Part shown: positions 1 through 64,000 of the stretch, one piece after another
How positions within the stretch are numbered: the stretch's first letter is position 1
How the letters are laid out: the number at the start of each line of letters is the position of its first letter
Assembly (NCBI GenBank): GCA_021234155.1
Contig: JAJEKV010000058.1
Coordinates: 3,916,600-3,980,599, forward strand
Reading direction: 5' to 3'
Source of the DNA: Isoetes taiwanensis
Taxonomy: Eukaryota > Streptophyta > Lycopodiopsida > Isoetales > Isoetaceae
DNA: 64,000 nucleotides
Position numbers and translations under genes: made by a program
The notes under the pieces: model-generated
What the model was told of the DNA's origin: nothing
Database searches by the model: none
Seen by the model: only the letters and a program-made list of their open reading frames with translations

Positions 1-759
1 CAGGAGTATCTCCTTCTCCACGACATCAAGAGCCTTCCAAAGTGCAGAGAACGGGAGTACCATATGGACGAACTCTTGCACCTTCTGCAACAACAACCAG
101 ACCTTGACGACTTCATCGATCGGGATACAGAGGATTTTCCCGTTAACATACGAGAGGTGGAGATGTACTCAAACCAAACTACAACAGAACTTGAGGCCTT
201 TGGCCGGATACGCCATATGATGACACATTAGAAACTGCCTTCAGAAAGGAGGACAAGATATTGAGCACGCTACCTAAGCAAGCGGCCAAGCTAGTCAAAG
301 AATTCCATAATCTGTTCCCAGATGAGATCAAGGAACTTCCTCCTTACGGAGGAGCTGAGTGCGAAATAGCACTTGAGTCGGGTACAAAACCCACGAGTAA
401 AGCACCTTACACAACGACAACTCAGGAACTAGCAGAACTAAAGAAGCAGTTGCAAGAGCTGTTAGACCTAGGGTTCATAAGACCTAGTGTCTTCCCATTT
501 GGGGCACCCATCTTATTCATCAAGAAGAAGGATGGAAGCTTGAGGATGTGCATTGACTATCATCAGTTAAACAAACACACCATCAATAGCAAGTACGCCT
601 TACCTAGAGCAGATGACCTCATGGATCAGCTCCAAGATGCAAAGGTCTTCTCCAAAATAGATCTGAGATCCGGTTATCACCGAATCAGGATAAAAGAAGA
701 AGACATCTACAAAATGGTCTTTAGAACCAGTTACTGTCAGTGTGAGTTTACGGTGATGC

Positions 760-1129
760 TGTTGGGGTGCTCACCACACTCACCACACTCGTCACCACTC
801 ACCACTCACCACTTACCACTCACCACACTTGTCACCACTCACCACACTAACCACACTCACCACTATTAAGGTGGTATAGTATACCGTATATGGAGTGATA
901 TATGCACATGCACGCGTGCAGGATATTTGCACGTATCCATGATCACCATTGTATTATCTGAGCAGAGAGAGAAGAACAGGGGGACGGTGTATTGGGAGAG
1001 AGTATTTTTGCTTGATCTAGCTATGGAGATGATGATCCTTTGTATTGTGCATTGCCTTGATCTGATAGATTGAGCTTGGATTGTTGGGTTTTTCATCCTT
1101 CTTGCAAGGTTAAAGTTCAGGCTCTAACA
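760..1129 (+). repeat. Left LTR of the nested gag-type element
   Basis: The segment runs from TGTTGGGGTGCTCACC to GGCTCTAACA and is repeated, slightly shorter, at 4625-4939. It begins with a CACCACTCACCA-rich microsatellite-like tract that is longer here than in the right copy. The remaining 250 bp or so align almost base for base. Confidence 0.88.
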
Positions 1130-1319
1130 ATTTGGCGACCACGGTGCTTGACAGACCATTGATCGGCAAGAATTTCCATTGAAAAAAGAGTTGTTACCAT
1201 TGGTATTGGTGTTCGTCGGTAAAGAGCGGCACCATTGAGAAAGGAGCAATTTCTTGCGTGAAGGGAATTTTGCCATAATTGATTTGTGGGGTAGAATTTG
1301 ACAAGGGGAGCATAGTTTT

Positions 1320-2013
1320 ATGCCCAAGAGAAGTAAGAAGGAGATCCCACCAAGTTCCATCGTAACAAGAAGGGGACCGGTGAGTCAATCTTTGGGCTCA
1401 CAATTGCATCAAGATTCAATTTCGTTTTCAGATTTGGGTGCAGATCTGGGGTCTAATTCTCAGATCCAGGAGGTTTTGATTCCATTTACCGATCTAGAAG
1501 GTAATCCAATTTCGTTTTTCAAATTGAAGGGAGCTTCAATTTTGTTTTTCCAATTTCAAGAAACCCAAGAAGAGGCAGAGATGGCTGTATTACCACCTAT
1601 GGTATGGGGTTTTCAGACAATGGGGATTCCAAAGTTTGATGATCTGGTAGATCGAGATCCTTTGAAGCATATTGTGAAGTTTGAGAGGTATTGCCAGCAA
1701 TGTAAGTTATCAGCTGATGATTATTTGCTTTGATTTCATAGTTCTTTGCAAGATTCAGTGGAGGAATGGGCATAAACTCAGCCAGATACCATGACATATC
1801 AGGAATTAAAGGAAGCTTTCATTGCTAATTATCAAGAAGTTCATGGTAAGGATAAAGACTATGGAAAGGTGGACCAATTTCACACTAAAGGAAGATGAAT
1901 CAATTAGAGAGTATAATCAGAGGTATATTGCAGTTCTCAAAGCTGTGGTTCATTGGAAGATTGCAAGAAGTGATGAAATGGATATCCAATGGTATGTGAA
2001 GGGGCTGAAATGA
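1320..2013 (+). pseudogene. Gag N-terminal region of the nested LTR element
   Basis: Two open blocks (1320-1733 and 1822-2013) lie between the leader and the zinc-knuckle block. The second contains WTNFTLKEDESIREYNQRY and a MDIQWYVKGL segment, which fit the retrotransposon gag (capsid-like) domain of Ty3-type elements. Treated as part of a broken retroelement fossil. Confidence 0.6.
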
Positions 2014-2028
2014 GCTATTGCTCATAAG

Positions 2029-3150
2029 GTGAAGGCTAAACAGCCTACAACATTGTTAGAGGCACAAAAGTATGCTCTCAAGGCTGAAGATAAGCTGGGA
2101 TACATTCATGAAGTTGCTGCTCCAGAGCATAAAACAGAGGATATTGCAGCCAAGATTTCTAAGCTTACAATTGGTGAGAAGCCAAGGGAGGTGCAGTTTA
2201 TTACTTGTGAGTATTGTGGGTCTATTGGACATTCTGATACTACATGTAGATTACTGAAATTCTGGTCAAGATGCCAAATAAAGGGCCATAATGATCAAGA
2301 ATGTAGGGAGAAGAGATTCTTTGAGAGGGCCAATCCGGTAGTTGTTGTTATGCAACAAGCACCACCTATTCCTATTCAACCAATGAAAGCAGTACCTATC
2401 ATACCACAAGTTCCAATGATGCCACAAGCTCCAATTGCTCAACAAGTTCCAATGGGTTCCACACAAATGGTGCAGCCAAAACAGGGATGGTATCTAAGTA
2501 TGGCTCCTTTGTATTGCAAGTTATGTGATAAATTCAAGCATGATGAGAGTACTTGTTGGAAAATTCATGGGAAACTGGAATGGGCAACCAACAAGTATCC
2601 ACCAAGGCAGCAAGTGTTTGAAGCAGTACCTCTTCCTAATAATGATGTTCGCATTCAATATGCAAAGTACATTGATAATCCTCAAGTTAAGGCTCTTATT
2701 GAGGAGCTTAAGAAACAAGAGAAGGCAAAATCAGTAGTAAATTGTGGATTTGTTGAGGTAGAAAGTGACCCATTTCAGCAAGAAGAAGAGATTGGAGAAG
2801 TAAATGCGGTTACAAGATCACAAAAGGTGGTGCAAGAACCAAGAGTAGTGCCAATTGCGGAGAAGACTAAGACCTCTTTTCCAAAGGCTTTGAAGGGACA
2901 AGCTTTGAAGGTATCAACACCTAAGAAGGTGCAATTCAATATGCTGCCCACAGAACAGTTTCAGTCTATAGAAGAAAATCAGCCCATAGTGATGCCTCCT
3001 ATGGTGGATGAGGAAATTCAAAATGAAGATGATGTGATCAGCCAAGTTTTGGCCACTAAAGTTACACTTACTCTGGAGCAATTGATGCATTATTCTCCAA
3101 ATTTGTTGCAAGAGTTAGGGGGGAGAACAAAATCAGAAATTTCAGTCTAA
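2029..3150 (+). CDS. Gag nucleocapsid-like region with CCHC zinc knuckles (LTR-element fossil)
   Basis: The 373-residue open frame continues the gag of the nested element. A canonical CX2CX4HX4C knuckle lies at residues 60-73 (CEYCGSIGHSDTTC) and another at 163-176 (CKLCDKFKHDESTC). A knuckle-like GHNDQEC segment lies between them. A proline/glutamine/methionine-rich linker (about 109-150) separates the first and last knuckles, and the C-terminal half is charged. Spaced knuckles with a PQM linker are unusual among plant Gag proteins. Role by family knowledge: RNA binding and packaging. Confidence 0.7.
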   Translation: MKAKQPTTLLEAQKYALKAEDKLGYIHEVAAPEHKTEDIAAKISKLTIGEKPREVQFITCEYCGSIGHSDTTCRLLKFWSRCQIKGHNDQECREKRFFERANPVVVVMQQAPPIPIQPMKAVPIIPQVPMMPQAPIAQQVPMGSTQMVQPKQGWYLSMAPLYCKLCDKFKHDESTCWKIHGKLEWATNKYPPRQQVFEAVPLPNNDVRIQYAKYIDNPQVKALIEELKKQEKAKSVVNCGFVEVESDPFQQEEEIGEVNAVTRSQKVVQEPRVVPIAEKTKTSFPKALKGQALKVSTPKKVQFNMLPTEQFQSIEENQPIVMPPMVDEEIQNEDDVISQVLATKVTLTLEQLMHYSPNLLQELGGRTKSEISV

Positions 3151-3183
3151 CAAATCATCTCAAATGATACCAATAAGAGTAGA

Positions 3184-4134
3184 ATGGAGCCACCAGCCCG
3201 ACAGTCCAAGGATCCAGGGCCATTTCTCTGCAATGTGAGTATGAACGGGTATTTAGTCAAAGGAGCAAGCATAGATATGGGCAGCGAAGTGAATATAGAT
3301 CATCCTCTGAAATCAAGCATGGATGGGACAAATAGAAATCAGGTAAATCTAATCACATCTCACATGATTGAAGAGTATGAGCATGTTCTTTTATGTGAAA
3401 ATGATAAGTTTGAGCATTGTCATGAGAAAGGAAGTGACAGATGCTTGAGCAGCCCTGAGTTTGAGACTTTTCATACATATGAAACATTTTTGGATGATGA
3501 TAAACCATTATTATATGAGCTAGAAGTGGAAAGCATTGATATTTTAGCATTTGACCACTCTGGAGATACGTTACATGCCCTTGAATTTAGTGACAGTAAT
3601 GACAAAAGTTATGAGACTTTCAGATTTGAGACATGTATACCAGTTGAGCAAGAACTTTACATGCCTGAAATGGAGAAATTTTCTTGCTTTGATGATTTGG
3701 CACTAAACCGTGAGCTAGAATTGCTAGTTTTTGATGCTTTGAGCAGTTCAAAGAAATTTGAGAATCAAGGACAACTAGTTCCTTGCATGTTTGAGCATAG
3801 AAGTGTGGAAGATGTGAGTAAATTTGAGCATGACTATATGATAAAGGATGGGAAATTGGATATGAGTAGCACTTTATCTCAGTGTGCAGCAGCCAACGAT
3901 GCTCATGAAGATTCGTTTGCACCATTTGAGACTAACAAGTTAGCTGGAATATGTCATTTTAGCAAGTTCTATTACATCACATTAGATTTGCCACATTGGT
4001 ATGCTACTGCAGTAATATTTGAGCAGGTTATTGGACTGTGGCTTGTTCTTTGGCCACACTTTTGGTTGTTGTTACATGTTATCTGCATTCTCCTATTTGG
4101 AAGATGCTTACTTGATAGGGTTGGAGTTGGTTGA
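3184..4134 (+). CDS. Protease-like start plus unrecognised acidic ORF in the gag-type LTR element
   Basis: The 316-residue frame opens with a segment (GYLVKGASIDMGSEVNI) resembling the active-site strand of a retropepsin, with IDMGS where most families have DTG/DSG. The rest is acidic and rich in phenylalanine-glutamate pairs (KFEH, FETF, FRFET). It ends in a strongly hydrophobic segment of about 45 residues (ILLFGRCLL region) that could span a membrane. I do not recognise the second part. It occupies the place where pol would sit, so it may be cargo or filler. Read as part of a fossil element. Confidence 0.45.
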   Translation: MEPPARQSKDPGPFLCNVSMNGYLVKGASIDMGSEVNIDHPLKSSMDGTNRNQVNLITSHMIEEYEHVLLCENDKFEHCHEKGSDRCLSSPEFETFHTYETFLDDDKPLLYELEVESIDILAFDHSGDTLHALEFSDSNDKSYETFRFETCIPVEQELYMPEMEKFSCFDDLALNRELELLVFDALSSSKKFENQGQLVPCMFEHRSVEDVSKFEHDYMIKDGKLDMSSTLSQCAAANDAHEDSFAPFETNKLAGICHFSKFYYITLDLPHWYATAVIFEQVIGLWLVLWPHFWLLLHVICILLFGRCLLDRVGVG

Positions 4135-4624
4135 TAATTCCAGAAGGGGAATTGTTGCTTAATCCCAGAAATGGAGAAGACCTCAGGCCTAGAGAAGTGC
4201 TATCCTAAGGGATTCAGATTTGGCATAGCTCCAATTACAGAGAATTTGTAGAGAACTTTTGGATACAGCAAGTCGTTTTTCTGTAAAAATAGATGGTGAC
4301 AGTTCCATAATACACAATCTATCCTACATAAAAAAGATGTGTTTCGGCGATACGAATCCAACGAGCTATGGTGCAGGTCAAACGGAGCTCTGGAACTCAA
4401 GATATCAGCTTTCAAAGTTTGCCACAGTTACAGAGGCTCTGTTTCGTAACTGTCATTTTGGACCTGTTTGTTTGTATCAGTCATTTGGATTTGAGGAGGG
4501 TAATTTTCTTTCTAAGCATACATGTAAATGTGTCATTTGGGGACATGTCCCAAGGACTATATTAGTACGTTTTGTTGTGGGTTCTCCGCCACAGAGTGGC
4601 ACATTTTCCCACTGTGGTCGCCAC

Positions 4625-4939
4625 TGTTGGGGTACTCACCACACTCGTCACCACTCACCACTCACCAACCACACTCACCACTATTAAGGTGGTATAGTAT
4701 ACCGTATATGGAGTGATATATGCACACGTGCAGGATATTTGCACGTATCCATGATCACCATTGTATTATCTGAGCAGAGAGAGAAGAACAGAGAGACGGT
4801 GTATTGAGAGAGAGGATTTTGCTTGATCTAGCTATGGAGATGATGATCTTTGTGTTGTGCATTGCCTTGATCTGATAGATTGAGCTTGGATTGTTGGGTT
4901 TTTCATCCTTCTTGCAAGGTTAGAGTTCAGGCTCTAACA
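4625..4939 (+). repeat. Right LTR of the nested gag-type element
   Basis: This copy matches the left LTR from TGTTGGGGTACTCACC to GGCTCTAACA and is followed at once by the duplicated target GATGC. The CACCACT-rich tract at its start is shorter than in the left copy. Confidence 0.88.
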
Positions 4940-5277
4940 GATGCCATTCGGACTGTCTAATGCTCCACCAACTTTCATGAGACTCATGAACGATATCTTT
5001 CGTAAGTTTCTCGATACATTTGTCATAGTATTTTTAGATATCTTAGTGTACATCAAAACCTTGGAGGAGCACGTCTAATATTTGAAAAAGGTACTCGAGA
5101 AGCTGAGGACGCATCAACTCTATGCAAAGTTGTCCAAATGTCACTTGGCTACCACAAGTTTAGAATATTTGGAGCATGCCATATCACCAGAGGGAATACT
5201 AACTGATCCCGCAAAGATTCAAGTAGTAATCAAATAGCCAGCACCAAAGAACATACACCCTAAGGGATTCCGTATTC

Positions 5278-6883
5278 CCTTTTTTTTTTTTTTTTTTTTT
5301 GAGGGTAAGATTTTTTTGATTAATATAAAAACAAGGTACACGACCTTCTTGTAAGTATACAATGCTCTTGGTCACCAGATAGAAAGAATTGTAACAAAAA
5401 AATACACGCAGCCATCAAACTGGAAAACTACACTAAGATCACGTCCATGTACTATGGTCAAGGTTCTCAACCTCTTCTTCATCCCTGCAAAATGAGTTCA
5501 ACAGTTTTGAATACTACAGGAGAAAGCCAATCGCAATTCCATGGAAATTTTCCAGAGAAGCCTCCAATAAGATGCTGCAACCCCGCAGACTCATGGCAGC
5601 CCCGTCATGACAAATAGGAGTTGCAATGAACAAAATTTCTGTTTCAATAGTATCTGCCTCCTGAAGCACACCCCCGAAAGATTTGAAGGCATTAACATTT
5701 AAACAGTATATGTGTCGCAGCTACAAGAGACACAGGTCTCCCGTCCTGTATATCTTGCTTTACCAATCTGACCTGTACGAATCACCATGTCATCCTCTCT
5801 ACCTGGGATAGAGAATGGGAAAAAACCCATAACACGCAAGACCCATAACCCAAGCATGGCACCAAAAATACTCCAATGATCCAGAAAAATCAGATCCAAT
5901 GGAAGTCTCTTGACACCCTAGAGGCAATGCCACCATCCGCTCCACCTCCTAAAGTGCTAGATGGCAGAATCAGGCAGTGGGATGCTTCTTCCCGCGCGAT
6001 AACTAGGCCAGAGTCTCTATACTTGCATAATGGTACTAGAAGGAGAATCCTAATCTGTTCCAATGTGTATTACGAGTAGGATCTCACCGTCTTCCCATTA
6101 AGCAGGTGCATACCAAGCCTCCCCAAAGGGTGGTCCACAATCTCCATGCCTTTTCCCGCCTTCTACTTGAGCTTTGCCTCCATAATACAGACTTCTTCCT
6201 TCAAATCTAATCTTTTTTCCCATAGCTTCTCCTAGGAGCCACACCTCCTCCTAGCTGGGATAGGAGTGGGCGACATGAGAAAACTAGACACCCAACTGCG
6301 GCTCTCACCCTATACATAGAAATCTTCACAACAGAAAGTGAAACCAAAACTGTACAGCCCCATGTATCTGCAGCCCCATACACCTAGGCTTTAGATAGTT
6401 AGACTGCATTGTTTTACTTCTGTTTCAACATATCTGATTCATATACACACCGGGAAGATTAAAATGTGGCATACCATAAGACTTTCGGGCTGAGATACTC
6501 CAGTGCAGCAACAGAGCAAGAAACCATCTTACTGTTGCAAAGTGGCTTCCCCTGTTGATCTAGCCACCGAAGAAGCAAGGAGGTCGCTCTAATAACAAGC
6601 CCTTGCACAAACAACTCCTCTCGAGAAGCTAAGGCGAGCTTGGACGAAGGTATCATGTGCTCAGGACTGTATCTTCTGATCCAGGCTACCTTCCTTGATC
6701 TCCAGTAAGATCAAACCGGGAAAAATCAGTGATCCCTTGATCACTCTTCCAGTCACCTCTACGAGCTTGAAGGATCTGCAAGAAATGGGGCGGCCGCCTG
6801 CCGCCGCCCTAACCGCGACCTAACCCTAGCGCCATCTCCATTCAAAGAGTTTCCATATATGAATCTTGCCTCGATTTCGTTCC
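5278..6883 (-). mobile_element. L1-type LINE copy, probably 5'-complete but internally deleted
   Basis: A 13-bp target duplication, GGATTCCGTATTC, lies at 5265-5277 and 6884-6896. The left end starts with a run of about 20 T, the complement of a poly(A) tail, followed by a short L1-like 3' end. On the minus strand the right end begins just after the duplication and holds short open stretches resembling an L1 ORF1 (around 6459-6656 and 6759-6883). No RT, endonuclease or zinc-knuckle coding is present and the copy is only 1.6 kb. It is therefore internally deleted or a non-autonomous derivative. Its insertion splits the gypsy relic. Confidence 0.75.
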
Positions 6884-7065
6884 GGATTCCGTATTCTTTG
6901 CAGTAACGCAGATGTCCATACCTTTTTATTACTAAGTGCATCCCCTGAGACATACATGAGGTGAGAAGCTTCTTGGGCTTAGAAGGTTATTACACAAAAT
7001 TTGTCAAAAACTTTGCCAAAATAGCAGCCCCATTGACGGACTGACCAAGGCAGAAAAGATAAAAG

Positions 7066-7690
7066 ACTAGGCGGGCAGAGTATTTTTTAACCTCCTTACA
7101 AATTTGACGGGGCATAAAATATTGGCCACTTCTTACCTTGGATAATTGCTGAGCATAGTTTGGCATGGCCTTTTCCGAAGTAAGAGATTGTAACTTAAAT
7201 GGCGAAATCATGGAACTAAATTTTTCTCAAAAAAAAAAAAAGAATTGGCCACATCCATACATCTAACATGTAAAGATGCTAGCCACGTCACTAAGTTGAT
7301 ATCTAATTTCTATGATGCTCTCTGCAGTTGTCATAAACAAATATATGCTACACTTCTCTAACTAAGATAATTATAACATCATTTGGATATTTTAAACATG
7401 CTGCATGTAGGCGAAAGGGCACATGGATTTGGTAGGATGGATCTCACCTAAAGCGACATTGCAAGTACTTGGTAAATGGAAATTAACTTTGTTTTGAGTT
7501 AGGACGACAAAGAGCATATTCAGGCTGGATGATGAAGAATAAATTTGGGATGCAAATTGCAAATCGAAATACAGGTATAGGTTCACTGAAATGTATCCTT
7601 TGGAAATGAGCAAAGAGATATGAGACATCATGAGTTCCATTAAAGCAGAGGTGGCCCAAACAGAAACATGATAGCATCATTCCTTGAATA
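7066..7690. other. AT-rich non-coding stretch
   Basis: After the last recognisable gypsy coding the DNA is AT-rich, with a short A run near 7229-7241. Only short chance frames are present and I see no gene. Confidence 0.6.
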
Positions 7691-7805
7691 TGTAGCATAA
7701 TAACAGGGGGTTACTTTTAGATTTTTATACGCTTTTTCACATGGTTTTTCTATGATTTCGTTGTTGTATTCGTTGAGGTGTACTAAATAGTATTTCTAGA
7801 GTGCA
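7690..7805 (+). repeat. Dispersed repeat, paired with an inverted copy at 55.93-56.05 kb
   Basis: The stretch from TAGCATAATAACAGGGGG to TATTTCTAGAGTGC is found in reverse complement at about 55933-56045 with scattered differences. Shorter pieces of its CATAATAACAGGGG end occur near 8524, 53500 and 54296. The family is probably a small non-autonomous transposon. No coding. Confidence 0.65.
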
Positions 7806-7884
7806 CCTTTTATGGGCCGTTGATTTTCGTTGGTTGGAACAATCCGAGGGTTGTTGTCTTTCTCTGCATGTGTTTGTGCATGAA

Positions 7885-8006
7885 CACTACGCATGTGTAT
7901 GCATGTGCATGTGCACATGCATGTGCATGTGTGTGCATGTGTATTGTGCATGTGCAAGTGCAAGTGCATGTGCATGTGTGCATGTGTGCATATGCATGTG
8001 TACCTC
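7885..8006. repeat. TGCATG/TGTGCA microsatellite
   Basis: About 120 bp of interrupted GCATGTGCATGTG repeats. Alternating purine-pyrimidine runs of this kind can form Z-DNA. All six frames stay open through it, giving Cys/His/Met-rich chance frames that should not be called genes. Confidence 0.9.
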
Positions 8007-8797
8007 TTGGATTCTTATTGCCGGAGTGGATTTTACTACCACGAGATGGATTTTTTGCTCACACTTACAAAGGTATTTATTTTTTAATGTTTCTTCAGTT
8101 AGCATAATGTTTTTTTTTATGAGGTATTGGTTTCCTGATTCTACAATGTAGTGTTGCAAAACCCCCTTTTGTTTCCTTCCTAAGATTTGCTGCAGATTCA
8201 AGTTTAGGCCCTCTGTTTGCTTCCAACTCTTGGATATTCCTGGCTGCCGGATTGTTCATAGCAGCCAGCCTTTAGCTTCAATCAACAAACGGATTCTTAT
8301 GCACACAACAGGCGGATTATTCCACGCCCTTTTCCATGTCACGCAGATCAGTCAAATAGTGGCCACAAGAATGCATTTATATTGTAGGTTTGGAACTTTA
8401 ATCGAACCATAAGGTGAATCATGCATTACCTTTAAGCTAGAGATGGAGCATTCAAAATCATATGGATTGATAAACAATGGTGTCATTGTGAAAGAGAAAT
8501 AGTTGTAGCGGAAGTAACAATATGTAGCATAATAACAGGGGTTTTTTTTTGTGTTGCAAATTTTATGACTTTCAGAATAATGGGATCAATCTGCTCTATC
8601 TTTATGTTAACTTTTACTTATGTTCTATTTGTTTTATTGTCATCAAATTCAAAAGCTACAGGTGATGAAAGCCTCAAATGAATTCTAGTTTTTTTCTGGT
8701 TTGAATTCTAAAATTTTTGTCACACGGGTCTCTAAGGTCTCAGAAGGAAAAAAAAATTTTTTTGCAACACAAACCATTAACATCCAACATGTAAAAA
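8006..8797. other. Non-coding stretch with simple A/T tracts
   Basis: No gene seen. It contains a partial copy of the TAGCATAATAACAGGGG repeat near 8524 and several A or T runs. Confidence 0.55.
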
Positions 8798-9343
8798 TTA
8801 AATCCCCCAACACATAACAACCAACACATAACAACCATTGACATTAACAACCAACACATAACTACCATTGACATTAATTAACACAACCATTGGGTCCAAC
8901 ACATTTAAATTAAAATCCCCTTAAACCCCTTTGGTTTGGGTGCATATTCACACGGGGGTGACGAGGGGCAACAAGAGCCCTCATAATTGTATTTTGCACG
9001 TACGAAAACAACATCATATAGTATTCCGCTTGAAATCTTATAGTATTTTGCGAATCTTGTTATACAGTATAGCAAATTTTGTACTTGCATACCCCACAAA
9101 CGAGGAACTTTACGTACGGTATAGATTAAGGAATAAGGGGTGAATATGCCTATCCAACAGCTCTCGTTGCCCGGAGTCACCCCCCGTGTGAATATGCACC
9201 CAAACCAAAGGGGGTTTAAGGGGGATTTTAATTTAAATGTGTTGGACCCAATGGTTGTGTTAATTAATGTCAATGGTAGTTATGTGTTGGTTGTTAATGT
9301 CAATGGTTGTTATGTGTTGGTTGTTATGTGTTGGGGGATTTAA
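8798..9343. mobile_element. Foldback/MITE element, copy 1, with about 160-bp inverted arms
   Basis: The left arm (from TTAAATCCCCCAACACATAA) is the reverse complement of the right arm (ending TTATGTGTTGGGGGATTTAA). Arms span roughly 8798-8960 and 9180-9343 and contain ACATAACAACC-type subrepeats. TTAA occurs at both outer edges and may be the target duplication or part of the palindrome. The middle is about 220 bp and non-coding. Related copies lie at 51771-52337 and 53674-54042. Confidence 0.8.
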
Positions 9344-9905
9344 TCTGAGATGCACACAACAACAGTCGATTCCATAAATATGATTATCAAACCTCAAAAA
9401 AATTCCACAAACAGTAAAGAAGGGATGGAGCAGCTTGTCCCTTTCAATTCACTATAATGGTATATGGGATCATATCACCTGTTATCTCCTCGTTCAACAA
9501 CAAAAGCCAAGCATCTAGTCACTCTAAATTTGCATGGAACCCTCAATCATAACGAAATTGTGTCAGTTTCCTTCATCTCTCTTTGCTGCACATTCTTTTC
9601 AACACAAATGCAGTGCTAGCTCTTTGGACACTTTGCCCTTGGGTTTTTCCTACGGTGTTGCCAAGAACCTTGGATCGAGGAGCAAAGTTGTAAGTTGCCA
9701 ATGAGAGGTGCCCTTGTATTTATAGTCAAAATTTAACTGGAAATTTTCTAGGGTTTGGTGACTCTCACCATTTTAGGGTATGGTTAGGTGTTTATTGGGT
9801 AAGTTCAAGTCCTAATCAAGAAAAAGACTATCTCATGATCCCGTTGCAGCAAATTTTGTCTAAATTAGAGCTGTTTTGGTCAAATTGTGGTAGTTCAAAT
9901 GTTGA
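9344..9905. other. Non-coding AT-rich stretch
   Basis: No open frame of interest and no recognisable repeat end. It leads into the hairpin-module region. Confidence 0.5.
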
Positions 9906-9973
9906 CTACTCACAGAGTGCATCACATGCTAGAGTAAGATTCTCAAAGGGGTCCTGGCACACTGCGTGAGTAG
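9906..9973. repeat. Hairpin module, copy 1 of 4
   Basis: A 68-bp unit with arms CTACTCACAGAGTGC and GCACACTGCGTGAGTAG, able to fold into a hairpin. The centre contains AAGATTCTCAAAGGGG. The same architecture recurs at 10098, 10870 and 11077. Confidence 0.75.
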
Positions 9974-10097
9974 TGACGGTCTATTCAAGTCCCAATTGTG
10001 GTCAAATTGATGAAGTAATGGCATTTTGTGCTCTACTCGATGAGTGGAGCCGAAACTTACTCTTACTTTCTAATTTTGGGGTAGGTATGAGGGTTGA

Positions 10098-10164
10098 CTA
10101 CATGGAGTGCGCCCCAAGCCAAAATAAGATTCTCAAAAGGGGTTCTGGTGCACTGTTTGAGTAG
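10098..10164. repeat. Hairpin module, copy 2 of 4
   Basis: Arms CTACATGGAGTGC and GCACTGTTTGAGTAG surround AAGATTCTCAAAAGGGG. Same layout as the unit at 9906, with more mismatches in the arms. Confidence 0.7.
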
Positions 10165-10309
10165 TGAGGACTTATTTGGACATAGTTCAACCAATTTGAG
10201 CAAAATAAAACATGCATTCTACTAGATTAACATGTTTAAAACCCATATAACAAGTTAATTACTTATATTGCTCAAAATTTCTTAATACAATAGTCTAAAA
10301 AATTATTAT

Positions 10310-10760
10310 CTATCGACCTTGAAGGTGTTGGACTATCTCCTGCTCTGCAGGGCGAGGAGCATATTGTCCATAACCCATTTGTTCTTGTCGAACTCGTGAA
10401 GTATTTCACGAGTCAACGTCGTGAATGCTGCTCGAGATATCAAAAACTTATAACTCCTCTGGAAATGCCTTATTTCTCTAGCTGCTCATGCAAATACAGA
10501 GTCTCTGCTTTATTCCATGGGTTTCTTAGACGGTTGGAATTTTCCTAGGGGAGGTTTTAGGGTGTTTTCCTTGGTTGGCCTCCCACCTTCTACATACCTG
10601 ACCTTGTGCTCATGAAAATACTTAGAATACACACCATAGATTTTTATGTATGCCTTGTATTCTGCCAGTTTGTGCTTGTACTCCCTGTCCTGCTTCAGGG
10701 TGTATGATTCTCGAGCCGTCTTGCCTGATGTCTTGGCGTCAGAGGGATCTATTTATGTGG
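10310..10760 (-). pseudogene. Decayed coding-like segment of unknown origin
   Basis: On the minus strand the DNA reads mostly open in one frame, with LKQDREYKHKLAEYKAY and EILHEFDKNKWVMDNMLLAL as the clearest stretches, interrupted by a few stops. The lysine/tyrosine-rich helical composition looks protein-coding, possibly from a retroelement gag. I cannot assign a family. It sits between hairpin modules 2 and 3. Confidence 0.35.
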
Positions 10761-10869
10761 TTGGAAATTTTTAGGGCTTCTACTGGGGAATTCATGTTAT
10801 CTAATTATTTAGATCTTAAATAATTGGTAGCTTAGAATACATAATTTCTTTTAGGCCTAATTTTTCCCA

Positions 10870-10938
10870 CTACTCACGGAGTGCGCTATGAGGCCTTTTG
10901 AGATTCTCAGAAGTGTGTTGGGTGTAATGCGTGAGTAG
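10870..10938. repeat. Hairpin module, copy 3 of 4
   Basis: Arms CTACTCACGGAGTGC and ATGCGTGAGTAG enclose a GAGATTCTCAGAAGTGTG core. Same layout as the unit at 9906. Confidence 0.75.
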
Positions 10939-11076
10939 TCGCCCTCTTTGATCCCTTAACTTATCTTTTCCTTTTAGTTTGTTAGTGTTCTGCTAGGGTT
11001 TTCCAGCTCAGTTTTTTATTTGAAGCTTAACCTATCCTATTCCAGTATAACCTTATCATGGGAGGTCATGGTCCAC

Positions 11077-11144
11077 TACTCACGGAGTGCGCCATAAGTC
11101 ACTCTGGGATTTCCAAAAGTGTGCTGGGTGAACTGCGTGAGTAC
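11077..11144. repeat. Hairpin module, copy 4 of 4
   Basis: Arms CTACTCACGGAGTGCGCC and AACTGCGTGAGTAC enclose GGGATTTCCAAAAGTGTG. It lies about 120 bp from the next LINE insertion. Confidence 0.75.
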
Positions 11145-11276
11145 TGGCATTTCTGATGGCTACAAATTTTAGGTTCCATTAGAATTCAAACTCATAATTA
11201 CTACATACGCCTAGCTAACTTTTTATACTAAGGTGAAAAAAATTCCCCCCATCATTCGAGGTTTATGCTTGGGATT

Positions 11277-13142
11277 TTTTTTTTTTTTTTTTTTGAGGTT
11301 AAGGCAGTTTTGATATTACATGCAAAAAGAGATTACATGAATATTTACAGCAATTGCAAAGGCAAAAAAACCTTTGCAATGCTTACTTATCCCAAGAAGG
11401 GATTGGAAAAAGCAGCACAGCTAGATAAACAAAATAAGCTGTACCAGCTGATCAAAGAAAAATATCAAGTGCCAGAAATAGTTTAAAAACAGTAATCAAA
11501 CCACTGGTTCTCTATTCATAGCCCAAATCAAACTCCAATGGATCGAACTGGACAATATGAAATACTGTCTCAAGCTCATCAAGATCCAGAGGGGTGTGGA
11601 CCATGAACTGCAGCATGATTTCAGAGGTGACGTCGAAGTGCTCCTCCCATTTTGCAGCAAAGTAGATCTTCAGATCATTCCACCACCAGAGATCTTCATA
11701 TTCCAGAATGACCCCCAAAGCTATCTGAGCCCAGATGTGCTGTTTCAAGTGAATCATCTTGGCTTTGATCTCCCCCCTTGTCCACTGCACAAAGGTCAGC
11801 TTCGGATCGTATCTTCCACGGGAAGGGGGAATAACCATATCATAGTGCTCAGTCACAAAATCTGTCAATGTGAATATCAGCATCAGAAAATGTTAATTTG
11901 AAAAAAGCATAAAAACCATGGTAATTCCCAAGAGAATCCCAATTTCTGTCATATGCTGAGCCCTTGCATCTTCTATGAGCAATAGCAGTCTCAACCAGCA
12001 GGGACTGAAAACAAGCCTTAATCCAATTAAGGTTAAAAACTTTTTGACCATGAAGGATTCAGTTTCGGTGCTTCCAGATGGACTAAAGGGCCAGAGTTCT
12101 CAGAGTGCCACAAAAGGCGCTTGGGAAGTTCAGAAAGACAAAAAAATCCTGAGAAAAGGAACCAGGAGTGGCCATACAAAGATTTCTTGCCCAAGTCCAA
12201 AAGGGCAAAAGACGAGGACATTGAAAGACATGCAAGTTAGACTCTGGAATTTGACAGCCCAAAGGGCAGGTGTTGGAATAAGCAGCCTTATACTTTGCTA
12301 TTCTGTCATTTGTGGACAGACTCTGGTTCAGCAGTAACCATCTAAATAAGAGAATCTTTTTTGCACAATAGGCCTGCCAACCATCAGTAATCACTTTAAC
12401 TGCCTCCTGCTGAGTGCAGCCCCATTTTGTGGTGACCTTGAGATCAGAAGGTTGAATGATCAATTTGTAAATTCTGGAGACACTATAGTTTCTCTTTCCC
12501 TCACAACTCCATGAGATAGGAGCTAATGAGTCTTCCCAATTACTCAGGGAACGGGAAATGACAGAGAAGATCCTTTTGTTCACCTGTCTGTCACTAATTT
12601 TAGTCACCATTTCATGCCAGGTGAGCCAATTACCATTGCATCTGAGGTCAGCAATGGATTTAAAACCAGCATCACTCCATTCTTTGTATTTTCTTGGATG
12701 TTTGAGAGCCAAACACCCTGCTTCAGTGGGCAATAGATTGTGATGCCAAAAGAAATGAAACTTGGAGCTTACCTTTTGAAGGTCATCTGCATGGAAACAA
12801 TGAGAAGCTTCATTCCATGCCTCCAAAAGTCGCCTCATGATAGGAGATGTGTGGGGCCCTGCTGTAAGCTGATAAAAAGCTGAGTCTGGGAGCTGATGTT
12901 GGATAGAATTGCTTCCCACAGGTTTGGTTTGCTGAATCCAGTACCTAATGAAGGCCATAGCAGGGGAATCATAAGAAGAAGCAAGAGCACGCCAAATCAG
13001 TTTTGCAGCTAGGGCCTGAGCTTGTTTGTAGAGATCTTTGCATCCAAGGCCTCCAGAATCTTTTGGAGTAATAAGATTCTGCCACGCAACTTTATAGTCA
13101 CCTTGCCAGATGAATTTCCGAATAGCAGTCTGAATTTCTCCA
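11277..13142 (-). mobile_element. 5'-truncated L1-type LINE (ORF2 C-terminus)
   Basis: The duplication TATGCTTGGGATTT flanks the copy at 11263-11276 and 13143-13156. The left end starts with a T run, then the complement of an L1-like 3' end. Minus-strand frames at about 13140-12083 and 11883-11512 encode the C-terminal part of L1 ORF2, including the reverse-transcriptase zinc-binding region with CPLGCQIPESNLHVFQC. A coding gap near 11.9-12.1 kb (SIWKHRN, then HGQKVFNLNWIKACFQ) shows a frame change. The polymerase domain is absent because the copy is truncated at its 5' side. Confidence 0.88.
12083..13142 (-). pseudogene. L1 ORF2 C-terminal fragment with RT zinc-binding domain
   Basis: The frame begins inside ORF2 (EIQTAIRKFIWQGDYKVAW, the typical post-RT segment) and runs through the zf-RVT region (LLFRWLLLNQSLSTNDR; CPLGC...HVFQC). 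The frame stays open slightly upstream of the LINE into host DNA, so its apparent first methionine at 13165 is not a true start. Later residues continue in another frame at 11512-11883. Confidence 0.85.
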
Positions 13143-13156
13143 TATGCTTGGGATTT

Positions 13157-14884
13157 CAACTCCAAGACTGAAGATCTAGACTGTTAGTGCCATTAGAAAA
13201 TGGCCAGTGCTCAATCTTGGTCAACCAAGATCATTGCTCTGATACCATTGTCCCCTGCGCATACACGATGCTTCGATCATATATGAACGGGAGATTTCCT
13301 CCTGTTATGGTGAGCAAGGATCTGAGGGGGAGAATGATGTGTCATTCATCCCGTCTTCCTCGGGATCGACCTAGCTGCGGAATCGCATAAACATAAGCAC
13401 AAATCATCACATCACACGAAATACATAACCACCTCGAATGATGAAATGACCATAACAACATCATATCCTAGCAATAACAACAGCAACATCAACAAGGGGA
13501 AATCCTATCCAGGCTCATACTCATGGAAGTAGACTGACGACTAAGAGCCTCCAGAAGTCAATGCAAACGGAGTTCATGGCAAATGGATTTGACTGGCATA
13601 AGAACATGGCCGTTGGGTCATCCGCCCCTCCTAAGCATACTTTACAGATAGGCTAATAAGTATTGGGGATGTGATCGTAGTCTACCAGGTGCATAATCAG
13701 AGGGACTACTCCTGGGTTGCATCTCCGTAGTCCCGATGAGGCAGGAGGGGATCACTCCCCTCTATAAGGTCCATGCCAAGTACAGGTGAGTTAGAGAGCC
13801 ACTGCTCGTACACGACTTGAACCCCACTGAGGCGATGCATCACCAATGAGGTGTCGAGCCCGCACCTTGCCTACACTCAGTGGCAAACTATTAGACCTGA
13901 CCTATAAAGTTCCCCGACCGTCGCAATGCACTAGAGGGATCAACTGTAGCCGGACAAGCCTTCCTTGTCAGCCAGGGGGGCTCCAATGCACATGCCACAA
14001 TAATTGGGTACTAATGAGGTTATCTACGAACACCATCTACGAAGGCTCTGGGTCACTAACCCCCTTTCCAATAGTATACACAGAAAAAAAACCATCATCA
14101 TCAAATAAATTTGAAATAATAGAATAACATCTAATCTATCTATTAACATACATAGTTAGGTTCCTTTGTTAATGGCTGAGATTTTTAGGCTCTAGGGTCC
14201 CCTATAGCTAGGAATCAATGCATCAAAAAACCTGATTTAACCATCAAATGAATCACTCACCCGACACTTGGCGAGCTCCTACTCCTCTAAGATTGTCCAT
14301 TCTGTTGAGATGATATTGGATCGTCGAACTGCTTGGGGAATCGAGCTCCTCCACCCCCCCCCCTTCCAATGGTTCAGGCAGAAAAGGTTCAAGCGCTGCT
14401 TCAATCCGAGATGCTGAGGAATCTGAAAAGGTTTTCCTTTTTAGGGTCTCTGCCCCTTTATGCCCACGAATCTAGGTTTGGGCCGTTTGAGTCAAATGGG
14501 GTATTGACACGTGGCAATATGGATTATATTTAACATGTGCAATATAATGGTTCATATGGTTGTACCCTAGGGTACAACCCTATACGAACGTCGTGTCATG
14601 TCGTCTGAGTGGATATGTACTAGTGACGTGATAGTATAATATATGTACTTATACCGTATATTATGCTGGAACATCATAAGGTTTGAGGTCAGGTTATATA
14701 ATGGTCGAAGAACATAAGAGGGGGTGTAATAACCCAACGAGGAGAAAGAGAAAGTATGATGTGAACTACAAAAAATAAGATGCACAATGAGATTAAACTA
14801 ATCATTTCAAATCCACTAGAGAAAAGACGCCATCAAAGGAGATGTGCTTAAATAAATGATGGCAGGTCAACAAAAACAACCATC
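13157..14884 (-). other. LTR-like non-coding DNA with a minus-strand primer-binding motif
   Basis: CTCTGATACCAT near 13237-13248 is the reverse complement of the initiator-tRNA-Met primer-binding sequence used by many LTR elements. It is followed by TGTCCCC, so an LTR of a minus-strand element may start about 13250. I found no matching second LTR. The following 1.3 kb (CAACA- and CATCA-rich) has no gene. Treated as a possible LTR fossil of uncertain extent. Confidence 0.4.
14559..14578. repeat. 20-bp perfect palindrome
   Basis: GTTGTACCCTAGGGTACAAC is its own reverse complement. It lies in non-coding DNA and no partner feature was found. Confidence 0.8.
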
Positions 14885-17341
14885 CCAAAAAATTAGAACC
14901 ATGGGGAATCAAGAATCACGCAAATTACGAAAGCCATGATAACCACCTCTAACCTAAAAGAACAATGGGAAGAAATCCCCCAAACTAGGACAACACCAAC
15001 TGTATGCATTTCATAGATAAACAAGGGGAACAAGGACAACATCGAGCCGTCTGTGTCTAAAATATTTGTGAAGGCCCTTGCAGACAAAGTGTGTGATGTC
15101 TTGGCTGTATAAATCTCTCCTACCCAATCTGGATTCTTGCCAAGGAGGAGCATTTTAGACAATGTTACTGCTACTTATGAGGGTATGTATTGGGCCCGAT
15201 TGAAAGGTCAGCGTATAGTCTATCTTAAATTAGATTTTGCCAAGGTATATGACAGTGTGGATTGGGAATTTTTGAAAAAAAGCCTCTTAACATTGGGCTT
15301 TGGTCAGCAGTTCACCAGTCATGTTATGAAGCTCCATATCTCGGCACGGTCTACTGTGTTGTTTCAGGGGGAATCCTCCACTATTTTTTCGGTTGGGTGG
15401 GGTGTTCGCCAAGGATGCCCATTAGCTCCACTTTTGTTCATAATAGTAGCTGAGGTCCTCTCACAACTATTTGCTAAGGCCGTGCAGGATGGAATAGTGC
15501 AAAGGTTGAGTACGGAGGATGGTTCACAGGAAATTTGTAACCAGTATGCTGATGACACATTTCTCTTTCTTGTTGCTGATGCGGACAATCTTCAGAATGC
15601 AAAGCTTCTTCTTGATTACTTTCTCTTTAGCATCTGGAGTTCTTGTTGGTTGGCCAAAGCGTTATGCATTATGGACGCTTGATGGGGTTGTGCCTCCTTG
15701 TGTTGCTGATTTTCCTTGGAAGGTGCTTCCGCATGGAAAGGCTACTAAACTTCTTGGTATTCCTGTGGACATTCATATTTCTACTTCCGATGCTTAGGAT
15801 ATTATTATAGAAGGGTTGCGAAAGCATTTGTTTTTAGTGGAATACTGTTAAGCTCTCTTTGCAAGTGCAAATAACTGTTGCTAAGCATATTTTAAGTAAT
15901 TCCCACATTTATATGGCCTCTGCTCTTCTGGCTTCTCAGTCAAAATTTCAGATGATTGTTACCATTGTCCATAATTTTATTTGGGTGGGAATGAGGAGCA
16001 TGCTGTGGTCAAGGTTGCATGGTCCAAATGCACTAGGCCAAAATTTGCAGGTGGTTTGGGTATGACAGACTTCCATCTGCAGAGTAAGATTCTGATTTCT
16101 AAGTTCATTTGGTGGATCCTTAAGGATATGGTTGACTCACCTGGAATGCGGCTGGTGAAGCAGTCACTTGCACATTGTGTTCCTTTTGGGAAAGCTTCGT
16201 TAAAATCTCTTCTTCCTTGAGACCCCGTTTTATCAGCTATGCCCTTTTCCTAATGCCTCCCCTTTTTTGAAAGGCTTGCTGGAGTCTTGGGAGACAATAC
16301 AGACCTTATTTCGTATTAATCTTGGTGCATATCATCAGTTGAGTGCCTCTTGTTGGTGGATACATGTGGAAAATAATCTTCCACTTTGTGCCTGAGTTCA
16401 TCCATTAACTCAATGGCGTTGGAGGTTAGCAGGAATCTTGACAGTTACGGCATGGTATGATTCTAATCAGTTAGCGACATGGCAAATCTTTCAAACAAAA
16501 TTCTTATTGTCTCGATGGAACATACCTATTTGGCAAAAGGTTGCTAGTACTCTGCCATTGGTTGCTCCAGAGGCTATTGAAGGGTGCATGTGGGTTTCCC
16601 ACCAGAGTGTTCACGAGCATAGGCTTGTGAACTCTATGTATAGGCTGCTTGTCAATGGTGATATCCTTCCACCATCCACTAAGTGGTCCCTTCAGCTCTC
16701 ACCTCCTAGTTGGAGATGTATGTGGACTTGGGCTTGGGATAAACTACTCCATCCTAAGGTGGTTGTGCTTTGGTGGCAGATTCTTCACAGATGGCCTCGC
16801 GTGAATGTGCTTGTCCACATATTTGATCCTCGAGTGTCAGCACTATGCCCACTATGCAAGCAAAGGGACGAGACCATTGAGCATTGCTTCTTTTTATGTG
16901 ATCATCTCTAGCATGTTTGGTCTTGGCTGCTTTCTCTTTTTCATGTGACATTGACAAGTCAGCAAGTGCTTCTGGCTATTTATCCAAATACTTGGAATAA
17001 GTTGCGGAGCCAAGCATTTCATTTAGCATCAGGATGGTTGTTGTGGTCCATCTGGAAGCGCAGAAGATTGTGTATCTTTCAGGGTTTGGATATTCCTCCT
17101 GCAGTGGTCCTCCAAGACGCACAAGCTAGAATCGCTAAGGCCTACCATTACTCTTCGCTTGCTCCTGCCAAGCGACAATTGATATTTGAGTCCTATTTGA
17201 GTGTGTTGTCTTATACATGATGATGGTTCTACTCAGTGGATCATGATTATCCTCTGAGATTTTATTCCCGCCTCTGCATTTGTATATGGCTTTTGGCTTG
17301 GAGTTTCAATAAAGTTTGTCTTTCTTCAAAAAAAAAAAAAA
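14885..17341 (+). mobile_element. L1-type LINE, 5'-truncated, with poly(A) tail
   Basis: An ORF2 relic reads through the RT (SILDNV, YLKLDFAKVYDSVDWEFL, VRQGCPLAPLLF, NQYADDTFLFL), the thumb (KLLGIPV) and the zinc-binding region (CPLCKQRDETIEHCFFLC). An AATAAA lies at 17309 and a run of A ends near 17346. A candidate duplication, ACAACCATC preceded by A residues, lies at about 14872-14884 and 17342-17354. The first 130 bp after the left duplication do not read as ORF2 and could be an inverted 5' piece. RT motifs are certain from about 15016 onward. Confidence 0.85.
15137..17220 (+). pseudogene. L1 ORF2 reverse transcriptase and C-terminal domain, several frame breaks
   Basis: Successive frames give one L1 ORF2. 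RT occupies 15137-15650, with the catalytic YADD kept (NQYADD, about 15541-15558). The frame changes near 15630 and continues as LASGVLVGWPK. Later blocks at 15859-16065, 15981-16220 and 16438-16911 cover the thumb and the zf-RVT domain. The tail at 16945-17220 (WSIWKRRRLCIFQG) is the L1 C-terminus. At least three frame changes and a stop near 16909 make it inactive. Endonuclease and ORF1 are missing. Confidence 0.85.
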
Positions 17342-17354
17342 AAAAACAACCATC

Positions 17355-18250
17355 TGTCAATCATAGACAAACAAGGATAATATGAATCCCTTTAAATATG
17401 ACAACAACTACCAATGCTGAATGCATAGACACACAATGTGCCATCAAAACTTCTCCTAAACCACCCAAAACATGCTAGCAAAATTTCACTAAAGTAAGGA
17501 AGAATGCAAGATGATGTAGTAATGTCCCTGTTAATGACATGACAAGGGGGACCCAAAATTTGTCAAGCTAGTAGCATGCCTTAGCAATGAAGATGCAAAT
17601 TTGGAATTCTCAAAGAGAATGCTAACAAGGACACTAGTAAAAACTTGTAATGATGTGTAACAAATAACCTTGTAAAAAACCCACAAACATGAACAAAAAT
17701 GAGAAGAAGAATCAAACCTGAATGGAAATGCATGATATGACGAAGATAGTTCTGCTGGAGAAATGAAATGGCTCAAATAAATTGCATGACAAATACAGAT
17801 GCCATAATCTATCAATTCACAAGGTGAGAAAACAACGATCACAATGCACAACCGACTCAAACTAAAATGCATGATACACCAATAAGGAAGTTGGACTAGA
17901 ACCACGAGTGAAATGATTGACCAGAACAAAGCATTTGAATAAATCATCACAATAAAATCGAAAAAGATATACTCGAAGATAAGAGATGAATGTTACATAA
18001 AAGGACTATGATCGAAAAAACAAAGGAAACAATCTATGCAATCTGAGATTTTTTTAAATGCAACCCAGAGATCACGTGGTCTTGTTAGGAGATTAGAGAA
18101 ACATAAGTCACAACTTTCGAGAAAAACAACTAAAAAGTTTCAAACCTAGAGAATCAAACTGCAGCATCGTATAATTTCAAAACTCATACTTACGAGAAAA
18201 GCGATGCGACGACAACAAACTGCGTGACCAACAAACATACCTTAGAAGGC
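17355..18250. other. AT-rich non-coding stretch
   Basis: Low-complexity A-rich DNA follows the LINE tail. No gene, no inverted or tandem repeat of note. Confidence 0.5.
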
Positions 18251-18605
18251 AAAGGAAAATGCATTATGGGTTCAAGAGCAAAGGAAAAAGCAACATCAAA
18301 TACCACATTAGAATTGAAAAGGGGCAAGGGAAGGGTCGATGTGGGTTCAAGGGTAGAATAAAAAGTTTTTTGACATTAATAATACACATTAGAGAACAAA
18401 GGAAATTTTGATGCGAGTGCAATGGCAAAGGAAAATTTGACGTAAGAGGAAAAAGCAACGTCGAATACCACATTAGAAGTGAAAGAAAAAGGGCAAGAGA
18501 AGAGTCGATGTAGATAATACATATTACAGGGCAAAGGAAATTTCGATGCGAGTGCAATCGCAAAGGAAAGTGTGACATTCATAACCTACATAAAAGGCCA
18601 AAAGG
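18250..18605. repeat. Degenerate repeat of GCAAAGGAAA-type units
   Basis: Motifs such as GCAAAGGAAA, GTCGATGT and CATTAGA recur at irregular 40-150 bp spacing, producing 'mirror' frames on the minus strand with LPLPLHSHQNFL-like repeats. A related stretch lies at 29436-29600, beside the other GC-rich block. It ends in a GGAA microsatellite (18603-18620). Confidence 0.55.
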
Positions 18606-18609
18606 AAGG

Positions 18610-19660
18610 AAGGAAGGAAGGTACTTTTATCGTCCACGGAGACCAATCGGTCTATGGGACCCAATACAAAAACGCAGCAAGTGGATTACTGCCCGGATTA
18701 AAAAACCCCCGCCCCGAAGGGTTTTCGAGGGAAAAACCGTGGCAGCAATCAGCCTGCTGACAAACTGTCCTAACATATAAAATGCAGAAACACCCAAATA
18801 TATCTGATCATGCACCACACCGTGAGTGCCTAATCGGTGGGCAGCCAGGGGGGCAAAGGTGACCTCGCAGTCAGTACCTCGAATGAATATACGACCCGGA
18901 GACGCGTCGACGGTGTGTTCATCAGCAAATGCAAGGGCAAGTCCGGCCATACTAGGGGGCGTATCGCCCGGATCGACCGAAAATTTGGGCAACTCGGAAA
19001 GTGTGAGACTCATCCTCAATGGCACCCGTTTGATAGCACCGACGAGCACCGTCTGGCGGGGCTCCCCAATCCCGCCCGCCCTCGATCGCGAAGATGGTGG
19101 GCACACAATGCGAATGGAGGCAATGAGTCTGCGCTTTTCGAGGCGGTTGGAACGCGAGGTAGATTTGTGGCCCCGGGCTAACACGGGGGTTGATGTGCTC
19201 CTTGTAATGGGCCATTTTGACCTGCTCTGAAGCCGGGGGGTCCCGAGCTTGCCAAGGAAACAAGCATCTAGGTACTCCATGGTCGCCACGATCGGTCATG
19301 TGCCCACAGACGCATCACATTGCTCTGCCCGTTCCACTGGCGAACCAGCGATCTCTCTTACCCCTCCAACGGGCCCTAAGCCGTTTGCGGACCCATGACC
19401 CAGTGTAAGCCCGGTGCGGAGCCGAAAGCATCACCCATAGTAACCACTTTTCCGAAAATAGATGATGTGTCTATCAAGGGCTGCATTGAAGCGGCAAGAA
19501 TCGAGTTTTCGCAGCGAGAATCGATAGGGGATGAAGGTTTCACCCCAAGTGCCCGTGCCAAAAATGCCATACACTTTTGCTCCAAGTCATTCCGTGTCGC
19601 CAAAGAGGCAATAGGGCCCCAAACCCCCTGGGTGCGGCTAATGTAAAGGTCTATATGGCA
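18610..19660. other. GC-rich block of unknown origin
   Basis: About 1 kb is markedly GC-richer than its surroundings and stays open in several frames on both strands, including a 220-residue minus frame at 18627-19289. I could not match any of these to a known domain. The piece near 18705-18740 (CCCGCCCCGAAGGGTTTTCG) resembles a stretch near 32725-32750 inside a recombinase-type element. The block may be a foreign or retroelement fragment. No gene is called. Confidence 0.4.
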
Positions 19661-20430
19661 TAATGCGTAATGAGGGTTAAAAAAAAAAGGCCCTTATACG
19701 GTTAAAAACCCACGAAAAAACCCCCTTATACGAAATTTTTTAGAAACTCAAAATACATTCCCTACCATATATGTACCCTGAGTTCTATAAATTCAGTCAA
19801 ACCCCCTACCATATTTGTACAATCAATTATCCAAATTCAGCCAGACCCCTTACCATACTTTTAGAATAAGTTTCATAAATCCAGTTACACCTTATTACAA
19901 GCCGCTAGAAGCCCGTCCACAAGTGCCCTCGATCAGGTTGTATATACATTTGACTATTTGAGTGACCAAGTTGAGTGTTAAGTAGCTACAGTTTAGGGTT
20001 AGCCCGGGTTTAACTTGTGGACAAGGGACAATCATAAGACAATCTTAAGATTATTAACAAATGCAAGACCTTGCTTTTGCGCTCTTTCTGGATGGCAAGG
20101 ACTTCTCATTGCAACATGATCTTGATTGTTAGAACAATGTAATTCATTTATTTGTATTTTAAATATATATATATATACAAGTGTTTGTACTTTGTAAGGC
20201 CTGTATGAACTCGAATGTATCTATTTTGAGGATTGTACCACCAATGTTGCTGGATTACTAAGTTTATATACGAAGATTCTATTAGATTGTGGAGAGTTTG
20301 TTTCTAATTTCACTATATATTTTATAAAAATTCATAGACTACTTGAAAAGCCATCAACTTTTCATGAACGTGAATGTGATTTTGATAGACTTTCTACACA
20401 GCCGGCCCTGCAAAAGACACCAAGTGCAAA
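19660..20430. other. Non-coding DNA with short ACCCCCTACCATA-type repeats
   Basis: Three loosely spaced copies of a CCCCCTACCATA motif (near 19762, 19802 and 19848) and a TATATA tract are present. The motif resembles the ACCCCCTAACGTA repeats at 27240-27385. No gene. Confidence 0.5.
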
Positions 20431-20660
20431 GGATTCTACCAGATTCCTTTAAGGTAAAATTATTAAGCATTCCTCTAGCTTCTCTTAAGATTCACCAAGG
20501 TCCCCTTTATGATTCCCTAAGACTTCCACTAGATCCCCTTAAGATTCCTTTCCTTAGAGTTCCTAGCGTTCCACAAAGATTTTGCTAGATTCTCCAATAT
20601 TTTATGAAGCATCCACTAGATTCCCTTAGATTCCTTCAAAGTCTCTACGATTCTATAAAG
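20430..20660 (-). repeat. Degenerate GATTCC(C/T)TTA satellite
   Basis: A short-period array of AGATTCCCTTA-like units. It is the reverse complement of the unit in the larger array at 57245-57790, so the same family occurs in both orientations about 37 kb apart. Confidence 0.7.
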
Positions 20661-23600
20661 AATCCCTTACATGATGACTAGAAGAACATATTGCAGGGTT
20701 AATCACGACGAACATTCGTGAACTAGAGTACTTTGTTGCAAATATAACCTTGTGACATTAGAGCGATGGTTGTAGATGTTATCACACAGTGCTGCTTAGG
20801 TAGTCTGACACGTTGCTGGGGACTTCAAAAGTCTAGGATTAGTGGACTCATCCATAAGCCATCGAACTCAAACATGTACAAAGGTTGATTCTCTAATGGC
20901 ATCCTCTATACAAAATGATTTTTAATCATTGAATTGATTGTTTACTAATGGACCCTAAACACATTATACAGGACGGGGTTGTTTGAAGAAGTGCTCTTGT
21001 TAGGCAGTAAATGTAAAGGGTATCCAAAGTGCTTTAAAGATAGAATTGATATTATCGTTGTAGAGCATTCGATAATAATTTGAGAAGCAAAACACAATTT
21101 TTCATAACAAACTAGTATTCCATTTGAGAGTGTATCATAGAGCATAGGTGTACATGCTAAAGGCAGAGGTGCTCTAGATATATAGGTCAACTTTTCTTCC
21201 GCACAATTCAAAATACGTGGCTTTAAGGATGGACTTGCCATAGGCAATGCTCCTATCGACATTATGCAAAATGCATATTTTTTATGTTCTCAGTTTTAGT
21301 TCAACATTCTTGTCATTGCCTAAAAATAAACCTTTTTATTCTCTAAGAAACAAATCATTTATACTTCTGGTTCCATTGATGCTTAAAGAACCCAAAGCAA
21401 AGGTGGAATTCTGACCCAACCAAAAAAGAAGATATCACCAATGTAGGAAATATGAAATTTAAAAGCTAAATATAGACACGGGACGTTGAGAATGCACGGG
21501 GAATTCACTAGAGCCATTATAACGGTGCCGCATAGTATTGATAAGCTATATCAGATGCAAAATTAAAGGAGGGTTGTTGTTTATATTGCCTAACACCCTT
21601 CATACAAAGCTGCATGTATCAATAGAATGATCATAAAGAGGAATTTGGAAATTGAAAATCGAATGAAACTTCAAGTAAAAGCTTCGAGGCAATAGAATAC
21701 GCAATGCCCTGTGCAAAAAGAACAAACCGAAGACATGAACTCAATACTTGAATGCAAGTCTTTTGCAACAAAAGTACACATCAAACCTTGTGGCAATAGA
21801 ATGTGCAATATCGGTATTCATATTATAGCATGACTTTTTTCGCAAGCTAAAGATATCTCATCATCTCTCGATTACATATGCACACCGCCTTGTCATATTT
21901 TCTGATCCACCAAGCCTCTTAAAACCATTTGATGTCAAAATCGTGTTATGCGATTAAGATCCGGATTAGAAGGGAAGAAACTCATTGCCCTTAATAGAGA
22001 TTTAAGAAGGAACTCTAGCTAACATCTTTTATCTTCATCGCACTTGCAACACGCTTGCGGGTTCATTTGATGAATACAAAGCTCATCAAAGACCGCAAAA
22101 CATCAAACATTGTTACAACCATTTCTTATCTTTCCCCATAAAATATTATTGATTTAGGTGTTACCATCTTTGGCACCGAAAGTATTATCCAGCCGTTTGC
22201 CGGACTTCTAGCTCAAGTAACGATATTTCATATTATGCAATTAAAGCCTACTTGAGACATCTTCTAAAACAGTTTTGAAACCAGATTTCTAGCTCAAGTG
22301 GCCCTATCTATGTGGAAAAAGGGCTAGATAATGACGGGACTTGCTTTCGACTTGATACATTCCTGCAAAAACATTAACATAAACCGCATTAAGCAACGGC
22401 TTCCCTCTTGTCGATGTGGCACAAATATGGCTTCTTGCTAAAATTCCAACATCCGCCCCTTAAGCCATATTTTCATAAAGGTGCAGTTTACTACTGTAAT
22501 ATCCTCCTTATGATGGAGATAGAAGCTTAGAGCATTCACTAAACCAGCAATGCTTTGCACTAAACTTGGAGCAAAGGTGATGAGGCAATCTTTAACTTCG
22601 GTGGCCTGCCTTAAGATCCTCTTAATTATGGAGATAGAAGCTTAGAGAATTCAATCGGTGATGCTTTGCACTACACTTGGAGCACAAGCAATGAGGCAAT
22701 CTTTAGCTCAATGGCCTGCCTCATCACGAGAAAAAAACCCCTTGGACCAAGAATCATCTTTTGAGCTCGATATAAGAAGCGGCATTGAAGTTTGTCTTTT
22801 AACATATCAAGCATATTAAGAAGGACAAAGAAGGAAATTACGGCAGAGCCCTGTTTCGTGCAAAACTAACATTTTCAAGTACGATTGGGCTCCAAGATTG
22901 TTGCTCCTATACACCGAATGAGATCTAATAACCATTTGCGGATGGATTTCCAAGCAAGATTTAGACTATCAAGAACAAAAACCTGAAGTTGGCCTTTACC
23001 TTAAATAAGTTAGCTATGTCTATCGGACTTGTTACATGTGTTTCCAATCACCTATTTCCTTGGCATCCGCAATGCACATAAAACACAAATTAGGCATAGA
23101 AAAGAAAGCAAGTTTGCTAACAAAAACATATTAACACGGACACTGAATCGGAGTTCTATATCAAGAATGGCTGGATAAGAGTTTGCTGGCCCGATTTGGC
23201 TCCACAAAAATCCGCCATTGAGGGACTAAAGCTCCATCCCATTTCTTAAGCGTGCAAATGCAACTCTTGATCGATGGAGTCCGCCCAAAAACCTCATGGG
23301 CTTATGAAAAAATCCGCCATATAGGCATTCCCCGTTAAATTGGGAACTAAATCACATGGCCAAGGACTTTTCGTAAATAGTCACGAATCCAGGAAGTAAA
23401 CTTGGCCCTAAAAATCCTTTCGGATCACCATCATTATAATGCAAGCTTCAATCATGAAGCGACCACCGCGGGCCGCATGACTCTAAGGTCATGGCGAAAT
23501 CCTTGATAATCTGAAATAAGAATAAAATAGATGAAAGGCGTTCATTTCAACCTAAAACAGTGACTAAGAACATTAACATTACAATGCGATCAACCGATTC

Positions 23601-24500
23601 TCCTATAGGCGCGGTTGAGATTGGGCCTTTGGTTGATGAAGCCAAGATCTTCATAAAAAAAAAAAGGCGGTGCACGGGCCAATAGTGGATTTGCCATCTC
23701 CACGAGAATATCTCGGCGGAAGCTTGAGCAAAGGCATGCAAGCTCGAAGATGAGCGGATCGGCCCACGATCACCTGATTTGGTGGAAGAATAAACGTCGG
23801 AATTAAAATCATTTCTTTTTTTTTTTTTTTTTCTTTGCTATTTTTTAATGCGAACAAAAGAAAGCAGAGTTCACCGAGCTTGGTCAAGAACATCCCCGAA
23901 CAACAGGGGGCAAGGCTAGACCGCCACGGGAACCGAACCGAACCGGGAGGAGGAGAAAAATGCTACGAAAATGTAGATATGATTAGAATAGGGTGCCACT
24001 TTTAGGTGGCAATTAATGTTGACGACCATTAAATTGCCACCTCATAAATTAGCATTAAAATTGCACCTTCGTTGCATTTTCAAGAAAGAAATCAACGCAT
24101 GGGATCTTGCCTCTCTTCCTTGATCCAACGGTAATGAGATGTGGAGCATGCCCCATGCATGCCCCCATAGAGATCCGAAGGCTACAAATTTGCCACCTGG
24201 CTGCTTTTCAAACAAACGGCCTTGATTCATTTGAGTATATAGACAAGGTATATGATGGGGGTACATCCAAGTAATTTTATATATATTATGATATGCAAAG
24301 ACAAAAGGCCCCAAAGACTAAACAATAAGGACAAAATGTTCCAAAATATCCAAAGGATATGTGCAAGTAATGTACAACATCAAATTTTACACAATAAGTT
24401 GTTGGAAAAAAAACTTCATATCTAAGACAGGAGCACATATTATCTTTGGCAAAAGAACACACACACATATCTAACCGCGCTTCCTATAAGACATTGTGAG
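20660..24500. other. Long non-coding AT-rich stretch
   Basis: No supported gene. It includes a tandem duplication at 22501-22723 and short A/T tracts, e.g. near 23655 and 23815. A 105-residue minus frame at 20945-21262 has no recognisable domain and looks like chance. Confidence 0.5.
22501..22723. repeat. Tandem duplication of about 110 bp
   Basis: Units 22501-22614 and 22615-22723 share GGAGATAGAAGCTTAGAG, ATGCTTTGCACTA and TGAGGCAATCTTTA in order, with several substitutions and small indels. Non-coding. Confidence 0.75.
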
Positions 24501-24929
24501 TCTTAATGTGAGCAACTTGAATTTAATTCAAATTATAAGCTTTACAAATAACCTTGTTTTTATATAATTGTCCATAGTTGGAAGTTTTGTTGTGACAACC
24601 TTTGCATACTATCTGGCATTCCCAAATCAATGCCATTGTCAACTGAAGCACTCAATGACTGCAACAATAAGCAGAAATGATGTGCCTGTGTATACTTGGC
24701 ACAAAATTAAATTGGATCCTTTGACTAAGACTTTTATAACACAAGCCAATGTAATTGTGACAGCAACAACATTCTTTTGAAATAAAGTAGCCATCTAATA
24801 ACATAGACTGTTTGTCATTGCCAGCATATGCTGGTGCCTTCAACAAAAGGAATGGTTGCTCCTGATCAATTGCAAGAATAAAAGATTCTCTAGTCTAGAT
24901 TTCTATTTGGTTAATCTAAGTCATCTGCT

Positions 24930-25250
24930 TGGAGAAGTCAATAGCATCTTTAAGTTTTCACTTTTAATGTATGCTGAGAAAGCATATTTATTTGGAGCAT
25001 ATGCCTAAATAATTGGATGGCAATCAGGGTGTCCCGGTTCAGCATATCCTGCCCATCATGGTAGTCGTCCAACTTATGGCATTTCTTTCAGGCACTAGCC
25101 TGAAAAGCTGGCTAGCTTCTATGAACTGTCCACATCGTGTTCCACGATACCACATCATGCTGATGCATCTGTTCAAATACTTCAAATGCTTTCTTAACTA
25201 GTCCTGCTTGGTATAGACTGATTCCATGCTACCACATCGTAAATATGCAT
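24930..25250 (-). pseudogene. PPR-protein relic (PLS class), C-terminal piece
   Basis: On the minus strand, in more than one frame, the DNA encodes recognisable PLS-type pentatricopeptide motifs: VKKAFEVFEQMHQHDVVSW, EASQLFRLVPERNAISW, and a further IAIQLFRHM segment. Plant PPR proteins bind organellar RNA for editing or processing. Frame changes and stops make this a relic. Matching pieces lie upstream on the same strand at 26225-26840, with a phosphatase exon between. Confidence 0.65.
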
Positions 25251-25345
25251 TTCGTTTAACGGGTAAAAGCTCGAATCAAGCATGCCTTCACGAATGTCTG
25301 ATAACCAATGGTTAATTACCTGCATCATTGCATTATCTCTTAAGG

Positions 25346-25471
25346 CATCTTGCCATCGAGGTTGGTAATAGTCAGCATAAGATAGGTCACCAGCATACAA
25401 AAGCACATTGTAGCCATATTTTTGGACGTGATCAAGTGTGGCTACACTCCAATGTGGCTGCCCTAAATCAC
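25346..25471 (-). pseudogene. Purple acid phosphatase exon fragment
   Basis: GDLGQPHW, STLDHV-like ATLDHVQKYGYNVLLYAGD and GDLSYADYYQPRW match the metal-binding core of plant purple acid phosphatases. The aspartates of GDLG and GDLSY and the tyrosine of YADYY are the conserved metal ligands. A good splice acceptor (ACATGCAG) lies directly before it. No other phosphatase exon was found nearby, and the sequence continues into unrelated and PPR-like DNA. It is therefore an isolated exon or gene fragment captured in a PPR relic. Confidence 0.7.
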
Positions 25472-25499
25472 CTGCATGTTCCAAAACACCACTCAGATC

Positions 25500-26224
25500 T
25501 AGCCAGGCTTAATTTCCAGTCCCAAACTCTGTTATTTTGCAGAAGAAAGCTAAAATCTTTCATCTACTATATCTGTAAGTGCATTGTAAGCACATGAGAA
25601 TGAATGCTACTTGAACTGTTCTAGTAGAAACCTTTTGTATCTGCAATGATAAACACAGATATTTGAACTTCGATACAAGAGTGCATTAAAACATGGAAAA
25701 AAGTGGCAAATAGGTCCCCTGAATCTTCAATGTCAGCAACCTATGCAGAAACAAAAAGAGAAAAATGTTGTAACCTCACAAGTCAGCATATGCAATAGAA
25801 GCACTAATGGAATGAAACATGGCCTATGGTAATGTCAACTTGCCTATAGGTAGCAGCACAACAAAGGCATCACAAGCCAACAGAATTACGTTCTTGTATT
25901 TTCTATATTTAGGATTTCAAGATTCACCAGCAAATAGTCACAAGACCAAAGAGAAAGAATTGAACTGGCAAATGGTCATAGAAATACAAAGAGGAAGATA
26001 TATGATCATACATGTCTCTATTATCAAACCAAGAGACACAACAAGAACATTGAAAACAGAGTAATACATGCATTTTTTATGATGCGTGGAAGCTGAAAAT
26101 GTTACTTGTCAAATGCAAAACATTTCTTGGATGTCCTTAAGATGGAAAACAAACTGTAAGTAGAGTTCCATCCATGAAACGAAGCTTTAGTTATATTAAA
26201 GCAAATCAGGAAGCAAACCTTAAT
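25500..26224. other. Non-coding DNA between relic exons
   Basis: AT-rich, no recognisable coding. It could be the intron or degraded interior of the PPR relic. Confidence 0.45.
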
Positions 26225-26840
26225 AGGCTGTTAAGCACCATTTCATCTCTATGAAAGTCATGCAATACGAATGCTCCATGAGAATCCTGCAAATAGTATT
26301 TGTCAGAACTAACGGTGATAAGCAAATATGCGAAAGACTACATCAGTGAATGGTTCTAAAAAGCATTGTTAATAATAATGTTTCTTTCGCGAATCAGTTC
26401 CTTCTGCTTTTGATCACAGACTATGGATATTTCTACAGTGTCAACAGAGAATGAGAAGATGATCTGAAGTAATAACCTGTAAAATACAGGAAGGAACAGG
26501 GGCGTTGCCCTCATTGCGGCCAGATTCAATAGCTTGCTTCAAGATTTGCAAAAAAGGGTAGAAACAGTTAGACCATATTCGTGCTTTGGGAGGCCAAAAT
26601 AAAACAAACCTTGGTAGGGAAGAGCTACATATTCGATGCTTTGGCAGGCATCGAGAAAGCTTACAAAGCTAAACTTATGAGGGCAGTCTTAACAACAGCA
26701 TATGTATCAAATGGACTATCTAAGCTACAAGCATGAAAGAACTTACCTTCTGCTTGTTCAGATGGATTGAGGCACCCAGAGAGAAGGCTTGCAAATGTAA
26801 AAGTATCTGGCTCCACATCCTCAAGCTGCATTTGCCTAAA
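26225..26840 (-). pseudogene. PPR-protein relic, N-terminal exon-like pieces
   Basis: Three minus-strand segments look like successive coding blocks. About 26740-26840 encodes RQMQLEDVEPDTFTFASLL followed by GCLNPSEQAE, a classic PLS PPR unit, ending at a GTAAGT donor. About 26478-26545 encodes QAIESGRNEGNAPVPSCIL, then GTTATT. About 26225-26290 encodes DSHGAFVLHDFHRDEMVLN after a TTGCAG. Together with 24930-25250 they suggest one PPR gene with introns or insertions, now broken. Confidence 0.55.
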
Positions 26841-27230
26841 ACGCTTAAAGGATGCTTACTAGAAAAATGTTTATTAGAAAAATGTTTACTAAATGATGCT
26901 TTTCTAGAAAAATGAACACTGGCCTTACTGTATCTTCTTGTGCCATGCCAAATGCTGACCAAATGAGATTTACTTGGAGCACTACTGGAAGAAGTGAATA
27001 CTGCCAAACCAAATGACCGGAATACTGCAACTGAATACTGATGCTTTCAAGTGAATACTGCAACTGAGACCGGAAGAGACGCCTAATGCCAGATGCCGGA
27101 AAGGTCCCAAGAGCTCTCGAATGCCAGATGCCGGAAAGGTCCCAAGAGCTCTCGAATGCCAGAAGCGCAGTGGTACTCCGGTGGTACTGCAGACCGCCCG
27201 ATCGGGAGCCCCGTTTACTTGACCAAAAAA
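26840..27230. repeat. Short tandem repeats (AGAAAAATGTTTA and a 41-bp unit)
   Basis: Near 26858-26912, AGAAAAATG(TTTA) units recur. At about 27085-27165 a 41-bp unit (AATGCCAGATGCCGGAAAGG plus CCCAAGAGCTCTCG) is repeated twice and begins a third time. Non-coding. Confidence 0.7.
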
Positions 27231-27234
27231 AAAC

Positions 27235-27420
27235 AAAAGCATACCCCTAACCCCTAACGTATACGAAAATATGGGGGTAGACCATTGCATCCTACCCCCT
27301 AACGTAGCTAGACATTTTTGGACCCCTATGTCATCCGTACGTATACGTACGGAAATACCTTGAATTAAACCCCCTACCGTACACGCACGTATTTTATACG
27401 GTCCCATTGTGTGCACCCCC
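27235..27420. repeat. CCCCTAACGTA-repeat segment with an 18-bp palindrome
   Basis: Contains several ACCCC(C)TAACGTA motifs and the perfect palindrome CCGTACGTATACGTACGG at 27335-27352. It abuts the 3'-truncated GC-rich LINE. It superficially resembles telomere repeat but the motif is not regular. Confidence 0.5.
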
Positions 27421-29435
27421 CGGGCCCAAACCTCGACCCCGTACAGAAGGACAGGCTCGACCAGTGCCCAGAACAGATGTGACTAATGGCCCCAATCATA
27501 GAGCTTTGCCTGGTGACTGTTGTTCTGCATGGCATAAAGCGCTTTCCAGCCTGCTGTCACCCGCAGGCGGATAGACGCCTCCCAGCAGAGCGAGGAGGGG
27601 AACTCCACCCCTAGGTACTTGTAGGTGGGTGTGACGTCCACAGGCTGTCCCCGATATGTGAGTGCAGGAGGCATGGGGTGACGTGAAGAGGATATGAGAA
27701 CCACCGGTCTTGGCAGATTGACGGCGCATGTCTCGTAGCGACAAAATGTGTCTAGGGCATCCGTGAGACCGCATAGCCGGGGTGTGGGCGGCAAAGGCCA
27801 ACATCGTCGCGATAGATGAGGCGGATGACCTGGTGCAAAAGGCGTATGCCATCCCCATGCTCGATAAGCGGGGCTCTGGCCCGATCAATGTAGAGGCCAA
27901 AAGTGTTGGCGAGGGGGGGCAACCCCGCCGGACCCGATGGCGGTGAATGCTTGGCCCGTCGGCCGCATCCCGCCAAAACAACTCTCATACAACTCCGTAT
28001 ATGGCATTACGCAGGCGGCAAATGGAGCCCCGGTTGACGCAGATCTAGCCCTGCTTTTCCGGGATCAAAAGCTGCGAAGTCCACAAAGCAGCAATACAAG
28101 TCCCGCCGATGATTCCTGTTGTCTTCAATCGCCCGCAGGTGTAAAGATATGGTCAATCGTTGAGTGGCGGGGTCTAAAGCCTTTGCACGTGTGAGGGCTT
28201 CGCACATCTACCGCCGCCCCGGCCGGGTCAGCTGTCTTTGCTTTCGAGAATGCCCCCAAGCGGTTTGGCAAATACCGAACCGACCATGATCGTCCGTAAT
28301 TGGCGGACGGTGTGGGTCGCCCGCCTTGTGAATGGGAACAACCCCGCTTGTGGTCCATTGTCGGGGAGACCTTCCGCAATGCTCGTTGAGCGGTAGTGAG
28401 GACCCGGCACAAGCGGGCCGCCCTGCCCATTTGAGTAACTCGGCACGCATACCATCGAGGTCACCCTTCCCATTAGCCGGCCGTTCGCGGCCCCCTCCTC
28501 AACATCCTCGGCCCACGAGAACCAATGGGGGGCCATCTGTGGGGGTATGGGACGGCGTCCCTGGCGGTCATAGAGCTGCTGCGGCAAATCTTGTTCCCCT
28601 TTGCCGGGTGTGATGTCCCCGTAGGGGCGGGCTGGCCTCGAAGCACTCTGGCAAAGGTTCGAGGATGAGTGTCCAAGAAAGTCGAACATCTCCCCCGATG
28701 CGGCAAGGTACCGCGCTTTTGTGTCCTTCCGGATAAGTGATGCGTAAGGGTGGCCTGGCAAGGTGGTACTGGATCCAGTGTAGTGGCAGCTATGCGTTTT
28801 TACACTCCGCATCAAACCATCGGTTCGCTGGAATGTTGCTGACCCGGAAGCGGCGGCTGGGGTCCGCCAGCACCCGCCTGCATCCTGTAATAGCTTAAAT
28901 CAGCTGGTCCGTCTGGCTGCTCTAGTGTGGGAGGTCTGCAGAATTGCTGGGAGGGCGTCCATGAGCATCTCGGCGTAGTCCTCTTTGCACGCTCATAATC
29001 TAGTCTCGAGGACGGCGAGGGTTTGGCATCGGGGGGTTCGCGCTTGCCAAACCAGTCCAAATAAAGTGGGAGGTGATTCGAGTCGACCTCCTCATCCCGG
29101 ACCGTCTGCGGCCCACCCGAAACGGCCGATGAGATGCATATCTTGGCGCAACTACTGAGCACATAGTCCACCACACTAGACCCTCCCCCGATTGTCACAT
29201 GCGCATGTGCACTTGCGAGAATCGGGACCTTTGTGAAAGGCCATTGCAAATTATCAAGTCAAAAATGCCACATAGCGGGAGCAATGCGCCAAAGCGAGTG
29301 ACTGGCCGTCATCCGACCCTCGTGGCGGGGTTGCTTCGTGGGCGAAGGTTGCAGGACATCGTCAGCGAGGGGGTCAAGTCGCATGGGCTGCTCTACTCCT
29401 GTCCGTGCATTGAAATCTCCAAGAAGGAAAATTTG
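27420..29435 (-). mobile_element. GC-rich non-LTR retrotransposon (endonuclease + RT), fragment
   Basis: Minus-strand frames read in order. The AP-endonuclease part has LLGDFNARTG near 29410-29435, VDYVLSS near 29165 and DSNHLPLYLDW near 29060. The RT part has VVPIHKAGD near 28330, GFRPRHSTIDHIF near 28150, LYCCFVDF near 28085, CPPSPTLFGLYID-like pieces near 27900 and YRDDVGL near 27805. The thumb has YKYLGVEFPSS near 27610 and EPVLLYGVEVWA near 27440. The composition differs sharply from the L1 copies, so this is another LINE clade. It is truncated at both ends and has many frame breaks. The clade cannot be fixed by eye. Confidence 0.8.
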
Positions 29436-29820
29436 ATGTGGGTTCCATGGGTAAAGGACAATTTGACATCAATAACACATGCGAAGGAAAAATGGGTCAA
29501 ACACTCGAGGATAAAGGAAAAATCGGGTTCAAAATATGTTCAAGTCGTCGAGGGTGAGGTCAATCCGCAAGCCCAGGAAGGATGTCGAAGTTGAGGCAAA
29601 ATGCAAACCGGCCTAAGGCAGGAATGGCTGACGTCGACTATCAACCCACAACACATGCGCATGCAAAAATCACGTCGCTTCTCACGCTTGATGAAAATTC
29701 CCCCAGATCGACCACATGTTCCAAGAACTGAACGAAGAAACGTAACTTCTAAAGGAGCGTGCTAAATGAAAAAAGTAATATGTCGATACCCTTAGACAAC
29801 ACCAAAACCAATTACCATAT
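29436..29820. other. AT-rich repeat DNA between the LINE and the LTR element
   Basis: GAAGGAAAATTTGATGTGGG-type motifs recall 18250-18605. No gene. Confidence 0.45.
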
Positions 29821-30561
29821 TGATATGAACCTACAAGTTCTACAAAACCATCGTCAAGAAACATAACAAATAAACACAAATCCACCCTTTCGGGTAAGCT
29901 CACCACCCAACCGGATTGTCCTTCAGCAAGAGACTTCCAGAGAAAGACTGAATTTTTGGAATAGGGTTGGCTTAAAGGAAATCAATTAAGCACTAGAGCA
30001 CCCACTCCAACAATATCTCAAATTCAAGAGGGATTTCAGATTAAGGATTAAATCGGATGAGTTCAGTGGCTTGTTATCGGCCTACACATAATTGAATTTT
30101 GGGTGTGACAAAAGTCTCAAGATGTTGAAAGCTATTAGCCAATGTCGAATTGTTGATGCTAGGTCCGTCCAATAGTTACTGTAGCAACCAAGGAATGTGT
30201 CGTCAAGATGTTGCCAAATTCGATACTGCCGTCCCCCTTATATATCTGATATAAGGGTCTTATAAAAAGGGCTTCGATGCCTTTTTGTTATATAAAGCTT
30301 TGCCTTCTCCTTTTTCTTATAAATCTCGATGCCCTTGTATTATAACTCAAGGCCCTTTTTTTTCATGTCGTGGCCTTTTTAAAGCCTTCAATGCTTAAAA
30401 GGCTTTGCCCATTTATTTCCAAAGGTCCATAATAATAATTGCTAAGTTGGCTTATGGGATATTCACTAAAATGCTTGGATCCAAGGTTAACATAAACATT
30501 TACAACTTTCTTTCTCATTCTCTTGCTCTCAACAACCACTCCCCCGAGCACCACTATATCA
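29821..30561 (-). repeat. 3' LTR of the LARD-like element (uninterrupted)
   Basis: This copy is continuous and so shows the site into which the tandem recombinase-type elements went in the other LTR: the TATTATAACT segment near 30338-30347. It also contains CTTATATATCTG-type palindromic AT tracts near 30240. Confidence 0.8.
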
Positions 30562-31883
30562 ATTCCTCCCCTTTCCGGGATTGATCATCCTCGATCAAGA
30601 AATTATATGGCTAATTAACACAACCAAGTCCATGGTTGCAACCCTAGTTGAGTCCACAACTAGAAAATAATCAAGACAAGCCCTTTAGGCTAAAAATTCA
30701 CAAGATTAATTATTAACAGGCTTTAAGGATATAGAAGGTCAAGATCATCAATTACCAAATTGATGCAACTACAAGATGTTATACTGGACAATAAACACAG
30801 GATGAACTGGATCATGCGAGGATATCTCAAAACATCAGATGACTGCAAAATTCAGAGTTCTAGGTTTGGCTAGGGCTTATTGATTTGGAATAGAATAAGA
30901 TAGAATAGAGAAGGTGTCAGTTAAAAGGTAACTAATACAACTGTAATCAATGGAGAACACTCTCCAGGAACCATCCAAATCTGGAAAAATTTAGGAAAAG
31001 TTAATTCAGTAAAATCACTAGAGATCTCACTCTAGCAACCATCCAAATCTTAAGGTTTTAAGCTTCAAAAATTGGTTTAAGAAAAGGTCAGAATTTTGGC
31101 TAGCTGCAAACAAGGCTTATGGCTCATAATTAGTATCCACTAATTATCATCTGTAGCAGCCTGATGGATCTGGTATTCGTTGAAGTAGGAAGCGAAGTCG
31201 AAGATATTTTAGAACAATTCACTGATAATCATACGGTTGAATGCAGTGGTTCTTCTAGACTTGAGTTGGACTGTGCACAGGATAGATCTGTCTCTCAGGC
31301 TTGACTTTCTCCTAAATTTCCATGGAAGCTTCCTTTACGGTATGCTTGTTGCATCTCTTTAATTAAAGAAATTCCATCTGCAAATTCTCAATAAATAATT
31401 CTGTCAATCTGCCAATAAATCATTCTCATCCTGCTTATGCTGGTATCTTTTTTAAACTAAATTCACTTTTGCAGTAGACTGCAAGCTAACACATATTCTT
31501 TGATCTTAAATTGACCGCGTCAGATTACTGCAAGTTTCTAAAAAAGAAACCTAAAACTACTGATCCAATTACTCAGACCATCTTCTTAAATTCTAAATAT
31601 TCAGTTCTTCTGTTCTAATGCAAATTAAGTCAAGATTATATTAGGGGTTCAAACTCCATTCACATATTCCTGAAAAGTTCAGATATTGCTGTTCTCTTCA
31701 TCACAAACACAAATTAGTCCAACAAAAATACTTCCATGCTACTGGATGCATCAGTGCTTCAAAGAAAAACTGCTAAATAAATCCACCCACGTTCTAGAAT
31801 TCCAAACTAGTTCTAGTTTTCAAAACTGCAAATCTAGATTTTACAGATCCTAGAGAAACCAAAACCATGCTCTGATACCAATT
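30562..31883. other. Non-coding interior of the LARD-like element
   Basis: 1.3 kb without open frames, between polypurine tract and primer-binding motif (minus orientation). It contains two partly similar AT-rich segments (CTCCAGGAACCATCCAAATC and TAGCAACCATCCAAATC). No domain recognised. Confidence 0.65.
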
Positions 31884-32520
31884 TAACACGAACCTGCAAG
31901 CTCCAGGGAACTTCTGCAAAACCATCGTCAAGAAACATAACAAATAAACACAAATCCACCCTTCCGGGTAAGCTCACCACTCAACTGGGTTGTCCTTGAG
32001 CAAGAGACTCTCAGAGAAAGACTGAGTTTTTGGAATAGGATTGGCTTAAAGGAAATCAATTAATCACTAGAGCACCCGCCCCAGCAATATCTCAAATTCA
32101 AGAGGAGGAATAGTTTCAAGAGGTATTTGGATCAATATTGGAAATTCACCAAGACTCCGCTATTCAACCCAATACATAAGTACTCATCAATATTTGATCT
32201 TAGAAGGGATTTCACATTAAGAATTAAGTAGGATGAGTTCAGTGGCTTGTTGTCAGCCTGCATATAATCGGATTTTGGGTGTGACGAAAGTCTTAAGATG
32301 TTGAAAGCTGTTAGGCGATGTTGAATTGTTGATGCTGGATCCGTCCAATAGTTACTGTAGCAGCAAGGGAAGGTGTCGCCAAGATGCTGCCAGATTCGAT
32401 GCTGTCGTCCCGCTTATATATCTGATATAAGGGTCTTATAAAAAGGGCTTCGATGCCTATTTGTTATATAAAGCTTTGCCTTCTCCTTTTTCTTATAAAT
32501 CTCGATGCCCTTATATTTTA
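31884..32520 (-). repeat. 5' LTR of the LARD-like element, first part
   Basis: Aligns with 29821-30338 of the other LTR, with about 110 bp extra near 32107-32215. It breaks off at TTATATTTTA, where the recombinase-type insertion begins. It resumes at 46399. Confidence 0.8.
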
Positions 32521-33087
32521 GGAAGGGACTCGCGAGAGACACAAAACCGGCCGATATAGATAGGCTTGTCATTCATCACAGCAGCAATATACAATGTGTG
32601 GAAGACTAGGGAGAGAGAGAGGGGGTAGCCGACCATAGGAACAATATCGGACTACCCCATAAAAAGAAATGGGCCGAGGCAATATAGAAGGGTAATGGCG
32701 ACAACTTCTCATCGGGATAAAAGACCCCGCCCTTTCGGGTTTTCGAGGAAAACCCTAATGAGAAATGGTCGCCAACAACTTGAATGTGTTGCCCGGAGAA
32801 CGGAGAGAAACGAGTTGATGGCGAACGCAAAATAGAGCACGACCCCAGAAAACGGCGAAAAAAACCCCCGAATGTGTCCATGGAGAACCGAAGGAGACGA
32901 ACAGAAATACAGCAGGACCCCAGCAGACGACGGAATCCTGCAAGCAATACCAAAAAACCCAAAAAACACCCGTAAATGGTTAGAGAAAACCAACAGGCAT
33001 AGCCATGAAAAACAAGCTGCACCAAGAAGGTCCGAAGATTATGAGAAATGAAAACATATGAAAAAAGAACATAACAGAAAAAGATAG

Positions 33088-33258
33088 CATCACCCATAGG
33101 GTGGAAAAAGCATCACCCAGCGGGTGGAGAACCATTATGTAAAAATATGCATCACCCTCGAGATGGAAATAAACAGCATCACCCGCAGGCGGAGAATAAT
33201 GTAGCAGGAGGCCGATGGAACAGAAATATGAGAATAGCAACACCCACAGGTGGAGAAC
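33088..33258. repeat. Array of five GCATCACCC-N-GGGTGGAG mini-hairpins
   Basis: Units at 33088-33105, 33110-33129, 33149-33168, 33176-33194 and 33237-33258 each start GCA(T/A)CACCC and end in an approximate complement (GGGTGGA, GGCGGAG, GGTGGAG). Loop bases differ, and substitutions in one arm are partly matched in the other (CACCCGCAGGCGGAG, CACCCACAGGTGGAG). That argues for selection on folding or on a palindromic binding site. Confidence 0.7.
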
Positions 33259-33334
33259 AACAAAGAGTGCATGAACAACAAAAAATACAAATGAAAAAGA
33301 CTCATGCGCCCACGCAGCAGGGCAGGAAGGGAGA

Positions 33335-33463
33335 GAAGCCACGAGAGGAGAAGAAGAGCTGCTGTGAGAAGACGCCGATAACTGGGCCGAAAATGGAAAT
33401 GGCCTAATATAGGCGCTCGTCCCTTCCCAGAATGGCGATCCGATGGCTCGGATCGATGGGATT
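33335..33463. repeat. Right end (RE) of element 1, with terminal hairpin
   Basis: Contains GTCCCTTCCC, the complement of the left-end GGGAAGGGAC, and then the hairpin GATCCGATGGCTCGGATC at 33437-33454, ending GATGGGATT. The same 129 bp end the second element at 46398. Such an end is a plausible recombinase core site. Confidence 0.75.
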
Positions 33464-33520
33464 CTGGGAAGGGACTCGCGAGAGACACAAAACCGGTCGA
33501 CTACCAAAGGACTTCCTCAA

Positions 33521-35095
33521 CTATAAGCCCAGTCGCCGCGAAACCTCCAGGTGTTGAGTTGGGTCGCGAAGCACATAGCGAGATGAGAAGAAGAGGAGCG
33601 CCAGTGACGGTGAGCGCGCAGCATCATGTGGAACTCCCCGAGCGGCAGCTGCCGAGGCCCCGCCGCGACGAGCAGAATGAGTACCATATTGGGATGGATT
33701 TAAGCCGATAGCAAGAAGACACTCTCGCCACCACCCCCAGGCAGTCGGATAGGATAAAGGACGCAAAGAGGAAGGAGAGGAGCGAAAAAGAGGGCCGCCG
33801 GACGGAGGATCGAGGAGACGATAAGAACCGGTAGAAATTAGGCGCTGAAGGATAGTGACGGGGCATGCGAACGAAGGCAAGCGAGCTAAAGAAATCGTAT
33901 GACCACGGGCAAGTTGGTCTCCTTTGGAGTGGCGGATAAGAACATCAACATGCGACAAGGAAAAAGGAAGATCACGCCAATTGAGGGCAAGGGCCTCTGA
34001 GATGCGCAAAAAAGTGGCAAAGGAAAGTACGACGAGAGCAGCGCGGACCAGAGAGGAAAAAGAAGCCGCGGGATGCGCGAAGTGGAGAACAATAGAGCGT
34101 ACATGCTGAGGCAGGAGAGGAAGAAAGGTATGAGGGGGGCGAGCCCGACGAGAGGTAGACTGACGAGCCAAAGAGGGTAAAGGTAAAATGGCGGGAGAGG
34201 GAAGGTTGAAAATTTGATGAAAAAAGGATATGGCTGCCGAGGCCGAAGAAATGGAGGAGGGTGACATATGAGGATGATGAAGGGAGGCGAAAAAGGCCGC
34301 AACAACAAAGGGGGAAGCCGAGAGATAAGGAACAGCATGTAGACGGCACCAAACAACAAAGCCGCGGAACATAGCGATGTAAGCCGTGAGAGTAGATGGG
34401 GCGCGGGAGGAAAAAACTAAAGGCAAGGTCGAAAGGAATAAGGGAACCTCATGGGGGGTGAGCAAGCGAGAGGTAGCTTCTTCCACCATCTGCAGCACAT
34501 CGTCCGGAATGGCAACCCCCAACATAGCAAGATGGCCATGAATCCATCGAAACTGAGTGTCCATAGCAGACGCAAACTCGTAGTAATGACGCATGGAGTC
34601 GCGGTCAAAAGAAGGAGTAGGGCGAGCAGCCCGCTCTCGAATGTCCTGTTGGAGATGCTCAAGTTGGGTCTGAACTGACAACTGCTGGGTCATCGATGTC
34701 TGGAGTGCCTGGAGTGTGGCCCGCTGCTGTTGAAGCTCATGCAGTAACTGGGTGAACTCAGGAGAAACTGGCGCGGAAGAAACGGGCGGGGCCAAGGCGG
34801 AAGATGTGTGCGGCAGAGAAGAGAAAAGAGGAGCCATCTGAGTGGGAAAAACAGGAGGAGCGATACCGACAAGAGAAGAGAAAGGAGCAGCAAAGGCTGA
34901 GGGGGACCAAAAAGAAAAAGTAGACGAGACAGAACCCGGCGAGGCAGGAGGAGAAAGGGAACCAGGGTCCAAAGAGTCTGGTTCAAGCGAGAGGGAAGCT
35001 TCGCGTTGACGACGAGAACCAGCAGCGCGAGCGAGCCGTGGGGGAGAAAGCGAAGCTGAAGGAGAAGAGCCGGAAGCGCCTGCTATGGACGGCAT
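33521..35095 (-). CDS. Tyrosine recombinase / integrase (Crypton-like)
   Basis: A 524-residue frame starts at ATG 35095. Residues 1-110 are Ser/Pro/Ala-rich. A coiled-coil-like stretch rich in Gln/Leu lies at 113-157. The core-binding (SAM-like) domain covers about 215-300 (SSRAPSTLTAYIAMFRGFV). The catalytic domain covers about 320-524: Arg364 in FLRISEALAL, Lys391 in RHSKGDQ, His473/Arg476 in GTHSARRGGASAAA, and candidate Tyr507 in SSRYVLRDP. These are the R-K-H-R-Y residues of the family, which cuts and rejoins DNA through a tyrosine link. The block between H-R and Y looks slightly altered, so activity of this copy is doubtful. It lies 58 bp inside the element's left end and is the likely mover of both tandem elements. 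Confidence 0.85.
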   Translation of the reverse strand: MPSIAGASGSSPSASLSPPRLARAAGSRRQREASLSLEPDSLDPGSLSPPASPGSVSSTFSFWSPSAFAAPFSSLVGIAPPVFPTQMAPLFSSLPHTSSALAPPVSSAPVSPEFTQLLHELQQQRATLQALQTSMTQQLSVQTQLEHLQQDIRERAARPTPSFDRDSMRHYYEFASAMDTQFRWIHGHLAMLGVAIPDDVLQMVEEATSRLLTPHEVPLFLSTLPLVFSSRAPSTLTAYIAMFRGFVVWCRLHAVPYLSASPFVVAAFFASLHHPHMSPSSISSASAAISFFHQIFNLPSPAILPLPSLARQSTSRRARPPHTFLPLLPQHVRSIVLHFAHPAASFSSLVRAALVVLSFATFLRISEALALNWRDLPFSLSHVDVLIRHSKGDQLARGHTISLARLPSFACPVTILQRLISTGSYRLLDPPSGGPLFRSSPSSLRPLSYPTAWGWWRECLLAIGLNPSQYGTHSARRGGASAAAARGVPHDAARSPSLALLFFSSRYVLRDPTQHLEVSRRLGL

Positions 35096-35273
35096 TAGCT
35101 CAATGACATGAAAAAAGGAAGGACATTAGAGAACAAAAACAATGAAAAGACAAGCATGCCGCCACGATGACGAATCTAAGGAGGCGCCCCGGCATGCCAA
35201 CGAAAACGGCAACAAGGCGATGAAAAACAAACCACGTTAATGCGTACAATGCACATATGATATGAATGCAGAT

Positions 35274-35360
35274 CACGGACTTATGTCCGTGGATAGTTTG
35301 CTTATTTGAATACAGATTACGGACCGAAGTCCGTGAATGTGGCTACGGACTGAAGTCCGT
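35274..35360. repeat. Three ACGGAC-N4-GTCCGT mini-hairpins upstream of the recombinase gene
   Basis: CACGGACTTATGTCCGTG (35274-35291), ACGGACCGAAGTCCGT (35319-35334) and ACGGACTGAAGTCCGT (35345-35360) share arms with different 4-base loops. They lie about 180-265 bp upstream of the recombinase start. They may be operator-like or accessory binding sites. Confidence 0.75.
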
Positions 35361-35384
35361 GAATGTGGCTATTATTCCTTCCGA

Positions 35385-35652
35385 ACCTGTGGCCAATATC
35401 TAGATGGTGATAAGTCAACAAAGGAACCCTTCATCATGGATCCCCAAAAAGAATAAACAATAACGATAAATAATAAGGAAGAATAACAAGTAACTGCGAT
35501 AAGAAGGCAAAGAGGAAAAAACTTACCCATGGGAAAAAATGCATAGACATAAAGAAGACAAAGTGCAACCCGACATATGTTGTCAAAAAAAAAGTGCAAT
35601 CGTGCATGTGGCGGACAAAAAACACATCATAGACAATAAACAAGGTTGCAAA
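35385..35652. repeat. Direct repeat, copy 1, in the recombinase element
   Basis: GGCCAATATCTAGATGGTGA, GGATCCCCAAAA and CCATGGGAA...GCATAGAC...AAGTGCAACCCG occur in the same order at 43893-44133. Internal split repeats are a feature of several tyrosine-recombinase elements. Confidence 0.65.
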
Positions 35653-35654
35653 TT

Positions 35655-35682
35655 AAACGGGAGTGTTGCAGCACTCCCGTTT
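35655..35682. repeat. Left-terminal hairpin of the TTAA transposon
   Basis: AAACGGGAGTG, six bases, then CACTCCCGTTT. The inner arm repeats the terminal motif in the opposite direction, so the end carries two facing copies of the terminus. The right end lacks this second copy. Confidence 0.8.
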
Positions 35683-36816
35683 CAAAGATTCCTTTAGGAA
35701 AAGCACGCCATCTCAAAAATTGGGCTTTTTTAAGAGAGGTTTAAAGTTTCAGGAGTATCAATTTTTTTTTGGGCCTATTTTTGGGGTATTCTTTGGACAC
35801 GACTTTGGTTTTTTGGAGTTAAGCACGTGAAAATAGCAGAATTGAGACATGAGTACGTAATTTTATAGAGGTGGATGTACAAAAAACACAAATTTAGTAA
35901 ACATAATAATAATAATTTCATTACTGTTTTTGTGTTATATCAATAATGGCAATCAATAATAAATGTCAATCAGTAGCCACAACATAAATCCGTCAGAGAT
36001 CTAAATTAAAATCTTCTTCATTCTTCTTGCTGGTCTCAGCTTGATCAGACTCTATCTTTTCACCTTTCTCTGGTGACTTAGGCTTTTCTGTGTTGGTGGT
36101 TGCTTCTGGTATTCTAGCTAGAGCAACTTCTTTCAGCTCTGCAAATGTAGCTTCGTCTTCCAAAGAGCTTGTAAAAGGAGGCTGTATCTCCGAAGATGTC
36201 ATCTTAGCAAAATCAGAATTAGACTTTGCCCCCAACCCTTGATTCTCGTCTGGTAGAGTTTGTAAGGCAGAAAGTCTCATCTTGATGAACTGTACAACCT
36301 CCTTATCAATGTCAACAGCTACACAATTTCGGCCCTTCTTAAGTGCACAAGCAATAGTTGTATTAGAGCCAGAAAATGCGCCGAGCACCCAATCTCTTGA
36401 ACGTGAGAACATGTCCAGAAGATGGTTAATCAGCTTCTGGTAGTGATTCACTATTCTTCCTTGTGCACTAGGGTCCTGCAGCTTCTGTAAAACAGCTGGA
36501 AACTCCAACACGTTTGAAAAGTTCTGGCACGCCGCTGTGTTGAAGTGTTCCATTGTACGTTTCCCATCGAAACTCCAATAAGCCACATGGAGATATTCGA
36601 CCTTACTCCGCAGTCGCGGGCCTCCACCATGGTAATTAATATTTGTTTTATACCTAAGGAACAAAAAAATAAAAAAGGATTTAAGTACAGCCAAAAGAAA
36701 CGTATTCCGGAATAGAAACTCCTAACAAGAATTTAAAAATGCTACAGTTGTAACTACAAAAAAAAAAGAAGGTAATGAAAACAAAAGGACTTGTGTATTC
36801 CAGAATAAGTGCTTAC

Positions 36817-37259
36817 CAAACCAGATTTTCATAACCAGCTTGCACAGGCGAACCAAAATGATTCTTGAAGCTGGCTTCCACAAGGCCGGATTGCATGCTT
36901 GAGTGAAATACAACCAGCCTCCAATGTTTTGCCGTGGTAATTTGCTTTATACCGTCGACGAAAGTGTTAAACTCAGAGTTTTTAAATGGCTGGTCGTCGT
37001 AGCGGCTGTCTTTCAGCTTAAACCCATATGGAAGGTCAGCTATTACCAAGGTAAAATCTTGGGGCTTTATTGATTCGGCTAATTTGGTGCAATCACCGTG
37101 TACTATACAGAACAGGTTATTTTGATTGTACATTGTAAACCGTTCGTAATCGGAGGGCTCAGTATCCAAAACACGCCTGTCCGCCAGCGTCCTCTCTTCT
37201 CACGCTGTCCTGACCAGATGCATGAATCCCTCCGGCAGGTCCTTGTTTTTCTTTTTGCT
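36817..37259 (-). other. Exon with methyltransferase motif IV
   Basis: After the AGCAAAAAG acceptor side and one in-frame TGA, the exon reads VLDTEPSDYERF, then FCIVHGDCTKLAES, then VIADLPYGFKL. 'GDC...ADLPYG' is the catalytic strand-loop of amino-methyltransferases, with DLPY replacing the common DPPY. It ends at a GTAAGC donor. Confidence 0.75.
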
Positions 37260-37539
37260 CTGCAAAAAAGAACGTTTTAGTAACAAGAAAAACAACAATA
37301 TAAAAAACAATTCAACATACCCAGCCTTCAAAATTTGGCGCATATTGGATAATCCTTTCATCCGAGGTTGCGATAGGGTAAAGCTCTTTGCACCTTTCCC
37401 AGCTGTCGACATTTAACTGTTCCATTAAGCATGTTTGACATGTGATGACATTTTTCTGGCTGTAATATAATACAAACGTTAGAACGAAGAAAACTAAAAA
37501 GGAAAGCAACAAGAAAGAATCATTTAAACACTGTAAGCT

Positions 37540-37769
37540 AAAGTGTATTCCAAAATACACTTCGGCCCTCACACTGTAAGGCAAAGTGTATTCCGGAATA
37601 CACTTTGTCTCTTGCGTGAGGGCCAAAGTGTATTCCGGAATACACTTTGACTCCCGCGGACAAAGTGTATTCCGGAATACACTTTGTCTCCCGCGTGTGG
37701 GCCATAGTGTATTCCGGAATACACTTTGTCTTTCGCGTGTGAGCCATAGTGTATTTCGGAATACACTTC
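37540..37769. repeat. Array of six palindromes centred on TTCCGGAA, in an intron of the methylase gene
   Basis: Half-site CAAAGTGTATTCC is followed directly by its complement at 37582-37607, 37624-37649 and 37661-37686. Slightly altered copies lie at 37540-37562, 37703-37728 and 37745-37769. Starts are 42, 37, 42 and 42 bp apart, with spacers containing TCTC(C/T)CGCG. The whole array fits inside the intron 37460-37806. Confidence 0.9.
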
Positions 37770-39734
37770 TTCCTATCAAACAAAAAACCCAAAGTGGCAT
37801 TCTTACTTGTGGAGCTCCTTGGACATTTCTTCTAGTGTAAATTCCTTATCAACAACCTTTTGCAGTAGCCTTTCTAATATATCCATATCTGTGAAGCCCT
37901 GCATTTCTCGCCAGACAGTTATTGTCATTTCCTTTTTGGGGACGTCGGATCCTTTTTTCTTTTCGGAGACCTTTCCTTTCCTTTGCTCGAACATGGTGAA
38001 GATTTCGTTTTGGAGGTCCCAAATCTGCAGAGAAAAAAGCGATGTCAGTGGGAGGGTTGCAGGGGTATTCCAGAATACAAAAGAAACTTACTCTGCCGTC
38101 TCTGAAGGCTAGTTGAAACCAGTTGTCATGTGGTATTAGAGACTGCCGTTTGTTAGCCTCGTCGTATTTGAGGCAGCACTCCACAGCACACGCTTCCTTC
38201 AGTTCCAGAGAGTATTGTGGTTTCTTTAAATCATCTCCATATTTTTCTTTAAATATAACATATTCCCTGTGCATGAACCTGATTTTGTCCACGAAACCCA
38301 TTTTAAGCTTATATTTGTTGTCAACATTGTGCGTGTTGGCAATGTGTCAGGCCACAGTAAACAGCGCAGAGCACACAGTAAACAGCGCAGAGCACAGAGA
38401 GATATCTTGGATTGTTTTTCTCTTTGTACAACTGCCTCCTTGCTTTGAAACTGTGGTTTCCCCCAAGGACATAGTGCATGTAGGTGTCTGCATTTTCTCG
38501 GTCATAGTCCTTGGGGTCCATACACTGGGATCTGTCAACAAGAACAACAATTGGAGCAACATGGGCATTGGGATTGCTCCTTATTCTGTCCTTCAGATTT
38601 CTTAAGTGGTCAGCATAGATTTTGCGAACCTGAAGGGGGCGCTCACCATCTTCATTCTTCGGTGGCAACCTCATGGAAGTTACTGGCAAGTATATTACAC
38701 CTTGCACATAATTGTTCTGATTTATTTCTTCCATCCTCTCTGAGGTCTTGTCCACATTTTTTTCTTTAATGGCCCCAGGTGCCTTGCCCTTTCCCTTCTT
38801 CTTTTTTGGTTGTTCCTCGGGGATTTCTGCAATTTCAAGCTGTTGTGCCTTCTGCTTCTTTGGTTCCTTAGCGACTATGGTGGCTCTTGGTCTGCTAAGT
38901 TTCTTTGGCGGCACTGGGGGGACTTCCTGTTCTTGTTCTTGGGAACCTCCATCTGATGACCTCCCTGAAGTACTAGGAGAAGGTGATGATCCTGATCTAC
39001 CTCCATCTGAATGCTCGGACTCACTGACAGGAAAGTCCTCGCTCGTACTAGAACAAACCTGTCTAATTAGTGAAGACAGGCTTCGTTTGGTCCGGTAGTG
39101 TGAAAAGAAATTGTACAGTGCCTGTGGTTGCACACTGACAATCCGAAAGCTTGCGATGTCTACAACAATGAAGCCTTGGGAGGTCTTGAAGGATAGCCTC
39201 CCCACCTGTCCTCCTTGTCCAGCAACCCCGGAGACTTCTTTTATTGCACCCAGGTTAAGAAACTTGGAGTCCGCATATCGTTTGTTGCCAGCACTCTTGC
39301 AAACGTGTAAAAACGTCAGCGTGCTGTACTTTCCGCCTGCACCCCTGGTTACGAACCACTGCGTTTGGAAATTTTCATATATAGCAGGCTCGTCCGTGTC
39401 AGCGGTGTGCTTCTGAGGGTGTGGACGCTTGACAATCTTCAGAGATTTTTTTGGTGCCCTCTTGCTTCCTTCTTCCCTGCCACTGAAACGTTTAAAACAA
39501 CAATGTTAAGACAGTAAATGGGACCAAAACTGTATTCCAGAATAAGATTTGCTAATCTTCAGCCCTAAAGCCAACAAAAAACAGAAAAACAAGCAAAAAT
39601 ATTGTCTCTTCAACACGATTTTTCATGCTTTGATTGGACTAAAAAGTGGGATGTTCAACCTAAAAAGTGGTTTGTTTGAGCAAAAAAGTGACATGTTTAA
39701 GCCAAAAAAAACAAATGTTTTCAATGAGATAGGC

Positions 39735-39862
39735 AAAATGTATTCTGGAATACACTTTGCTCACACAAGAAGGCTAAAGTGTATTCCGGAATACACTTTG
39801 CACTTCAAAGTGCAAAGTGTATTCCAGAATACAAGCAAAGTATATTCCGGAATACACTTTGG
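39735..39862. repeat. Second array of TTCCGGAA palindromes, intron 1 of the methylase gene
   Basis: Four copies at 39735-39758, 39776-39800, 39812-39836 and 39836-39862, with TTCTGGAA and TTCCAGAA variants. A separate hairpin, TTTGCACTTCAAAGTGCAAA, lies at 39797-39816. Single copies occur at 36702, 36793, 38065, 39531, 40113 and 40168. Confidence 0.88.
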
Positions 39863-39928
39863 CCTACAAAAGTAAATCAACAAACACACGAAAGACATAC
39901 TATGTACTTTACATGCTTACCTGTCCAT

Positions 39929-40261
39929 TATTTTCGCTATGTAAATCAGAATACAGCAAAGCGATGAAGATCGGAAGGCTCGGGCTGGCGACTAAAACTC
40001 TGAATGCGGAATACGCAATTGAGGCGCTCAAATTTCCTTTTTAAAGGTAGGCCATTGTCAGTTGTGTTTTTCTATGTGATGTGAAATACGTCTTGTCCAA
40101 ACACTCTGGACAAGTGTATTCTGGAATAGCATGCATGCAAACAGACAGCAAATGCTGCACACAAAATAGTATTCCGGAATAGCATTTGTATTCTCAAATA
40201 TCGTTAGTCCAACCAACTTGTGAGTTAGTAACAAGACCACAATTCTTTGCAGATGTTTAAC
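39929..40261. promoter_or_regulatory. Shared divergent promoter region of the transposon
   Basis: The methylase gene starts leftward at 39928 and the DUF7869-like gene rightward at about 40262, leaving 333 bp that must hold both promoters. Two palindromic motifs (GTGTATTCTGGAATAG at 40114 and GTATTCCGGAATAG at 40169) lie inside it. A protein binding these palindromes could control both genes. This role is inference. Confidence 0.5.
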
Positions 40262-43200
40262 ATGGTTAATCGCTTCGTGAACAAACTTCCACCATCATTT
40301 GTTTGCTCAAGTACCTCTACTTCAGATGGAACACAAGACGGAGATGCTTCTCGAAGATACTCCGAGTCCAGTAACTAGTAGACTTCCACCACCTTTCCAA
40401 CCCTCTCCAAGTCCAGTAGGAAACAGGCTGCCACCTCCTTTCACTGCCTCACCTGTTGCACGTAGCAATCTTCCACCACCATTTGTACCATCCCCCGACA
40501 CTACAAAGGCTCGACCTCAGCAAAATTTTTCGAAACAGACTACCTCAGCCATTTGTAGTTTCTCCTTCTTCACTTACACAAACAAGGAATACAGCACGTT
40601 CCGAAGACTGCGAGATTGTCCATCGCTTCTCCCACCACGATTTCACTATAAATGAAGACGACCTTGCAGCATCTACTCCTCTTCACACAACCGTGGTGAC
40701 ACATGGGTTTGCAAAATTTCAGTCGGCTATAAGAGACATGTTTGAACGAACTCCTTGTGAAGAAGCTGCAACAACTTTCGCTGGCACATCATATGGTGGC
40801 CCATCTCCTTCATTCAACACTGTACCTCCGCCTTATCCGGGTACAGCTTCACGTGGTTTATTCTCCTCTACAAGCACACCACTAAGGGTAGAGGAGGTCA
40901 CCCCCAGAGTAGAACGCTCTTCAGAAGATGAAGACACCAACGAGGTGCAACGAGATTACATATTCTCTAGCCAGTCCACCAAGAAATTCAAGGTGGATTA
41001 TGGTTTGAGAGCATGCTCATCTGTAAGAAGAAGAAACCTTATGGACGAGCATAAAATGAGAAGACTTTTAAGAAGTAAATACTGCTCATTGGGTTGCATC
41101 AACAAATTTAACATGTCTAAGTTACGAGCAATTAGAGACAACTACAGTTCAATGACATTGGCTGAACAGAATGCCTACTTGGCCTATCATGTAAGACCAG
41201 ACCGCAATACCTTCTTGCACTACATTAACCGTGAAGAAGTTTGCCAAAAATGCTTTATGGTTGTCCACCGTTTAGGGTCCACCAGAATGTCTAGAATACA
41301 CAAAAGATTGGACAAAAATCCATCAATTGATGATCATTGTGGACCAAGAAGAGTTGTAACCATGCATGCCCTTGCTGCTGTGTCATGGATGGAGAAATAT
41401 TTTAGAGAAACGTGTGAGAAGCTACCTAACAGCAACATGTATCATTTGACTGATAACATCACCAAAACGGATGTTTTTAATGAGTACAAAGAGACTTGCA
41501 CTCAGCTTCAGCATATCTCTTACTCACACTTCACCAGACTGTGGAAAAGTGAATTCGGGCTTGTGAAAATTTCCAGGAGACATAGAATGTCTGTTTGCTC
41601 AAGATGTGCAGAATTAAAGAGTCAACGAGAAACTGCAAAGACAGAGGTCAAAAGAAGTAAGATGTTCTCCAATCTCTCACTTGTTTTAAGGAAAATGCTT
41701 TGACCTGATTTCTTCTACAGATATTGTGCAACGGAACCTTGCCAGACATCGTGAACAACAAGCAGCAGAGAGAAGAAAGCTTGCCAAGCACAGAAAAAAA
41801 GCTCTTGAACGTTCGCTGCAATATATGTATGTTGTGATTGATGGAATGGACCAAAAAAAAACTACTACCGCATTTCTTGAACATTCCTAAAGATGTGCCA
41901 GAGGAATGTTTTGTTAAGGTCCACCTTGTAGGAGCTATGGTCTTCAAAGGAAGTCTAAAGTGCAAAGTATTTTTGACATATCCAAACTTGCATGGTGACC
42001 CGAACCTCACAATTACAATTCTTAACAAGGTCCTGTGCGAGCAAGAGCAATTACCACCAGTGCTTTACCTGCAACTTGACAATACTACAAGGGAGAACAA
42101 GAATCAAACACTCTTTGCGTGCTGTGCCATGTTAGTAGAGCTAGAGATCTTTAGAAAAGTGAAGCTCGGTTTCTTACTTGTAGGCCACACTCATGATCAG
42201 ATTGACCAAATGTTCAGCAGATTTTCTGTGCGCCTTAGAAGGAAGAAGGCTTTTTCTCTTCCTACTTTAGTTCGAATTATTGAAGATTCTTACACTCCCA
42301 TTCCAGTGATTGAGCTTCTTAAAGAGACTGCTGACTTCAGAGAGTTTGTTTTCTCTCAACGTTCAGACAGAGAACAAGCTGTGAACAAGTTGAATGATCT
42401 CACCTTCCAACATCACATCAAGTTCTACTTGAAGGATGGCCAAAGCTTCTTACAGGGGAAGAAGTATACCACAACTAAGGACTGGAGTCCACCAGAGGGA
42501 TTACGCTTCCTTAAATATATTCCAGACACAACCTTCATAGAACGTGCTGAGCAACTTCCTCTCAAAAATCCTAAGGAGTCCAAGCAGAAGAAAAGTACCC
42601 CTATGTCATCCTTAAAAGCCATTGAAAATGGATTTTCCTCAGGCTTTAAGTACTTCTTAGAAGAAGATCGGATGTGGTGGAGTAATTTCTTTCTCGAACA
42701 GAAAATTGCTGTATAAAATATAGCTCTAAGACAGTTGCAAGAACCATTTCAATGGCCTAACACCTTCCATTAACCCCAGCACCAAGCAGGTCCAAGCAAT
42801 GCTACATTAGCACCTGCAGTAGAAGAAGACGAGGATCGAGTCATGTACCTCGGGCCAAGACGCAGGAATGAGCCTCAAGGTAATATCACAGAAATTATCA
42901 AAGGTATGCTAATTGCTCTTCCAACTGAGGAGGATGACAAAGGTCGACCTTTATGGATAGCAAAAGTGCTTGACACAGTCAAGGAAGAAGGTTTAGTCAC
43001 TAAACTCAAGATTCATTGGCTTTCAACACGCTCAGAAAATGCTTTTGAAGGTAGATATGAGTTAGAAATGAGAAGCCAAGGAAAAGGGAGAAAGTCCAAG
43101 AAGGTGGGTTGTAGGGATGAGCTGAACCTTAATGACGTGACTATATTGTGCTATGATTTTAAATTGAAATCTGACAATCGTCTACGTCAGAGGACTATCA

Positions 43201-43409
43201 CTTTGCTTAAAAAAGCTTGTAATTACGAGGAAGAGGATGAAGAAGGTGGTGACAATGCTTCACCATCTGTTGATAGTGATGAGGAAGATAACTCAAGCAC
43301 TTCCTCGAGTGACAGTGAAAAAAGTGAAGGTGATGAGGATGGCATAGATGAATATGATGACGTCCTGGATCCCTCTCTCATCACTCCTCACACTTTTGTA
43401 CATAACTGA
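40262..43409 (+). pseudogene. DUF7869-like protein, putative DDE-type transposase
   Basis: Two exons, about 40262-41656 and 41721-43409, around a 64-bp intron (GTAAGA...CTACAG). The N-terminus has repeated (R/N)LPPPF(x)PSP motifs. A Cys-containing, basic DNA-binding-like region follows (RSKYCSLGCINKF, MTLAEQNAYLAYHV, VCQKCFMVVHRLGSTRMSR), as in plant and animal proteins annotated DUF7869. The core shows VVIDGMDQ, LQLDNTTRENKN and LLVGHTHDQIDQMFSRFS, which fit the spaced acidic residues of an RNase H-like DDE enzyme. The C-terminus has a WIAKVLD segment and an acidic Ser tail. Damage: two frame changes near 40320-40560, one in the A run near 41855, and TAA codons at 42714 and 42771. The gene ends 356 bp from the right terminus. 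Confidence 0.7.
41657..41720 (+). other. 64-bp intron of the DUF7869-like gene
   Basis: GTAAGATG at the left and TTCTTCTACAG at the right. Skipping it restores the frame from KTEVKR to IVQRNLARHREQQAAERRK, a basic helix leading into the VVIDGMDQ strand. Confidence 0.8.
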
Positions 43410-43758
43410 GTCTTAGAAAAAGACTGTAAATTTTGCATGTGAATATGAAGATTCTATCTTCAAATTTTGAGAATACTACAGTTTCAGTTACAGACTTACT
43501 TCAATTTTTTGTTAAATATTTTATCCTCTGAAATTTGAGTTTCTCTCTTAAAACATACTTTAAGAACATTTTATTTTTTTAGAAAAGTGACACTTTAAAA
43601 AAGTCAATTATTTCGTTGCACAAAAAAATTAGTCATTTTGGGGGTCAAAAAAAAAATTTCATGCATCTTTTTTTTTTAACCTCATTTTATCCATTTTTTT
43701 GTAAAAAAAAAAAGGAATCTTTGAGGAATATTCCTTTTGCTATCGTTTCAATGATTTG
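43410..43758. other. 3' non-coding end of the TTAA transposon
   Basis: AT-rich with several A and T runs. It holds the subterminal CAAAGATTCC repeat (complement) and GGAATATTCC near 43727. Confidence 0.7.
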
Positions 43759-43892
43759 CTCCCGTTTAATACGCAATCTTGTTAATAACAAAAGGAAAAA
43801 TGAGACCTGGGAATGACCCGTATGCCAAAAAAACAAGGAAACTCAACGCCGGATTCAATGTGGTTGTTATTCTGTTGGAACCGTCAGCTAAC

Positions 43893-44170
43893 ATTGGCCA
43901 ACATCTAGATGGTGATAAGTCATCAAGGGAAAATGGAACCCGTCATCCCGGATCCCCAAAAGGAAATGCAGAAGAGAATGCCACAGATAACCACATGGGA
44001 ATCAAAATGTAAAAAATAACATATAAAAGAGATACATGTCGGAGGGATAACACGTAATTGAGGCTATAAGGCAAACCTACCATGGGAATGTAAAATGCAT
44101 AGACGTAAAAAAGACAAGTGCAACCCGGCAGATGGTGGCCACAAATCTATAGGCAATAAAAGGACAATAA
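43893..44170. repeat. Direct repeat, copy 2, in the recombinase element
   Basis: Counterpart of 35385-35652, with TCTAGATGGTGATAAGTCA and GCATAGACGTAAAAAAGACA conserved. A third, weaker echo of the CCATGGGAA part occurs near 44366. Confidence 0.6.
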
Positions 44171-44665
44171 AACCATGGTACTGCAGCGTATAAATTGTGA
44201 AAACAAGGACAACATCCCAAGTAAACGACAACATAAACCACAAGATGAAATTGAGGTAAAAAGTGAGCCAGAACATAAAGAAGAAAAAATTAGACCCGTT
44301 AAATAGTATGGTGCATCGAATCCACGATAAAAACACAATTGCAAAGGATAAAAATCCGAAAACAACCATGGGAAAGCCTCAAATTCAAAGGATAATGTCA
44401 CATATATAGAAACCAGATGTCCACCAACTTGTAAAAAGTAACATACGAAAGAGATAAACGTGGGAGGGAAGAACCACCCCCTAATACAAAATCCCCTAGA
44501 TGCCTCATACATGAGAAGAACATAGAAATCGAGAACCCCGCATAGAAAAAAGAAAAGAAGCAAACACCGAAGAATCGGCAATAGAATCTCATTATTAAAA
44601 CGTGTAGAATCCAACATAAAAGGACAAATACTGGATTCCCAATTATTCAGGATAGGGATCAACAG

Positions 44666-45706
44666 CTAGAGGATGCCAAAGCACCGAGCAAACCGCCGCC
44701 CAGAGGCAAAGACAACTACACGAGCAAGCCCAAAGAAATGGCCAGATAAATAGGAAGAAACTGGATACTCCATCATGATAAGAAAGAATTCGCACAACTG
44801 AATGGGGCGCAAGGATGAAAACCCCCATAGAAGAATGACGTCTCCCAAAAAACGAGCACGAGCGGGGTCGAGAAGCCGATAGGAGCGGAAGATGCGACGG
44901 ACAGAAGGAGAAAAGGATGCATAAAGGCGAAGCGCCAGAAAAAACTCCTCAGGCCAGTCAATGTTTGCCCGTGCCACCTGTAAAGCATTGCGAGCCGATG
45001 GATGCAGTGTGTCCAAATGAGATGTATAAAGATGGTGAGTGGTCATAGCAATCTCCGGAGGCGCAAAAGGAGCAAAAAGGTCAAGAGGGAACACCTTGGT
45101 GGAATAAAGGGGGCAAGGGAATGGCATCAGGCCGGCAAAGAACCCACAACAGAAGGCGGAAAGAAAATAAGAGCGGAGAACAAACCCTGAGGAAAGACCT
45201 GTGGTAGAACCCATTAAAAGGGCAACAAGGAGGAACCGTAAGGGAGGACGAATGGCCAGAAACCACATGCAGCCGAAGAAAGGGAAAAGCATGCAACAGG
45301 AGGACGGTAGCCCAAATCCGATAAAAATAGGGCCTGCAAAAAGAAAAACCGAAAAATAGAGCAAAGGACTGGTGGAAATTGAAGAAGAACAAACCATAGC
45401 CAGAGCCACCATTGGATCATGCCTGCCCAGCAGTAGAAGGAAAAGAAAACCGATTCCTATCTGCATGCCAATGGGTGGTGAAGCCAGAAACAGCGTCTGC
45501 TGTCCCATGAAGGGGTCGAAAGCATCAGGCTGCCAAGGGGGAAGCAAAGCGGCAAGAAGAAGGGAAGAAGCAAGGGTCGGCCAAAGCGAACCGGATTCAG
45601 GAGAAAAAGGGAAGACTGGCAGGCAGAGAACAGAAAAAGAGGGAAAGAAAAATCGCAAGAGCAGAGGCGTAAAGATTAGTGAGAGCAGGGGCGAAAAAAG
45701 CAGCAA
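44666..45706 (-). CDS. Unrecognised long frame in the right arm of the recombinase element
   Basis: A 346-residue minus-strand frame. The first 200 residues are rich in Leu/Phe/Pro/Cys and look like membrane segments, but that is also what purine-rich DNA gives when read on this strand. The last 120 residues are more protein-like (ARNALQVARANIDWPEEFFLAL...SYRLLDPARARFLGDVILLWGF). I know no matching family. It could be a second gene of the element or a chance frame. Confidence 0.3.
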   Translation of the reverse strand: MLLFSPLLSLIFTPLLLRFFFPSFSVLCLPVFPFSPESGSLWPTLASSLLLAALLPPWQPDAFDPFMGQQTLFLASPPIGMQIGIGFLFLLLLGRHDPMVALAMVCSSSISTSPLLYFSVFLFAGPIFIGFGLPSSCCMLFPFFGCMWFLAIRPPLRFLLVALLMGSTTGLSSGFVLRSYFLSAFCCGFFAGLMPFPCPLYSTKVFPLDLFAPFAPPEIAMTTHHLYTSHLDTLHPSARNALQVARANIDWPEEFFLALRLYASFSPSVRRIFRSYRLLDPARARFLGDVILLWGFSSLRPIQLCEFFLIMMEYPVSSYLSGHFFGLARVVVFASGRRFARCFGIL

Positions 45707-46269
45707 GCCAGGCGAAGATCAAGCCAGATTGCAAGCCCCCGACAAGGCTGGAAGAAACACAAAGCGGCTGATGGGAAAACGACAGAATGGAAACTGAGAA
45801 CAGAAGGAGCGATGGTGGAATCCACTGACAGGTATAGGCCGGAAATGGTGTAGATAGAGAAAAACCGAGCCACAGGAAGAAGCAAGGACGAAAACCAGAC
45901 AGTTGACCAATAACCGAACAGTAATACCCAACATAGAGAAAACAAAACCTCAACCCAACAATGCGAAATACCCAATTCAACACTGAAACCATGATGACGT
46001 CGAAACTGCAACCATCGTGCAAGGATCAATCAGCCCATGCTAAGGATCGAACATGCAAAGACATTAACGAGCCATGCGAGCAAGAACAACAAGAGAACAT
46101 GAGATCTACAAGGGTAAGGATGAGAAATGTCGGACGCAACGAGCAGAAAAGAAGACGTACCTTTCAAAGAAGGAGAAGAAAACTCGCGAGGAAGATGCCA
46201 GTGGCGAGGACATGGAGACAGGAGCCGAAAGAGAAGCTGGAGAGGAGAGCCATGGAGCGAAGAGCCATC

Positions 46270-46398
46270 GAAGCCACGAGAGGAGAAGAAGAGCTGCTGT
46301 GAGAAGACGCCGATAACTGGGCCGAAAATGGAATTGGCCTAATATAGGCGCTCGTCCCTTCCCAGAATGGCGATCCGATGGCTCAGATCGATGGGATT
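46270..46398. repeat. Right end (RE) of the larger recombinase element
   Basis: Matches 33335-33463 with about two differences. It contains GTCCCTTCCC at 46354-46363 and a hairpin ending GATGGGATT. The LTR sequence resumes immediately after it. Confidence 0.85.
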
Positions 46399-46620
46399 AT
46401 AACTTAAGGCCCTTTTTTTCATGTCGTGGCCTTTTTAAAGCCTTTAATGCTTAAAAGTCTTTGCCCTTTTATTCCCAAAGGTCCATCTAATAATAATTGC
46501 TAAGTTGGCTTATGGGATTTTTCACTAAAATGCTTGGGTCCAAGGTTAACATATACATTTACAACTTTCTTTCTCATTCTCTTGCTCCCGACAACCACTT
46601 CCCCGAGCACCACCATATCA
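46399..46620 (-). repeat. 5' LTR of the LARD-like element, second part
   Basis: Continues exactly where 32520 stopped, aligning with 30341-30561 of the uninterrupted LTR (ATAACTTAAGGCCC onward). Confidence 0.85.
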
Positions 46621-46779
46621 TATACCAAGTCAATACCCTCCTCAACTAGCTTCAAAGTTCACACGCCATATGTTAATATTGAAAGCCCGACATGTCCCAT
46701 CGACCTCCACATGTCCCGGAGCTCCCAAAAAAAAAAAAAAAAAAAAAAAACTCAACTCAAAGAAATTTACCAGGTAGTC

Positions 46780-47365
46780 CACAATATGAAGATGCCTAAA
46801 CTGGTACGATCCTCCTTTGGAGGATTTGGAAAGGAAGGAATGCCTTCATTTTTAACTATGAAATAATTCCCCCGGAAGGAATCATTAAGCAGGTATTGTA
46901 TGATATTAATTGGATATTAAGTATTAATGGGTGATCTGGGTGCTATTGCAGATACTCTTTTTCTTATGACTAGGAGGCTCAAATGGAAGAAAAATAGAGC
47001 TGACATTAACAAGGAGTGGATCAAGTTCCTTGGACCTATCGATACCTCTGTGCATGTAGAAACGATTTGTACATGTGGTTGCTGCTGTGACCAGAATTTG
47101 GATATCCGGAGGGAGCTGCTCTGCAAAGCCAAAGATGCTAAAGAAAGATACAACATGGCAAAGGCAGGAACCTGCATGTGCATCTATTGCTCCTTCAATA
47201 CTATTCTCAAAGGAAGGGCAAGGAAACGCACAAATCTGAATCTCAAAACAGTCCACTAAGCTCATGTCTTAAAACTTTTCGATCTCTGTCTCTGTCACTT
47301 TTTATTTAGCTCAGACTTGAATTTTCTCCAGGGTTATACTTCCCTTGAAAAAAAGTTCTTTTTGT
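46780..47365 (+). mobile_element. L1-type LINE 3' fragment
   Basis: The segment ILLWRIWKGRNAFIFNYEII followed by IIKQVLYDINWILSIN (about 46806-46921) is the typical C-terminus of plant L1 ORF2. A 110-residue Cys-rich frame at 46927-47259 follows and is probably 3' UTR. A run of A at 46729-46750 lies upstream and may be the tail of another copy. The 3' end is interrupted by the inverted-repeat element at 47366; its A tail may be the run at 50794-50810. Confidence 0.65.
46927..47259 (+). CDS. Small Cys-rich frame, uncertain
   Basis: 110 residues with clustered cysteines (ICTCGCCCDQN, TCMCIYCSFN) and basic ends. It directly follows the LINE ORF2 C-terminus, so it is most likely untranslated LINE sequence. 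A small zinc-binding protein cannot be ruled out. No family recognised. Confidence 0.2.
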   Translation: MGDLGAIADTLFLMTRRLKWKKNRADINKEWIKFLGPIDTSVHVETICTCGCCCDQNLDIRRELLCKAKDAKERYNMAKAGTCMCIYCSFNTILKGRARKRTNLNLKTVH

Positions 47366-47519
47366 ATATAAGTCGTATTTAATTAAAATGGGACAAATCT
47401 CGAATTTTGGGACTCGGACTGAAAATGGGACTCATACTCAATTTTTTTTTTTGAGTAGACTACTTGAATAGAATTGTGTCTTAATAAAACAACAATAATA
47501 TTTACAAACAACAAACCGA

Positions 47520-47765
47520 GAAAAGAAGGGGAGATGGTGAGAAGGTTTGAAGGGGGTCGGAGGGTGGCAAGAGGCAAGTAGAGAGGGGGAGGAGGACGGG
47601 CAAGAGGCAATTGGGGGGGGGGAGGGATGGGAGAGAGGCAACTGGAGAAGGGAAGGAAGATGGGCAAGAGGCAACTGGGGAGGGGCAAAGAAAGGGGGAG
47701 GAGGATGGGCAAAGGGGCGAATGGGAAGGAGAGAGAAAGGGCAAAGGGGGCAAAGATGGGAAATG
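47520..47765. repeat. G-rich minisatellite
   Basis: Imperfect units of about 30 bp around GGGCAAGAGGCAACTGGGGA, with many runs of three or more G. The plus strand could form G-quadruplexes. Long Pro/Ser/Leu frames on the minus strand are by-products. Confidence 0.85.
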
Positions 47766-47879
47766 GGCAACCTTTAGTAATTATAATCAATATAATTATA
47801 ATAATCAATATAATTAATAAATATAATTAACATTATTATAATTAATTAAAAAAACAATATATATAAAAAGAACAATTAT

Positions 47880-49140
47880 ATTCTCGACTAGTGGGGCGAG
47901 AAGCCGCCCACAAAATCAGACTAAAAAAACTGCCAGAAGCACCCAAAAGCTGTGGCGGATGAATCCAAATGCGAAGGCCAGAAGGCGAGATTTGGCACCC
48001 AAATGCGAAGGCGGATGAATATGGCGAAGGAAGGAGATGGAGATAGAACAATGACGAATATGACGGATTCTCTCACTTCTGCAGCAGATCAATTGAGTAA
48101 AGATCTCAGAAGATATTTTAATTGTAGATTCTGCGACATAGCAGGAAGCTTGTAATCGGGCGGAAGCATGACTACGATTCTAGGGCAAGAATTTTCTGTA
48201 AGTTCACTTACATTATAGCAAGCTCCCCATCCTTCCTGGCATCGGACATCCGCCATATCTGCAGAAGCATCCACAACTCCGATGCATCCAACAAAAGCTC
48301 CCAAAGCCCGGCCAATCCATGGCAGATTCTGCAAACAGTGAGCTGAATCTCAACAGATATGGCTCCCTGCAGGTTGTTCCCTCTGGACACACTGCTAAAT
48401 CCCCTTCTTGGGAGTAGATTTTCCATTGATTTTTGCGTCTTGCGTTACGCATCTTGTTAACCTTCTTGTCTTGATCGGCGCCGGGATTTACGATACCGCT
48501 TATCTTTGTAGGTTAGTGCGTAACTCTTCTTTTTAGCACCGCGGATAGCATTACGGATCAAGGTTGCATACAAAAAGAACTCCACGCTTCGGGTGGCGGT
48601 TTCCCTTTTGCGTATTGTTATGCCAAGCGAGCTTCTAAAGCTATGGCTAATCCGACGCTTGGGACCAAAGCGCCATGACTCGAAGCGCTAACATGAACCC
48701 TATTGGTAACCCGAGAGAAAAATCATCAACGCCACGGGAGTTGGCCTGAAGAATCGGCCGGAAGAGCTTCAAGAATCGGCTGAAGAATCCGCCCGGAAGA
48801 GCTTCAAGCCGGGAGAGCTTCAAGAATAGGAAGGTCCTCATGAATCAATAGGAAGAGAGATGAAGTAGCGGATGTTTTTGTTATGCCTTCATGCAAAGGT
48901 TTCATAGTCGAATAAAAAAAATCCATCCTCATCCTATCGCCATAGCCGGTTACGCCATAGCTGAAGAACAAGAACGCCATAGTCACTGAAGAACAAAACG
49001 CCATAGCCGTTGATGGGTATCCACGATGGCGGGACTCAAACCGCCCCAAAGGTATGTACCAAATTGGTATATACTAAATTTCAAATTTTAAGTATGGGCG
49101 GGAAAAAAGAGCGGGGAGGGTCCATTTTTTCCATAGGAAA
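47880..49140. other. Non-coding interior of the inverted-repeat element
   Basis: Mixed composition. It includes TTCTCGACTAGTGGGGCGAGAAG near 47879 and short repeats GAAGAGCTTCAAG(AA)TCGGC near 48730-48820. Short frames at 48089-48452 and 48804-49049 have no recognisable domain. Confidence 0.45.
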
Positions 49141-49148
49141 TACATGTT

Positions 49149-49545
49149 GAGGGCATTTTCATAAAAATGCATAGAATATTGTGGTTATTGGAAAATACAT
49201 AATATTAGGATATTGTGCTTATTAAAAATATATAGTAATACATGGAGAGGGCATTTTTCATAAAAATGCATAGAATATTGTGCTTGTTGGAAAATACATA
49301 ATATAGGATATTGTGCTTATTGAAAAATATATAGTAATATATGGAGAGGGCATTTTTCATAAAAAAAATGCATAGAATATTGTGGTTGTTGGAAAATACA
49401 TAATATAGGATATTGTGCTTATTGAAAAATATATAGTAATATATGGAGAGGGCATTTTTCATAAAAAAAATGCATAGAATATTGTGGTTATTGGAAAATA
49501 CATAATATAGGATATTGTGCTTATTGAAAAATATATAGTACATAG
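49149..49545. repeat. Tandem satellite, four units of 98-102 bp
   Basis: GAGGGCATTTTTCATAAAAA recurs at 49149, 49247, 49346 and 49448, each followed by GCATAGAATATTGTG and GGATATTGTGCTTATT. Units differ by small A-run changes only, so the array is young or homogenised. Confidence 0.9.
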
Positions 49546-49806
49546 TGTCCCATTTGGAAAATCTATATTTGAAATAAGCTATGGGTAAACATTGATATAT
49601 TATAAAAATAAAGGTGGTCTATTTTTTTCGTATATGTATACATAATAAATGCATAAGATATGGTGTGCATTAGAAAATACATAGAAAATGCTATTGCTGG
49701 TCCAGTTAGTCATGATTGGTGCTCTATGAGATTGGAGTTAGAAATTATATCTGTAGGCAACTGCATTTCTTGAACCTCAGAACTGTGTTTTCCACCACGA
49801 AGTGCC

Positions 49807-50236
49807 TTTTCGACTCATGAGTCGAGAAAGGTCCGAGCTAGCGTTTCTCGACCTCGAACTCTGTTTTTTCACTTTGAGCTTCCTTTCTCAACCCCCAAAG
49901 CTGCGTTTTTACTCTCGGATGCTTTTTCGACCCACGAAGTCGAGAAAGACCCATAAAAATCTTCTTGAAAAAAAAACTTTTTTTTTCCTAGTTAAAAAGA
50001 AAAAAAAATTTTTTTTTACTCGAGCTACGTTTCTCGACTTCGCTGAGTCGAGAAGGCCGATAGAGGGGCCTTGAAGGTCTTTCTCGATTCTTGAAGTCGA
50101 GAAAGGCCCCTCAAAAATTTTTTTTTTTTTTTGCCTACTTAGAAAAAGAAGGAATTTTTTTTTCTTGTTTTTTTGTTTTTTTGGGCTCTAAGCTACATCA
50201 GAGGGGCCTTTCTCGACTCGCGAGTCGAGAAAGGCC
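49807..50236. repeat. Five TTTCTCGAC...GTCGAGAAAGG hairpins
   Basis: At 49807-49831, 49923-49949, 50031-50055, 50080-50107 and 50205-50236. The last is a perfect 32-bp palindrome with half GGCCTTTCTCGACTCG. They are separated by T- and A-rich tracts and share the AAAGGCC edge. Confidence 0.85.
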
Positions 50237-50910
50237 TCATACCTACATTCTTCAGAAATGGCCCTTAGAACTGGTTGTTTTCTTATTTGTATTATGCGTA
50301 GCATCACTTGCACTAACTTGATTTTGCCTTTCCCGGTACAAATCTGAACGAAAGGACATGATCGGGGAGCCATGTCGGGCTAAGCGTGTTCAGATTTCTA
50401 TTCTCTTCAAGTTGCTCTTGTGGCTTGGGCGCCTCGGACCTTGCTCGCATGTTGTTCCCGATGAGAGGTGGTACGTGTGCGAAGATGATGTAATATTTGT
50501 GTCAGCCCGACCATCATGGTATCTTCAACCATTGTAAACTTTGGTTTCAATCTTTAATGAATTTCCTTTGTTTCAGTTGCATTGTTCTTGTTCTCGACTC
50601 GCTAACCAGGGAAAACTGGAGGAAAGCTTCGATGCAGAGTTCTAGACAAAAAATCGAATTAAGGATAGTTTTGGGGTCGGGGTGCTCCTTTTCATGTAAA
50701 TTAACAGGGTTCCGAAAAAAAATGGGAATGGAATGAGTCCCACTTTAATTAAATACGACTTATATTTAACTAATACTTAAATATAAATAGCCTTCAAAAA
50801 AAAAAAAAAAACAATTGTGAAATAGATTTAGACGATCAGAGAAATGAAACCTGTAACAAAAAAGGGAGTGAAGATGAATGAAGAGAGAAATGTTGGACAA
50901 GTCGGATTGT

Positions 50911-51146
50911 CAGTGGCATGATAACTTGATGTCTATTGATGATCATCTCGATGTTACAGAACATGTTGATTGTGATGAGGCCATTAAACGCCTCAAGGTG
51001 GCACAAGGAGTATGATTATGTACTGTGTATGGGTGATTTTGCTTAGTGGAATATCTCGTCCTCTAGGTTTTGAGTCCCATGTCACAGGTCCCTTGTATGT
51101 ATCTTGATGTTAATTGATAATAGACTGTCGTCCTTCAAAAAAAAAA
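50911..51146 (+). mobile_element. Short retroposed copy with poly(A) and 12-bp target duplication
   Basis: AAGTCGGATTGT occurs at 50899-50910 and 51147-51158. The insert ends with CCTTC plus A residues. Its start reads WHDNLMSIDDHLDVTEHVD and DEAIKRLKVAQGV, then a stop, so it is the 3' end of a coding transcript or a severely truncated LINE. Source unidentified. Confidence 0.75.
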
Positions 51147-51158
51147 AAGTCGGATTGT

Positions 51159-51770
51159 ACAGGTCGAATCAATTTGGCTCCAAAGCCGACATACCATATG
51201 GTACCACGAAACCATATTCGGTCAACCTCGACGTCATGGGACTTCCACATATAACAAAAAATACTCAACTTAAAAAAACTTACACGACATATACAAGTCC
51301 ACAATTTTAGGATGCATTCCAAGGAAATAACGCATGGATGATTACAGATGAGAAAGAACGCTATTGAATGCTGGAGCGGGACCGACCTCCTTCAATATTA
51401 TAATTGCTCAGGGATGGCACGCAACCAGTTTCTCAGTATTGCTGGCATTTAAGACATGCTATAGTTTGTTGAAGACATTCTTCTGAGAGAAATCTATGTA
51501 AGGCATGATGAACCAAAGTGGAAAAAACTAAGACCTGACAGCGGTGATAGTGTTTGGGGTCTGGGTTGGGTTATGGACAACCTGTGAGATAGGCCTCTGT
51601 GAGGACCCTTGAATCTAATAGATTAATCCTTAATATAGAATGTCGCATAGGCATTTGCAAAAGAATTAAGAAATAGAGCACAAAAAGGAAAAGAAGAGAG
51701 ATATCAATGCCATATTTGAGAATCCTTTGATAGGAGAAAACCAAACAAGAGGGATCTTCCTAAATACAGA
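51159..51770. other. Non-coding stretch
   Basis: A segment near 51245-51310 (ACTCAACTTAAAAAAACTTA and CAAGTCCACAATTTT) resembles 46750-46790. No gene. Confidence 0.45.
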
Positions 51771-52337
51771 CCAACACATAACTACCATTAACATAACCCA
51801 AATGATTGCATCCAACACATTTAAATTAAAATCCCCCCGAAACCCCTTTTGGTTTGGGTACATATTCACACAAGGGTGACTCCAGCATCGAGAGCTGTTG
51901 GATGGGCATACTTGCCCTTTATTCCTTCATCCAGACCGTACATAGCGACCCTCATTTGTGGGATATTCTTGTACACGTTTTTGTATACGATATATTGAGA
52001 TTTGCAAAATGCTATAAGGTTTGAGGGAATTTACTGAATGATGTTGATTTTATACATGTATTATACAATTTTAGTGGCTCTCGGTGCTCTACGTCACCCC
52101 GTGTGTGAATATGCACCCAAACCAACACAAACGAGCATACCCCATAAACAAGGGTCGCTATATACGGTTTGGATCAAGGAATTAAGGGTAAATATGCCCA
52201 TCCAACATCTCTCGATGGCTGGAGTCACCCCCCGTGTGAATCTGCACCAAAGCAAAGGGGGGTTCAGAGGGATTTTAATTTAAATGTGTTGATACAATGG
52301 TTTGGGTTAATTGATGTTAATGGTAGTTATGTGTTGG
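51771..52337. mobile_element. Foldback/MITE element, copy 2
   Basis: Ends CCAACACATAACTACC and GGTAGTTATGTGTTGG are inverted. Arms include TTTAAATTAAAATCCCCC and its complement, plus GTGTGAATATGCACCC. Non-coding. Same family as 8798-9343. Confidence 0.8.
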
Positions 52338-53673
52338 TTGTTATATTAAAAAAAAAAGATTGGGTCCTTCGGCCCCCATCGAAAGCAACAAACATAGGTA
52401 AACAAAGTATACACATTACACATTATTTGTAAATAGAACGATAAGAACCATATATTTAGGATTAATCAAGCACCACTCAGGTTTCACAAGAGGTGATAGT
52501 CAGAAGCCATACACACGTTGATAAATTCATGACGTTTTATGGTAGAAGAAGGTTTGAAGGTATTGTGGAAGTAGCTGTGTTCTAGCTATAAAACGATCCA
52601 TCTTACCGAATCTGATGTCACTGACATGCATGTTTAATTCTAAATAAGGCCTCTTCAAAGATTCTCTATAAGCTCACTAGCATCTCATGTCACACATCCC
52701 ATATCCAGGAACCACATGCATGGTTAGCTTCAAATAAGACCTCTTCAGCCATAAGCTTCATTGTTCAGCATTTTGAACAACGAATGCTTCAAAGAGTCAT
52801 CTAGTCTACACTAAAGTATGTAACTCAAAGAGGCCTTCTCCTAAATGTTTATGATCCCCATCTACAATCAAATCAAATGCGTCAGCTGATTTGTGCGGCA
52901 GACCAAGCTTGCAAAACATGAGCATTGGCAGCCTGGATGCCTAGTTTTGCATCAAATGACCTTCACTTCAGTTGCATCATATGCAGCATAAGCATTATGA
53001 TCCTTCGAAAGTCCTTATTTTATCCTTGAAAAGGCCTTAAAAATAAAGATCTGCAATTCAATTGTTCACACCTGATTAAAAACGGCCCTCCATAAGAACG
53101 GTCTGGCTTTACGGCCTGCAAACAGAAAATGGGAATTTCTGATACTATGGCTTTGAAGCTGGGTTTTTTACACCAATATGAACAATCCTGCACCTACCAA
53201 TTCTGAGCTGTGTATACACCAGCAAAAAAATGGCCCTCCATACAAACGACCCTCCATAGAAATGGCTTCAAAATAAAAAACCACAACCCTACAAGGCCTG
53301 CATGCACATGTCCCAAATACATATACATCACAAGGACAAAAACAAAATACATGGGTGTTTACCATCGAAGGAAAACATAAAAATCATTGCGGCGTATGCG
53401 CACTCTAGATGTACGCATTAGTACATCCACTTTAATACACCATCAAATCATATCAAAACCTTAGGGAAAAAGGTACAAAAATACAAAGCAAATTCCTGTT
53501 ATTGTGCTAGATGTTGATATGAGGAAACCAAGCAACGGGTATGTTTCTGAAATGAGAGATTTGAACCAAGAGAAATCTTAGGTCTTGTCTAGCTTTTAAG
53601 TCTCTTCTTATGAACCAAGAGAAATCTTAAATCTTGTCTAGCTTCTAAGTCTAATCTTATTATATTCTTATTA
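52338..53673. other. Non-coding stretch
   Basis: No gene. It contains a pair of related segments around 53560-53660 (GAACCAAGAGAAATCTTA, GTCTAGCTTCTAAGTCT) that recur at 56050-56330. Confidence 0.5.
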
Positions 53674-54042
53674 CCAACATATGACTACCATCAACATTAA
53701 TTAACACAAACCATTACATTTAACAATTTTAAATTAAAATCCCCCTGAAACCCCCTTTGGTTTGGGTGCATGCACATTGCCTCAAATCTTATAGTATCTT
53801 GCAAATTGTGTTATACAGTATACCAAAACTTGTACAGGCATACCCCACAAACGAGGATCTCTTTGTACGGTCTAGATCAAGGAATAAAAGGCATTTATGC
53901 TTATCCAACAGCTCTCGCTGCCCTACGTCACCCCCCGTGTGAATATGCACCCAAACCAAAGGGGGTTTCAGGGGGATTTTAATTTAAAATTGTTAAATGT
54001 AATGGTTTGTGTTAATTAATGTTGATGGTAGTCATATGTTGG
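53674..54042. mobile_element. Foldback/MITE element, copy 3
   Basis: Ends CCAACATATGACTACC and GGTAGTCATATGTTGG are inverted. Shorter than the other two copies (369 bp), with AATTTTAAATTAAAATCCCC arms. Non-coding. Confidence 0.8.
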
Positions 54043-55483
54043 TTGTTATATGAAATTTTTTTTTGGGCCCTTCGGGCCCTAACAAAAGGGAGAAAAAAAG
54101 AAGACAAAATGTAAAAGTCGTCATAGGATCATATGAACTTATAAAAAACTCAGGATGAATCCACAACTTCTGCTGAAGAGCCATATTTGGTAGACATATG
54201 AATTAAAGCGTACAAAAAAATCATCTTCAACCCACAATATACAAGTTTAGAGTGTGTCTCCCACCTTTGATTTTTCAATTGGCACACACACATATTAGCA
54301 TAATAGCAGGGAACAAAGACTGGAACATTTTAAACAGAATAAGATGTTCAAACACCCAAGATATTCAAACACCTGGAAAGTCTCTAGAGGCTCCCATGCT
54401 GTAACAAATTTGTGCCATGGCAAGCATTCATAACCATATAGTATATGTAGAACATCCGTGATCTTTCTTTAAACAACGAAATAAGGGATGGAGGAAGAGA
54501 ATACAAACCGGGTTCAGTATATGTGTTGCTTTTATTCCCATTTCGGCCATAGTGGACTATTTTTTCAAACCCTTGCTCGCTATAGGATCATATAAGAAAG
54601 AAATGGATTCTACTTAGATCGCGGACATCGGACATGGATACGCACAAAATGGCCCTATTTGCAAAAAGATCGGCCCTCGATCAACCTATCTTGGAGAACG
54701 GTGCGAGAAATTGGCTAGTTCTTTGTTTGTTTTTGATCGGGCCGCATTGCTAGATAACACAATGCAAATGGGTTTAGTGCAAAAATGGAACCCAATTGAC
54801 CAAATCATGGATCTCATACAAAGTTCCAACTCATAAGTCTGTTGGATCGGGGCTCTTTTGGTATGGATTTGTAACAAAATGAGGCCAATCCCATCAAACT
54901 CATGCTTGATCTTCTTTGTATGAACCAAAACCAAACATTTGAATTGTCTCCTCAGCCAGAAAGGATATCAGACTACTTTACACTTGGATCGGATCTATAT
55001 AATTGATCACAAAAATTGCACTCTGCGTTTCGTCACACAGGAGATCTGTGCAATGAATGAATGATGCAGCGTTTTACTTGAACTCCAGCAGAAGTGCTGA
55101 TAAGAAATAGGACGAATGCCACAAATTCACAACTGCATTCAAGCAACTGAGGTTGGTACAAGGCTTCAAGGAAAACAAGGTGAAGAATATGGAGGCCAAA
55201 GCCTTGCATCTGCACTTGACATGTTAAATTCACATGCTGCTCACGCGCTCTATGCTTAGGCAAATGTACTTGCTACTGTGTTAACTGAAATAGAGGACTG
55301 CAAAGAAATCAGGCACTGCTTCTCGAAACCAGGCGCTGTTTCTTAACTTCTCAAAACTCTGAACTGAACTGAACTGAACAAGGAGCTATTATACCCTGCA
55401 GGATCATCAGGATTAATGTTTGACTTCCTATCAATTATACCAAACACTTCCTATCAATTTCTTAGGGTTGATTAAGCACTTAC
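54043..55483. other. Largely non-coding stretch, possible decayed exons
   Basis: Chance-length frames only. A GGTAAA donor-like site near 55070 on the minus strand could end another exon of the gene to which 55484-55570 belongs, but no protein family can be recognised. Confidence 0.4.
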
Positions 55484-55570
55484 TCGTGTAAGCTCCCGCC
55501 CCATGCTTGTCCGCATTACATCGTCACGACCTAAGAGCACCCTTGCTACATCTCGCCAATGCTCCAGAAA
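55484..55570 (-). CDS. Candidate 87-bp host exon, gene unknown
   Basis: On the minus strand, TTTCTGCAG precedes and GTAAGTGC follows an open 29-codon block: FLEHWRDVARVLLGRDDVMR, then TSMGRELTR. The open frame continues upstream of the acceptor, so the exon border is not certain. I do not recognise the protein. The exact multiple of three and strong splice sites are the only support. Confidence 0.35.
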
Positions 55571-55932
55571 CTGCAGAAATTTTCCCTTCATTTCTTCTGG
55601 AACAAGAGCTCTCGCTCATTTAGCAACGTACCAAACAGCCTTCAAACGACCATTCACCATATATAAATTATTATAGCCGGCAGGAGCATGTTCACTCTTG
55701 TTTCCCTTAGCAATCCGCCATAGCCACTAGTTTCGAAATGGGGCCTTCTCTTGTCGCCCTGCACAGCATCATCAGAAACGGAGGCCAATAGAAACCCTAA
55801 ATAAAAGGGTTTTATGGTTGAATGCTACATATAAAAAAAGCATTGTGGTCCAGCCTATGTGACAGATGGATAAATTTAATCACGGCCATACAATTCTACC
55901 TCTTATAAAAAAATCAACGGCCAAAAAATGGA

Positions 55933-56045
55933 GCACTCTAGAAATACTATTTAGTACACTTAGTTGAATACGGCAACAAAATCATAGAAAAACCTTAGTA
56001 AATATCGTACAAAAACACAAAAGAAACCCCCTGTTATTATGCTAG
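55933..56045 (-). repeat. Dispersed repeat, inverted copy of 7690-7805
   Basis: Begins GCACTCTAGAAATACTATTT and ends CCCCCTGTTATTATGCTA. Confidence 0.65.
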
Positions 56046-56049
56046 ATAT

Positions 56050-56400
56050 TCTTATAGAGGATCTTAAGTCTTTCTAGCTTCTAAGTCTAATCTTATTATA
56101 TTCTTATAGAGGGCTGCCTGTCCTGAGTCTAATCTTATGAACCAAGAGAAATGTTAAGTCTTGTCTAGCTTCAAAATCTAATCTGATGATATCTAATTTT
56201 TATATATTCTTATTCTTATAAAGGGCTGCCTATGCATCGTAGCTGTTGCGTCATGGTCATATACAACTAAGTCTAATCTTATGATATCTAACTTATATAT
56301 ATTCTTATTCTTATAAAGGTCTAACTTATATATATTCTTATTCTTATATAAAGAGCTTCCTTTGCATAGTAGTCATTACATCATGGTCATATACAAAATT
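56050..56400. repeat. AAGTCTAATCTTAT / TATATTCTTATTC repeat cluster
   Basis: At least four copies of a CTAATCTTATGATATCTAA-type unit with TCTTATAAAGGGCTGCC segments, related to 53560-53660. No coding. Confidence 0.65.
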
Positions 56401-56640
56401 CAAAGGTTGAGACTGTTGTCCAGATCATCAATCTAAGCTAATCCTAGCCGTCCACATCATCAATCTAAGCTAATTCGGGCCGTTCACATCATCAAATCTT
56501 GATCATCTACAAGCTTCTAGGACATCCTACTTTAGATTGTAGATCATTTCATCCTCATCTTAAAAGAATTCCAGCAGAGGTGAGAATTGAACCTCTCCGA
56601 ACCCTATGCCAACCACTAGAGGGCAGACATCAATTATGTC
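56400..56640 (-). mobile_element. Possible tRNA-derived SINE
   Basis: On the minus strand, CTAGTGGTTGGCATAGGG is followed at promoter-like spacing by GGTTCAATTCTCACC, resembling the A and B boxes of RNA polymerase III promoters. The A-box match is loose, and no poly(A) or target duplication was identified. The body to the left has repeats of CATCAATCTAAGCTAAT. Confidence 0.35.
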
Positions 56641-56779
56641 ATATATTGTTTTTTTAACACTGTTAAGGCTACACGTTCTTATAAAGTTCTATAATATTTT
56701 AGAAGAGTTCTAGAGTGTTCTAGTCTATCTTAGAGAGTTCTAAAATGTTCTAGAAAATCTGGAATGTTCTAAGAAGTTC

Positions 56780-57245
56780 AAAAATGAGCTTTGATTAGTC
56801 AACTAGCATGGATAAGCACCTCAACCTAAAAGAGAAGTTGCTAAAAATGGTAATATTTAAAAAGTTTTTAAAAACATTAGCTTTTTGCTGGATGTTCTAG
56901 AATGCCATGGGAGTGAAATGATGAGTTTTGACTGGTCAACTGGCATGAATAAACATATCAACCTAAAATAGAAGTTGCTAAGAATAGTAAATTTTAATTA
57001 GAAAGTTCAAGAATGAGCTTTGACTGATGAACAACATGAATAAGCACCTCAACCTAAAATAGAAGTTGCTAAAATTAATAATTTTTGAAAAAGTTTATAA
57101 AAATAGTAACGTTTTGCTGGATGTTCTAAAATGTCATGGGTGTGAGCTGATGAGCTTTGACTGGTCAACTAGCATAAATAAACACCTCAAACTAAAATAA
57201 AAGTTGTTAAGAATAGTAAATTTTGAAAAGTTTTAAAAATAGTAA
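56780..57245. repeat. Tandem array with a two-part unit
   Basis: TGAGCTTTGACTGGTCAACT-like motifs recur near 56789, 56922, 57013 and 57148. Each is followed by CACCTCAACCTAAAATAGAA and GTTGCTAA. Spacing alternates (about 135, 90, 135), so the true unit is a dimer of roughly 225 bp. Confidence 0.75.
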
Positions 57246-57790
57246 CCTTTTGCCAGAATCTAAGGAAATCTAAGGTAATCTTCATAAAATCTTTAAGAAT
57301 CTAGGAAAATATAATAGAATCTAAGGGAATCTTCACAGAATCCGAGGGAACCACATAAAATCTGAGGAAATTTTAGGGAATCTCATAAAATTTAAGGGAA
57401 TTTAAGGGATTCTTGGAGAATCTAGGGGAATCTTGATAGAATTTGAGGGAATCTAAGAGAATCTTCATAGAACCTAAGGAATAGAATAGAAATCTAAAGA
57501 AATCTAAGGCAATCCTATAAAATCTAAGGGAGTATAAGAGAACCTTCATAAAAATTTTGAGAATCTAGAGGAGTCTTAATGGAATCTTGGGGAATCTCAT
57601 AAAATTTAAGGGAATCTAGTGGAATCTACATAGTTTCTTGGAGAATCTAAGGGAATCAGCATAATATCATGGAGAATTTAAGGGAATATAAAGAGCATCT
57701 AAGAGAATCTAAAAGAATCTAGAAAATTTAGGGGAATCTTCATAAAATCTTAGAAAATCTAGGGGGGTTTCCATATAATCTAACGAAATT
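57245..57790 (+). repeat. Degenerate GAATCTAAGGGAATCT satellite
   Basis: About 545 bp of short units (GAATCTAAGG, GAATCTTCATAAAATCT). Opposite orientation to the array at 20430-20660. Confidence 0.85.
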
Positions 57791-58840
57791 CTAACATTAG
57801 AAATCTTGCTACTCACATGTCCCCCTTTGCACCATCCCAACGGTGCTGGTACAATGGTCTTGGGCCAATAATGGCAAAACTGCCGATAGGTGAAGCGACA
57901 GTGGCTCCTAAAATCTCTACTGAAGAAGCTGAGTGATCGGCCTAATTGTGGCCATTAGGCGGCCTTTGAGTAGGGTTACGCTGAAAAATGTAGCCCATCT
58001 GAGCAAAAATAGGCATGCCACAAGCAGTGGAAAGTCGAAGGAAAATAGCCATGCGTTTGAGGCTAGGACTCGTGAAGCCTAAAATATCACGCCATGAAGG
58101 CCGTGATGACATGCCAAAGAGGACACATGCTAAAGAGGGCTGTGGCTATTTTCCTTCGACTTTCCACAGCCTGTGAGGCCCTCCCCGTGAGGTAACCCTT
58201 TGTCTTTTCTTGCTCCTTGGCGACCTTGAAGAAGCTTCTACTACACACTTGCCACGCAACTCCTTCCTATATCTTCTCCATCCCATCAATATGGCACATC
58301 TCATGGTAGGTGATCTTGGTACACTCGTGTATAATATACAATTGTTCTACCTAAAAATGACAAACGCAATCCCTCTTGATTGTTTCTTCTCTTCTCGTTT
58401 TATCTCTCATTGGAGGAGCTACCAAGGTTTTTTTTTCTTTTCAAACATCTTGCTTTGGTGGTAGTCTTTCTAGTCTTGAAGAATCTTCCTCAAACATTTC
58501 GTGGACTATAGCTACACCAATAACTTAGACGAAATAAGCCTCAGGGTTAGTAATAGCAAAACAAATGGAACTTATTCATGACTTTTAGATGGGGCTCCAT
58601 GTTCCAGTTCTCGAACAAAATCCTGGTTTCTCTGGTCCGGGAGGTGACTACCAAGAAGTTCGTGTGGGTATCTAGGTAGATCTCTTCACCTTTTTATGAA
58701 GTTGAAAACCTTGACAAATCAATTGACAATAATTTTGCCACTTCCACCACTTCAATGAGGCGGTTTTAATAGATCCTTCGCCACATTATGTTTATCACTG
58801 ACCCATTACAAGTCTTTCCAATTTAACGATGCCAAAGAAA
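57790..58840. other. Non-coding DNA with a 25-bp-arm foldback
   Basis: GTGGAAAGTCGAAGGAAAAT(AGCCA) at 58029-58053 pairs with its complement at 58140-58165 across an 86-bp loop. A MIR-like or transposon-end hairpin is possible. The 84-residue frame at 58210-58464 has no recognisable domain. Confidence 0.6.
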
Positions 58841-59335
58841 CGCTACAAGAGAATGAGCATTTTTTGTCAGAAAAAGCGTCAGATGGCCTTCACAAAATGG
58901 GCAAGTGTCCAGACCCTACTGGCTGACGATTTACCTGACGCTTATTTTCTGACGCTTTGTTGTCAGAAAAAGCGTCAGGAAAATCGTCGGTTTGTCTGAC
59001 GCTTAAGTGTCATAAAAAGCGTCAGAATAAACGACGTTTATTCTGACGCTTAAGTGTCGCAAAAAGCGTCAGAATAAACGACGTTTATTCTGACGATTAA
59101 GTGTCGCAAAAAGCGTCAGAATAAACGTCGCTTATTCTGACGATAGGCGTCGTAAAAAGCGTCAGAACTAACGCCAGAAAAAGCGTCACATTATTCGTCA
59201 GTTTTTGTGTCAGTTTCTTCGTCACCTGAGTCGTCAAAATCCTCGTCAGTATTATCGTTTGGAATTTCGTCAAATTACGCGTCATCTATTTCGTCAATTC
59301 TTACGTCAGGTACTGGCCAGAAAGTTTGTCACTGT
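58841..59335. mobile_element. CACTA-type (EnSpm) terminus with subterminal repeats
   Basis: CTACAAGAGAATGAGCATTT resembles the CACTACAAGAAA end of plant CACTA transposons. It is followed by about 480 bp of GCGTCAGAATAAACGACG units and GTCAGAAAAAGCGTC palindromes, typical of CACTA subterminal regions. Unit regularity fades rightward. The first two bases of CACTA are altered. No matching right end was seen, so the element may extend past the window. Confidence 0.6.
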
Positions 59336-62300
59336 AATCACTATTGTTGCTCCTTTTGTTGCTATTGAGATGGGTGCTTAAGCTATTAAATGAACTTGAA
59401 ATTTATAAAGCTACAATCACACATTCATTGCAATGGATCAACTGCTAATTCAATGGACCAAATTATGATAGAAAGGATGGCATTTTATTGATATGATAAA
59501 ATTAATGGAATAATGTACAAGATACAAGCTCGATGCTTTGATATATTGTATAATGTACACCATTATCTACTGGACTTGGGTTGCCAAGAAATCTTTGGCT
59601 TGCTCCTTTTTTCTTAAAAGTTGATGGAGACATGTGAAAATCTGCATGTGGGGATGGTGAAGATGGTGGGGATGTAAGTGACACATCAACAGGATCGACA
59701 TTCGAGAGGCTGCATCAAAGAAAACTCATCTGCATTAGCATATCAAGCAAGCAGTAATGAAAATATCCTTGCAAACATGGGACAGTTGATACGAAAATAT
59801 GGCATAGAGATATAGCTGGAGATACTTCCAAATAAAATTACCTTTGTTAGCATTCTAGATGCCTGTGAGTACCCTTCAACTTCAATTGTTGGTATGCTCA
59901 TGCATGTCACTGAGTTGGAGGACTCGCCATGAATAGATCTACTATAGTATAATTATCCTTACCTTTTGCAGTATCTTTGCATTTCCGTCTGCATTTGTAG
60001 CGTATCTAGCCAGGGACACTTACGTTTTATGCTGATAGATTGTAAACCTAACCTCTTGATGTTCTAATACCTCCCATCAAGAGGTAGTTAAGAGGTCTGA
60101 ATCCAGCCAGTATAATGGTGGTTGACAGAGATGACCTTAAGTCAACAAGGATCACCTTTCCACGAGCCCCAGGCTGGATGATGCAGTGCAATCTAGCATC
60201 TTTGAGATAACATTAGCTCCATTTACTCTTACTAGGACTTCCAGCCCAAAATGTCTCCCTTCCAAGATGCAAATAAAAATGTTAGAATTCAACTCGACTT
60301 TCTCATTATAAAGATACTATAGATCCACTATTTATACAAAAGAAAGAGAAGAGACTGATTGATTTGATTATGTCAGTACTATTGATTTGATTATGACTGC
60401 TTATTCTTTAAACTGGTGGTTTGCTGCAATACAATGAATTTCCAGTCACAAACATGTTGGTAGACATATCTTGGATTCTGTGCTGAAGTAGACACTATAG
60501 ATGGTCAAGCAAGTGTATCCAGATTACTAAAAAAACAGAAGACATGCGAATTTAATGACATCATAAGATCTACTTTGATGTGGTATGGAAAAAGCAGTAT
60601 ATCATAATATAAAAGAATGCCATAGAAAGAGACCAAATAAAAGATACTGTTCCACCTTAACCAAAGGATGTGGCCCGGCAGATAGATGCAGCATGCACGA
60701 CTATACAGTGGGGTACTTCAGGCCTTTTGGTCCACAGGCCATTCAGCAGCATACATGTAGACAGAAATCAAAGGAAAATTCTAAAAGATAATCTATTGCC
60801 CAAGTGAACAGCAAGCAATTTGCCTAGCTTACATTACTCCCATTCAGAGCAGAGATCCCTTTTCTTTACTTTTAGCTTGGCCTTAAGACTTTAAAAGCAA
60901 TCTGAATTTCCATAGCCCCTGCAAAAACCTGTGTTTTACTGTAGACTAATATATTTTTTGCTAGTTTTGTCATTGCACTGTGGAAACCACTGATAATTTG
61001 GCATAGTACATCCCTTTAAGAAATGCCTATCCGGCAGGTAGGCGGCACCTGTCACCTGTGCCCATTAGAGGGAGGTGTTTTATGGAAAACGGATAGACAA
61101 CATAAGAACTCCTGCATTACAAATTTGGCAGATAGCTCAATGATGAGCACTCCACTTGTGCCCAGCCAGTCAATTCATCTGTTCATGCAAAAGTATGCAT
61201 TCCAATAATGATTGTTATCATACATGTCTGGACTCGCATAAGAAATGCATTCAAATGTTGGCGAAGTCACTGTTAGTTCAAGTTCTGAATATTTGGGCAA
61301 ATGTAGGTCATGGACATCTTTCCCGAACCATTTGGCTCCCACTTTCCAGCAGATATTCTTTGGATGGGCATAAATTTCTCTAGTTTTGGAACTTTAATGC
61401 CCAAGAGATATGCAGTCTAACATTGACTATTCATCTCTCTTCTAAATGTTTTGAAAAGTTGCTGTTGCTTGAGTTCCAAATAGTTGGGCAAGAACCATCG
61501 TGAATCCCTTTCCAGTCCAAGGGACATTTGGCGAAACAACAGCTGTTGTTGTTGAACATTAACTCACTATACATCATGGAGCATACTACCAAGCATTAGC
61601 TATAATTTGTACTACAGAACCTCAACAAGCTAAAGCAGCATGCAGGCTGAACCCTTCTTTACATAAAGAATAAGTGGTTGATAAATATATTCCCTCCTGT
61701 TCCAGCAAAATTTTGCTGCAATATGCGTTACCTTTAGATGAGAGAAAGAGATTGCTTTCTACCTTTCTAGCCATTTTCAAAGTGTCCAACTTGGACAGGT
61801 ACTTACACTACTACTTGAAAGGAAAGTCACAGTAGATTAACAAAGTAGTTAGCAACCAAGTCGACAATGGTATTTGTGAATCTGTTCATCTAAGAGACAA
61901 CCAGGACACATAAGCCCTGGATATCGCCAATCAAGAACAGGAATGGATAGAAGCAGATAAGCATTGGACTGCACACATGTAGGTGCTTTCAACATGGGAA
62001 GTTCAAGACAGCATTGGTATAACAGCTGTCACATTTGCAGGTATGTTATGCAGAAGAAAATGAGTAATTCACTTTTGGTAAGCCACACCTTTTCTAATGA
62101 TTTGCAACAACAGTGCTACAGTTCGTGTAGGCAATCCTATCACATGATTTGTTAAAATGCAATGAAAATAATATAAACAGGCTTGCCGACGAAATTGCAA
62201 AAGCAGTTGTATCCTTTATGAGGAAACTCCTTCACGAACAGTTCCCCAGTAGTACTGTCAAGGCATTTTGAATTTTGCTGTCAAACTTGGGACATTTACT

Positions 62301-62383
62301 GTTATCTATTTGTACATGTTTAATGCTCTAAACCAGAGACATGTCAACACTTCCAATTATATATGCATCGATTGAAGACGTAC
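59336..62383. other. Long stretch without a supported gene
   Basis: AT-rich, with short frames only. If the CACTA end is real, this may be the element's interior or intron DNA. No RNA gene or repeat stands out. Confidence 0.4.
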
Positions 62384-62559
62384 CTCCAGACCCAAGGGGC
62401 AAGTTTTTGGTTGGCATCAGCGTCTTTTTATCTTGCAGCTCAGGTGTTGGATGGGGCTGTATATCATGAACTGGAGAACTTAAGGTAGGTTGTGCTGTTG
62501 TAGCCTTTTGTTTTTTTGTCTCCTGGCTTACATACCCTATCAGATGACAATGCTTGCCC
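62384..62559 (-). CDS. Candidate exon, gene unknown
   Basis: On the minus strand ATTTACAG precedes and GTACGTC follows a 176-bp open block reading GKHCHLIGYVSQETKKQKA, then PTPELQDKKTLMPTKNLPLG. Pro/Lys-rich, probably disordered. No family recognised. It may belong with the segment at 63475-63970. Confidence 0.35.
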
Positions 62560-63474
62560 CTGTAAATGAAAATCAGAGTGCATGCTGAAAGATGCTGCAT
62601 TCAGACAAATAGATAGACACAGGACAACATATACCAATATGTCTTTTGCATTTGAATAAGTCGAGACTCGAGACGAGACAGAACTGTTGTTCGTTCAAAA
62701 CCTTGCTTATCATGTGCAGGCTCCACAAAATTTGCTTCTAAAACCCCTATAGAGAACATCTCAATGTAGTTCTAAAATGATGAGAAGAAAGCAAAGCACA
62801 TGCTTACCAATTATTCCACGCCCTTGACTGCTTGCTGAATTCCAAATGCGCCAAAATGGCTACATGAACTTAAAAAATGAGTTTTAAATATAGGCAAGTT
62901 TTCATCTCTCTTATGAGTTTTGAATATAGAAAGTGTAGGAAGAAATGTATTGTAGCACTAAAATAGCAAGAGATCAAACTCACCTTGAACATCAATGTAG
63001 CGCGTACCTGTATCTGCTTGGTATCATACATGTTGACTTGTACTTCTTAGACACACACAAAGAAGACTTATAACAATAATATAATCTACGTACAAGTTAG
63101 TAACAATTTTTTTAAATGTTTTAAACATCTCATTTACAACGTACGCTCTTAAATCAAACACTTCCACATCATTGCATAAGCACCAAAATACTTGACATTA
63201 AAGGTATAAAAAAGTGGTTCATCACAAGAGCTTGCTTTTAGAGCAATATATAGAGCTGTAGGTTCAGTTTCAGAAGTTGAAAATTCTGAAATCTTGTACC
63301 CGTGTAAAAAAAACAGCTCTAATTCATAACAGAGGCTTGAAATTGGAGGTTTTTACGGAGACACGCCTTACCTTTGAACACATCCAAATACCAAGTTTCA
63401 GAGCTAGAATTCAATAAAAAACACACAAGTAAATTAAGCGTAGATAGTTACCTGATTTTTTCAGCCCTGCAAAA
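62560..63474. other. Non-coding, intron-like DNA
   Basis: AT-rich between two exon-like segments on the minus strand. No gene seen. Confidence 0.4.
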
Positions 63475-63970
63475 TCATTTGCCCTTTTGAATGGATCTAT
63501 ATTGGGCAATATTCCTAGCCACAGTGGCTTCCCCAAAGTCTGGACTCAGATTCCGTCCGATGCCTCTGCCTTTCTTCCCTTTCTTTTTGGGAATGGATCC
63601 ATTGCAATTCTTCTCGGTGGCAACCTTCTTTTTCTTCAAAGTCCCCAACTCCTTTTCCTTTGCTAGAAGAGTAGCAGATGCAACTTCCTCGAAGATATTT
63701 TTGTTCAACAGCCCCTCCTCCGTCATCTCTTGTGCCCAAGGAGGAGTACCATGAGCACCAAGAAGCTGTTGATCTTCCACCTCCCTCTCGTTTCTTTCCC
63801 AATCCATGTCATCTCCAACTACAAGCTGGTGCTCCTCATCAAGATTAACATTTTGCTCCTCTTCAAAATTGACATTCTGCAACTCTAGATTCACCTGATC
63901 ACCATCTTCGAAATCATCTGCTTGTATTTCAGGAGGATCTTCATGCAGCTCTATGTTCTTCATTTTCTCC
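63475..63970 (-). CDS. Acidic/basic protein segment, probably an exon, gene unknown
   Basis: A minus-strand block after ATGTTTCAG reads about 165 codons to TGA. The first part is acidic with a repeated NVNFEEEQNVNLDEEHQL segment. The middle has WAQEMTEEGLLNKNIFEEV. The end is strongly basic (KKKKVATEKN, PKKKGKKGRGIGRN) and could be a nuclear localisation signal. The frame also reads upstream through the acceptor from an ATG at 63978, so a start there is possible. No family recognised. A transposon-encoded or chromatin protein is conceivable. Confidence 0.5.
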
Positions 63971-64000
63971 TGAAACATTTATGGTTAGTATGCTTATTGT

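Follow-up and report, generated by a model that had tools for sequence, protein, structure and literature searches.

The window, by which we mean the whole analysed stretch of 64,000 nucleotides of Isoetes taiwanensis DNA, contains a decayed DNA transposon in which a DUF7869 transposase gene is paired with a DNA amino-methylase gene. Comparison with related copies strongly supports a transposon family with this pairing. We consider the window copy a real, formerly autonomous cut-and-paste element whose maintained methylase partner would mark the element at palindromes, and we give this explanation as a whole a probability of about 0.5. The related copies came from a Trichormus MAG contaminated with eukaryotic DNA; Trichormus azollae is the symbiont of Azolla, and the eukaryotic DNA is probably that of this fern (fern contigs and fern copies hereafter).

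Results

The element spans 35639-43783 (8145 bp), with borders taken from its terminal inverted repeats (Table 1). An earlier sequence-only reading had proposed matching ends with TTAA borders. The matching ends were retained, while their extent was revised: exact copies of ATTAAACGGGAG stand at 35652-35663 (+) and 43759-43770 (-), and beyond them the inverted repeat continues outward for another 13 bases (AACAAGGTTGCAAATTAAACGGGAG vs AACAAGATTGCGTATTAAACGGGAG), giving 25 bp with 22/25 matching, a score reached by 0 of 300 shuffles. Since the repeat extends past TTAA and is bounded by the 4-bp direct repeat AATA, TTAA is internal to the repeat and is not the target duplication; a piggyBac or Kolobok-type TTAA transposon was ruled out on the same grounds. 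BLAST of the joined flanks found flank-related repeats within the window, none of them spanning the junction as an empty site of the element would.

Table 1. Positions of the element features in the window.
Feature	Position	Strand	Basis
Target duplication AATA, left copy	35635..35638	.	direct repeat bounding the inverted ends
Left 25-bp terminal inverted repeat (on the methylase side)	35639..35663	+	aligns with fern element ends
Methylase exon 6, motif I GAFSGSNTT and motif X remnant	35993..36653	-	Pfam, splice model
Methylase exon 5, carrying motif IV (ADLPYGF) and an in-frame stop near 37200	36817..37259	-	splice model
Methylase exon 4; flanking intron positions kept in fern copy L059	37321..37459	-	splice model
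Methylase exon 3	37807..38024	-	splice model
Methylase exon 2, from the N-terminal region through a linker to the ParB-like region (38381-38752 and 38092-38346)	38092..39482	-	
Methylase exon 1, first codons; weakest exon of the model	39921..39928	-	splice model
Transposase exon 1, start uncertain; frameshifts in N-terminal LPPPF repeats	40252..41656	+	ORFs, splice model
Transposase exon 2, DUF7869 at 41901-42470	41721..42713	+	splice model, Pfam
Transposase C-terminal part, in same frame after two stops	42774..43406	+	aligns collinearly with the C-terminal ends of fern transposases
Right 25-bp terminal inverted repeat (on the transposase side)	43759..43783	-	aligns with fern element ends
Target duplication AATA, right copy	43784..43787	.	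direct repeat bounding the inverted ends
Palindrome array A, methylase intron 3: 6 sites of TGTATTCCGGAATACA, 0-2 mismatches, starts 37-43 bp apart	37544..37765	.	
Palindrome array B, methylase intron 1: 4 sites, 0-1 mismatches	39739..39856	.	
Two more palindromes, between the divergent genes	40115..40183	.	
Single palindromes, all intronic in the model	36701-36716, 36794-36809, 38064-38079, 39531-39546	.	

The two genes predicted inside the ends were both found between the repeats, divergently transcribed, and profile searches placed each in a family over its cut-off. The transposase carries DUF7869 (PF25273; Pfam E 7.9e-52, 176.1 bits against a curated cut-off of 26), a name not found in the literature searched. 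Its motifs DGMDQ, LDNTTREN and GHTHDQID are present in the window frames as had been read, and in long tblastn matches its exon 1 is 35-38% identical to the fern transposases. Exon 2 is broken by a frameshift in an A-run near 41855 and by the stop at 42714-42716. In a structure model of low confidence (pLDDT 49, pTM 0.28), D336 follows the strand 330-335, D417 closes the strand 411-417 and D456/D459 open the helix 455-470; Foldseek with this low-confidence model returned weak RuvC-type matches, none of them significant. The RNase H-like (DDE/D) fold proposed in the earlier reading is a weakly supported candidate. The DUF7869 protein is probably the transposase, working on the 25-bp inverted ends and producing a target duplication of 4 bp; the ends and the duplication are seen in the anatomy of the element, and catalysis is inferred from the conserved acidic positions.

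The C-terminal open frame of the methylase gene (35996-36721) matched N6_N4_Mtase (PF01555; Pfam E 3.3e-9, 37.5 bits against a cut-off of 26.7). The GT-AG exons gave one joined reading except at the frameshift and stop breaks, in line with the splice sites noted before, and motif IV (ADLPYGF) was confirmed to lie ahead of motif I (GAFSGSNTT), which is the beta-class arrangement. Fern copies read ADIPYGF and DLFSGT at these motifs, and motifs I and X of the window copy deviate from them. The nearest PDB matches of the methylase piece were CcrM (best), MboIIA and DpnA, NCBIfam adenine-methylase models matched it below threshold, and phage DNA methylases aligned over 85-94% of the query with 19-23% identity (9/9 among the matches listed). 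On its sequence, the protein is classed as a beta-class DNA amino-methyltransferase, and the nearest solved structures make N6-adenine a likelier substrate than N4-cytosine. Near 38340-38420, exon 2 is frameshifted and a short stretch is duplicated; its two ParB-like pieces share 35 and 40% identity with the fern reference. Both genes are therefore broken in the window copy, which the sequence-only reading had missed, and neither protein is producible from this copy as it stands.

The methylase had been described as fused to a ParB-like domain; the methylase part of this claim was upheld, and the ParB part found no backing in any profile test. The ParB-like sequence GGNHSFKARRQL is present in the methylase frame. 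No ParB family exceeded the cut-off in Pfam, NCBIfam or PHROGs, and tblastn gave no support either. The fern alignment behind the profile tests is shallow (Neff 1.4), hence these tests are weak: hhalign to ParB gave 0.4% and was outscored by at least 5 of 60 shuffles, a PDB profile search with the ParB-like region returned no match, and in the ranked hmmsearch 10 of 40 shuffled profiles ranked known ParB frames equally well or better. Below threshold, DUF6551 matched the same box in the window piece and in four of seven fern pieces; the seven include the motif IV exon. A single-sequence structure model of the ParB-like exon reached a pLDDT of 43.6, too low for use. The region is ParB-like by motif, and its membership of the ParB/Srx superfamily was not borne out by profiles.

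Twelve contigs of the MAG carry these genes. A cyanobacterial origin was ruled out because of the introns and of a gypsy-like gene around the copy L053; chlorophyll-binding proteins, taken as a plant marker in the MAG, gave weak matches only, and this family also matches in a cyanobacterium. Both genes are present on 5 of the 12 contigs, always divergent, and related inverted ends enclose both on 3 of these 5. The L053 copy interrupts an apparent gypsy pol gene, whose frame is restored by deleting the element and one AACA copy. Among the four elements with both ends, the 4-bp duplication was found in two (window AATA, L053 AACA) and was not seen in L051 and L059. These counts leave out L007, which gave no DUF7869-type match and on inspection shows a uvrA-like frame, and the DUF7869 loci outside the fern contigs (L008, L011, L015 and L018). 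Searches of IMG/VR gave no relatives, the two matches being phage-like contigs without a DUF7869 match.

Omega could be computed for 18 of 21 transposase pairs, where it was 0.09-0.17, and for 3 of 15 pairs of the ParB-like exon, where it was 0.06-0.09, the rest being saturated at synonymous sites; both genes are apparently under purifying selection in the fern copies. By the methylase exon, L058 is closest to L052 (dN 0.193); by the transposase, L058 is closest to L062 (dN 0.079), whose contig carries no methylase, and L052 to L053 (0.171). These distances are a hint only.

Because divergent pairs recur, related ends enclose them, the gypsy-like frame is restored and both genes are constrained, the pairing appears to be no accident, and the earlier claim of a transposon pairing the two proteins is well supported. 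A very improbable and largely refuted alternative is that the methylase is a chance passenger beside the transposase and the palindromes unrelated satellite-like DNA. The recurrence of pairs with related ends on separate contigs and the purifying selection on both genes speak against it, and so do reports of a comparable pairing in algae, namely brown, green and red ones (PMC12477816), although both genes are broken in the window copy and 7 of the 12 fern contigs have only one gene. Five of these seven (L054, L056, L060, L061 and L062) end within about 105 bp of dyads, so that short-read assembly breaking at dyads may account for them, and L055 begins 117 bp ahead of its open frame; L057 is left unexplained by contig ends. 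The passenger explanation also draws on three other MAGs with DUF7869 loci on short contigs, where the methylase search gave no match, no match and one weak, unconvincing match (G005, E 3e-4, 19.8 bits).

All 14 strict palindrome sites in the window lie within the element and outside the model exons, 12 of them in methylase introns, and relaxed sites number 16 against 0.23 in shuffles. A scan for any palindrome with arms of at least 8 gave 27 in the window and merely 7 within the element; it is the shared motif, not palindromes in general, that is confined to the element. Palindromes in the non-coding parts of such an element are apparently new. Comparable sites occur on 9 of the 12 fern contigs (1-15 sites each), as GTCGATGC-type dyads on eight and as a variant on the ninth, L061, and on all nine they occupy the intergenic stretch or, where a single gene is present, its immediate upstream side. 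Between neighbouring fern dyads, 24 of 32 steps measure 41 or 50-52 bp, which is close to four or five turns of the helix.

Such steps, and dyads upstream of genes, suit a co-operative regulator, and binding to repeated sites is common among transposases. It is conceivable, if rather unlikely, that the palindromes are bound by the transposase or by a host factor to control transcription or assemble a synaptic complex, and that the methylase acts elsewhere, for example at the ends. The strict dyad closest to an element end, however, is about 1 kb away, and the concentration in methylase introns is unlike the usual subterminal transposase sites.

The same distance of the dyads from the ends weighs against a role of the methylase in autoregulation or timing, which we consider unlikely. 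The methylation state of the ends or promoter would then confine transposition to the period directly following replication, a role played by Dam methylation in Tn10 and IS50, rather than serve escape from silencing; adenine-type methylases are indeed nearest among solved structures, and the methylase gene is constrained like the transposase.

In the explanation we prefer, that of a self-marking partner, the second gene encodes a large protein in which a region for DNA recognition, ParB-like by its motif, is joined to a beta-class amino-methyltransferase. This protein would bind the palindromes in the intergenic region and the introns, methylate its own transposon there and, by analogy with VANC, sustain or regulate expression of the two divergent genes in the face of silencing by the host. 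The palindromes give self-methylation a concrete candidate target; dyad binding by the methylase is a proposal, and the transposase or a host factor could bind instead.

Discussion

A target duplication of 4 bp is expected of Sola1 elements, and AATA of the window copy and AACA of L053 agree with it. In Sola2 the duplication is likewise 4 bp and AT-rich (PMC3627910). Sola1-1_Ec32, a Sola-1 element of Ectocarpus, carries a gene for a ParB-like and 4mC/6mA-type methyltransferase opposite the transposase strand, and its authors suggest binding and modification of its own DNA, citing similar proteins for green and red algal transposons (PMC12477816). An amino-methylase gene on the strand opposite the transposase is common to both elements, but Sola1-1_Ec32 measures 21.5 kb against 8.1 kb here, and palindrome arrays, present in the window element, are not mentioned in the available part of that account. 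The likeness to Sola-1 is one of gene arrangement and duplication length.

The Arabidopsis VANDAL21 protein VANC binds motifs that are tandemly repeated within its own transposons, both in introns and upstream, and these motifs differ between related families (PMC5735166). Clustered motifs in its own non-coding parts (14/14 strict dyads) make the window element VANC-like, with binding as yet putative. In contrast, VANC brings loss of DNA methylation while the window element encodes a methylase, and VANC motifs are arrayed in one orientation while those found here are dyads (PMC5735166). The likeness proposed is one of mode of action; VANDAL elements are Mu-like with other ends (PMC12730594).

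Other elements share parts of this equipment. Fungal DNA transposons of several superfamilies carry TET/JBP dioxygenases, which are also base-modifying enzymes but act on methylcytosine and accompany KDZ, hAT and other transposases (PMC12730594). Dinoflagellate and charophyte elements have captured methyltransferases, but these are retrotransposons with C5-cytosine enzymes (PMC5890265). Bacterial and phage ParB-methylases such as Bce_0392, for which nicking activity has been reported, have a similar architecture of ParB-like domain and adenine methylase without a transposase (PMC5512222), and their ParB-like region has no detectable profile similarity to that of the window element.

The sequence-only reading knew of no described plant family with this pairing. 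For land plants this was not contradicted, as the literature searched describes no such transposon family; the pairing has nevertheless been published for Ectocarpus, a brown alga, in a paper that cites precedents from green and red algae, and the reason for the ParB-methylase genes in algal transposons is given there as conjecture only (PMC12477816). A transposase-methylase pairing already known from algae is thus extended here to DNA probably from a fern.

It is disputed whether adenine or N4-cytosine methylation plays any part in land plants. We tentatively suggest, as a bolder claim that we hold somewhat less probable than not, a complete self-marking system in a eukaryotic transposon lineage, made up of a bacterial-type amino-methylase with a recognition region and of cognate parS-like (centromere-like) palindrome arrays. 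The arrays would have diverged between families, so that each family would confine its 6mA or 4mC marks to copies of its own and in this way protect or time its expression in the plant genome. The present case supplies exact ends, a target duplication and selection on both genes, and it names candidate DNA sites at which binding and methylation are open to experiment. If true, the element would parallel the VANC anti-silencing system, but by adding methylation.

Genes of the element and their relatives

The two-gene composition claimed by the sequence-only reading was confirmed by Pfam profiles, with DUF7869 matching the plus-strand protein (176 bits, cut-off 26) and N6_N4_Mtase matching the C-terminal frame on the minus strand (37.5 bits, cut-off 26.7). 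The methylase gene is readable as six exons in a splice model, and in this copy the transposase gene and the methylase gene are both broken. From the spliced exons with GT-AG borders and the retroelement-like open frames recognized by reading, the window was read as eukaryotic in character; searches of the window gave 0 tRNA and 0 Rfam matches over threshold.

Relatives were sought across the genome collection by degenerate matching of the GHTH[DE]xID motif, which returned 13 stretches; a single Trichormus MAG accounts for eight of them, each a contig. Azolla, a water fern, has Trichormus azollae as its symbiont, and since the contigs contain introns and a gypsy-like gene, we infer that they are host-fern DNA. 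DUF7869 was found at 8 places in this MAG (open frames of 873-924 aa at 7 of them), and the window methylase as query matched 29 places on 9 contigs. Among the 12 fern-type contigs compared with the window element (L051-L062), five carry both genes, four only the methylase and three only the transposase, and the gene order is divergent in all five two-gene contigs, like in the window. Five of the seven single-gene contigs (L054, L056, L060, L061 and L062) stop within ~105 bp of the palindromic sites (dyads) described below, positions at which short-read assemblies may fragment; L055 starts 117 bp ahead of its open frame, which leaves L057 as the one exception. Three other MAGs have a DUF7869 locus; on their short contigs the methylase search found nothing in two and one weak match in the third, and the pairing may therefore not hold for every DUF7869 locus.

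Eukaryote-like transposon contigs lie in prokaryote species genomes: contigs of the Trichormus MAG (G003) among the pattern hits L006-L017, L011 of a cyanobacterial MAG, and L008 and L015, which share contig number, length and match positions under the MAG names Planctomycetia and Flavobacteriaceae.

Coordinates of the element and of neighboring or related features
Feature	Position	Strand	Description
Element, redefined	35639-43783		bounds from alignment to fern ends
Tyrosine recombinase frame	33521-35125	-	534 aa, directly adjoining the element; Phage_integrase match, E 4.8e-7; possibly belonging to a DIRS- or Crypton-like element
Flanks of the element	35390-35590, 43895-44145		have related repeat pieces in common (71-75 bp, 80-81%)
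Inverted repeat in left end	35655-35682		28 nt, 93%
Inverted repeat in right end	43690-43716		27 nt, 81%; different and weaker
Peptide repeats, transposase N terminus	40252-40560		short LPPPF..SP units
Second, different palindromic array	58854-59210		AAGCGTCAGAATAAACGACGTTTATTCTGACGCTT-type units ~47 bp apart; no open frame >=100 aa nearby; perhaps a non-autonomous element
Duplicated transposase 3' part	L052:6023-7605		fern-type contig; 300 nt, 97%, 785 bp apart

Ends and insertion site

The matching ends proposed earlier were upheld, with ATTAAACGGGAG exact on each side by sequence search, and the bounds of 35657-43765 were replaced. In L051, L053 and L059 both genes (both damaged in L059) are enclosed by inverted ends starting AACAC or similar; aligned to these, the window terminal repeat reads AACAAG(G/A)TTGC(A/G)(A/T)ATTAAACGGGAG (22/25; 0/300 shuffles reach the score), and the element was therefore redefined. 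Ten same-side comparisons were made, the right window end with four fern transposase-side ends and the left with six methylase-side ends; in nine of them at most 2/300 shuffles reached the score, and the comparison with L056 failed (124/300). Crossed comparisons were mostly weaker (12 to 221 of 300 shuffles), except for the right window end with the methylase-side end of L053 (0/300). In L052 a second end is present and incomplete.

Signs of mobility were also observed. AATA flanks the redefined element on both sides; the L053 element interrupts an apparent Ty3/gypsy pol frame (named by reading), and once it is removed along with one AACA, an open frame of ~330 codons running through the junction is restored. 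Flanking target duplications were not found at L051 and L059, and none of the related repeats spans the junction of the joined window flanks.

Palindrome arrays

Allowing up to 3 mismatches, TGTATTCCGGAATACA occurs 16 times in the window (0.23 in shuffles), always within the element. The strict form TATTC[CT][AG]GAATA occurs 14 times, all inside the element, 12 in methylase introns 1, 2, 3 and 5 of the gene model and 2 between the genes. Starts of relaxed sites within arrays are 37-43 bp apart, one 23-bp step excepted. Scanned for any palindrome with arms >=8, the window has 27, of which 7 fall in the element; it is the shared motif that is confined to the element, not palindromes in general.

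Dyads of the GTCGATGC-NNN-GCATCGAC type were found on 8 of the 12 fern-type contigs (1 to 15 per contig); of the 32 steps between neighboring dyads, 24 measure 41 or 50-52 bp, and L061 has three copies of the variant CCGATGC-AGT-GCATCGG. On all nine contigs the sites occupy the intergenic region or, where one gene is present, the stretch immediately upstream of it; the dyad-free contigs are L055 (starting just before the gene), L059 (with its two open frames directly adjoining) and L057. The half-sites of the window (AGTGTATTC) and the ferns (AGTCGATGC) are alike at 6/9 positions, which is no more than suggestive.

Methylase and constraint

Searched against PDB sequences, the methylase piece gave 7 matches with E of 1 or lower, including CcrM (E 3e-4), MboIIA and DpnA, and nine phage records could be aligned to 85-94% of its length with 19-23% identity. 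NCBIfam adenine-methylase models stayed far under their cut-offs (25.2 bits vs 292). The claimed ParB-like part is recognizable by eye in the box GG(N/S)HS..ARRQL and the following stretch, and the Ectocarpus study names its own protein ParB-like (PMC12477816). Profiles gave the claim no support: no family was over cut-off in Pfam, NCBIfam or PHROGs, hhalign against ParB proteins of the same MAGs found with PF02195 gave 0.4% with at least 5/60 shuffles scoring higher, a PDB profile search with the region had 0 matches, and in the ranking of nine ParB frames among 557, 10/40 shuffled profiles did as well as the real one. These failures are weak evidence of absence, because the fern sequences behind the profile are alike (Neff 1.4).

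Both genes look constrained. Among fern copies the ParB-like exon has dN 0.14-0.28 with mostly saturated synonymous sites and omega 0.06-0.09 (computable in 3/15 pairs), the motif IV exon has dN 0.06-0.13 (0/6 computable) and the transposase has omega 0.09-0.17 (18/21 computable), omega being rough at such dS. Three methylase intron positions are common to the window and L059; an intron after RDGR is present in the window and absent from the fern copies, and one inside motif I shows the reverse.

Transposase fold

In a 10-row transposase alignment D417, N418, H453-T-H-D456 and D459 are invariant, and D336 and D339 nearly so. In a poor model (pLDDT 49) the predicted strand/helix order resembles RNase H, with acidic residues falling at the ends of strands and at the beginning of a helix. 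Foldseek with this model returned 386 matches at an E limit of 10, none of them reaching E 0.001. Among the 50 chains listed, 7 (from 5 entries) belong to the RuvC, poxvirus resolvase or YqgF types, and some others are chromo-barrel, BAH or similar barrels; these are no more than hints. Short SLDSRISV.PY peptide repeats occur at the N terminus of several fern transposases.

Relation to known systems

In Ectocarpus, the 21.5-kb Sola1-1_Ec32 encodes, opposite its transposase, a 1104-aa methylase of 4mC/6mA type with a ParB-like part; Iyer et al. 2011 and Petroll et al. 2025 are cited there on transposons of green and red algae (PMC12477816). Sola2 elements are described as making 4-bp AT-rich duplications (PMC3627910). 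Because of this pairing and these duplications, the element is most likely Sola-type and its accessory gene of a kind already known, with DUF7869 a candidate for the Sola-1 transposase. No mention of DUF7869 was found in the literature searched, and no land-plant case of ParB, methyltransferase and transposon appeared by title or start of abstract among the matches listed. The novelty of the palindrome arrays rests only on their not being mentioned in the accessible parts of the cited literature.

The nearest functional parallel is VANC of Arabidopsis, whose binding motifs are tandemly repeated within VANC21 and VANB21 introns and ahead of VANA21, and vary from one related element to another (PMC5735166). 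For the present element, the signs of mobility, the ends, the two genes, their constraint and the arrays are observed; beyond these, the DUF7869 protein would provide the transposase chemistry, and the methylase, putatively of 6mA type, would bind the palindrome arrays and may thereby affect silencing or timing of the element.
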